Origin: an uncultured Methanosarcinales archaeon
GTDB lineage: Archaea > Halobacteriota > Methanosarcinia > Methanotrichales > Methanotrichaceae
Assembly (NCBI GenBank): GCA_903871465.1
Contig: CAIQHB010000033.1
Coordinates: 1-40,090, forward strand
Length of the DNA: 40,090 bases
Reading direction: 5' to 3'
Below the pieces are notes generated by a model. The model was not told where the DNA came from and ran no database searches. It saw only the letters and a program-made list of their open reading frames with translations. Made by a program: the position numbers and the translations under genes. Of the stretch, positions 1 through 40,090 are shown piece after piece. Position 1 is the first letter of the stretch. Each line of letters starts with the position of its first letter.

Positions 1-257
1 AGTTATCTAGCTTAGCGGTAGCTATCGAAGTATGACCAAAAAAAGATGATCATAGATGAAGAAATGGACGCGATGAGCGCGGAAAACGCACTATTCTCGG
101 AAATTCCTCCTCAAATGCAAGTAAATAGGAATTCTCATTAATACGACAATTAATAGTTATTGTTATCGTGCTAAATCTTGTAATATCTAACAGATATCTT
201 AAAATAAAATGAGAGAAACGTGCTAACATCAAGAATGTCATCTTAGGAGGGAATGAT

Positions 258-1238
258 CTGAGGGCGTTTATTTTATTGCTGGCTCTCCTTGCGCTAATCG
301 GCATGGCCATAGCCGATAATGAAGCGCAAAAGGAGCAACTAGAGGAAAATAATGCAGCATACGACAATCCGACGACATTAGTTGAAGAAAATCTGAAATT
401 CAGCATGGAACAGAATGTAAGCGGGACCGGCTTCTATGCAGACTACAAATACGCTTTGATGCCAGATGCTAGCGGCACTGAAGGGCATCTATTCAATGGC
501 GTCGAGGCTAGAAACAAAGCTCACGGAAGCGGGAAAATCGCTACCAATTCGAATATGTATGCAGAGAGTTCATTCACCAATAAGACCTGGATTAACGGAG
601 TCTACGATGAAAATGGCGAGGTAATTCAAGAGACTCCAGATGACGAAAAAACTACAAGCGTTGTTCAGATGAATGAAAACGGCCAAATGGTCTACAGCCC
701 CTTGGTAATGGCCATAGGTTCAAGATATTACGATTTGCATCCTATTGCGTTCAATGCGTTGCTAACAGAAGAAGACTGGATAAAGAACCGTGATGGTTTG
801 AATTCCTTGCATCATAGTGTGGATCAAGCTCATGGACTGAATATAGCGTTTGATGCTCAATCCGATGCAATAAATAACACAATGAACGTAGACGAGAATT
901 TGGTCAATGGCCGGGCACACTTTGGAGTACTTCAGCTGGTAGGAATCCCTGTGGACGAAATGCCGGAAGAAGATTCGGGGGATGTTCAAGTCCTCGGCCT
1001 GGCAATGAAAGCCTGGAAAAAGCCTTTGATTGAACTGGATGAGGATTATGTGGGGAACTATCATATAAAGAAAAATATGAATCTATACACCTATTCAGAT
1101 GATGATTTGAGAGAAGATCCATGGCTGCCCTGCTGTTCTGGCGGATTTATGGATATGAACTACGAAGATGCAAAAGCCTTCAAGTCCGCTAAGGGCATCT
1201 TCGATTGCACTTGCTTCAAGGTCCCCAGCATGGCGTAA
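258..1238 (+). CDS. Secreted protein of unknown function, probable CTG start
   Basis: No family is recognised. The reading frame has no ATG near its 5' end. A strong Shine-Dalgarno AGGAGG lies at 245-250, and the codon 7 bases after it is CTG at 258. Starting there gives an Arg followed by an unbroken hydrophobic run ending in AIA, a convincing signal peptide. The next possible start, TTG at 276, is 25 bases from the SD and lacks the positive residue. An ATG at 253 is out of frame and stops after two codons. The mature part is acidic and Asn-rich with several N-x-S/T sites. The C-terminus carries a CC pair and a CTC triplet within the last 45 residues, which could form disulfides or bind metal. 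It probably works outside the cell. I am sure it is coding; the start codon is inferred. Confidence 0.75.
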   Translation: MRAFILLLALLALIGMAIADNEAQKEQLEENNAAYDNPTTLVEENLKFSMEQNVSGTGFYADYKYALMPDASGTEGHLFNGVEARNKAHGSGKIATNSNMYAESSFTNKTWINGVYDENGEVIQETPDDEKTTSVVQMNENGQMVYSPLVMAIGSRYYDLHPIAFNALLTEEDWIKNRDGLNSLHHSVDQAHGLNIAFDAQSDAINNTMNVDENLVNGRAHFGVLQLVGIPVDEMPEEDSGDVQVLGLAMKAWKKPLIELDEDYVGNYHIKKNMNLYTYSDDDLREDPWLPCCSGGFMDMNYEDAKAFKSAKGIFDCTCFKVPSMA

Positions 1239-1266
1239 TTCCAAAATAAAGAATGGTAGCTTCATT

Positions 1267-1278
1267 AATCTTTTTTGA
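1267..1278 (+). terminator. Oligo-T terminator after the secreted protein gene
   Basis: A run of six T (1271-1276) lies about 30 bases after the stop codon of the secreted protein. Oligo-T tracts terminate archaeal RNA polymerase. No clear hairpin precedes it. Confidence 0.4.
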
Positions 1279-1322
1279 TAATTATATATATCCAAAGATG
1301 GAGCGCTTCGACCTGAAAATTT

Positions 1323-1451
1323 ATGGACTGGGGAGATCCTAATTTGTTGAGAAATCATGCAGGAAACTGGATTCAGGTAGCCTGTACTGCGGCGGCCAAA
1401 GGGGGAAGTTCTTATTTCCAGAGTCAAGAATTGCTACTGACAGGAGAATAA
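1323..1451 (+). CDS. Possible 42-residue ORF or gene remnant
   Basis: An ATG-started frame of 42 codons with coding-like composition (Trp, Gly, Asn, Gln and Ser-rich; includes NHAGNWIQVA and KGGSSYFQSQ). An AT-rich TATA-like stretch lies at 1281-1292. There is no Shine-Dalgarno site before the ATG, and an in-frame TGA sits just upstream. It reads like the C-terminal end of a larger secreted protein whose 5' part is gone, but no family is recognised. It could be a chance ORF. Confidence 0.25.
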   Translation: MDWGDPNLLRNHAGNWIQVACTAAAKGGSSYFQSQELLLTGE

Positions 1452-1855
1452 TTGCAGTTATTACGCAGCTTGACCCTTCCCGGATTGCCCATTCCCCAGA
1501 AAGAAGGGATTTTATGCAAGCAAGGCGTTTATCCCGAAAGAAAGAAGGCCTTCCGGGGAGTCATGCGCGAATAGGTGTCAGCCTCAAAACTGCAATGCAG
1601 CGAATTCCTCATGAGAAGAAGCTATCATTCCGGAGGAGAGGTTTTCCCTGGGTTCCTTCTACAAAGCCTTTGAGTCATTTGACGATTCCATCCTATTTCT
1701 ATTGTTTTTTGTAGTACAGTTTATACTAAGAAAATTAATGAGGAATAAAGCATATGCGTAATGGGTGAAGCTTGATGCAAATAGTCATCATTTTCTTCCA
1801 GGAAAACTCGTCCTGATGCATGAAGAATGCTTAAGAAAGACTTAATAGCCAATAG
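1452..1855. other. Intergenic stretch with no supported gene
   Basis: About 400 bases without a convincing gene. A 66-residue open frame at 1514-1714 is Arg/Lys/Pro-rich, lacks a ribosome binding site and resembles no protein I know. The GC-richer part may be decayed coding sequence. Confidence 0.4.
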
Positions 1856-1870
1856 TTTCACAATATAGTA
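1856..1870 (+). promoter_or_regulatory. Candidate TATA region for the Cys/His-rich peptide gene
   Basis: An AT-rich stretch containing CAATATAGTATC lies 31-45 bases before the ATG at 1901, the distance expected for an archaeal TATA box feeding a short leader with an SD. Judged by eye only. Confidence 0.35.
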
Positions 1871-1900
1871 TCAAGCATAAAGAAACGGAGGTGATTTCAG

Positions 1901-2017
1901 ATGTGTTGCCATACAGATGATAAGCATGAACATGGACATGAGCATGATGGCGAGAAGCATGTGCATGAGCACATTCACGATGCAGAACACAAGCACGGAC
2001 ATAAGTGCTGCCATTAA
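1901..2017 (+). CDS. 38-residue Cys/His-rich metal-binding peptide
   Basis: A short gene preceded by GGAGGTGAT (1887-1895), an almost ideal archaeal Shine-Dalgarno, five bases before the ATG. Of 38 residues 13 are His and four are Cys. The chain begins M-C-C-H and ends C-C-H, with spaced H-x-H pairs and acidic and Lys residues between, so two CCH clamps flank a His-rich middle. It has no signal peptide or membrane segment and should be cytoplasmic. Composition recalls Hpn-type nickel-storage peptides and metallothioneins, but this is analogy, not proven homology. It lies about 700 bases before cbiM on the same strand and in the same neighbourhood as the CDF exporter with similar His-rich tails, which suggests Ni/Co/Zn buffering. 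A T-run follows the stop. The SD and composition make it very likely real; the function is inferred. Confidence 0.72.
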   Translation: MCCHTDDKHEHGHEHDGEKHVHEHIHDAEHKHGHKCCH

Positions 2018-2027
2018 TTCCAGAATA

Positions 2028-2033
2028 TTTTTT
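2028..2033 (+). terminator. Oligo-T after the Cys/His-rich peptide gene
   Basis: Six T in an AT-rich stretch, 11 bases after the stop codon. This fits an archaeal oligo-T terminator and a single-gene transcript. Confidence 0.4.
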
Positions 2034-2181
2034 CAATAATTTATTCAGAAGAGGATTTCCTGGCATGGACTCTGGGCAACTGATTTTCAGAGTATGCCAG
2101 TATTTCCTTAATAGCGGATTTGAAGTGCCAGGATTGTTAATAAGCCTCCTTCCTGCTTGTTCGATCACCACCCACAACAAA

Positions 2182-2376
2182 TCAATAAAAGATCCGGACC
2201 TTCCTGATCGGGTTATTCCTTTTATCCACTACAAGGACTTCCTCACCATCTTCAATTCCAGGATCCGAGCTAATCACTTGCCTGGAGAATAGGCGACCTC
2301 CGCGGGCAATAAAAGGCACTGCTGCATCCGATACCACTACCTTGCTGATTGGCGATTCACAGATTGTTTCAGACAT
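2182..2376 (-). CDS. PUA-like domain protein, short and probably truncated
   Basis: The 64-residue product resembles the PUA RNA-binding module at the C-terminus of archaeal tRNA-guanine transglycosylase-type enzymes. It has a start like VSDAAVPFIARGG, then LFSRQVISSDPGI, then the strand GEEVLVVDKRNNPI. The usual final strand (a Gly-Arg-Ala segment) is missing: after NNPI the frame runs into unrelated residues and stops. A GGAGAG about 8 bases before the ATG supports translation. It could be a minimal RNA-binding protein or the remnant of a larger one that lost its catalytic part and last strand. The PUA resemblance is by eye. Confidence 0.5.
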   Translation of the reverse strand: MSETICESPISKVVVSDAAVPFIARGGRLFSRQVISSDPGIEDGEEVLVVDKRNNPIRKVRIFY

Positions 2377-2435
2377 AACACACTCTCCATTGAGAAACTC
2401 TACTTAAGACGAGTATTCTCTATAGCTTCATCTTA

Positions 2436-2512
2436 TCTTACTAAGTAATAAGCTTTTTGATTTTAGTGCTATTGGACAGGTTATTGGGGAGTAAAAAAGA
2501 GATCCGAAGAGG
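2436..2512. repeat. Copy A of a short dispersed intergenic repeat
   Basis: This stretch resembles 14886-14962 in the same orientation. They share an identical 13-mer, AATAAGCTTTTTG (2447-2459 and 14898-14910), followed by a similar TTTT-GT-GC-ATT segment, an ATTGGG-AGT block and a GAGATC. It lies just downstream (minus-strand sense) of the decayed ABC ATPase. Origin unknown. Confidence 0.4.
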
Positions 2513-2523
2513 CCGCATACGGT

Positions 2524-2650
2524 TCATCCATGCAGGGATCTTATGAAAACTATGTATGGCCGTCCCATGTTGTCCATAACTATGGCTTCGACCCCGTAGA
2601 CCTCTCGAATGGACCACTGAGACCCCCTTCTCCTTGTATTGAATTCGCAA
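2524..2650 (-). pseudogene. Remnant of a third BtuD-like ABC ATPase gene
   Basis: On the minus strand, 2524-2610 encodes a tail like SIREVYGVEAIVMDNMGRPY, then IVFIRSLHG and a stop. It matches the last ~29 residues of the intact BtuD at 11400-12173 nearly codon for codon. The DNA also matches just past the stop (GGTTCA context on both). Immediately upstream, in a different frame, is KEKGVSVV, matching KEKRISVV of the intact ATPase. The ~60 residues normally between these points are deleted. No Walker A, signature or Walker B region remains. It is a duplicated btuD reduced by deletion and frameshift, left just ahead of the cobalt transporter operon. Confidence 0.8.
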
Positions 2651-2672
2651 GAAGACGTGAGTAATATCAGTT

Positions 2673-2698
2673 GTCTTTAATCAAGTAAACTTTATATG
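2673..2698 (+). promoter_or_regulatory. cbiM promoter with a motif shared with btuF
   Basis: TTTATATG (2691-2698) is a good archaeal TATA box 32 bases before the cbiM start. Just upstream, 2673-2688 reads GTCTTTAATCAAGTAA. The same 16 bases with one mismatch lie upstream of btuF (14242-14257, minus strand). The site overlaps or abuts the position of TFB/TBP binding, so a bound repressor could block transcription. The regulator is unknown. Confidence 0.5.
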
Positions 2699-2729
2699 CT
2701 AAGACGGGGATTGATTCAGCGGTGATATA

Positions 2730-3425
2730 ATGCATATAATGGAGGGATTCTTACCGCTCTATTGGTGCGCGTTTTGGTTTGCGCTTTCGCTGCCAGTAGT
2801 GGCTTATGGTGCTTACAAGATGAATAAAATAATAAAGAGTAATCGCGACGTCCTGCCCTTGCTGGCCGTATCCGGTGCCTTCATCTTCGTTCTATCCTCA
2901 CTGAAGATGCCTTCCGTCACAGGAAGCTGCTCCCATCCTACGGGTACAGGCATGGGTGCGATACTCTTCGGGCCGTGGATTACTTCGGTGCTATCAATCA
3001 TAGTCCTGATCTACCAAGCCATATTTCTGGCCCATGGCGGCCTGACCACCTTGGGAGCCAACACATTCTCCATGGGTATAGCCGGACCAATAGTAGGCTA
3101 TCTGGTCTATAAAGGGGCCATGAAGTGGAATGTGAATATGTACATAGCCGTATTTCTGGCGGCGTTGTTCGCGGATTGGGCCACATATATAGTTACATCC
3201 ATCGAGCTTGCTCTGGCCTTCCCCGCCGCTTCGGGAGGTGTGCTGGCATCTTTCGAGGCGTTCCTCGCTGTCTTTGCCGTAACCCAGGTTCCACTGGCCA
3301 TAGTGGAGGGAGCTGTAACTGCGCTCATGTTCAAGTACATCGTCCAGCTCAGAAGCGACGTTTTGCTGAAGCTAAATGTAGCGTCTCCCAGCATTATTAA
3401 CAAGCTGAAGGAGATGTCGGTATGA
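2730..3425 (+). CDS. cbiM: CbiM, substrate-binding membrane subunit of the ECF cobalt/nickel transporter
   Basis: CbiM forms the metal-specific membrane component of an energy-coupling-factor importer. The 231-residue chain begins MHIMEGFLP, the family hallmark: the N-terminal amine and His2 are known metal ligands. A conserved S-C-S-H-P-T-G-T-G segment near residues 66-74 follows, and about six hydrophobic helices run through the rest. GGTGAT (2721-2726) precedes the ATG, and removing the initiator Met is unnecessary for the start choice because the His must be second. It is the first gene of the operon, overlapping cbiN by four bases. Whether Co or Ni is the substrate cannot be settled from sequence; a methanogen needs both. 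Confidence 0.93.
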   Translation: MHIMEGFLPLYWCAFWFALSLPVVAYGAYKMNKIIKSNRDVLPLLAVSGAFIFVLSSLKMPSVTGSCSHPTGTGMGAILFGPWITSVLSIIVLIYQAIFLAHGGLTTLGANTFSMGIAGPIVGYLVYKGAMKWNVNMYIAVFLAALFADWATYIVTSIELALAFPAASGGVLASFEAFLAVFAVTQVPLAIVEGAVTALMFKYIVQLRSDVLLKLNVASPSIINKLKEMSV

Positions 3426-3745
3426 AGATGGAATTAGTTGTTTTTGCAATACTTGTAGTATTCATCGGTGCCTTCGCTTATGTCAGCTCAACAGGAACTC
3501 ACGAATGGAGCGGGTCTGACGATCAGGCCGGGAACGTAATCGAAAAATTGACAGGAGGGACCTACCAGCCCTGGGCTCATAGCATATGGACGCCGCCTAG
3601 CGGTGAAATAGAGAGCCTGCTCTTTGCTCTGCAGGCGGCCTTCGGCGCGATCATCATCGGCTATTTCCTGGGTTACTACCGAGGCTTGGCGAAGGCTAGA
3701 GTTGCTGCATCTTCCGAAAAGCAAGAAGGAAATTTGAATGCATGA
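3422..3745 (+). CDS. cbiN: CbiN, small accessory subunit of the cobalt/nickel ECF transporter
   Basis: CbiN assists metal loading onto CbiM. This 107-residue protein has the expected plan: an N-terminal membrane helix (residues ~4-22), an extracytoplasmic loop with SGSDDQA and a Trp/Pro-rich stretch, and a C-terminal helix from ~75 (FALQAAFGAIIIGYFLGY). Its start overlaps the cbiM stop by ATGA and its end overlaps cbiQ by eight bases, so the three are translationally coupled. Separate CbiN, rather than a CbiMN fusion, is the common arrangement for cobalt transporters. Confidence 0.9.
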   Translation: MKMELVVFAILVVFIGAFAYVSSTGTHEWSGSDDQAGNVIEKLTGGTYQPWAHSIWTPPSGEIESLLFALQAAFGAIIIGYFLGYYRGLAKARVAASSEKQEGNLNA

Positions 3746-4520
3746 CCTGCTAGATGACTACGCCCATTCCAATGCTCTGAGGGACACGAGTCCGAGGCTC
3801 AAGCTGCTGCTTGGCCTCGGTGCCATGCTCCTTTGCGTTGCCTCAGCCACCCCGTTAGCGCCTTTATTTATAGCAATTACCATGAGTCTCATAACGGTGG
3901 GGTTAGCCAAAATTCCAGGGCGTCTTTACTCCACAATGCTGCTAATACCCTTCTCCTTCTCTCTGCTGAGCGCCGTAGTGGTGGCTTTTATGCATGGCGG
4001 AGGCGATCAATTATTTGCCCTTAACGTCTTCGGCATTAGCTTGGGCATCAGAGAAGATGGAGCCAACCTGGCTCTGCTTCTGATTGCCAGGACCTTCGGG
4101 GGCATGTGCTCCCTATTCTTCATAGCCCTGACCACGCCCATGTTAGAGATCTTTGCGATCCTGAAGTCCCTGGGTCTGCCGGACTTCCTGGTCGAGCTTT
4201 CCATGTTGATGTACAGGTACATTTTTGTCTTTTTGGATCAGGCTGCTATGATCCGCAGCGCCCAGGTGATGCGATTAGGGGACGCAGGAATTAAGAATTC
4301 TCTCAACTCCTTCTCTATGCTTTCGAGCGTTCTATTTTTGAGATCGTGGGAGCAGGGCGAAAGGCTCATTGTAGCCATGGACGCTCGCTGTTATGATGGC
4401 AAGCTCGATCTCATGGAACAGTCCGTTAAGGCAGAGCCGAAGACAATCTTTGTCGTGATGGGTTATATGGTCGTGGTTGCTGCCATCGCCGTTTTGACCC
4501 GCGGCATCCACCTGTTGTGA
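3738..4520 (+). CDS. cbiQ: CbiQ, ECF transporter transmembrane coupling subunit
   Basis: CbiQ (the T component) connects the metal-binding subunits to the ATPase. The 260-residue protein has several hydrophobic helices and the two cytoplasmic coupling motifs of the family: AQVMRLGDAG (about residue 175) and RLIVAMDARCYDG (about residue 210), each with the A-R/M-R-x-x-G-type pattern that docks in the ATPase groove. The start at 3738 lies inside the end of cbiN. Length and order are normal for the family. Confidence 0.92.
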   Translation: MHDLLDDYAHSNALRDTSPRLKLLLGLGAMLLCVASATPLAPLFIAITMSLITVGLAKIPGRLYSTMLLIPFSFSLLSAVVVAFMHGGGDQLFALNVFGISLGIREDGANLALLLIARTFGGMCSLFFIALTTPMLEIFAILKSLGLPDFLVELSMLMYRYIFVFLDQAAMIRSAQVMRLGDAGIKNSLNSFSMLSSVLFLRSWEQGERLIVAMDARCYDGKLDLMEQSVKAEPKTIFVVMGYMVVVAAIAVLTRGIHLL

Positions 4521-4526
4521 GGTTGC

Positions 4527-5768
4527 ATGACATTCATCCTTGAAACCAGAAACGTTGGTTATTCTTACGGAGACGGAACAAAGGCCCTGAAGGACGTGAG
4601 CATATCTCTGGAGGAAGGGGAAAAAATTGCCCTGGTAGGGCCCAACGGTGCAGGTAAATCCACTTTGATGCTGATGTTCAATGGTATTCTGCGCCCAAGC
4701 GCGGGAGAGGTTCTCTTCCACAACCAGCCCCTGCAGTACGATTCCGCCCGTCTTCGGGAGATAAGGCGCAAAGTAGGGATGGTCTTCCAGAACTCGGACG
4801 ACCAGATCTTTGCCCCTACGGTTTACCAGGACGTAGCCTTTGGACCTGTGAACCTGGGCTTTCCCAAAGATAGAGTGAAGCTGTTTGTTGATTACGCCCT
4901 GCAGTATGTAGGGCTTTCCGGCTACGAACGCCGTCCTCCTCACCACCTCAGCGGTGGCGAGAAGAAGAGGGTAGCCATAGCAGGCATCCTGGCCATGGAG
5001 CCCGAGGTTCTAATTCTGGACGAACCCACCTCCAACCTGGATCCGGCCAGCTCTGAGGAGATCATGGAGATGCTGGAGGAGCTGAACAGTGGAGGCAAGA
5101 CCATGATCATCTCCACACATGATGTGGAGCTGGCCTACCGCTGGGCAGATGAAGTAATTCTGATGGAGGATGGCGGGGTGCTTCGCAAAGGTATAGGGCC
5201 AGAGATATTCGGTGATGAAGACCTGATTAAGAGGGCGAGGCTAAAGCTGCCGATAGTGATGGATCTCTATAAGGAGCTAGTCAATCGGCATTTGCTTGAC
5301 GACTCCAGGCCGCCCAGGAACATCCTGGAATTGACCGATCTTGTGGAGTCCAGAACCCGAGGGACGAATTCTCGGGTGACCCTTGGCAAGATCTACATCA
5401 GCAATGTGGACGATGCGAGCCCTGAAGAGATCAAGAGCATCCTGAATGGATCACACGTAAATTATACTGGAGCCATGGGGACGAACGCCAAGGCTCTGGC
5501 TGAACAAGCCAAGAAACCTCTGGACTTCACCTACGGCGTCATAGACAAGTGCATCCTCAAGGCTCTGACAGGCAAGACCTCACTGATAATGACCTCCGGC
5601 GGAATGGTGGACCACTCCATCAAAAGGATTCGGGATTATTGCGAAGAGTCTGGAGCAGAGATAGAAGTGGTCAAGCTTTCTCCTCTTGCAGAATCTAGCG
5701 TGAACCCAGACAGTCAAGAGATATCGAGCCAAACGGATTCCACAAAGCCGGCGGAGGCGGCCCAGTAG
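4527..5768 (+). CDS. cbiO: CbiO, ECF transporter ATPase with a C-terminal extra domain
   Basis: This ATPase powers the cobalt/nickel importer. Residues 1-~240 are a standard ABC domain: Walker A GPNGAGKST (~38), Q-loop NSDDQ, signature LSGGEKKR (~141), Walker B VLILDEPTSNLD (~160) and the switch His in STHDVE. At 413 residues it is about 130 longer than a minimal CbiO. The extension includes GKIYISNV, YTGAMGTNAKALAEQA, DFTYGVIDKCILKAL and LIMTSGGMVDHS, an alpha/beta-looking domain that I recall from other archaeal CbiO proteins but whose role I do not know; regulation by metal or corrinoid is possible. It starts 6 bases after cbiQ and its stop overlaps the next start by one base. Confidence 0.92.
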   Translation: MTFILETRNVGYSYGDGTKALKDVSISLEEGEKIALVGPNGAGKSTLMLMFNGILRPSAGEVLFHNQPLQYDSARLREIRRKVGMVFQNSDDQIFAPTVYQDVAFGPVNLGFPKDRVKLFVDYALQYVGLSGYERRPPHHLSGGEKKRVAIAGILAMEPEVLILDEPTSNLDPASSEEIMEMLEELNSGGKTMIISTHDVELAYRWADEVILMEDGGVLRKGIGPEIFGDEDLIKRARLKLPIVMDLYKELVNRHLLDDSRPPRNILELTDLVESRTRGTNSRVTLGKIYISNVDDASPEEIKSILNGSHVNYTGAMGTNAKALAEQAKKPLDFTYGVIDKCILKALTGKTSLIMTSGGMVDHSIKRIRDYCEESGAEIEVVKLSPLAESSVNPDSQEISSQTDSTKPAEAAQ

Positions 5769-6793
5769 TGCCGCACGAAGAACACATGCACGATGAAGGG
5801 CACATGCATGATGAAGAAAGCCATTGCGGCCATCACCATGTACATGGAGTCGTAGATCCCGCCCTGCTGGCTACTCAAAAAGGGATTTCGACCGTCAAAT
5901 GGTCCTTTGTTGTGCTGCTGGCAACGGCTCTGGTTCAGGCGGTGGCAGTCTCCTATTCGGGGAGCGTCGCTCTTCTTGCAGATACAATCCACAATCTTGG
6001 TGATGCTGCTACTGCCATCCCGCTCTGGATCGCCTTTGCCATGGCACATCACAGGGCAAGTAAGCAGTTTACCTACGGCTACGGTCGGGTCGAAGATCTG
6101 GCGGGTCTGGCAATTGTGCTTCTCATCCTCTTTAGCGTCATCGTTGCCGGTTATGAATCTATCAATCGATTATTTCATCCTCAGATTGTGACCAACCTCT
6201 GGGCAGTGGCGCTGGCATCTCTGATCGGTTTCATTGGCAACGAGGCCGTGGCTGTCTATCGCTGCCGTACAGGGAAAGAAATCAACAGTGCGGCTCTTGT
6301 GGCTGACGGCTGCCATGCCAGGGTGGACGGCCTGACCAGTCTGGCGGTCTTCATTGGTGCCCTCGGTGTCTGGCTAGGATATCCCTGGGCAGATCCCTTA
6401 ATCGGCTTTATCATCACCTTTGCCATCCTCGGTATCGTTTGGAGTTCTGTGAAGGTGGTATTCTGTCGCCTCATTGACGGGGTAGATCCAGAGGTGGTAG
6501 ACGATGTCAGGGAGGCTGCGAGTCATGTCGCGGGTGTGGAGGAAGTCACAGATGTTCGTGTGAGGTGGCTAGGACATCAGCTTCATGCTGAAATTAACCT
6601 GGCAGTGTCCGATGAGATCTCTTTGAAGGAGGGACACGAGATCGCCAAAGAGGTTCAGCACCAGCTTCTCCATCACCTGAGTTACCTATCAGGAGCCACC
6701 ATCCATGTCGATCCGCTGAAATCTTCGGGAGAGCAGCATCACCATCAGGGAGAGCACAAGCATGGAGACCTGCCCCTCCACTTGCATCTCTGA
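5768..6793 (+). CDS. Cation diffusion facilitator (CDF) exporter with His-rich ends
   Basis: CDF proteins export divalent metals (Zn, Co, Ni, Cd, Mn) in exchange for protons. The frame starts at GTG 5768, overlapping the cbiO stop by one base. The N-terminal ~28 residues contain ten His among Glu/Asp/Met, and the C-terminus has a second His-rich tail. Six helices follow, with metal-site motifs H-x3-D in helix 2 (ADTIHNLGDA) and helix 5 (ADGCHARVDG), an HD/HD arrangement usual for Zn-type CDFs. The soluble C-terminal domain ends near residue 305. Its place as last gene of the cbiMNQO operon suggests it ejects excess Co or Ni when the importer is expressed, or serves metal homeostasis generally. 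Substrate is inferred. Confidence 0.9.
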   Translation: MPHEEHMHDEGHMHDEESHCGHHHVHGVVDPALLATQKGISTVKWSFVVLLATALVQAVAVSYSGSVALLADTIHNLGDAATAIPLWIAFAMAHHRASKQFTYGYGRVEDLAGLAIVLLILFSVIVAGYESINRLFHPQIVTNLWAVALASLIGFIGNEAVAVYRCRTGKEINSAALVADGCHARVDGLTSLAVFIGALGVWLGYPWADPLIGFIITFAILGIVWSSVKVVFCRLIDGVDPEVVDDVREAASHVAGVEEVTDVRVRWLGHQLHAEINLAVSDEISLKEGHEIAKEVQHQLLHHLSYLSGATIHVDPLKSSGEQHHHQGEHKHGDLPLHLHL

Positions 6794-6877
6794 GAGAGGC
6801 GACAAAAAGGTTCTACGCGCCTGGAAAAGCCATTGGAACCTGCAAAAAGAGGGCTGCTTATGATAGGAGGTCTTAAA

Positions 6878-7276
6878 ATGTTCACACAGATGGAACCGCG
6901 CGATTCCTTGCGCGTATTGCTTGCAGAAGACAATGTCTGTGATCAGGAGCTAATGCTGAGATTGCTGAAGTACATGGGCCTTTATGCAGACCTGGCTGGC
7001 AATGGGCTTGAGGTTCTCGATGCCCTGAAAATCCGGTCTTACGACGTGATTTTTATGGATGTGCAGATGCCGGAGATGGATGGCCTGGAGACGACCAGAG
7101 TCATCAGACAACGCTGGCATGATCAAAGCATAAAGATTATTGCGGTTACCAGTTGCAACCAAGAAGGCGATCGAGAGACGTGTATTCAGGCAGGAATGGA
7201 TGATTATATCTGCAAGCCCGCCAAGAGAGCGGATCTCGAAAATGCGCTAAGCTGCTGTCATCTTTATGAACCTTGA
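6878..7276 (+). CDS. Stand-alone receiver-domain response regulator
   Basis: A 132-residue single-domain CheY-like receiver. The frame opens at 6833, but AGGAGG at 6865-6870 sits seven bases before the ATG at 6878, which I take as the start. Conserved residues: acidic pair in LLAEDN, phospho-acceptor Asp in VIFMDVQMPEMDG, Thr in AVTS and Lys in YICKPAKR. There is no output domain, so it signals by protein contact or phosphorelay. It lies 84 bases after the CDF gene. It closely resembles the receiver ending the hybrid kinase at 25.6-29.2 kb (same LLAEDN, MPEMDGLE-T, GDRE-C, AGMD-YI-KP blocks) and may be its partner. Confidence 0.88.
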   Translation: MFTQMEPRDSLRVLLAEDNVCDQELMLRLLKYMGLYADLAGNGLEVLDALKIRSYDVIFMDVQMPEMDGLETTRVIRQRWHDQSIKIIAVTSCNQEGDRETCIQAGMDDYICKPAKRADLENALSCCHLYEP

Positions 7277-7440
7277 TATCATATTTGCGTCGACTCAAAG
7301 TGGCAGACTTTGCTTTTGATTCTCTCGCAAAGTTGAATATTTAGAAGATTGCCAATGTCATTTTTTGCTATGCTATGTCCCAATAACAATAATATTACCG
7401 AAAACCTTAAGTAAAACTTAATTGATTATAGTAAAGTGCA

Positions 7441-7459
7441 ATGGAATTAATCATTCCAT
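7441..7459. repeat. Small perfect hairpin between convergent genes
   Basis: ATGGAAT (7441-7447) and ATTCCAT (7453-7459) are perfect inverted repeats with a five-base loop. It lies about 165 bases after the response regulator stop. Confidence 0.35.
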
Positions 7460-7475
7460 GCGTCCATTCAAAACC

Positions 7476-7523
7476 TTAAGGCAAGGGTCTTGTCACCCAT
7501 CATGACTCAGGCCCTCGCCTTGA
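7476..7523. terminator. Long stem-loop between convergent genes
   Basis: TTAAGGCAAGGGTC (7476-7489) pairs with GGCCCTCGCCTTGA (7510-7523) over 14 positions with one mismatch and two G-T wobbles. The 20-base loop holds a further GTCA/TGAC stem. It sits between the ends of the response regulator (+) and the Sm-like gene (-). It may be a bidirectional 3'-end structure or a small structured RNA. Confidence 0.4.
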
Positions 7524-7545
7524 TCTCCCAACGGCTAGCTGGATA

Positions 7546-7731
7546 TCATACCTCCCAAGCTGCCAGCACTTTGTCCACGCTTACGTAGTCTCTTCTGCCG
7601 TCATTCTCAAGAACCAGAACGCCGTCAGCACTGCCCACAACCTTGCCTTTGAGTCTGTTACCTTTATCGCCGCCGAAATATACCTCTATCGTTTTGTCGT
7701 AGAGATGCTCTGATACGAATTTGTCCAACAT
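7546..7731 (-). CDS. Small Sm-fold-like protein
   Basis: The open frame reaches 7839, but its first ~28 residues overlap a TATA box (7765-7776), so they are probably not translated. A GGAG lies ten bases before the ATG at 7731, giving a 61-residue protein. Its pattern of short strands, such as IEVYFGG, LKGKVVGSADGVLVLE and YVSVDKVLAAWE, matches small archaeal Sm-like proteins that form rings and may bind RNA. An internal ATG at 7755 would give 69 residues. The Sm resemblance rests on the strand pattern and the ending; the role is unknown. Confidence 0.65.
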   Translation of the reverse strand: MLDKFVSEHLYDKTIEVYFGGDKGNRLKGKVVGSADGVLVLENDGRRDYVSVDKVLAAWEV

Positions 7732-7763
7732 AGATTTCAACTCCAATTGATACATTATTCCCA

Positions 7764-7776
7764 AGCATATATACTT
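7764..7776 (-). promoter_or_regulatory. TATA box of the Sm-like gene
   Basis: Minus-strand AAGTATATATGC (7765-7776) is a strong TATA match. It lies about 35 bases before the ATG at 7731, consistent with a short leader carrying GGAG. Confidence 0.5.
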
Positions 7777-7868
7777 ATTCAACAAATAAATATGACCCAG
7801 GAAAAGCCTGCTTGATAAATTTCTCTTAATTTTGAGCAAGGATTCTTTTAGTCGACGATAAGCTCATC

Positions 7869-7888
7869 TGAGGTATACTGAGGTATAC
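7869..7888. repeat. Tandem 10-base repeat
   Basis: TGAGGTATAC occurs twice head to tail. Each unit contains the palindrome GTATAC. It lies upstream of the Sm-like gene and downstream of the winged-helix regulator and could bind a protein dimer. Confidence 0.35.
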
Positions 7889-7964
7889 TACAACAAGTGT
7901 TTTGTCATTTCGTAGAAGAACAGTATCGTTAACCAGTTGCAGAGCCAGAACCTGAATGAACGTC

Positions 7965-8753
7965 TCAAACTTGGGCCAGGTCGACCAGCTCATACTTCAA
8001 TCCTTCTGTCTCCAGACGGTCAAGAAGCTTGGGAATCTGCTCATCTACGCTGACGATCACCGAACTTATCCCGAGGCAAGCAGCCTCCACAACAGATTCC
8101 CTGGCTCCAAACATCACATCCGGCTCTTTGCCCACCTTTCTCAGGGCCGCCAAGGCCTCAATCCCCAGGGCGCCGACCATCTTGTCTCCTGAGATCTTGC
8201 TTTTCAGCAGTTCGCTATTGATCTTTCGAGACCCGCCTGCCTGAACTCGCGGCACCTTACACACCACGATCACCCCCGCCACCAGGCGGAGCAGGCCGCT
8301 TAGGTCCGAAACTCCCACGTCTTCGCCCGCAGATGCATCGGAAATAGTTATGCCGGTGGCATCGATGCCCTCTTTTTTATTGGCATAGAGGAATCCTCCC
8401 TTCATCTCCAGAGAGACCCGCTCGCCTTCGACTAGGTCAATTTCGGCCAGAGCCGTCCATACCGATACGTGCTCGATTACCTCCTCCATGACCATCCTAG
8501 CATATCGTTTTAGCTCAGTAGCACCTTCTAGAAGCCACTCGACCCCTTCTTTAGTGACGCTGTAGCGCGTGCGACCATCCGTTGTAACCATACCGTCTGC
8601 CACTAGCTCCCTGACGTAATCAGATATGGCCTGTGTGGTCACTCCCAGGCGATCAGCCACCTCTTTCTGGCGCACATCGGGCTGGTGGGCGGCTATCTCC
8701 ACCAGTATTTGGAAGCGAGAGCTTTCTCGCTTGCTTTGGAGGATGTTAACCAT
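7965..8753 (-). CDS. Winged-helix transcription regulator with a C-terminal sensing domain
   Basis: Residues ~10-75 form a MarR/Lrp-like winged helix: ILVEIAAHQPDVRQKEVADR, then LGVTTQAISDYVRELVADGM as recognition region, then a wing with TTDGRTRYSVT. A linker helix follows, and residues ~105-262 form an alpha/beta domain with VGALGIEALAALRKVG, DVMFGARESVVEAA and VIVSVDEQIPKLLDRLE, a plan found in archaeal regulators of unknown ligand. GAGGAA precedes the ATG. It is divergent from the PQQ-propeller gene and may control it and itself. The 262-residue length fits one DNA-binding plus one ligand domain. Confidence 0.8.
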   Translation of the reverse strand: MVNILQSKRESSRFQILVEIAAHQPDVRQKEVADRLGVTTQAISDYVRELVADGMVTTDGRTRYSVTKEGVEWLLEGATELKRYARMVMEEVIEHVSVWTALAEIDLVEGERVSLEMKGGFLYANKKEGIDATGITISDASAGEDVGVSDLSGLLRLVAGVIVVCKVPRVQAGGSRKINSELLKSKISGDKMVGALGIEALAALRKVGKEPDVMFGARESVVEAACLGISSVIVSVDEQIPKLLDRLETEGLKYELVDLAQV

Positions 8754-8792
8754 CAGTATTCCTCATCGATCTCCATATGAGGCTGCTAGATC

Positions 8793-8882
8793 TTAAACGT
8801 TAATGTGCAGAAGAACGTACCGAACTCCTGGGAATTCCGACGGAATGCTTTCACATTGGCAATTGGTATCCATAACGTTTAA
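8793..8882. promoter_or_regulatory. Paired inverted operator candidates in a divergent promoter
   Basis: TTAAACGTTA (8793-8802) and TAACGTTTAA (8873-8882) are perfect reverse complements. One lies 40 bases before the regulator start and the other about 53 bases before the PQQ gene start. Each holds the palindrome AACGTT next to a TTTAA that may serve as TATA. They may be mirrored BRE/TATA elements or binding sites for the adjacent regulator. Confidence 0.4.
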
Positions 8883-8934
8883 ATTCAAGTACATTTACCT
8901 AAAATCAAAATAGCTTTAGTTATGGAGGATGAAG

Positions 8935-11353
8935 ATGGAACCGAGGATAGACAAGACCTTTGTGAAGATCTGGGCATGGACTGTATTCAAAGTCACGCTC
9001 CTCATTCTGCTGATCATGGCACCTGTCGCGGCATCAGACTGGCCCCAATTCCAGAAAGACGAGGCTCATTCCGGAATTTGCCTGGATGACGTTCCGATGA
9101 AGCCGCACGTTCTCTGGTCCGCGGATCTGCTCAGGGTCGATGTGACTCCCATCATCTCATCGGACAGGGTTTATGTCCTGACAGGCAATGGCTCTCTCTC
9201 GGCCCTCGACAAGAGGACGGGCAAGCTGAGATGGCAGTCGCAGATGAAGGGCTGGGTCTTCCAGACATCCACCCCGGCCTGCAGTGGAGACCGGGTTTTC
9301 GCAGCCACAGACTCGGGAATCCTGGCAGCCTTCAATGCTTCAAGCGGTCGCCAGTTGTGGAGCCGTAACATCACCAACAAGAGGTTCGAGGGACCGCTGA
9401 CCTGTTCCGAAGGCGGGATCTATCTGGGAGAGGGCAGTGCTTACGGCCAGGCCGCCAAGCGTTATTTTTGCTTCGATGAGATTGGAGACGAGCTCTGGAA
9501 CATGACTCGAAACACCACAGGATACCAGTGGTGCGGTGCCTGTGCCCCGGGCGAGTACATCATCTATGGTGAGAATGACGGGCATATCTTGAGTGTGGAT
9601 CGACATAATGGCCGCCTGGCGGATGAGCTGAACCTGTCAGACCGCTCGCGTCTAACCTTTTCCCGCTCCGACGCTGGCCGCATCCGGGCCTCTGTCTCGT
9701 GCCATGAGAATTTTGTCTACACCACATCTGAGTCCTCAAATGACAACGGATATGCCTGGAAGATCGGCATCAATCCGAGCACCGGGAAGTTTGAGAATCG
9801 GGGGTGGAGTTCCCCCGTCGGCTTCAGTACCTCCACCCCAGCGGTAGGAAACGGGCGGGTATACCTGGGCACTGGAGAGCACGGCCATTCTGGTGAGATG
9901 GTCTGCCTGGATGATGCCAGCGGTGAAGAGATCTGGTCTTATCAATTGCCCGCCGGGGTAAAGGCCTCGCCCGCCCTCTCCCAAAAAGGAGATCAAATCC
10001 GCATCTGTTTCACCACAGCCAAGGTTAATGGATCGATCTTTTGCCTAGAGGATATGGGAGATAAGGCGCGCTTGATATGGGAGCTCAATCCGCCCGATGA
10101 TGGATACATCTTGAGCGGAGTGGCCATCTCCGACGGGTTGGTTTACTTCGGAACCGAGGGAGGCCAGAAGTACGGAAGGCTTTACTGCCTCTGCGAGGAT
10201 CCGGATGAGGTGAAGGAGACGGCCTTAGCAGAAAACACCAAGAGCAAAGACTGGCCTCAATTCCATGGTGGTCCTGAGCACGCGGGCGCATCCCAGTCCA
10301 GAGCCCTCATCATCAACAAGACTGCCTGGATTAGCAACGACCTGGGAGCCCAGCCCGGATCATCGGTATCTTTGGCTGAGGGCAGGGTTTTCGTGAACTG
10401 TGTGCGGGCCCTGATATGTCTCGATCAGCATACCGGGAAGCTCCTCTGGAAATTTCCCGTTGAGCCAGCCGGAGATTACGCTTTCGGCTTCACTCCTATC
10501 TATCACAATGGCTGCATCTTTTTCTCTGCGGATAGGTCCTACTGCCTGAACGCCAGCGATGGAAGTTTGATCTGGAGCTTCCGGCCGCCTACGGGAGGCC
10601 GTGCTGTGGACGGTTGTCCTGCAGCAGACCACGGCAGCGTTGTGGTGAGTGACTGGGATGGTCATCATTACTATTGCTTGAATGAATCTACAGGGAAGGA
10701 ACTGTGGAACTTCACCGTGATGGGCAACGCCCAGTCCACGCCTGCCCTCGCTGAAGGGCGGGCTGTATTCGCAGGCTGGAACTGGGGAGAAGGAGGTAAG
10801 ATATACTGCGCCGGCCTTGAAAACGGCACGGAATTCTGGAATCTCAGCACCAAGAGCTCGCCCTGCTGCTCAGCAGCTGTCAGCAATGGCGTGGTTTACA
10901 TGACCACCTTCAACTTCGAAGGAGACGGAGAACTGCTGGCTCTGTCACTGCAGAACGGAACGGTTTTCTGGAGAAAAAACGTGGAGAGAACTGACAGCAC
11001 ACCCGCTCTGGCACAGGGCAAAGTCTATCTTCTGCGGCGGTGTGGATGGATTCAGCAACCTCACCACGTATTGTTTTGATGCCACTACAGGCAATCTGGT
11101 CTGGAGCACGCCGTTTGCAGAGAAGATTGGTGATTGGAGATGCTCCCCGGCTTATGCAGAGGGCCGGATCTTTGCCGGAAGGAGCAATCTGGCCGAGTAC
11201 TCGGGACTGTGTGCCCTGAATGCCAGCACAGGCGAACCGGTTTGGTGCTATCCTGGAGGAGGCGCATCTCCTGCCATATCAGACGACTTGGTCTTCAGCA
11301 TCGCAAACGGCAAGGTCTATGCCTTCGGCGATAATGACCAAATTAGAGGCTAA
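8935..11353 (+). CDS. Secreted double PQQ-type beta-propeller protein, interrupted by one frameshift
   Basis: The reading frame from 8929/8935 runs to a stop at 11079; the +1 frame continues without homology loss to 11353. The switch lies near 11028-11036: after GKVYL the first frame turns to an Arg-rich tail while the other reads CGGVDGFSNLTTYCFDATTG, restoring the repeat. Joined, the protein has ~805 residues. GGAGGA (8924-8929) favours the ATG at 8935. A signal peptide is followed by two tandem propellers, each opening with DWPQF (about residues 35 and 438). Repeats contain the typical G-x-x-x-W blades (GKLRW, GRQLW, GEEIW, GKLLW, GSLIW, GKELW, GTEFW, GNLVW). Such proteins are usually extracellular or surface-bound, often without PQQ. 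The frameshift may be an error, a recent mutation or recoding. Confidence 0.8.
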
Positions 11354-11399
11354 AAATCAGAGACTGGAATCCTGGGGTGCAAAATAGACTGCAAACGGT

Positions 11400-12173
11400 T
11401 CAATCCTGCAGAGATCTTATGGGGACGATGTATGGCCGTCCCAGGATGTCCATCACCATGGCTTCGACCCCATAGACCTCGCGAATGTTTCTGGCGGTGA
11501 GAAGATCTGCAGGGTCTCCGGCAGCATAAATCTTGCCGTTCTTGAGGATGGCCAGCTTATCTGCGAACCTGGCTGCGAGATTCAGGTCATGCAGCGCCAT
11601 GACCACTGAGATCCTCTTCTCCTTGACTAGAGTTGTTATAATCTCCAGGACCTCCAGCTGGTGTCTCATATCCAGGTTAGAGGTGGGCTCGTCCAGCAGC
11701 AGGACAGAAGGTTCCTGGCAAAGGGCCCTGGCGATCAGAACCTTCTGCTTTTGACCTCCACTCAGCTCGCAAAAATCCTTCAATGCGAACTCGCCCAGAT
11801 GGAGACGATCCAGCACCTCTGTCACCTTATGCAGATCGCTTGGTGAGACCTGCCAGCCCATATGAGGCCTTCTTCCCAAGAGGACGGTGTCAAAGACCGT
11901 GGTCGCCAGAGGTGCGGGGCCGGACTGAGGTACATATCCCAGGCGCCTTGCAATCTCTATTCTGCTCATAGTCTCCATCTTCTTGCCTTCCAGGAGAATG
12001 CTTCCCCTGGGCTTGAGTATCCTGTCGATGCACTTGATCATAGTGGTCTTGCCAGACCCATTGGGGCCGACCAGCCCCAGCACCTCCGAGTCCTCGATTT
12101 CAAGATCGAGGTCATCCAGAATATTGGAGCCATTGTAGCCGAATTTCAGGCCTTTGATAGTTATGTTTACCAA
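11400..12173 (-). CDS. btuD: BtuD-like ATPase of the cobamide ABC importer
   Basis: The ATP-binding subunit of a FecCD/BtuCD-type importer. The 257-residue chain has Walker A GPNGSGKTT (~38), signature LSGGQKQK (~140), Walker B VLLLDEPTSNLD (~160) and the switch His in ALHDLN. It starts at TTG 12173, overlapping the permease stop by seven bases, as does its paralogue at 16742. The two paralogues are very alike, including the ending with GRPYIVP-RSL. The same ending survives in the pseudogene at 2524-2650. In context of BtuF and BtuC it most likely serves corrinoid uptake; iron-siderophore uptake is the alternative. Confidence 0.88.
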   Translation of the reverse strand: MVNITIKGLKFGYNGSNILDDLDLEIEDSEVLGLVGPNGSGKTTMIKCIDRILKPRGSILLEGKKMETMSRIEIARRLGYVPQSGPAPLATTVFDTVLLGRRPHMGWQVSPSDLHKVTEVLDRLHLGEFALKDFCELSGGQKQKVLIARALCQEPSVLLLDEPTSNLDMRHQLEVLEIITTLVKEKRISVVMALHDLNLAARFADKLAILKNGKIYAAGDPADLLTARNIREVYGVEAMVMDILGRPYIVPIRSLQD

Positions 12174-13276
12174 AACATCCTCCTCCTTCGCAGGAAGAGG
12201 TACACGAAGAAAGGAACACCGATGAAGGAGGTCATTATCCCTACAGGCAGTATCACTGGCGCGAGAACGGTCCTGGCCAGAGTATCCGCGCCCAAGAGGA
12301 GCAGGGCTCCCACCAGGGCGCTGCCTGGTAGAAGAAACCGGTGGTCTCCGCCTATGGCCATCCTGGTAATGTGAGGAGAGACCAGATCTATGAAGCCGAT
12401 GGTTCCCGTGAAGCAGATGATGCTGGCTGTTATGAACGAGGCCAGCATCATGTAGATCACCCTCGTTCTCTCTACATTTACACCGAGGCTCTGGGCAGTC
12501 TCGTCGCCCGCCCCGAGAGCGTTGAGATCCCAGGATTTGATGATGAGATAAGGCAGACAGAGGACGAGAATAGTTATGACCATCCCCACGGTCTCCCAGG
12601 ACGATCTTCCTAAAGACCCCATCATCCAGAAGACAACTTCATGAACCTGCTCTGACTTTCCTGCATACTGCAGCAATGATGTTAGAGCCGAAAAAAGGTA
12701 CATGATGGCGATGCCAGCCAAAATCATGGTCTCGGAGGATATTCCTTTGTATTTGGCCAGGCCGTAAACGGCAAAAGCAGAGAGAAGGGCGAAGACGAAG
12801 GCATTGCCAATGACAAGCCAGGAACCTGCCACGACGCCTGCACCAAGTATGATGGCTAACGCTGCGCCGAAGCTGGCTGCAGAGGAGATTCCCAACGTGA
12901 AGGGGCTGGCCAGGGAATTTTTAAGGATGCCCTGCATCACAGCTCCTGCCATGCCGAGGCCCATTCCGGCAACAATTCCCATCAAAATTCTGTGCAGCCT
13001 CAGGTCCCAGATGATCATATCCGCAAAGGCAGTGGAATGAAAGTATCCCGGGAAGAATCTGGCCAGGAGGGAGGAATAGACATCCATAATGTTGATTTCT
13101 GCTGAGCCGAGGGTGACTGCCACCCCTGCAAGCAGAGCTATCGCCAAGATCAGGACCAGGAAGAAGAGCACCTTTCGTCCTGTGTACTGTCTGTACTGCT
13201 CCCTCAAATCAGTTCTCTTGCATGCATGCGGCTTCGGGCTGCTTGAGACAGCATCATGGCCAGATACGGAACCCAC
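12167..13276 (-). CDS. btuC: BtuC-like permease of the cobamide ABC importer
   Basis: FecCD-family permease with about ten membrane helices. Typical family features: LRLHRILMGIVAGMGLGMAG, the GxxMQGILKNSLASP region, LGIDLVSPHI-like segment (FIDLVSPHITRMAIGGDHR) and GADTLAR. The open frame extends to 13339, but a GTG at 13276 has GAGGCG eight bases upstream, lies 10 bases after the btuF stop and gives ~369 residues; the longer form would overlap btuF by 53 bases. It is the only permease of this type in the window and may also serve the second binding protein/ATPase pair at 15.2-17.5 kb. Confidence 0.88.
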   Translation of the reverse strand: MGSVSGHDAVSSSPKPHACKRTDLREQYRQYTGRKVLFFLVLILAIALLAGVAVTLGSAEINIMDVYSSLLARFFPGYFHSTAFADMIIWDLRLHRILMGIVAGMGLGMAGAVMQGILKNSLASPFTLGISSAASFGAALAIILGAGVVAGSWLVIGNAFVFALLSAFAVYGLAKYKGISSETMILAGIAIMYLFSALTSLLQYAGKSEQVHEVVFWMMGSLGRSSWETVGMVITILVLCLPYLIIKSWDLNALGAGDETAQSLGVNVERTRVIYMMLASFITASIICFTGTIGFIDLVSPHITRMAIGGDHRFLLPGSALVGALLLLGADTLARTVLAPVILPVGIMTSFIGVPFFVYLFLRRRRMFW

Positions 13277-13286
13277 GACAAACGCC

Positions 13287-14225
13287 TCAGAACGCCTCGG
13301 GATGGATGAATTTTGCAAACATCTCCAGGCCATCCACAATCCTGGGACCGGCGCGGGTTATGAGATCGCCTTCTGCCTGATAGATGCGGCCATTCTTGCG
13401 GGCGTCAGTCTGATTCAAGCTGCGATCTGTCTCCGCCCAGAGAAGAGGCTTGTCTTCCCCATCGCCCATGCCCGTGCAGGCAATGATCACCTCTGGATTT
13501 CGTACGGATATGGCTTCAGGATCTACCTGGGCATATCCCGACAGATCATGGAATATGTTCGCACCTCCCGCCACCTCGATGATCTCGTCTTCGAAGGTTC
13601 CCGTACCTGCAGTCCGAACAGGATCATGCCAGACGATGTAAAGGACCCGCTTTTTAGGAAGTGATGAGACTTTGTCCGATACGGCTTTTATTCGCAACTG
13701 CATCTGCTGGATGAGAGCTGATGCCTCCGCCTCCTTTCCCGTGATCTTACCGATCTTTTCAATGGATAGAATGATGCCGGAGAGATTATTCGAATCGACG
13801 ACAAAGTTGGGAATGGCCTCTCTGTCCAGCAGGGAAACAGCCCCGCTGCTGTGCGTCCCGCTGGCCAGGACCAGATCGGGATGCAAAGTGAGAATCATCT
13901 CGATATCCGGATCAACATACCCACCTACAACCTCGATCTTACCGCTGTCCTTTAGTTTCTTCACAGTGGGTGGATAATCGCAGTACTTCGTCACCCCTAC
14001 CACTTGATCCCCTAGGCCGAGAGCAAAGAGAATCTCCGTGATGGAAGGAGAGAGCGAGACTATTCTCTCCGGCGTTCTGGCAATGCTGACCGCCCGCCCG
14101 AGATAGTCCGCAGCAGTTGTCGCAGTTGTCGCACTTGTCGTGTTTCCTTCTGCCAGGGTTGCTGTGCAGAAAAACAGCAACAAGACCAGAGATAATATCA
14201 TCGACTTCGAGATCAAGTTCCTCAT
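13287..14225 (-). CDS. btuF: BtuF-like cobamide-binding protein
   Basis: Periplasmic-type binding protein (312 residues) of a class III ABC importer. A signal peptide (hydrophobic ~9-25) is followed by a Thr-rich linker that would tether it outside the membrane. The core opens with RIVSLSPSITEILFALGLGD and VGVTKYCDYP, hallmark of BtuF-like proteins, and includes PDLVLASG and the C-terminal lobe with GGANIF and PEVIIA. It is the first gene of btuF-btuC-btuD. No clear SD precedes the ATG, so leaderless initiation is possible. Corrinoid is the most likely ligand given CobN and CbiMNQO nearby. Confidence 0.88.
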   Translation of the reverse strand: MRNLISKSMILSLVLLLFFCTATLAEGNTTSATTATTAADYLGRAVSIARTPERIVSLSPSITEILFALGLGDQVVGVTKYCDYPPTVKKLKDSGKIEVVGGYVDPDIEMILTLHPDLVLASGTHSSGAVSLLDREAIPNFVVDSNNLSGIILSIEKIGKITGKEAEASALIQQMQLRIKAVSDKVSSLPKKRVLYIVWHDPVRTAGTGTFEDEIIEVAGGANIFHDLSGYAQVDPEAISVRNPEVIIACTGMGDGEDKPLLWAETDRSLNQTDARKNGRIYQAEGDLITRAGPRIVDGLEMFAKFIHPEAF

Positions 14226-14241
14226 CCCTTTTAACTAAACA

Positions 14242-14276
14242 TTATTTGATTAAAGACAGAATTACTTGATTTAAAG
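14242..14276 (-). promoter_or_regulatory. btuF upstream region with two copies of the cbiM motif
   Basis: On the minus strand 14257-14242 reads GTCTTTAATCAAATAA, differing at one base from 2673-2688 before cbiM. A second, looser copy, CTTTAAATCAAGTAA (14276-14262), lies 20 bases further upstream, about two helical turns. The paired spacing fits cooperative binding of a regulator, but AT-rich promoter elements (the CTTTAAAT may be the TATA box) could also explain part of it. Confidence 0.5.
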
Positions 14277-14473
14277 TTTTTGGGCAGACCTTGGAGCGAT
14301 CCAATAGGAAGATGCAGAATTGATTGATTCCAGGAGCAAGATCTTTATTAACTCGGCTGAGGAGAAAGAGCGGTCGGTGGATCAGGATGAAGCCGCCAGC
14401 TTATCCGAGAACCAGGAAGCTAAATTAAGGTCATGAATGGCCATTACCGCGGAATCATGGACATCTACGGCTA

Positions 14474-14743
14474 TCAAAATCGTATCTCTTCTCCAACCTT
14501 AAGCCCGTGATTGAGATTTGCTCGCATGCGAATAAATTGATCATTTCGCCGCACGCCAATCGCCGGAAGCTCTTCCTCTGCGGTGGCACTCTCCAGAACC
14601 AAGAGGCTAAAGCCGCTTTTTTCGGCAAATGAAGTCATCCGGCTCGCATCATAACATTCTCCGCTGAGAAATATCGCTGTGATAAGATCGAATCCGCTGT
14701 TGCAGCTGCTTTTTCTGATATCTGTGATCAAGAGCGAGGTCAT
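14474..14743 (-). CDS. Hypothetical 89-residue protein
   Basis: No family recognised. The frame has even composition and plausible secondary structure: a hydrophobic N-terminal strand/helix (SLLITDI, GFDLITAIFLSGE), a middle helix (FAEKSGFSLLVLE) and a basic segment IGVRRNDQFIRMRANL ending GLKVGEEIRF. GGGAG about 10 bases before the ATG is a weak SD. It may be a short regulator-like protein or a C-terminal fragment of a larger one; the surroundings look decayed. Confidence 0.4.
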   Translation of the reverse strand: MTSLLITDIRKSSCNSGFDLITAIFLSGECYDASRMTSFAEKSGFSLLVLESATAEEELPAIGVRRNDQFIRMRANLNHGLKVGEEIRF

Positions 14744-15102
14744 TCAATGCAGCTCCCATCGGTATAATTTTGATCGCATTTTTTCAGAAGAGGAGTCCGG
14801 CCCTGGCAGTTCGGCCGGAGACCAACGACAGGTAGACGACGGTAAAGGAGGTCAATGGGCTTCTGTCGCTATTCCTGGGGTTAGGATATTACTAGTTAAT
14901 AAGCTTTTTGCTTTTCGTAGCAATTTTGCCCATAATGAGAGCATTGGGAAGTGAGATCAAGTCATAAGAGCCATCATGGCTTTGAAAGCCTTCAAGCGCG
15001 TCTGGCCGCGAACTCTATTGAAAAAGATCTTTAGACCCGGTGTCGAAGAAATCACAGAAACCGAAAGTCAGTCACTTCTCTCCGCACTGTCAATTGAGAC
15101 AA
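14744..15102. other. Intergenic stretch without a supported gene
   Basis: About 360 bases between the hypothetical gene and the second binding-protein promoter. It contains copy B of the dispersed repeat. An open frame at 14976-15203 (75 codons) runs through the promoter region, has no SD and is probably not a gene. Confidence 0.4.
14886..14962. repeat. Copy B of the short dispersed intergenic repeat
   Basis: Same orientation as 2436-2512, sharing the 13-mer AATAAGCTTTTTG (14898-14910), the following TTTT-GT-GC-ATT block and an ATTGGGAAGT. It ends about 240 bases before the second binding-protein gene. Function unknown. Confidence 0.4.
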
Positions 15103-15119
15103 TATCATATTTCATGATA
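15103..15119. promoter_or_regulatory. Inverted repeat upstream of the second binding protein
   Basis: TATCAT and ATGATA (15103-15108, 15114-15119) are perfect inverted arms with a five-base spacer. They lie about 80 bases before the ATG at 15200 and 30 bases before a TATA-like GATTTATAGG, a sensible operator position. Confidence 0.35.
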
Positions 15120-15199
15120 CTAAATACTAAGCAGTTATTAACAAAAATGATTTATAGGTATAGAAGTCTTAAAAACCATAATTTATATGAGGGATTGAT

Positions 15200-16306
15200 A
15201 TGAGGATACAGCTATTTTCAGCCCTGGCTATTCTTCAGCTAGCTGCATTGCTACTCTGCGGATCTGCCTGGGCAGCGGATTACCCCTTGACCATAACCGA
15301 CTCGGCAGGAAGAGACGTTACCTTCTCCGAGCCGGTAGAGCGGGTAATAGTGCTGAACTCTGATGTGGCAGAGGCCGTAGTAATGCTCGGCGCGGCAGAT
15401 AAGGTGGTTGGGGTCTCAGATACTGTGCAAAAGAAAGGCTACTATTTCCCCATGCTTGCGAAGAAGCAGAATGTGGGCAAATGGAACCAACCGGACTATG
15501 AGATGATCGGGGAATTAGCTCGGGGAGGCAAGGATAACATTACACCAGATATCGTAGTAATAGGATACAGCTACCCTGATAAGACCTATGGAATATTTGG
15601 CGTGGAAAAGGGCCTTGCTCCCTTCAAGGATATCAAGGCCGTAGCCCTGGAGTTCATCAAGCCCGAGAACATGACCCGTGAGATGGAGATATTGGGCAAG
15701 ATCCTTGATAAAGAGAGCGAAGCCAGGGATTACATCAACTGGTATGACGAAAAGAGATCCAAGATCGAGAAGGCAGTAGAAGGCCAGAACATGCCTAAGG
15801 TATACGCGGAGTGGAGCTCTACCTCTGACCTTTCCACCCTTGGAGCAGGCTCGGGCTTTGATCAGGTTCTGAGCGTGGCCAAAGGCTATAATATCGCCAG
15901 GAAGCTGGGCGATGCTTACCCCAAAGTGGGATGGGAATGGGTTATAACCCAGAATCCTGAGGTCATCATCAAGAGGCAGACCCAATCCTCAGACCAGAAA
16001 CAGATCGGATGGAAATCCGAACCTTCCTCGGATACCGTCAAGCTGCAGGCGGTCAGAAACGAGCTGCTGGCAAGATCGGGTGCAAGCGGCATTAGTGCCG
16101 TCAAGTCCGGCAAGGTTTACATAATGGATTGGGATATCCTCAACGGCCTGGACCAGGTGGTAGGAATAACCTATCTGGCGAAATTGCTCCATCCCGAGGC
16201 AGATCTGGACCCGATAGGCGTTCACAAGGAGTATCTGAAGCGCCTGGGACTGGAGTACCCGGAAGGAAGGACCTTTGTCTACCCGGAACTCGAAAGCTCC
16301 AAGTAA
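15200..16306 (+). CDS. FepB/BtuF-family ABC substrate-binding protein
   Basis: A 368-residue exported binding protein. Signal peptide (~1-25, ending AWA) then ITDSAGRDVTFSEPVERVIV, the usual start of iron-siderophore/cobalamin binding proteins, with AADKVVGVSD, PDIVVIGYS and a C-terminal lobe ending LAKLLHPE. GAGGG precedes the ATG by six bases. It is only distantly like the BtuF at 13.3-14.2 kb. No permease follows; the next genes are an ATPase and cobN, so the ligand may be a corrinoid, a cobalt complex or a siderophore. Poly-T tracts follow the stop, so it is probably transcribed separately. Confidence 0.85.
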   Translation: MRIQLFSALAILQLAALLLCGSAWAADYPLTITDSAGRDVTFSEPVERVIVLNSDVAEAVVMLGAADKVVGVSDTVQKKGYYFPMLAKKQNVGKWNQPDYEMIGELARGGKDNITPDIVVIGYSYPDKTYGIFGVEKGLAPFKDIKAVALEFIKPENMTREMEILGKILDKESEARDYINWYDEKRSKIEKAVEGQNMPKVYAEWSSTSDLSTLGAGSGFDQVLSVAKGYNIARKLGDAYPKVGWEWVITQNPEVIIKRQTQSSDQKQIGWKSEPSSDTVKLQAVRNELLARSGASGISAVKSGKVYIMDWDILNGLDQVVGITYLAKLLHPEADLDPIGVHKEYLKRLGLEYPEGRTFVYPELESSK

Positions 16307-16320
16307 ATCAAGTATATTCA

Positions 16321-16358
16321 TTTTTTTCTATACGCATATCGAATATATTTTTATTTTT
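16321..16358 (+). terminator. Double oligo-T terminator
   Basis: Seven T at 16321-16327 and a second T-rich tract ending near 16358, within 55 bases of the binding-protein stop. This argues against read-through into the ATPase-cobN pair. Confidence 0.5.
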
Positions 16359-16741
16359 TGATACATGTCAAAGGAGATTTAGGAATAAAGCTGATCTTTA
16401 TTGTTAAGTGCTACTATATAAAATTTTATTCGCACGAAATTATGATTTGCAGAATCTGGTAGATTGAAAGTGCAAAGCCGTAAATTCAAGTAATAGCTAT
16501 CATTCAGCACATACATTATGTATAGCAAAACCAAAAGGCCAATGATAATAGAAGCATTTATTAAATATGCGTTTCTTATGCAAAATAGTAAATTGGCATA
16601 AAATAGCAACTAAGACGAAATACTTATTACAAGGGGAATAAATGGAAAAGATAAATGGATCGGTTCGATCTCTGAAATATGAATCCGAGTCTTACCTATG
16701 ATCATTAATCGCCACACCATTTCGCATCAGGAGGAAGCTAA
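16359..16741. other. AT-rich gap where a permease gene would be expected
   Basis: Nearly 400 AT-rich bases hold no permease and no recognisable remnant. A perfect palindrome ATACATTATGTAT lies at 16511-16523, and another AT-rich region near 16615-16650 may hold the promoter of the ATPase-cobN unit. Open frames here are short and without SD sites. Confidence 0.5.
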
Positions 16742-17524
16742 TTGGTAAATATCACTATCAAAGACCTCACATTCAGCTACAACAGCCACAAGATCCTCGA
16801 TGACCTCAACATTGTTGTAGGAGATGCAGAGGTCTTGAGCTTGGTGGGACCTAACGGTTCGGGAAAAACCACGCTGATTAAATGCATCGACCGCATCCTC
16901 AAGCCCTGGGGCAGTATCCTCCTGGACGGAAAGGAGATCGAGGAAATGAGCCGCCAGGAAGTCGCCCGAATCATAGGCTACGTTCCCCAAAGCAGTTCTG
17001 CTCCACTGGCCACCTCGGTCTTTGACACGGTTCTAATGGGACGAAGGCCGCACATCAGATGGCAGGTCTCAGATTCCGATCTGGACAAGGTAGCCCAGGT
17101 ACTGGAACTCCTGCATCTGGATGACCTCGGCTTGCGTGATTTTTCCAGTCTCTCCGGCGGCCAGAAGCAAAAAGTGCTGATAGCTCGCGCCCTGGCCCAG
17201 GAGCCTGCCATCCTCCTTCTTGACGAGCCGACCTCCAATCTGGATATGAAGCACCAGCTGGAGGTGATGGAAATCATAAGCCATCTCGTCAAGGAGAAGA
17301 AAATATCCGTGGTAATGGCCATTCATGACCTCAATTTAGCTTCCCGGTTCTCGGACAAACTGGTCATGCTCAAGAACGGCCAGGTCTATGCGGCAGGCGA
17401 GCCGAAGCACCTTCTTACCGAGGCCAATATCAGCAACGTCTACGGCATTAAGGCCATGGTTATGAACGCTGTAGGAAGGCCGTACATCGTCCCGTTGCGC
17501 TCCCTGGACGGTGAACTGGCATGA
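16742..17524 (+). CDS. btuD: Second BtuD-like ABC ATPase, coupled to cobN
   Basis: A 260-residue ATPase closely similar to that at 11400-12173: Walker A GPNGSGKTT, signature LSGGQKQK, Walker B ILLLDEPTSNLD, switch His in AIHDLN. TTG start at 16742 has AGGAGGA (16729-16735) seven bases upstream. The stop overlaps the cobN start by four bases (ATGA), so both are translated together. Lacking its own permease, it may pair with BtuC at 12.2-13.3 kb or a distant one. The tight link to cobN points to cobalt or corrinoid metabolism. Confidence 0.88.
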   Translation: MVNITIKDLTFSYNSHKILDDLNIVVGDAEVLSLVGPNGSGKTTLIKCIDRILKPWGSILLDGKEIEEMSRQEVARIIGYVPQSSSAPLATSVFDTVLMGRRPHIRWQVSDSDLDKVAQVLELLHLDDLGLRDFSSLSGGQKQKVLIARALAQEPAILLLDEPTSNLDMKHQLEVMEIISHLVKEKKISVVMAIHDLNLASRFSDKLVMLKNGQVYAAGEPKHLLTEANISNVYGIKAMVMNAVGRPYIVPLRSLDGELA

Positions 17525-20500
17525 GATTAGCATCCCTGACCTGGGCCAGCGACGTTGCTCTTCTTCTGGAGGCGGCAAAAGAGACAAAGATCGATCTTGA
17601 GGCCTGGGCTGTTTCAGAACTCAATGACGAAAATGTCGAGGATTGCATCAGTTCTCTGAACGGCTCCGAAGCGATCCTCATACATCCTTGCCAGCGGGAC
17701 CGGCTCTTTGATAAGGTTATTGAAAAGATCGACAAAAAGACACCCATTATCTCCTTCGGCTTTGATCCGGCACTCTGGTCTTTTTCCAGCGTCTCCGCGA
17801 AGATCGTTTCTACCGTAAACGCCTATGTAGTCTATGGCGGCAGAGAGAACACCGCCAATATGATTCGCTACATCGGCCGGGAGGTTTTGGGACTTGATTA
17901 TAGCTATGAGCAACCCCTGGAATGTCTCTGGCAGGGGCTCTATCATCCCGATGCCGGTGAGGCCTTTCCTACGGTGGCTGATTATCTTAAATGGTACGGA
18001 AAAAAGCACGAGCACTCTGTCGGCATCCTCTTCTTTCGCACCTACTGGGCCAACGGAGATCTGGTCATAGTCGACAGCCTCATCCGGGAGCTGGAGAAGG
18101 ACCTCGATGTTCTGCCCGCCTTCTGCTTCGGAATGGGTGACAAGGACCTGGGAGCCAAATCCAGCGGCGAAGTGATGGAGGAGTACTTCACAGGGAGAGT
18201 GGATGCAGTCATCAATTTGCAGTCCATCTTTCATGCCGGAAGCAAAGAAGAGTCTGTTCAGGTTCTGAAGAAATTGAATGTCCCTGTTTTTCATCCCCTC
18301 ACGGTCTATCACAAGAGCGAGGAGGAGTGGCAGGAGGATGTACACGGCCTCTCCAGCAGCGAGGTGGGCTGGTCCGTGGCCCTGCCGGAGTTCGAAGGCC
18401 TGATTGAGCCCATCCTGGCAGGAGTCTCCTCCCGAGAAGAGATGAGCGGAACAGAGTTCGAAAGGCACCAGGGTGTAGAGGATAGGATCAAGAAGGTGGC
18501 TCGCCGAGTCAATAGATGGATCAATTTGCAAAGCTTGCCTCCTTCTCAGAGGAAGGTGGCCTTTATCCTGCATAACAACCCCTGCGCCTCGGCTGAGGCC
18601 ACTGTCGGCTCTGGCGCTCATCTGGATACTCTGGAGAGCGTGGCCAGAATCCTTGGGAGCATGAGCGATGCAGGCTACCTGATAGAGGATCGGCCGGCCA
18701 ATGGCAAAGAGCTCATTGCCACTATCATGGACCGTAAGGCCGTCTCCGAGTTTCGCTGGACGTCTGTGGAGGAGATCGTGAACAAGGGTGGGGCCCTGGC
18801 CATGGTGGACAAAGAGGAGTACGAATCGTGGTTCAATACCCTGCCGGAATTGGCCCGGAAAAAGGTTTGCGACGCCTGGGGCCGGCCACCCGGGGAAGAA
18901 AGAGACGGAGTCGCTCCCTCCATGGTCTTCGAGGGCAAGATGGTGATAACCGGCGTCCGGTACGGCAACGCCATCGTATGCGTCCAACCCAAGAGGGGCT
19001 GCGCCGGAGCCAGATGCGATGGCCAGGTCTGCCGTATTCTTCATGATCCCGAGGTCCCTCCGCCCCATCAGTACCTCGCCACCTATCACTGGATCGAGGA
19101 GATCTTTGGGGCAGATGTCATGGTGCACGTGGGAACGCATGGAAACATGGAATTTTTGCCGGGCAAGTCGGTGGGGCTTTCTGGAAGCTGCTTCCCGGAC
19201 ATCGCTGTGGGCGACATTCCATACCTTTACATCTATAACTCCGACAATCCGCCAGAGGGGGCTGTGGCCAAGAGACGCAGCTATGCCGTGATTGTGGATC
19301 ATATGCAGACCACAATGACGGAGTCAGGAGTCTATGGAGACCTAAAAGAGTTGGAGGACAACATTGCCAATTATCGCCAGAACAAAGTATCGGAGAGAGC
19401 TTTGGCCCATGCCCTGGAGCACGTCATCCTCGATCTCCTCAAGAAGACCAACCTGGCCGAGGAGCTGAATCTGGAGGCGCTTATAGAATCCGGCATATCC
19501 TTCGAGAAGATTCTGGAACTGGCTCATGGAAAGATCTCAGAGATATACACCACGCAGATCCCGGATGGGATGCACATCTTTGGAGAGGTCCCCGGAGGAG
19601 AAAAACGGGTGGACCTGATCAAAGCCATATTGCACTTTGACTCGGAAACGAAAAAATTCCTCTCCAATCTCATGGATCGAACCCCTACAGATCAGGAGCT
19701 TGATCCTCTGGCCAGGGAATTCATCCGCTCGTTCCTGGCCGGCGAGACGGATCCAGCATCTCGAATTCTTGGCGAGCATCTGAAGAACCATGATCAAAAG
19801 GCCGTCTCCATTCTGAGAGAGAAGGTACTGGACCTCTCCTGCCGGATCGAGGCCTCCCGGGAGATGAAGAGCCTGCTGCATGGGATGGAAGGAGGCTTCA
19901 TCGAGCCCGGACCCTCCGGTTTGATCACACGAGGAAAGCCAGATGTGCTTCCCACAGGCAGGAACTTTTACTCCCTGGACCCGGCGACTGTGCCCACCAA
20001 AGCCGCCTGGCGCGTGGGACGGAAGCTCGCTCACCTATTGATTACAAAATACGAAGAGGAGCATGGCAGAATTCCTGAGAACGTGGCCATGTACTGGATG
20101 GCCAGCGACATTATGTGGGCGGATGGGGAGCAGCTGGCTCAGATGCTCTTCCTTCTGGGTGTGGAGCCTCTCTGGAAGGGCGGGCGCGTGAAGGGTTACA
20201 GAGTGATGAGTCTCGAAGAGCTGGGCCGTCCCCGGATCGATGTTACCGTGCGGGCCAGCGGGATCACCAGAGACTGCTTCTACAACTGCATCGAGCTGCT
20301 CGACCAGGCCATTCGGGAGGTGGCCGCGCTCGACGAGCCAGAGGAGATGAACTTCCTCCGCAAGCACTCCGCCGGGGGCGATGCCCCTCGCATCTTTGCC
20401 AGCCGCCCGGGAACCTACGGCAATGGGGTGAATTTAGCGGTCTATGCCTCCGCCTGGAAGGAGGATAAAGATCTCACGGACGTCTTCATTCAATGGAACA

Positions 20501-21201
20501 GCTATGCCTACGGTAAGGATGTCTTCGGGCAGGAATCGGGGCAGGCTCTGCTGCAACAGCTCAAGAGCGTGGACTTGACCTTCAACAAGACAGTCACCGA
20601 CGAGTACGACCTCCTGGGATGCTGCTGTTACTTCGGCACGCACGGCGGCTTGAACAATGCCGCCCGCGAGCTTTCGGGCCACGAAGTCTCATCCTACTAC
20701 GGGGATACGAGAGACCGGGAGAAGGCCGTTATCAGAACCCTGGCCGATGAGATGCGCCGTGTGGTTCGGACACGGCTGCTCAATCCTAAATGGATTGAAG
20801 GGATGAAGCGGCACGGCTACAAGGGCGCAGGAGATATCTCCAAACGCGTGGGCCGGGTCTACGGCTGGGAGGCCACCACGCAAGAAGTGGACGACTGGAT
20901 CTTCGACGACATCGCCAAGACATTCATCCTGGATGATGAAAACCGCAAGTTCTTCGAGGAGAACAATCCCTGGGCCATGGAGGAGATAGGACGCAGGCTT
21001 CTGGAAGCCAATCAACGTGGTCTGTGGAAGGCTGACCAGAAGGTGCTGGATGCTCTGAGGTCGAGTTACCTGGAGATCGAGGGCTGGATGGAGGAGAAGA
21101 TGGGCGAGACAAAAGGAAGCTTCCAGGGGGGAGCCATCGATGTCATGCCATCGGAGCACGCCCGGGCCTGGAGGGAGATGATTTCTAAGGCCAAACACTG
21201 A
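17521..21201 (+). CDS. cobN: CobN-type cobaltochelatase large subunit
   Basis: The 1226-residue protein is of normal CobN length (CobN/BchH family). CobN binds the corrin ring and inserts Co2+ (with ATPase partners) on the way to cobalamin. Family motifs: GTHGNMEFLPGKSVGLSG (~537), a VPGGEKRVD-like segment, RGNYEEE-like region replaced here by KYEEEHGRIPENVAMYWM, then LGVEPLWKGGRVKGYRVM and GRPRIDVTVRASGITRD (~900), and CCYFGTHGGL near 1033. No CobS/CobT or ChlI/ChlD partner lies in the window, so those must be elsewhere. It follows the ABC ATPase by a four-base overlap. In methanogens several CobN paralogues exist, so activity on another tetrapyrrole is possible. Confidence 0.92.
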   Translation: MRLASLTWASDVALLLEAAKETKIDLEAWAVSELNDENVEDCISSLNGSEAILIHPCQRDRLFDKVIEKIDKKTPIISFGFDPALWSFSSVSAKIVSTVNAYVVYGGRENTANMIRYIGREVLGLDYSYEQPLECLWQGLYHPDAGEAFPTVADYLKWYGKKHEHSVGILFFRTYWANGDLVIVDSLIRELEKDLDVLPAFCFGMGDKDLGAKSSGEVMEEYFTGRVDAVINLQSIFHAGSKEESVQVLKKLNVPVFHPLTVYHKSEEEWQEDVHGLSSSEVGWSVALPEFEGLIEPILAGVSSREEMSGTEFERHQGVEDRIKKVARRVNRWINLQSLPPSQRKVAFILHNNPCASAEATVGSGAHLDTLESVARILGSMSDAGYLIEDRPANGKELIATIMDRKAVSEFRWTSVEEIVNKGGALAMVDKEEYESWFNTLPELARKKVCDAWGRPPGEERDGVAPSMVFEGKMVITGVRYGNAIVCVQPKRGCAGARCDGQVCRILHDPEVPPPHQYLATYHWIEEIFGADVMVHVGTHGNMEFLPGKSVGLSGSCFPDIAVGDIPYLYIYNSDNPPEGAVAKRRSYAVIVDHMQTTMTESGVYGDLKELEDNIANYRQNKVSERALAHALEHVILDLLKKTNLAEELNLEALIESGISFEKILELAHGKISEIYTTQIPDGMHIFGEVPGGEKRVDLIKAILHFDSETKKFLSNLMDRTPTDQELDPLAREFIRSFLAGETDPASRILGEHLKNHDQKAVSILREKVLDLSCRIEASREMKSLLHGMEGGFIEPGPSGLITRGKPDVLPTGRNFYSLDPATVPTKAAWRVGRKLAHLLITKYEEEHGRIPENVAMYWMASDIMWADGEQLAQMLFLLGVEPLWKGGRVKGYRVMSLEELGRPRIDVTVRASGITRDCFYNCIELLDQAIREVAALDEPEEMNFLRKHSAGGDAPRIFASRPGTYGNGVNLAVYASAWKEDKDLTDVFIQWNSYAYGKDVFGQESGQALLQQLKSVDLTFNKTVTDEYDLLGCCCYFGTHGGLNNAARELSGHEVSSYYGDTRDREKAVIRTLADEMRRVVRTRLLNPKWIEGMKRHGYKGAGDISKRVGRVYGWEATTQEVDDWIFDDIAKTFILDDENRKFFEENNPWAMEEIGRRLLEANQRGLWKADQKVLDALRSSYLEIEGWMEEKMGETKGSFQGGAIDVMPSEHARAWREMISKAKH

Positions 21202-21301
21202 CTTTCGTAACCGTGAGGGCAATATATGCCCACAAAATATTTTTTGCTAATTGAACCAATCAGAAATTCCTTATACGATTTCAATATAATGATACAACCA
21301 A

Positions 21302-23941
21302 ATGGAACCTCCAAAAACCCCAGTCACTCCAAATTCATCCAAGCCTCCGGCCAAGCTTGCAGGTGGAAAAGCGGCCGAAGTCCCGGTAGAGCTGCTGGAA
21401 AAGTCGCGCCAGAGCATCGATACCGTCCTTAGGGAGCTTGTTACTCGTCCGGATGGCTTGAGCCAGTCAGAAGCCGATTCTCGCCTGAAAGAGCATGGCC
21501 CGAATGAGATAGCCCGGGAGAAGCGCCAGTCCGGGCTTATGCGCCTGCTCAGCAATGTCAAAAATCCACTGGTCATTCTGCTCACTGCCCTGGGCGTGAT
21601 CTCTTTTCTCACCGGTGACATGCGGGCGACGGCTGTCATCTTCATCATGGTGCTGCTGGGCCTGGTGCTGCGCTTTTATCAGGAGATGCGTGCCGATAAT
21701 GCGGCGGAAAAGCTCAAAGCGATGGTCAGCAACACCGCGACGGTGGTGAGGGACGGCAAGGAATCTGAGGTTCAACTGAAGTTGCTGGTTCCGGGAGACA
21801 TCATCCGGCTGGCTGCGGGTGATCTGGTGCCGGCCGACGTGCGGGTGCTGCTCGCCAAAGACCTGTTCCTGAATCAGTCGGCCCTTACCGGAGAATCCCT
21901 GCCTGTGGAGAAAAAAGCAGCATCACTACCTGCCGGGGATCAGAATCCTCTGGAGCTTGCCAACATCTGCTTTATGGGCTCAAACGTCGAGAGCGGATCA
22001 GCCACCGCCGTGGTGGTGCACACCGGCGAACAAACTTATTTTGGATCGCTGGCTGCCAGTATCGTGGGCCAGCGGGTGCTCACCAGTTTCGACAAAGGAA
22101 TCAACCAATTCACCTGGCTGATGATCCGCTTCATTGCCGTGATGGTGCCGGCGGTCTTCCTCATCAACGGACTGACCAAGCACAACTGGCTGGAAGCTTT
22201 CCTTTTCGCTGTCGCGGTGGCCGTCGGGCTGACCCCGGAGATGCTGCCCATGATCGTGACCGTCAATCTATCCCGGGGCGCGCTCACGATGGCAGGCAAG
22301 AAGGTGATCGTCAAACGTCTGAACGCCATCCAAAATTTCGGCGCCATGGATGTCCTGTGCACAGACAAAACCGGAACCATTACCAAAGGAAAGATCGTTC
22401 TGGAAAAGCACCTGGACGTCAGGGGTGAGCCAAGCGAGAAGGTGCTGCACTACGGTTATCTGAACAGCTACCACCATACCGGTCTCAAGAACCTGCTCGA
22501 CGAGGCGATTCTCGATCACGAGGAGCTGGAAGAACGCCTGAAGGCGGATGAAAAGTACCGCAAGATTGACGAGATCCCCTTCGATTTTGTGCGGCGCAGG
22601 ATGTCGGTGGTGATCGAAGATGAAACCGGCCTGAACATTCTCATCTGCAAAGGCGCGCTGGATGAAGTGATGAGCCAGTGCAGCCTGGTGGAGATCAATG
22701 GCCAGGTCGTCGCCATGTCTCCTGAAGACGATGCTAAAAGCCGGCAGTTGGTAGGCGTTCTGAACGGTGAAGGATTTCGCGTCATAGCTCTGGCTCATAA
22801 AGAAATGCCAGGGGCGAAGGACGAACCGGTTTACTCGGTCAAGGATGAGTCGGATCTGATTCTGCTGGGCTTCCTGGCCTTCCTCGATCCGCCCAAGGAG
22901 ACCACCATGGAGGCACTGAGGCGACTGCATGCCCTAAATGTGGACGTCAAGATCCTGACCGGCGACAATGAAATCATCACTGCCTACATCTGCAAACAAG
23001 TGGGCATGCCGGTGGATAATCTATTGCTCGGCTCCCAAATAGAGAAGATGGACGAGGAGCAACTCTGCGAAGCCGTCCGCTCTGCGAGCGTCTTTGCCAG
23101 GCTTGTTCCCGCCCATAAAGAGCGAGTGGTCCATGCTCTGCAGAAAAACGGTCATGTCGTCGGCTTTATGGGAGACGGTATTAACGACGCACCGGCTTTG
23201 AAGGCTGCCGATGTGGGCATTTCGGTCGATAGCGCCGTCGACATCGCTAAAGAGTCGTCCGACATCATTCTGCTGGAGAACAGTCTGCTCATACTGGAGC
23301 AGGGTGTGATGGAAGGGCGGCGGGTGTTCGGCAATATCATCAAGTACATCAAGATGGCTGCATCTTCCAATTTCGGCAATATGCTAAGCGTCGTTGGCGC
23401 CAGCGCCTTCCTGCCCTTCCTGCCCATGCTGCCCATCCAGGTGCTGACGAACAACCTGCTATACGATTTCTCGCAGACCACCATCCCCACAGACGAAGTC
23501 GATGCTGACTGGCTGGCCAAACCGCGCAAGTGGGCGATTGGCGACATCAAGCGTTTCATTCTGTTTATCGGACCCATCAGCTCGATCTTCGATTATGCGA
23601 CGTTCTTCATTATGATCTACATCTTCCATGCCTGGACAAATCCCGCACTATTTCACACCGGCTGGTTCGTAGAGTCGCTCTTTACCCAGACTCTGATCAT
23701 TCACGTCATCCGTACCAACAAGATCCCATTCATCGAAAGCCGTGCCAGCTGGCCGTTGATCGTCAGTTCATTGATTATTGTTGCCGTCGGCGCATGGCTG
23801 ACGGTTTCACCTCTGGCCGAAACCTTGGGTTTTGTCCAGCTGCCGCCGAAGTTTTGGCTGCTCCTGGCGGTTATGCTGGTATGCTATGTGATTCTAACCC
23901 AGGTGGTAAAGACCTGGTTCATAAGGAGGTTTGGCGATTGA
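21302..23941 (+). CDS. mgtA: MgtA/MgtB-like P-type (P3B) magnesium-transporting ATPase
   Basis: An 879-residue P-type ATPase. Order: N-terminal cytoplasmic region, two helices, actuator with LTGESLPVEK (~195), helices with a P-E-M-L-P segment typical of Mg pumps, phosphorylation site CTDKTGTITKGK (~353), KGALDEV nucleotide site, GDGINDAP hinge (~623) and a C-terminal helix cluster. P3B pumps bring Mg2+ into the cell. The ATG at 21302 has no SD; an AT-rich promoter lies just ahead, so initiation may be leaderless. Coding GC is high and the protein is very bacterial in look, so transfer from bacteria is possible. Mg, not cobalt, is the expected ion although it follows cobN. Confidence 0.9.
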   Translation: MEPPKTPVTPNSSKPPAKLAGGKAAEVPVELLEKSRQSIDTVLRELVTRPDGLSQSEADSRLKEHGPNEIAREKRQSGLMRLLSNVKNPLVILLTALGVISFLTGDMRATAVIFIMVLLGLVLRFYQEMRADNAAEKLKAMVSNTATVVRDGKESEVQLKLLVPGDIIRLAAGDLVPADVRVLLAKDLFLNQSALTGESLPVEKKAASLPAGDQNPLELANICFMGSNVESGSATAVVVHTGEQTYFGSLAASIVGQRVLTSFDKGINQFTWLMIRFIAVMVPAVFLINGLTKHNWLEAFLFAVAVAVGLTPEMLPMIVTVNLSRGALTMAGKKVIVKRLNAIQNFGAMDVLCTDKTGTITKGKIVLEKHLDVRGEPSEKVLHYGYLNSYHHTGLKNLLDEAILDHEELEERLKADEKYRKIDEIPFDFVRRRMSVVIEDETGLNILICKGALDEVMSQCSLVEINGQVVAMSPEDDAKSRQLVGVLNGEGFRVIALAHKEMPGAKDEPVYSVKDESDLILLGFLAFLDPPKETTMEALRRLHALNVDVKILTGDNEIITAYICKQVGMPVDNLLLGSQIEKMDEEQLCEAVRSASVFARLVPAHKERVVHALQKNGHVVGFMGDGINDAPALKAADVGISVDSAVDIAKESSDIILLENSLLILEQGVMEGRRVFGNIIKYIKMAASSNFGNMLSVVGASAFLPFLPMLPIQVLTNNLLYDFSQTTIPTDEVDADWLAKPRKWAIGDIKRFILFIGPISSIFDYATFFIMIYIFHAWTNPALFHTGWFVESLFTQTLIIHVIRTNKIPFIESRASWPLIVSSLIIVAVGAWLTVSPLAETLGFVQLPPKFWLLLAVMLVCYVILTQVVKTWFIRRFGD

Positions 23942-23987
23942 TCGGCTTGATAATCCGATTTTATTATGATCTATTGGAGGGCATTCT

Positions 23988-25475
23988 ATGAAAAAAAATG
24001 AAAATCAGCAGCGAGAGATTCTAGAAGAGATAGCAAATAGAGCAATGCTTGCAAGAGGATTGCTTCCCGACTTTTCCACTGACGTAGTTGCAGAGCTTGA
24101 CAAAATTCAAGCACCTGCAACTACAAACATAGAGGAGGCGCGCGACTTGAGGGGCCTCTCTTGGGCTTCCATCGACAACGACGACTCCCGGGACCTCGAT
24201 CAGCTAACCGTAGCGGAAGCTATGCCGGAAGGCAAAACAAAGGTAATGGTTGCCATAGCGGATGTGGACGCCCTCGTAAAAAAGGGATCCGCTGTCGATG
24301 AGCACGCAAGCGTCAACACAACGTCGATTTATACCGCTGCCAGGGTCTTTCCCATGCTTCCGGAAAAGCTTTCCACCAATCTGACATCCCTGAACTTCAA
24401 TGAAGATCGTCTGGCAGTTGTCATAGAAATGGTGATCGGAACTGATGGATCGCTGGGGGATTCGAATGTATACCGGGCACGAGTCCGCAACCATGCCAAG
24501 CTTGCCTATGACAGCGTTGCCTCATGGCTGGACGGCGGAGCCATGCCGCAGGGTATCGCTAATGTTAGCGGACTGGCCGAGAACCTGCGCCTGCAGGACA
24601 AAACTGCCCAAACCATGAAGAATCTGCGGCAGGAACACGGTGCTTTAAGTCTTGAAACGATTGAGGCTCGACCGGTATTTGAGGGAGACTCCATACGTGA
24701 TCTGCGAGTGGAAGAAAAGAACCGTGCCAAGGACATTATAGAAGACTTTATGATCGCCGCAAACGGCGTGACCATCCGGTATCTCTCCTCCAGGAAAATT
24801 GCTTCCATCCGTCGCGTGGTCCGGGTTCCAAAACGATGGGATCGAATAGTCGAGATTGCAGCAGAACACGGTTTCAGGCTCCCCGGCAGTCCGGATTCAA
24901 AAGCGCTGGAGGGGTTTCTGATGAAAGAAAAATCGAAGGATCCACTTCGATTTCCTGATCTGTCTCTGGTAGTGATCAAACTCCTGGGTTCAGGCGAATA
25001 CTTAGCAGAACTTCCAGAAGATGCCGCCACCGGGCACTTTGGGCTGGCGGTCAAGGACTATACTCACTCCACAGCTCCGAATCGACGCTATCCGGATCTG
25101 ATCACGCAACGCTTGCTGAAGGCCGCCATAGCCGCAGAGCCAATGCCATACAGCAAGAAAGAGCTGGATAATCTCGCGACCCAATGCACAGAACAGGAGG
25201 ATTCTGCCAACAAAGTCGAACGGCAGGTCGGAAAATCCGCGGCTGCGCTCCTGCTTGAATCGAGAATAGGCGAGCATTTTGATGCTATGGTTACGGGAGC
25301 CTCCGCCAAAGGCAATTGGGTTAGGCTTCTCAACATGCCGATTGAAGGGATGCTGAAGAACGGGTTTGAGGGCATCGACGTCGGCGACCGGATTCGTGTG
25401 CAATTGATATCCTTGGACATCAAGAGAGGATTTATTGATTTTGCGAGGGTAGATCAGGAAAAGATATTGATATGA
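23988..25475 (+). CDS. RNase II/RNase R family exoribonuclease
   Basis: A 3'-5' exoribonuclease of the RNB family, 495 residues. Catalytic Asp cluster SIDNDDSRDLDQ (~60), KVMVAIADVDALVKKGSAVD after it, then FPMLPEKLSTNLTSLN, the NGVTIRYLS region and the C-terminal RNB signature DYTHSTAPNRRYPDLITQR (~365). The last ~65 residues (from GNWVRLLNMPIEG) look like an S1-type RNA-binding strand set. The long cold-shock N-terminal part of bacterial RNase R is absent, making it a compact form. GGAGGG precedes the ATG. It begins 46 bases after mgtA and could be co-transcribed. A hairpin follows the stop. Confidence 0.9.
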   Translation: MKKNENQQREILEEIANRAMLARGLLPDFSTDVVAELDKIQAPATTNIEEARDLRGLSWASIDNDDSRDLDQLTVAEAMPEGKTKVMVAIADVDALVKKGSAVDEHASVNTTSIYTAARVFPMLPEKLSTNLTSLNFNEDRLAVVIEMVIGTDGSLGDSNVYRARVRNHAKLAYDSVASWLDGGAMPQGIANVSGLAENLRLQDKTAQTMKNLRQEHGALSLETIEARPVFEGDSIRDLRVEEKNRAKDIIEDFMIAANGVTIRYLSSRKIASIRRVVRVPKRWDRIVEIAAEHGFRLPGSPDSKALEGFLMKEKSKDPLRFPDLSLVVIKLLGSGEYLAELPEDAATGHFGLAVKDYTHSTAPNRRYPDLITQRLLKAAIAAEPMPYSKKELDNLATQCTEQEDSANKVERQVGKSAAALLLESRIGEHFDAMVTGASAKGNWVRLLNMPIEGMLKNGFEGIDVGDRIRVQLISLDIKRGFIDFARVDQEKILI

Positions 25476-25479
25476 GATC

Positions 25480-25505
25480 GATTGAATGCGTTTCATTATT
25501 CAATC
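25480..25505 (+). terminator. Hairpin after the exoribonuclease gene
   Basis: GATTGAAT (25480-25487) and ATTCAATC (25498-25505) are perfect inverted repeats with a ten-base loop, five bases after the stop codon. A T-run AAGTTTTTAG follows about 20 bases on. It may end transcription or protect the mRNA. Confidence 0.45.
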
Positions 25506-25597
25506 TCTATATCTTTCCAAAAAGTTTTTAGCTTAGTTTGGGAGATAGTTGTTCTGAGGATTGTCTTTCATAAGTTTCTTGCCCGGAGAACAGAATA

Positions 25598-28500
25598 GTG
25601 GAAGAAGATATGGATGAGATAGAGCGAAGCCCTGACAAACCTGATTCTGTATCCAGTTTGATGATGAAATCAGAATCAGAACGACAGTTAAACGGCATTG
25701 TGAGTTTCCTCCCAGACGCCACCTTCGCTATCGATAAAAAAGGCCGGGTCATTTCCTGGAACAGGGCCATGGAGAGTCTGACCGGCGTCAAGGCAGATGA
25801 TATTCTGGGTAAGGGTGATTATGAGTATTCCCTTCCTTTCTACGGTTTCAGGCAACCTATTTTGATCGATCTGGTTCTCCAACCGGACCCGAACCTCGAA
25901 GCGGAATACGAGGCCATGGAAAGAGACGGCATGAGCCTCACAGGCGAGGTATTTATTTCTTCCTTTGGAACAAACGGCTCCCACATTTGGGCCAAAGCCT
26001 CTCCACTATATGATTCCAACGGCAACATATCCGGTGCGATAGAGTCCCTGCGAGACATTACGGAACGGAAGTATACGGAAGACGCACTCAAAGAGAGCGA
26101 GAGCAAATTCAGGCTGCTATTTGAGAGGTCAGCAGATGCCATGTTTCTGCTGGACGGCAGGAAGTTCATCGACTGCAACAATGCTGCCGTAGAGATGATG
26201 AAGTGCTCTTCCAAGGATGAGCTGCTGGATCTTCATCCTTCGGAAATATCACCTGAAAGACAGAGAGACGGTCGCAGCTCCCGTGAAAAATCGGAAGAGA
26301 TGATTAAAAAGGCCTTTGAGAAAGGAACCCATAAGTTCGAATGGACTCGTCTCAGGTCAAACGGCGAAGAATTCCCTGTTATGATTACGCTGACCGTTAT
26401 CCCATGGAAGGACGAGCAGATCCTCCATGTTACCGTGAAGGATATTACTGAACGCAAAGCTGCAGAAAAAGCTCTGCTGGAAAGCCGTGATCTCTACCGT
26501 AATTTGGTCGAAAACCTGAATGATATCATTCTCTTCATTGATCCATCCGGTCGCATTACTTTCATCAGTCCAGTCGTTGAACAGGTCTTTGGTTACAGCC
26601 CCCGGGAATTGATAGGACGGAGCTTTGAAGAATATGTATACAAGGACGATCTGGCCGGCGTGAAAGGAAAGTTTGAGCGAGAAATTACAAGGAGTCTCAA
26701 AACCTACGAATTCAGAGTTCTGGATAAGGAGAACCGGGTTAGATATGTCAGAGCATCTGGCAGGTTGTCGTACGATCCCGATTCGGTGAATGGCTCAATC
26801 GTGACCCTGATAGACATAACGGATCGCAAAAAAGCAGAGATGGAGCTAAAGGAGAGCGAAGATCGTTATCGCCTTCTTGTGGAATCCTCACCGGACGGCA
26901 TTATAATCCACCAGGACGGCATTGTAATCTTCGCGAATAAGGCCGCAGCAGTTCTTCTGAATGCAGACAAGCCGGACGAGCTGGTGGGCAAACCGGTGAT
27001 GAGTTTTGTTCATCCCGACTACATAAAGACGGTTCATGACAGGATTCATTCCACACAAAATGCTGGGGATGAGGCTCCATTAATCGAAGAGAAGTTTCTT
27101 GGAATTGATGGTATCGAGATTGAGGTTGAGGTAGCAGCAATTCCGTTTTCCCTAAAGGGCAAACCGGCAACGCAAGTGGTGTTCCGTGATCTCACCAAGC
27201 GAAAAAAGGCAGAGGAGGAGCTCGAAGAGTCAAGGGAATTTCTGGATAAAATAATCAACTCCATAGGCGATCCGGTATTTGTCAAGGACCGGCAGCATAG
27301 ATTTATTCTCGTCAATGATGCGGAATGCAAAATGCTTGATCGTCAACCCAACGAAATCTTAGGTCGAACTACTTACGATCTCTTCCCAACCAAAGAGATG
27401 GCTGACACTTCCTGGGAAAAAGACGAGATGGTTTTCGGGACCGGCGAAGAGAACTTAAACGAAGAAAAAATCATTACTGCTTCCGGTGCAACTTGCACCG
27501 TCCTTGTCAAAAAGACCCTTTATACAGATAATGGCGGAAATCAGTTCCTTGTTGGAGCCGTGACGGATATTACCGAGCGCAAGCAGGCTGAGAATGACCT
27601 CAGAGAAAGCGAAGAGAGGTATAGATCTCTCTCTGATGCTATGCCTGATTTAGTCTTCATTATCAATAAAGATGATCGGGTCGAATATGTCAACAATGTT
27701 GCTGCAAAATATCTTGATCTTCTGCCCGAAGAGGTTACTGGCAGAGCACGAAGCGAGCTATTTCCCTCAGAGGCATCCCTTTCTCAAGCGCTAGAACTGC
27801 AAAAAGTGTTTGAAAATGGCGAAGCTGTTCGTAATATTGTTGAAAAATCTGCTTTTTGCGGCAGGGATGTATGGCTGGATACTCAGATCGTTCCTCTGAA
27901 GACGAAATCCGGCCTTGTAACTGCGGTCATGGGAGTATCTCGAGACATTACAACTCTCAAGCAATCCGAAGAGATACTGAGAAAGGCCAAGGAAGCGGCT
28001 GAAGCCGCGACCAGGGCCAAGTCTGAGTTCCTGGCGAACATGAGCCATGAGATAAGAACACCCATGAACGCCGTCATCGGCATGACCGGCCTTTTGCTCG
28101 ATGAGGATCTCACAACAAACCAAAAGGAGTGTTTGGAGACAATTCGCAGAAGCGGTGATGCTCTGCTGTCTATCATAAATAACATCCTCGACCTTTCTAA
28201 GATTGAAGCCGGTGTGAACGATCTGGAATATCAGCCCTTCGAATTGCATAGATGCGTAGAGGCGTCCCTGGATCTGGTATCGGCAGATGCCAATAAAAAG
28301 GGCATAAGTGCAAAATGCGAGTTCCAAGACAGTGCACCTGCAGTGATTTTAGGCGACCCCACCAGGCTTAGCCAGATCCTGGTCAATTTGCTCAGCAATG
28401 CAGTGAAGTTCACCGAGAAGGGCGAGATTTCTGTGTCCGTCTCCGGCAAGAGGCTCGAGGGCGAAAACTATGAGATTCATTTTGCCGTTAAAGATACCGG

Positions 28501-29152
28501 AATTGGAATCCCCAAGGACAAGATGGGACGCTTATTTCAGTCCTTCAGCCAGATCGATTCCTCGACAACGCGAAAATACGGTGGCACCGGCCTCGGTCTT
28601 GCGATAAGCAAGAAGCTTGTAGAGATGATGAAAGGAACGATATGGGTTGAGAGCGAAGACGGTAGCGGCACCACCTTTCACTTTACTATAGAGGCGGAAA
28701 AGACTCTCCATGAGCCCATTGATATCGATAGGCTCTATTCCAAGTCCAATGCCTTCATTCATGGGAACCAGGATCATCATCATCTGGGCATACTGCTTGC
28801 AGAAGACAATTTGATTAACCAGATGGTGACTCAGAAAATGCTCAATAAATTAGGGTACCGGGCAGACATAGCAAGCAACGGCATAGAGGTCCTGCAAGCG
28901 CTGGAGAGGCAATCGTATGACTTCGTTATTATGGATGTGATGATGCCGGAAATGGATGGATTGGAGGCCACAAGGGAGATACGCAGGCGCTGGCCGGAGA
29001 GCGGACCAAAGATAATCGCCATGACCGCTTCAGTTCTGAAAGGTGATCGAGAGATGTGTCTTGCCGCCGGCATGGATGGATATATCAGCAAACCCACGAG
29101 GCTAGTGGAGCTGAAGTCTGCGCTGGAGTCTCACGTAAGCCTGCAGAAATAG
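25598..29152 (+). CDS. Hybrid sensor histidine kinase with six PAS domains and a receiver
   Basis: A 1184-residue soluble hybrid kinase without membrane helices. Six PAS/PAC units follow each other, their ends marked by DITERK-type motifs near residues 152, 281, 404, 529 (DLTKRK), 654 and 780 (DITTLK). Then come HisKA with the phospho-acceptor His in FLANMSHEIRTPMNAV (~817), the N box LVNLLSNAVKF (~927), G boxes DTGIGIP and GGTGLGLAIS, and a receiver with Asp in VIMDVMMPEMDG (~1113) and Lys in YISKPTR. It starts at GTG with GGAGAA eight bases upstream; ATG 25610 is an alternative. Multi-PAS kinases are abundant in methanogens. The receiver closely resembles the lone one at 6878-7276. Ligands are unknown. 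Confidence 0.92.
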   Translation: MEEDMDEIERSPDKPDSVSSLMMKSESERQLNGIVSFLPDATFAIDKKGRVISWNRAMESLTGVKADDILGKGDYEYSLPFYGFRQPILIDLVLQPDPNLEAEYEAMERDGMSLTGEVFISSFGTNGSHIWAKASPLYDSNGNISGAIESLRDITERKYTEDALKESESKFRLLFERSADAMFLLDGRKFIDCNNAAVEMMKCSSKDELLDLHPSEISPERQRDGRSSREKSEEMIKKAFEKGTHKFEWTRLRSNGEEFPVMITLTVIPWKDEQILHVTVKDITERKAAEKALLESRDLYRNLVENLNDIILFIDPSGRITFISPVVEQVFGYSPRELIGRSFEEYVYKDDLAGVKGKFEREITRSLKTYEFRVLDKENRVRYVRASGRLSYDPDSVNGSIVTLIDITDRKKAEMELKESEDRYRLLVESSPDGIIIHQDGIVIFANKAAAVLLNADKPDELVGKPVMSFVHPDYIKTVHDRIHSTQNAGDEAPLIEEKFLGIDGIEIEVEVAAIPFSLKGKPATQVVFRDLTKRKKAEEELEESREFLDKIINSIGDPVFVKDRQHRFILVNDAECKMLDRQPNEILGRTTYDLFPTKEMADTSWEKDEMVFGTGEENLNEEKIITASGATCTVLVKKTLYTDNGGNQFLVGAVTDITERKQAENDLRESEERYRSLSDAMPDLVFIINKDDRVEYVNNVAAKYLDLLPEEVTGRARSELFPSEASLSQALELQKVFENGEAVRNIVEKSAFCGRDVWLDTQIVPLKTKSGLVTAVMGVSRDITTLKQSEEILRKAKEAAEAATRAKSEFLANMSHEIRTPMNAVIGMTGLLLDEDLTTNQKECLETIRRSGDALLSIINNILDLSKIEAGVNDLEYQPFELHRCVEASLDLVSADANKKGISAKCEFQDSAPAVILGDPTRLSQILVNLLSNAVKFTEKGEISVSVSGKRLEGENYEIHFAVKDTGIGIPKDKMGRLFQSFSQIDSSTTRKYGGTGLGLAISKKLVEMMKGTIWVESEDGSGTTFHFTIEAEKTLHEPIDIDRLYSKSNAFIHGNQDHHHLGILLAEDNLINQMVTQKMLNKLGYRADIASNGIEVLQALERQSYDFVIMDVMMPEMDGLEATREIRRRWPESGPKIIAMTASVLKGDREMCLAAGMDGYISKPTRLVELKSALESHVSLQK

Positions 29153-29258
29153 CGAATAGGCAAATCCAGGACAATCACGGCATGCTCACTGTTTTCTCAC
29201 CAACAAGATGAATCTCAGATTGCTTTCGGTATACTAAACGGGTTTTTTGTGTTTCTAA

Positions 29259-29296
29259 ATATGCAAAATCCTTATCAAAATGCATTTTGGGCATAT
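29259..29296. promoter_or_regulatory. Inverted repeat upstream of a secreted protein gene
   Basis: ATATGCAAAAT (29259-29269) and ATTTTGGGCATAT (29284-29296) are inverted copies with two extra bases in the right arm. The centre includes the palindrome AAAATGCATTTT. It lies about 45-80 bases before the ATG at 29340, in the promoter zone. Confidence 0.4.
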
Positions 29297-29339
29297 CTTT
29301 ATCAATATTGGAGTACATTGTATTCTAAGAGGTTAAATC

Positions 29340-30236
29340 ATGAAATCTAAGAGAATACTTATCATGCTGATTGCAATTTTTGTGGTTTCTATGGTTGCAT
29401 CTGCCCAGGAAGCCAACATTCAGCAATTAAAACAGACGACCGAAAATTCGGCGAAAAATCTGACCAGCTACACCTATTCCAGGTCAGCGGAGAGTATGCT
29501 TATTTACTCCAACAATACACTTCGCAAAGAATATGATGTTTATAAGACTACTATGGGTAAGGTAGACCTGGTGAATAAGAAAGGATGGTGGGGCTCTAAC
29601 CTCACTGATGAAGAGACTGGCGATGTTCTCACCTGGGAAGGCTATTTCATAAACGGTTCAGAGTACTGGAAAGAGAGTATGAACTGGACAAGTCTTAATG
29701 TCACCGACACCGCTCAAGTCTTACAGGCTTACAACGAGATTCCCGGCCAGGTCAACCTGATCAAATACTCCAATATGAAGATCGTGGGCATGGAGAAGAT
29801 GCAGGGCGAGGATTACTACAAGATCACAGGCTCACCTATTCCCTCGATCTATTCAGGAATGACCGGCTTACAGCTCCTGGCAGCTTACTTCCCGTCACCC
29901 TTTGCGTTGCCTGATAAGCTGAAGAATGGAACTCTCGATATCAGCAATACAAGCCTGATGAACAACAGCCGAATAACTCTAGCCGCCTGGATCTCCAAAA
30001 ATGATTCGACCCTGAGAAGGTTGGATATCAACTCGAGCCTGACCGTTACTCCCAAGATCCTTAACATCTCTTCACCAGACTTCAAAATTATGAGCACTAT
30101 CAATGAGTCCACCGTATATAGAAACTTTGGCTCACCAGCGAAGATCCTGCTTCCCAAAGATGCTCAAAATGCCTCAACATCCCGAATGATTGGTGCGAAT
30201 TGGAGATGGGCTCTGTTTGGATCGATAAGGCCTTGA
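29340..30236 (+). CDS. Secreted protein of unknown function (LolA/LppX-like look)
   Basis: A 298-residue exported protein: a Lys/Arg-rich start, hydrophobic helix and cleavage near SAQ-E (~23). The mature part has many N-x-S/T sites and alternating strands, with motifs such as SYTYSRSAESMLIYSN and MEKMQGEDYYKITG. This pattern (a small helix and then beta-rich lipid-carrier-like repeats) resembles families common among secreted methanogen proteins, but no firm assignment is possible. AGAGG upstream supports the ATG. It is followed after 14 bases by another secreted protein gene, probably the same transcript. Confidence 0.75.
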   Translation: MKSKRILIMLIAIFVVSMVASAQEANIQQLKQTTENSAKNLTSYTYSRSAESMLIYSNNTLRKEYDVYKTTMGKVDLVNKKGWWGSNLTDEETGDVLTWEGYFINGSEYWKESMNWTSLNVTDTAQVLQAYNEIPGQVNLIKYSNMKIVGMEKMQGEDYYKITGSPIPSIYSGMTGLQLLAAYFPSPFALPDKLKNGTLDISNTSLMNNSRITLAAWISKNDSTLRRLDINSSLTVTPKILNISSPDFKIMSTINESTVYRNFGSPAKILLPKDAQNASTSRMIGANWRWALFGSIRP

Positions 30237-30250
30237 ATGGAGTGAAGAAG

Positions 30251-30883
30251 ATGACAGGTAATTTCAATATTGGGAAATCATGGTCCAAGTTAGCATGGCT
30301 TTGTATTGCGGTCCTTCTCAGCACTTGTTCGCTGAACGTGATGGGCCAGGTCGTGGATACTTCGGGTCCGGACAGGGCTTATTGCGTAGGCACGGGTAAT
30401 CTCTATGCGACAACTCCAGGAATTAACAACGGCAAACCGGTTTGCCAGTTCGCAGGCAATGCCTGGTGCGATGCACATGCCTTCTTTACTGGAAACTGTA
30501 CTGGTAGCACCAGCCCCCATTACGCTGGCTACAACACGCCTATGAGTGCACTGGATATTGCTGATGCGACCAAGACATGCCAGACAAGGGGTGGCCAGGT
30601 TCAAAATGTACACACGCCTTACGGAGACGTTAACCTATGCGTATTCCCGGATGGTACTTCAGTCGACCTCAGGTCGCTGAGCAGAGTCGTCTATAGCAAC
30701 GGGATCAATGGTGGTATGCCTGACAACGGAATCTACTACATGCCTGATAACGGAATTTACGGCACGCCGTATAACGGAATCTACAATACGCCCTATAACG
30801 GATATGACCCCATGACCGGCAACGGACTCTATGATGCAAATGCCTGGTACTACGGTGCCTATGCATTTCTGAATTCGCCCTAG
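30251..30883 (+). CDS. Secreted DUF333-like Cys protein with a tandem octapeptide tail
   Basis: The open frame begins at 30200 but GGAGTG (30239-30244) points to the ATG at 30251, giving 210 residues. After a signal peptide (ending VMGQ) there are two DUF333-like Cys motifs: AYCVGTGN ... GKPVCQFAGNAWCDAHAFF and KTCQTRGGQ ... DVNLCVFPDGTSVD. DUF333 proteins are secreted and of unknown function. The C-terminus holds four 8-residue repeats (24 bases each, 30716-30811) of the form (M/T)P(D/Y)NGIYx, then Tyr/Asn-rich sequence. It may be a surface or matrix protein. It is in tandem with the preceding secreted gene. Confidence 0.75.
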   Translation: MTGNFNIGKSWSKLAWLCIAVLLSTCSLNVMGQVVDTSGPDRAYCVGTGNLYATTPGINNGKPVCQFAGNAWCDAHAFFTGNCTGSTSPHYAGYNTPMSALDIADATKTCQTRGGQVQNVHTPYGDVNLCVFPDGTSVDLRSLSRVVYSNGINGGMPDNGIYYMPDNGIYGTPYNGIYNTPYNGYDPMTGNGLYDANAWYYGAYAFLNSP

Positions 30884-30923
30884 CTGGGCTTAAGGCAAAT
30901 CGATAAAATATTTTTTATTTTTT
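30877..30923 (+). terminator. Terminator after the DUF333-like gene
   Basis: GCCC/GGGC (30877-30889) spans the stop codon as a tiny hairpin. Two T-runs (30911-30916 and 30918-30923) follow. The neighbour gene points toward it, so termination here makes sense. Confidence 0.5.
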
Positions 30924-31055
30924 CTCTTTGGCTGAATCTCTGTGAAGTATTGTTGCAGTCAAAAAGGGAAACGCAATTGAAGACCAAAAGCCGCTTGACG
31001 GATGCAGAACCAGCGAGCAGTATCATTCTCCAGTCAGGTGCACTTATTGTTCTCC

Positions 31056-31550
31056 CTATTCGCGTTCAACCCTTGTTCTGATGGGATAATTTCCATGATG
31101 TTCAGTGGCAAGGTTAACGTTGCTTGTATTCAAATTCGGATCAACTCTGGAGAGAACGTCTACAAGTTCTGGTTCTGACAGATTTCCCAGTTGTCTGTCG
31201 ACGAGCTTTCTCTTCTCGAATATCAGAATGGTCGGGTATCCTGTGATATTGTACATCACTTCTGTTCTCCGATTCAAGTCCATGTCAATTTGACCGACAG
31301 CGATCTGGCCGTTGAGGTCATTAGCCAGCTTATGAATTGTGGTGTTCAAACGTATGCAGGGCTCACACCAGGGTGCATAGCAATCGAGTATAAAGAAAGG
31401 ATGCGTATCTATTGTTCGGTTAAGAGTGCTGTCGTTTACCTCAAAAATATCGGTCGAGTTACTAGATGCATTCGTCGCAACTGAGTTCTGAATGAAGATC
31501 AATAATAGAGAAACCAATATCAAGCATGCATGTATCCGGTTGATGGACAT
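31056..31550 (-). CDS. Secreted or membrane-anchored thioredoxin-like protein
   Basis: A 164-residue thioredoxin-fold protein exported by an N-terminal hydrophobic helix (~8-25). Active site CYAPWCEPC (redox Cys at ~62 and ~65, W-C-E-P-C) and the cis-Pro in GYPTILIF (~107) are present. The thioredoxin core covers ~45-145; a short polar tail follows. It probably reduces or forms disulfides in extracytoplasmic proteins, such as the Cys-rich secreted protein encoded convergently next to it. The WCEPC dipeptide is unusual compared with WCGPC and suggests an altered redox potential. Confidence 0.85.
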   Translation of the reverse strand: MSINRIHACLILVSLLLIFIQNSVATNASSNSTDIFEVNDSTLNRTIDTHPFFILDCYAPWCEPCIRLNTTIHKLANDLNGQIAVGQIDMDLNRRTEVMYNITGYPTILIFEKRKLVDRQLGNLSEPELVDVLSRVDPNLNTSNVNLATEHHGNYPIRTRVERE

Positions 31551-31786
31551 CCTATCCCTCCCTTAATGTCTCTTAAAAGAGATAACGGCAAGACAATTAA
31601 AGATTTCGATGATGAACTGAATGAATAAATCATTCTTCGGGATATCCGATTTTATTGCCATTAGCCAAATTTATTTGACGACAAATCCCGAAGAGGCAGG
31701 GTTTGGATTTCTAGCAGAACCGTTTTAAGTCTGGCAGGATATGCCGAATTGGACCCAAACGGCAAATATGGGCCGGATAAGTGATA

Positions 31787-32353
31787 ATGAGAAAATACCT
31801 GAGTCTCGTAGTGATCCTTGCCGTGATTCTACTAACAGCTCTGGTGTCTCTGCCAGCATTGGCAAAGCCGGAGAGCTTTGAAATTGGATCGTATAAAGTA
31901 AGCTACGACCTAAACAGCACGTCGGAGCATAACATATCAATTGCTAAACCCAGGTACTCGGAGACATTCGGTGGAATCATGTATGTCGGCTATGGGGCGC
32001 AGGTGATTTCCGCAGAGGCGCACTTTCTCATAACGATAGCGATCATAGAATACAAATACCCAATCTTGCTGGAACCCTCAACTGGGGCGACGAATAAGCT
32101 TCTCTCTGAAAATAGCGATTGCCGGGATGTCGTCACTGTTCGGCGCAATATAGACGGACACCAGGGCTACATCACAAACAGTAGCGATTGCCGGAATGAT
32201 ACGCACGGTTTTGTTGCCCAATTTCTCCTCGATGGCCAGGAAGATTCGGGAAAAACAGAATGCCTCATCGCCTCAACCTACCCCTGGGAGAACGGCACAT
32301 CCAGCCTGCTGGAGACTATCCATATCAAGAGACTGTCCGGCCAGCAAAAATAA
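31787..32353 (+). CDS. Secreted protein of unknown function
   Basis: About 188 residues with a clear signal peptide (MRKYLSLVVILAVILL, cleavage after ALA). A GTG at 31781 is two codons upstream and possible too; neither has a strong SD. The mature protein is beta-rich with IGSYKVSYDL and a repeated unit with NSDCRD and NSSDCRND about 30 residues apart. It has three or four Cys and several N-glycosylation sites. It is unrecognised; it is divergent from the thioredoxin gene and convergent with the aldo/keto reductase. Confidence 0.65.
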   Translation: MRKYLSLVVILAVILLTALVSLPALAKPESFEIGSYKVSYDLNSTSEHNISIAKPRYSETFGGIMYVGYGAQVISAEAHFLITIAIIEYKYPILLEPSTGATNKLLSENSDCRDVVTVRRNIDGHQGYITNSSDCRNDTHGFVAQFLLDGQEDSGKTECLIASTYPWENGTSSLLETIHIKRLSGQQK

Positions 32354-32415
32354 TAGTAAACGCACCGGGCCTGGAAGCCCTGGCTGCATCTGCTGCGTTC
32401 TCGCTTTGCGTCTCA

Positions 32416-33558
32416 CTATTTTCCAAAGTACTTAACGACTTCCTTCAACCGATCGCGTATGGGGAGCTTCTGCGGGCACTTCTCCAGGCACTCGCCGCAC
32501 TCCTGGCATTGGGATGCGAATTCAGGCTTTCCAGAGAGCATGCCGCCCAGGACTATATTGTAGTTAAATTTGGCAACCTCCGGGGCGTCAAACATGCAGG
32601 CTGTATTGTACAATTCAAAGCATTCGGGGATACTGACGCCGGAGGGACAGGGCATGCAATACTTGCAGCCGGTACACGGAACTTTCATTCTCTTACCGTA
32701 TTCTGCCTTAACCCTCTCAAAGAGATCGAGTTCCGTCTGAGAGAGCGAGTCTGAGACTCCTTTATTAGCATAAGCGATGTTCTCTACGACCTGCTCCCAA
32801 TCCGACATGCCGGAAAGGACAACTGTTACTTCAGGATGGTTCCAAACCCACCGCAGCGCCCACTCGGTTGGGCTACGGGTGACAGGAGCACTTTTCCATG
32901 TATCGCCAATGGCAGGGATCTCTTTGCTCAGCATACCTCCTCTTAATGGTTCCATGACAACAATCCCTAGACCCTTCCCGGCCGCATATTTGAGCCCCTC
33001 TGTTCCCGCCTGGTACCCTTCGTCCATGAAGTTGTACTGGATCTGGCAGAAGTCCCAGTCGTAGGCATCCACAATCTCCTTGAACAATCCCAGTTCGTCA
33101 TGGAACGAGAATCCTGCGTATCCTATCCTGCCGTCATTGATGGCATCATCCAGAAATTCGGTTACCTTAAGCGGTCGAAGTTTGTCCCAGAACTGCCTCA
33201 TGAGTCCATGGACAAGATAGAAGTCGATATGGTCGGTCTGCAGTCGTTTTAGCTGCTCGTTCAGGTATTTGTCCATATCCTCACGTGATTTGATCATCCA
33301 GCTGGGCAGCTTCGTGGCAAGATTTACCTTCTCACGGTACCCATCCTGAAGAGCGCGGCCCACAAACGGCTCGCTCTCGTTGTTATGATAAATATAGGCA
33401 GTGTCGACATAGTTCACGCCTTTATCGATGGCATATCTCAGCATCTTTGTGGCATGCAGCTCATCGATCTGGCCGTTCTCCTTCATGGGAAGGCGCATGC
33501 ATCCGAATCCTAAGATCGAGAGCCTGGAATTCGCCTTCTTCATACTTCTGTAGAGCAT
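32416..33558 (-). CDS. Aldo/keto reductase with C-terminal ferredoxin-type domain
   Basis: The 380-residue protein joins an AKR barrel (~1-280) to a 4Fe-4S domain. Catalytic residues visible: Asp52 and Tyr57 in YVDTAYIYHNN, Lys83 in NLATKLPSW, His117 in FYLVHG. The C-terminal third has CTGCKYCMPCPSG (~295) and CQECGECLEKCP (~350), the Cys pattern of two iron-sulphur clusters. Such proteins are common in anaerobes; their substrates are mostly unknown, with electrons perhaps coming from ferredoxin instead of NADPH. GAGG lies five to six bases before the ATG. It follows the pyruvate-kinase-like gene by 24 bases on the same strand, probably an operon. Confidence 0.9.
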   Translation of the reverse strand: MLYRSMKKANSRLSILGFGCMRLPMKENGQIDELHATKMLRYAIDKGVNYVDTAYIYHNNESEPFVGRALQDGYREKVNLATKLPSWMIKSREDMDKYLNEQLKRLQTDHIDFYLVHGLMRQFWDKLRPLKVTEFLDDAINDGRIGYAGFSFHDELGLFKEIVDAYDWDFCQIQYNFMDEGYQAGTEGLKYAAGKGLGIVVMEPLRGGMLSKEIPAIGDTWKSAPVTRSPTEWALRWVWNHPEVTVVLSGMSDWEQVVENIAYANKGVSDSLSQTELDLFERVKAEYGKRMKVPCTGCKYCMPCPSGVSIPECFELYNTACMFDAPEVAKFNYNIVLGGMLSGKPEFASQCQECGECLEKCPQKLPIRDRLKEVVKYFGK

Positions 33559-33582
33559 AGTTCGCCTCGAAATGATTGTCTT

Positions 33583-34197
33583 TCAGCTTTCTTTATCAAC
33601 AGTCTCAACTTTATGAGCCATCCTCTCTCGCAATTCATCTATGTTCAGGGGATTAAGAGGCTTGCATATAATCTCGTTCACCCTGAGCCTTCGTAAGTGC
33701 TGAGTCGAAGCCGCCTGCATTACCATGGCGGTATCCGATCCCCAAGCAGTCCCGGCAATTGCTATCACCTTTTCACCAGCTGCCACAAGTCCGGCATCCG
33801 TAACCATGAGGACGATTTCAAAGCAGACCTTTGCACCCTGACAGAAGCAGCGCAGGAGGTTGGCCATTGCGGTTGCATTATTTGAACCATAGAAATCGTC
33901 CGTATGGAAGAGCATGGTGCCAAAATGAACCTCATGCCCTGATGCCCGCAGGGCCCGGACAAGCTCCTCTGGAAATGGATTCTTCTCTCTATAGAAGTCG
34001 AACTGATGGGGAACTACTATCAATTTGACGCCTTTGTCCCCGAAGAAATCCATGGCCTTTCTAGCAGTAGCACCGGTGGTGGAGGCGAGCACTATTTTCT
34101 TTATCCCCAGAATATCCTGTCTCTCTTGCACCAGCTTAAAGACGGCATCGGTGTTATCAGGCCCGCCCTCTTCGAAGTAGACTATCTTGCTTTCCAT
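33583..34197 (-). CDS. Pyruvate kinase C-terminal-domain-like protein (COG1751-like)
   Basis: A 204-residue stand-alone alpha/beta protein resembling the C-terminal domain of pyruvate kinase. It shows TDAVFKLV, then KKIVLASTTGATARKAMDFF, the LIVVPHQFDFY strand and CFEIVLMVTDAGLVAAGEKV with IAIAGTAWGSDTAMV. The catalytic barrel of pyruvate kinase is absent, so it is not itself that enzyme. The COG1751 assignment comes from memory of such archaeal proteins; the role is unknown. GGGTG sits about eight bases before the ATG. It is the first gene of a two-gene unit with the AKR. Confidence 0.8.
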   Translation of the reverse strand: MESKIVYFEEGGPDNTDAVFKLVQERQDILGIKKIVLASTTGATARKAMDFFGDKGVKLIVVPHQFDFYREKNPFPEELVRALRASGHEVHFGTMLFHTDDFYGSNNATAMANLLRCFCQGAKVCFEIVLMVTDAGLVAAGEKVIAIAGTAWGSDTAMVMQAASTQHLRRLRVNEIICKPLNPLNIDELRERMAHKVETVDKES

Positions 34198-34373
34198 TTT
34201 GTCAGCACCCTTATTCCTGTTGGATTCGATTCAATATCTTTATTTCCCTGAACTTTTAAAACCTGATTTTGGGCAGCACTGCCGGAAGCTTGAGGTTCGA
34301 CGTAGTTCGACTGAAACTTATTTGAATTATGCAAGCGCTGCATAATAGATATTTCGATATTGGAGAAATTATC

Positions 34374-34880
34374 ATGCTCGACATATTGAGAAACCGGCGC
34401 AGCATTCGAAGGTTCACAGATAAAGAGATAGAACAGGAATTGATCGAACAGCTCAAAGAGGCTGCTCTGCGCTCGCCAACGTCCCGCGGCATCAACCCCT
34501 GGCGCTTTCATTTTGTCACCGATAGGGCGTTGCTGGAGGAGCTCTCCCGGGCCAAAGAAAGTGGCTCAAGTTTTCTGAAAGGAGCACGACTGGGTGTGGT
34601 CATCTCCGCTGTGGAAGGAGAGTCTGATGTCTGGGTCGAGGACTGCTCCATCGCTTCGATTATCCTGCAGCTTACAGGCCAGAGCCTGGGTCTTGGCTCC
34701 TGCTGGGTCCAGATCAGAAACCGGATGCATGACAGCCATCTGTCAGCTGAGGATTATATCAAAGAGGCACTCGATCTGCCCGAAAATATGAGGGTGGAAT
34801 CCATGATCGCCTTCGGCTATCCAGACGAGAAAAAAGCGCCCGTTCCCAAAGAGAAGCTTCAATATGAAAAGATCTTATGA
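34374..34880 (+). CDS. Nitroreductase-family FMN protein
   Basis: A 168-residue FMN-dependent reductase of the nitroreductase fold. GGAGAA (34362-34367) is six bases before the ATG at 34374; the frame upstream of that is not supported. Motifs: RNRRSIRRFTDKEI (FMN phosphate-binding start), AALRSPTSRGINPWRFHFV, and a C-terminal Gly-rich part with QSLGLGSCWVQIR and MIAFGYPDEKK. It presumably makes a homodimer. Substrate unknown. It is divergent from the pyruvate-kinase-like gene. Confidence 0.88.
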   Translation: MLDILRNRRSIRRFTDKEIEQELIEQLKEAALRSPTSRGINPWRFHFVTDRALLEELSRAKESGSSFLKGARLGVVISAVEGESDVWVEDCSIASIILQLTGQSLGLGSCWVQIRNRMHDSHLSAEDYIKEALDLPENMRVESMIAFGYPDEKKAPVPKEKLQYEKIL

Positions 34881-35282
34881 GGGCGGCCCCGTGAAGTGAT
34901 GCGAACCTTTTGCTGGAGGATCATAAAGCAATTCTCGAACAACCAAACGGCTGCGCATCCTGCTGCAAGCCGCGAGGTTACTTCATGAGGCAGAAATCCG
35001 TTGTGATGCCAACTCTGCCATTCGGACCGAATTGTCAGTTGTTCTGCGTGCCGATTTCTTGATCGATGCCGCCCCCAGGGCTCCAGACAGCGAGCACGCA
35101 CGGCCGAGAGAGGCCACCCGCGACCCCCACAGAACAGGAACATAGCGGCCAGAGCGAGCCCGAGCTCATACGAGCTATGCAACATAAGCTTCTGCCAATC
35201 AGATAATGTGGATGGGGATCAGAGGTCAAAAGTTTAAAAAACATAGGCAAGAAATAAACGAGAACGCCATTAATATGAAATG
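34881..35282. other. Intergenic stretch with possible decayed coding sequence
   Basis: About 400 bases. The minus strand, within 35185-35100, reads SYELGLALAAMFLFCGGRGW and then PLSAVRA, a little like the last helix and G-x-G tail of DoxX-type membrane proteins. No upstream part or start is present. I see no intact gene, only a possible remnant, and GC-rich sequence changes to AT-rich at ~35215. Confidence 0.35.
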
Positions 35283-36092
35283 TCATGCATCGGCAACAGC
35301 TTCTGCGACTCTTATCTTGGCTGGTTCATTTTTCATTTCAAAAATTCCATCAGCTTCTTGTTTCAATAGACTCTGAGATTCATTTGGATACTTAGAGAGA
35401 TCATAAACTACAGCAAACATTTCTACCTGAGGATTTACTCGTCGCCAAAGAAGAGGGTCTAATAGCTTTGAAGCTATATGCTGCCGTTTGTCTGAAGTGC
35501 TGGAATTAGCGTGGCTAATAATCTGCATTAATCTATTTTTATTAGAGGGAGACATATCGCTATGTATTGTGATTCCATCTAGCTTAATTGATCGGGGTTT
35601 GGTTAAATTTAGCGCCCATCCAATGGGATCATCCCTTGGACGCTCTGGATAGTCATTGATCAGCGTATCTAAAATAGCCCTTCGTACTGTTTGTGGAAAT
35701 TTATCTTCTGTATCAGATATGGGTTTAGCCTCGAAAAAAGTAGGCAGCCTAGAAATACCTTGTACATATTTGAGAATGCCTTCCGGTGAATCCAGATAGC
35801 ATAGATCAAGACTACCTCTTATTTGCTGGATATTATAGCGTTCAAAATAGTCTATTTTATAGGGCCAGAATTCAAAGTCCTCATTAGCCCTCAAAGAGCT
35901 GATCTGATTAAGAGTTTGGCCTCCGTCTGTTATGTGACCTTCTTCCGTAATATAAATGGAAACAGGTGCACCCATCCAATCGAGATATGGAGTAGTCACC
36001 TTAATGGCATTTTTCCGGACCAAAGAGTATTCTATGCTATTGCAAATTGCTTCTTTTATTTTCGAAAAGAGGGCGTCTTGATTTTTATTCAT
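35283..36092 (-). CDS. DUF1828-like protein of an accessory gene pair
   Basis: A 269-residue protein. Its N-terminal ~100 residues match the DUF1828 pattern: TTPYLDWMGAPVSIYITEEG, then HITDGGQTLNQ. The rest (~150-260) fits a DUF1829-like half with RRAILDTLINDYPERP and VEMFAVVYDLSK. I know such proteins from mobile or defence-like gene neighbourhoods in bacteria, with unproven function. The codon use is AT-rich against neighbours, suggesting transfer. AGAGGAG precedes the ATG, and the start overlaps the preceding gene by eight bases. Confidence 0.7.
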   Translation of the reverse strand: MNKNQDALFSKIKEAICNSIEYSLVRKNAIKVTTPYLDWMGAPVSIYITEEGHITDGGQTLNQISSLRANEDFEFWPYKIDYFERYNIQQIRGSLDLCYLDSPEGILKYVQGISRLPTFFEAKPISDTEDKFPQTVRRAILDTLINDYPERPRDDPIGWALNLTKPRSIKLDGITIHSDMSPSNKNRLMQIISHANSSTSDKRQHIASKLLDPLLWRRVNPQVEMFAVVYDLSKYPNESQSLLKQEADGIFEMKNEPAKIRVAEAVADA

Positions 36093-36576
36093 AGAACTCC
36101 TCTAATCCCTTCTGCAAAGCCCTTTTTAATGGCATTTCAATAGCATTCAATCTTCCATCACTAAAATAGTAATGGTTTAAAAAGGCTTCCAAGAGCTCTG
36201 CAGAATTCATGTTCGCCCAAAGACTTGCAGGCACAGGTCGTCGTGTTCCTGGAGCACCATTTATTCTATGAAAAAAGTCAAGCTCATGAAAGTGCGGATG
36301 ATCTTCAAGTTTTCTGCCATCTGCCGCTCTAAATGGTCCGCTATGCGACTGATGTGCCATTAGTAGATAGTCGAAGCCGTCTGGTTTTACGTAGATTTTG
36401 AATCCTTCATATTCAACATAATAACCTGAAATATGTAGTTTATCAGCATAATGGTTAGGCAGGATATCGGAAGACACTTTATGGGCATCCAAGTTTACGG
36501 CGTCTTCATCGCTGCAATATGGACATTGCGTAAGCTCAAGCGGGCCGCCTTCAATCACTTTCGGACTTTCCCCCAA
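36085..36576 (-). CDS. Partner of the DUF1828-like protein, zinc-finger-like start
   Basis: A 163-residue protein of unknown family, translationally coupled to the DUF1828-like gene by an 8-base overlap. A CPYC pair near residue 18 may bind metal with His/Cys downstream. The middle has HISGYYVEYEGFKIYVKPDG and a His-rich DHPHFHELDFFHRI stretch. The TTG at 36576 has GAGG five bases upstream. The frame stays open upstream for ~22 codons without an ATG, so a lost or longer N-terminus is possible. AT-rich like its partner. Confidence 0.6.
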   Translation of the reverse strand: MGESPKVIEGGPLELTQCPYCSDEDAVNLDAHKVSSDILPNHYADKLHISGYYVEYEGFKIYVKPDGFDYLLMAHQSHSGPFRAADGRKLEDHPHFHELDFFHRINGAPGTRRPVPASLWANMNSAELLEAFLNHYYFSDGRLNAIEMPLKRALQKGLEEFYE

Positions 36577-36805
36577 CCATGCCTCATATATTACAGGGTC
36601 TAGCCTAACCGGTCCGTCCCTTCTAGCCGTGTATAATCCCTCTATTTATGAAGTAAATTCCTCTTCACCAAGAAATAGTTTGGGGTTTAAAAGTTCGAAT
36701 CACTGGTTACAACCCTCCAATTGGCGAGACCTTTCTTTTGGCGATAAATTTTTATTGTATGTCTCTATATTCAGAATAAGCACTTCACTCCGCGAAGGAT
36801 ATCTT

Positions 36806-38662
36806 ATGGGAAAAAATCGCAAATTAATGATACTAATAGTTTTATGTATCGCATTGAGCCTGGGGAGCATCATACTCCAAGATTCGAATAGCAGTGCAGG
36901 AAAAAATTGCCCCTATTCCAATATCAGCATCCATTCCATTCAGGGAGCAGGGCACAGGTCACCCCTTGCAGGATGCAGCGTCTCAGGGATTCAGGGCATT
37001 GTAACCCTTGTTACTTCCAAGGGATTCTTTATGCAAGACCCGAGTCCAGATAATGATAACCGCACTTCAGAAGGCATATTGGTATATACCGGGAGCCCGC
37101 CAAAAAATGTAAAGAAAGGAGATTTGGCAAACGTAAATGGAACTGTAAATGAGTATTTTCAGAACGGAAGACCTTTGAGCCTCAGCGTAACGGAAATTGT
37201 CAATCCCACTTATACTACCAGGCACAGCAATATCGCGTTGGCTCCTGTCCTCCTCGGCATAGGCGGCCTGGTCCCGCCGGATACTGTTATTGAGGATGAT
37301 GCTTTTGGGAACATCTCAACTAATAATTCTTTTGATCCCGGAACAGATGGTATCGATTTCTATGAAAGTCTGGAGGGCATGAGCGTCTTGATAAACAATG
37401 CAGTCGTTGTCGGCCCTGCCAAGTCCACCTACCATCCTGTCGTATATGTCTTGAGTGACAACGGCAGCCTGGCGAGCATCAGAACTCCCGGCGGCGGCAT
37501 CATATGTAGACCTGGAGATTACAACCCGGAGCGAATAGCCCTAGACTTCTTTACCAATTCAACCCAGGCCGTCAATGTTGGAGACCTCATCAAAGGTCCA
37601 ATTGTCGGAGTGATTGATTATTCAAAGTACAATTACGAGATCGTGGTAGACAAAAATACGCCTCTAGCACTTACACATGGCCCCAGCAATAGCAGCCACG
37701 ATAGCAGCTACGGTAGCAATAACAGTATCAATGACAATAGAACTCAATGTGCTGCTGGGGATCAGATCACCATCGCGGCCTATAATGTCGAGGACCTTTC
37801 GTATAATCTAAAAACAAAAAAATTTGGAACCCTGGCGCAACAGATCGTGGAAAATCTCAGCGCCCCAGATATCATTGCGCTTGAGGAGATAAAAGGCGAC
37901 AACAGCACGAAAGATGGATCAGACATCTACAAGACTCTAAATCTACTAACTGAGAATATCAGTATTGCAAGCAATGGCAAGCTCCATTATAGTAATATTA
38001 GCATTCCTGATAAGAATAGTACCATGAATGTAGCCATCCTCTACAGAACAGATCGCGGATTATCCTTCCGGGGTCTTTCTACAGGAAATCCCAGGGAAGA
38101 TGTTACTGTGACCCGTGGCCCTCATATTTCACCAAATCCGGGCTGGATTTACCCCCTGGATCCGGCATTCGAAAATGGTCTGCGCAAGCCTCTGGCAGCA
38201 GAGTTCGCTTTCGAGGGCCAGAGTCTTTTCGTAATCGCCAACCACTTTAAGGCCAAAGACGACAAGGATGATAGACTCTTCGGGGAGTATCAACCTCCTA
38301 GATCAATTACGGATGATAAGCGTCATAAGCAGGCCCAGATAGTTCATAACTTTGTTAGAGAAATCCTAAATTCTAACTCCACTGCAAACGTAGTCGTCCT
38401 CGGCGACCTCAATGATTTCCAGTTTTCTGAGACGTTGAACATCCTCAAGGGCAATTTGCTCACAAATCCCCTGGAAAATCTGCCCATTAAAGAGCAATAT
38501 ACTTACAATTTCGAAGGCGACTCTCAGGCCCTGGATCATATACTTATCAGCAAGAACCTGGGTCACATGTCCCCGGAGTTCAAAGCAGTGCATATAAACG
38601 CCGATTTCGGAATCCAGACCAGCGATCATGATCCCGTAGAACTGAGGCTGAAGTTCCCTTAG
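36806..38662 (+). CDS. Secreted endonuclease/exonuclease/phosphatase (EEP) family protein with OB-like N-terminal part
   Basis: The open frame begins at 36629, but AAGGAT six bases before the ATG at 36806 and the signal peptide right after it (KNRKLMILIVLCIALSLG) mark the true start, giving ~618 residues. Residues ~45-150 look like the OB-fold found before extracellular nucleases (IQGIVTLVTSKGFFMQDPS). A Ser/Asn-rich linker (~295-315) precedes the EEP domain: AYNVEDL (~326), IIALEEIKGD (~357), VANHFKAK, VLGDLNDF (~532), QALDHILIS and SDHDPV (~606), all active-site motifs. It is likely an extracellular DNase or phosphodiesterase, possibly for nucleotide scavenging or matrix turnover. Confidence 0.88.
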   Translation: MGKNRKLMILIVLCIALSLGSIILQDSNSSAGKNCPYSNISIHSIQGAGHRSPLAGCSVSGIQGIVTLVTSKGFFMQDPSPDNDNRTSEGILVYTGSPPKNVKKGDLANVNGTVNEYFQNGRPLSLSVTEIVNPTYTTRHSNIALAPVLLGIGGLVPPDTVIEDDAFGNISTNNSFDPGTDGIDFYESLEGMSVLINNAVVVGPAKSTYHPVVYVLSDNGSLASIRTPGGGIICRPGDYNPERIALDFFTNSTQAVNVGDLIKGPIVGVIDYSKYNYEIVVDKNTPLALTHGPSNSSHDSSYGSNNSINDNRTQCAAGDQITIAAYNVEDLSYNLKTKKFGTLAQQIVENLSAPDIIALEEIKGDNSTKDGSDIYKTLNLLTENISIASNGKLHYSNISIPDKNSTMNVAILYRTDRGLSFRGLSTGNPREDVTVTRGPHISPNPGWIYPLDPAFENGLRKPLAAEFAFEGQSLFVIANHFKAKDDKDDRLFGEYQPPRSITDDKRHKQAQIVHNFVREILNSNSTANVVVLGDLNDFQFSETLNILKGNLLTNPLENLPIKEQYTYNFEGDSQALDHILISKNLGHMSPEFKAVHINADFGIQTSDHDPVELRLKFP

Positions 38663-38842
38663 AGCCGGAGCGAACCGGTTTGATGGCTATGCCAAGCCAC
38701 CATCCACTATTTTTTGCCGATCCGGTCTATTATTGCAATATTGCAATACAGAATGGGTCCCGGCTCCATGGCTCTACCACAGGGTATATTTCGTTTGCTT
38801 CCCATAAGCCTGCTGCAAGCTCAATTAGTGAGGCGGAAGACG

Positions 38843-39925
38843 ATGGGAGTTTCAACGGCCAAGGTATTGGTAATAAGCACATTCTTGATCATAGGGATGG
38901 TACTGGCAGGGGTTCTGATGCAGCCCAAAACGTCAATGGACGCATGGAATGTCAAAGAGGGCGACTTTCCAGCCAACGCAAGCCCGGAAGAGAGGCTGAC
39001 CTTCTTGCTCAGATACGCCATCCTTGCACCCTCCAGCTACAACACCCAGCCCTGGAATTTCAATATCTCTGGAACTGAGATTGATATCTTTGCCGATAAA
39101 TCGGGTTGGCTGCAAGTTGCAGACCCGGATTATAGGGAGCTCTACCTGAGCCTCGGCTGTTGCCTCGAAAATTTGCGGGTTTCGGCAGACCATTTTGGAT
39201 ACAACTGCAGCGTTGCATATTTCCCGGGACCGAAAGATCTTGTGGCCAGAGTTGTATTGCAGCCCGGGGCTTCGCCCACGCTTGACCCCCGTCTCTTTTC
39301 CGCTATCCCTTCCCGCCTTACCAATCGCAACCTCTATGAGGGGCGTGCCATTAAAGATGCGGATCTGATAACCCTCCAGAGCTTCGGCCTGGATAAGGAT
39401 ATTCGAACCAGCCTGGTCACCGATTCCACCACTAAGAAAAAGTTCCTTGATCTTATCGTCCGTGCGGATCAGATCCAGTATTCCGATGCCAACTTCAAGA
39501 GCGAGCTGGGCCACTGGCTGAGCCAGGGGAGCATGGGGCCAACCGGCGTCCAGGCCAAAATCGATCAGATGAATGTGGTCTTTCTGGACAACGGACCTGA
39601 ACAGATCAGAATGGATTCCGAACTTATCAATAGCACACCTTATTTGGGCTTTATCAGCAGCAACGGAAACGATAGTAAATCACAGGTTTTGGCCGGAGAG
39701 ACCCTCGAGCGTCTCTGGCTTGCGGCCACCGCACTGGGTGTGAGCCTGCATCCCATGAGCCAGGCACTGGAGGTGCAGGAGACAAAGAATGAGCTTGACA
39801 AGCTTTTGCCAATCGAAGCCGGAAGCACGCAACATGTGCAGCAAACCTTCCGGCTGGGCTATGCGGGGCCCGTCAAGGAGCATACGCCAAGAAGGCCGCT
39901 TGAAGATGTTCTGATAAAGGAGTAG
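38843..39925 (+). CDS. Membrane-anchored nitroreductase-like protein
   Basis: The frame opens at 38714 but GAGGCGG (38830-38836) lies six bases before the ATG at 38843. From there a hydrophobic anchor (AKVLVISTFLIIGMVLAGVL) leads an exported domain of ~330 residues. RLTFLLRYAILAPSSYNTQP and WNFNISG are like the start of Acg-type nitroreductases, with a second half carrying FKSELGHWLSQGSM, LERLWLAATALGVSLHPMSQ and LGYAGPV. The fold appears as a fused pair of nitroreductase halves. FMN binding outside the membrane is unusual for a methanogen enzyme. The gene follows the EEP nuclease by 180 bases on the same strand. Confidence 0.8.
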   Translation: MGVSTAKVLVISTFLIIGMVLAGVLMQPKTSMDAWNVKEGDFPANASPEERLTFLLRYAILAPSSYNTQPWNFNISGTEIDIFADKSGWLQVADPDYRELYLSLGCCLENLRVSADHFGYNCSVAYFPGPKDLVARVVLQPGASPTLDPRLFSAIPSRLTNRNLYEGRAIKDADLITLQSFGLDKDIRTSLVTDSTTKKKFLDLIVRADQIQYSDANFKSELGHWLSQGSMGPTGVQAKIDQMNVVFLDNGPEQIRMDSELINSTPYLGFISSNGNDSKSQVLAGETLERLWLAATALGVSLHPMSQALEVQETKNELDKLLPIEAGSTQHVQQTFRLGYAGPVKEHTPRRPLEDVLIKE

Positions 39926-39967
39926 ATATGGTTCCTCGCTGTATCGAGTGGGTAATAGATCGTAGAG

Positions 39968-40090
39968 CCCTCTGTGAGTCCTCCGTGCGCTCTGTGCCTC
40001 TGTGGTGGTAGTTCGTGACCATTGGTCATAAACCAGTGGCTAACGACGTTTCAACCACAGAGACACAAAGTTCACAGAGTACGCACGGAG
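39968..40090. repeat. Dispersed inverted-repeat element, cut by the window end
   Basis: The left part (39968-40009) contains CTCCGTGCG, CTCTGTGCCTCTGTGG. The right part (40053-40090) is its inverted relative: ACCACAGAGACACAAAG, TTCACAGAGT, ACGCACGGAG. Between them is a small ATTGGT/ACCAGT hairpin. CACAGAG-type palindromic repeats of this sort occur in many prokaryotic genomes between genes; this one is non-coding and its right end is outside the window. Confidence 0.65.

What the first reader, a model, noticed from the sequence alone, without database searches (positions are those of the whole stretch)
1901..2017. Unannotated 38-residue CCH...CCH His-rich peptide with an ideal ribosome binding site
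Thirteen His and four Cys in 38 residues, arranged symmetrically with Cys-Cys-His at both ends, behind GGAGGTGAT. It is too short for usual gene callers and lies near a cobalt/nickel importer and a His-tailed CDF exporter. It could be a new archaeal Ni/Co/Zn buffer or metallochaperone.
Basis: partly seen in the sequence, partly recalled or inferred. Interest (0 to 1): 0.85.

Follow-up and report, generated by a model that had tools for sequence, protein, structure and literature searches.

The report
Conserved His/Cys nickel-cobalt microprotein
A 38-residue histidine- and cysteine-rich protein with no match in the family libraries searched is a real, selected gene shared by acetate-eating methane-making archaea and a group of sulfate-reducer-type bacteria; it keeps turning up beside nickel and cobalt uptake and cofactor genes, so it is probably a small metal buffer or carrier for those metals.

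Summary
Window 1901-2017(+) encodes MCCH…CCH (13 His, 4 Cys in 38 residues) behind GGAGGTGA. It is a real gene: intact relatives occur in 27 of 50 genomes of the archaeal family (Methanothrix and kin). All keep the ATG, a ribosome-binding site and the terminal CCH (one MCGH exception); 17 columns are invariant and median dN/dS is about 0.1. A 53-residue relative (MCCHNKDKHEHEH…CCH) occurs in 16 of 29 genomes of a Desulfobacca-type bacterial class.

In both domains the gene lies near Ni/Co genes far more often than chance. CbiM is within 6 kb of 8/32 archaeal loci (0.4 expected) and 6/17 bacterial loci; CbiK is within 6 kb of 6/17. Single lineages place it behind F430 genes cfbC-cfbB, beside nikR, or beside a CDF exporter. 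One bacterial paralogue is fused to an HMA metal domain.

No Pfam, NCBIfam or PDB match was found. The closest known architecture is domain B of Helicobacter HspA (CCH…CCH, two nickel ions). Most likely role: cytosolic Ni(II)/Co(II) buffer or metallochaperone. Gene and Ni/Co linkage are shown; metal binding and function are inferred. Two cultured strains carry it.

The parts
1901..2017 (+). 38-residue CCH...CCH His/Cys-rich microprotein gene
   Evidence: translation; 30 intact family homologues, 17 invariant columns, purifying selection
1887..1894 (+). Shine-Dalgarno GGAGGTGA, 6 nt before the ATG
   Evidence: sequence; GGAGG or GAGGTGA present at -12 to -15 in all 30 intact archaeal copies
1831..1848 (+). 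probable archaeal BRE/TATA promoter (TTAAGAAAGA-CTTAATAG), about 60 nt before the ATG; weak match in the window itself
   Evidence: position matches TATA-like boxes in relatives; 27 of 30 upstream regions have a box with at most 2 mismatches against about 19% of control positions; the window copy has 3 mismatches to TTTAWATA
2028..2033 (+). T-run just after the stop, possible archaeal terminator
   Evidence: sequence only; inference
2182..2376 (-). 64-residue PUA-domain protein, convergent neighbour (linked in 7 loci, not necessarily part of the function)
   Evidence: PF01472 33.4 bits; same arrangement in 7 loci
2730..3425 (+). CbiM, Ni/Co-specific membrane component of an ECF importer
   Evidence: PF01891 202 bits
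3422..3745 (+). CbiN
   Evidence: PF02553 85 bits
3738..4520 (+). CbiQ-like ECF T component
   Evidence: position in the operon and reading of the sequence; not scanned against a family library
4527..5768 (+). CbiO ATPase with C-terminal extension
   Evidence: TIGR01166 257 bits, above cut-off
5768..6793 (+). CDF cation exporter with His-rich N- and C-terminal tails
   Evidence: PF01545 and PF16916; TIGR01297 above cut-off

Best explanation
The gene makes a small, probably unfolded cytosolic protein that binds Ni(II) and/or Co(II) through its alternating histidines and its two Cys-Cys-His ends. It buffers metal brought in by CbiMNQO- or NikABCDE-type importers and hands it on to tetrapyrrole metallation (F430 in the archaea, sirohydrochlorin/corrin via CbiK in the bacteria) or other Ni enzymes, or to a CDF exporter. 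It works like a free-standing version of domain B of Helicobacter HspA. Shown: real protein-coding gene under selection; invariant ligand residues; linkage to Ni/Co uptake and cofactor genes in two domains. Inferred: metal binding, metal identity, direction of transfer.
For: Ligands: of 17 invariant columns in 28 archaeal sequences, 15 are Cys or His; residue 3 is Cys in 27 of 28. Bacterial copies keep the same N-terminus (KHEH) and CCH end. Selection: differences per pair fall 6.4/4.9/17.5 on codon positions 1/2/3, median dN/dS 0.10; bacterial 0.087. Linkage: CbiM within 6 kb in 8/32 archaeal loci, expected 0.41, naive P 6e-9; bacterial CbiM 6/17 and CbiK 6/17, union 10/17, about 1% expected per locus. 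CfbC and CfbB above cut-off upstream in L043 (the same pair upstream in G019 by sequence); NikR above cut-off and a NikA-like SBP in L053; CDF next to the second copy in G001; DUF4198 near copies in G240, G247, G248, G263 and G621. A paralogue fused to an HMA domain (L084:892-1233). Precedent: HspA domain B has C94-C95-H96...C111-C112-H113, 8 His, two Ni per monomer (PMC5116745); Hpn sequesters nickel in vivo (PMC4671568).
Against: No transcript, protein or metal-binding data. About half the archaeal loci have no recognisable Ni/Co gene nearby, though several contigs are short. The gene is absent from many relatives that do carry CbiM, including all six of one genus, so it is dispensable for Ni/Co use. 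Co-located genomes are related, so naive P values overstate independence; about four archaeal and four bacterial arrangements look distinct. His/Cys ligands also bind Zn and Cu.
Confidence: 0.68

Rival explanations
1. A Zn(II) or broad heavy-metal buffer, metallothionein-like, whose neighbourhood with Ni/Co genes reflects general metal clustering.
For: Cys4/His13 composition suits Zn and Cu; CDF transporters next to it in the window and in G001 often export Zn; HMA fusion in L084 suggests soft metals.
Against: Linked genes recognised are Ni/Co-specific (CbiM, CbiK, NikR, CfbB/CfbC); no Zn importer or regulator was recognised nearby.
Confidence: 0.17
2. A regulatory leader or sensor peptide: translation of the His codons controls a downstream gene.
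For: Short ORF, His-rich, own ribosome-binding site, upstream of cbiM in the window and in G261.
Against: In most loci it lies downstream of, convergent to, or divergent from the metal genes; no constant downstream gene; length and CCH ends conserved at the amino-acid level with codon changes; no Rfam element over the window stretch.
Confidence: 0.06
3. A chance or decaying ORF, or an antisense protein is the real product.
For: CAY-rich DNA leaves two antisense frames open in 27 and 28 of 29 copies.
Against: Antisense start and stop positions are not conserved; the one antisense frame that would put the variable bases in the wobble position is closed in 28 of 29; the sense frame has conserved ATG, RBS, stop and dN/dS about 0.1.
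Confidence: 0.01
4. A dedicated adaptor for a specific protein, for example a subunit of the CbiMNQO importer or the partner of a chelatase, and not a free buffer.
For: Directly behind cbiO in G239, G241 and G245; near CbiK in six loci.
Against: Partners differ between lineages, which fits a general metal carrier better than one fixed partner.
Confidence: 0.08

Closest known systems
Domain B of Helicobacter HspA (GroES C-terminal extension)
   Same: Cys-Cys-His at both ends of a His-rich stretch (C94-C95-H96 ... C111-C112-H113), small, linked to nickel sequestration and delivery (PMC5116745, PMC4671568).
   Different: Here a free-standing gene of 38-53 residues, longer His stretch, no GroES domain, in methanogens and Desulfobacca-type bacteria; no alignable homology shown; disulfides unlikely in the cytosol of strict anaerobes (inference).
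Hpn / Hpn-2 nickel-storage proteins of gastric Helicobacter
   Same: Small stand-alone His-rich protein; Hpn has 28 His in 60 residues and two Cys pairs (PMC4671568).
   Different: Hpn's His are mostly clustered into stretches (PMC4671568); here His alternates with E/D/K/A and CCH caps both ends; unrelated taxa.
Metallothioneins
   Same: Short, ligand-rich, probably folding only around metal.
   Different: His-dominated with four Cys, not Cys-dominated; no Pfam match.
HMA / CopZ-type metallochaperones
   Same: One bacterial paralogue is fused to an HMA domain (L084).
   Different: The stand-alone peptide has no HMA domain or CxxC motif.

Membership tests
HspA domain B-type nickel module | CCH at both ends of a His-rich stretch | tested here: met
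   HspA positions from PMC5116745
HspA domain B-type nickel module | extension of a GroES co-chaperonin | tested here: not met
   stand-alone ORF with own start, RBS and stop
HspA domain B-type nickel module | binds about two Ni(II) per chain | not testable with these tools
   needs a metal-binding assay
Hpn nickel-storage family | sequence homology to Hpn | tested here: inconclusive
   no Pfam, NCBIfam or PDB match, but Hpn was not compared directly
Hpn nickel-storage family | small free-standing protein, over 30% His, with Cys pairs | tested here: met
   13 of 38 His, two Cys pairs
Metallothionein | match to a metallothionein profile / Cys-dominated composition | tested here: not met
   no Pfam match at E up to 10; 4 Cys against 13 His
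Leader peptide / attenuator | constant position just upstream of the regulated gene | tested here: not met
   neighbours and orientation vary

The most novel reading that the evidence does not exclude
A microprotein family shared across two domains of life is a dedicated Ni/Co carrier that feeds tetrapyrrole metallation: nickel into coenzyme F430 in Methanothrix and metal for CbiK in Desulfobacca-type bacteria. It would supply a metallochaperone step for F430 and would have moved by gene transfer between partners that share anoxic habitats.
Probability: 0.2. Interest if true: 0.85.

Novelty: new variant of a known kind. Interest (0 to 1): 0.64.

Why it matters
Aceticlastic Methanothrix produce much of the world's biogenic methane and depend on nickel (methyl-coenzyme M reductase with F430, CO dehydrogenase) and cobalt (corrinoid proteins); how they buffer and deliver these metals is poorly known (general knowledge). 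A selected microprotein family with a clear Ni/Co gene context, present in two cultured strains, makes that question directly testable. It also shows that the CCH-His-CCH design known from Helicobacter HspA exists as a free-standing gene in two unrelated lineages.

Tried and rejected
Pfam, NCBIfam and PDB searches of the peptide: nothing, even at E up to 10. Rfam over the window's first 9 kb: nothing credible, so no known riboswitch. tblastn of a bacterial copy against plasmids: nothing. Wider archaea: no relatives outside the family among 238 class genomes or 393 phylum genomes; one copy in a Methanospirillum hungatei MAG (L076), which may be a binning error. Antisense product: rejected. Leader peptide: rejected on variable context. 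No structure prediction was run because a 38-residue, metal-dependent, probably disordered peptide would give an uninformative model. Weak hits in G027 and G042 (E above 0.2) are chance. Thermoleophilia hit L082 is the tail of a larger protein and not counted. Literature searches found no report of this family, but the library holds open-licence papers only.

Full report
1. Observation. The ORF at 1901-2017(+) reads MCCHTDDKHEHGHEHDGEKHVHEHIHDAEHKHGHKCCH. It has 13 His and 4 Cys, with CCH at both ends, and GGAGGTGA at 1887-1894. The window's genome has a single copy.

2. It is a gene. A protein search of all 50 held genomes of the order (one family) found relatives in 28; a profile search added a second copy in G001. 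Of 32 loci, 30 are intact. G001 contig 33 has lost its N-terminus and G047 carries an internal stop/frameshift. Every intact copy has ATG and a GGAGG or GAGGTGA box at -12 to -15. Seventeen columns are invariant (M1, C2, H4, H9, H11, H13, H15, H20, H22, E23, H26, H30, H32, H34, C36, C37, H38), and C3 is 27/28. Differences per pair fall 6.35/4.92/17.46 on codon positions 1/2/3; median NG86 dN/dS is 0.10 over 82 unsaturated pairs, all below 1. Two antisense frames are open through CAY-rich composition, but their ends are not conserved and the frame that could explain the wobble pattern is closed in 28 of 29. A TATA-like box sits about 60 nt upstream: 27 of 30 have at most 2 mismatches against about 19% of control positions. 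The window copy is one of three weak ones, with 3 mismatches. So the gene probably has its own promoter; this is inference.

3. Distribution. None was found in other families among 238 class genomes or a 393-genome sample of the phylum. A scan of 84,980 species genomes found the Methanothrix group, one Methanospirillum MAG contig (L076), and Desulfobacca-type bacteria carrying a 53-residue form. The latter read MCCHNKDKHEHEH...DGHHQHGHTCCH behind AAGGAGGTGA or AAGGAGGGA-type boxes. Within that bacterial class 16 of 29 genomes have it; in a 395-genome sample of the phylum only that class plus G621 (that G621 lies outside the class is inferred from its absence). One bacterial copy (G251) has lost the ATG before its CCH. 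The archaeal N-termini MCCHNKDKHEHAH (G003) and MCCHSKDKHEHPH (G008) match the bacterial MCCH[NS]KDKHEHEH almost letter for letter, which favours common descent with transfer between domains over convergence. The direction is unknown. The scan patterns did not cover all variants, so other taxa may have been missed. The bacterial class name is inferred from record titles (Desulfobacca, Syntrophobacterales).

4. Context. Using CbiM positions in all 50 family genomes, 8 of 32 loci lie within 6 kb of CbiM against 0.41 expected (naive P 6e-9). In the bacterial class, 6 of 17 lie near CbiM and 6 of 17 near the chelatase CbiK, 10 of 17 near either, with about 1% expected per locus. These P values ignore kinship. 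Distinct arrangements include: upstream of cbiMN-cbiO-CDF (window); downstream of a different cbiM-Q-O set (G017, G030, G035, G001); behind cbiM and a small CbiN-like gene (G018); 5.7 kb before cbiM (G026); directly behind cbiO in bacteria (G239, G241, G245); behind cbiM-Q-O-DUF4198 (G248, G263); before cbiM (G261); between CbiM and CbiK genes (G252). Elsewhere: behind cfbC-cfbB, both above curated cut-offs (L043); beside NikR and a NikA-like binding protein (L053; NikA model below its equivalog cut-off, so the metal is not certain); beside a CDF exporter (G001 contig 50). A paralogue in G240 replaces the C-terminal CCH by an HMA domain (L084:892-1233). The gene moves around but keeps landing among Ni/Co genes.

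5. Mechanism. Conserved letters are almost only metal ligands; the spacer letters vary among E, D, K, A, G, S and T. This fits a flexible chelator. No signal peptide is apparent from the sequence, so it should be cytosolic (inference). With importers on one side and tetrapyrrole metallation or efflux on the other, a Ni/Co buffer or carrier is the most economical role (about 0.68). Zn/general buffer 0.17, fixed-partner adaptor 0.08, leader peptide 0.06, not a gene 0.01.

6. Known relatives. No family-library or PDB match. The nearest design is domain B of Helicobacter HspA: Cys94-Cys95-His96 ... Cys111-Cys112-His113, eight His, two Ni per monomer, needed for nickel content and tolerance (PMC5116745). 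[quoted passage not shown] PMC4671568). This works like them but is not filed as a member: there is no GroES domain and homology was not shown.

7. Testability.

Noticed in passing
window 2182-2376 (-): A 64-residue PUA-domain microprotein gene convergent with the peptide; the same pair occurs in seven archaeal loci.
   Followed up: partly
L084:892-1233 (+): A relative of the peptide (MCGRDKDQHEHAH...) fused to an HMA heavy-metal domain, behind a DUF4198 gene and upstream of an intact CCH peptide.
   Followed up: partly
L128, L129, L133 and others, just after the peptide stop: In the bacterial copies the stop is followed by a conserved GGAAAGCCACG...GCCACGAAGGC...CGTGGCTTTCC-T-run element, possibly a terminator with two alternative partners or a spread palindromic repeat; no Rfam match.
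   Followed up: partly
G017, G018, G032, G035 loci, about 0.5-0.9 kb upstream of the peptide: A conserved 122-140 residue protein ending WHHSCxLC, no Pfam match, lies upstream of the peptide, in three of the loci between cbiO and the peptide.
   Followed up: partly
window 276-1238 (+): A 320-residue protein without Pfam match that recurs near the peptide or CbiM in G017 and G018.
   Followed up: no
L076 (Methanospirillum hungatei MAG M59 contig), from 292: A 42-residue CCH peptide on a contig filed under another methanogen order; a binning error or a transfer.
   Followed up: no
G001:C33:6579-6656(-) and G047:C46:9888-9998(-): Decayed copies: one lost its N-terminal half, one has an in-frame stop.
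   Followed up: yes
L142:7654-7854 (-): Cobalamin riboswitch close to the bacterial peptide gene of G621, on the opposite strand.
   Followed up: no
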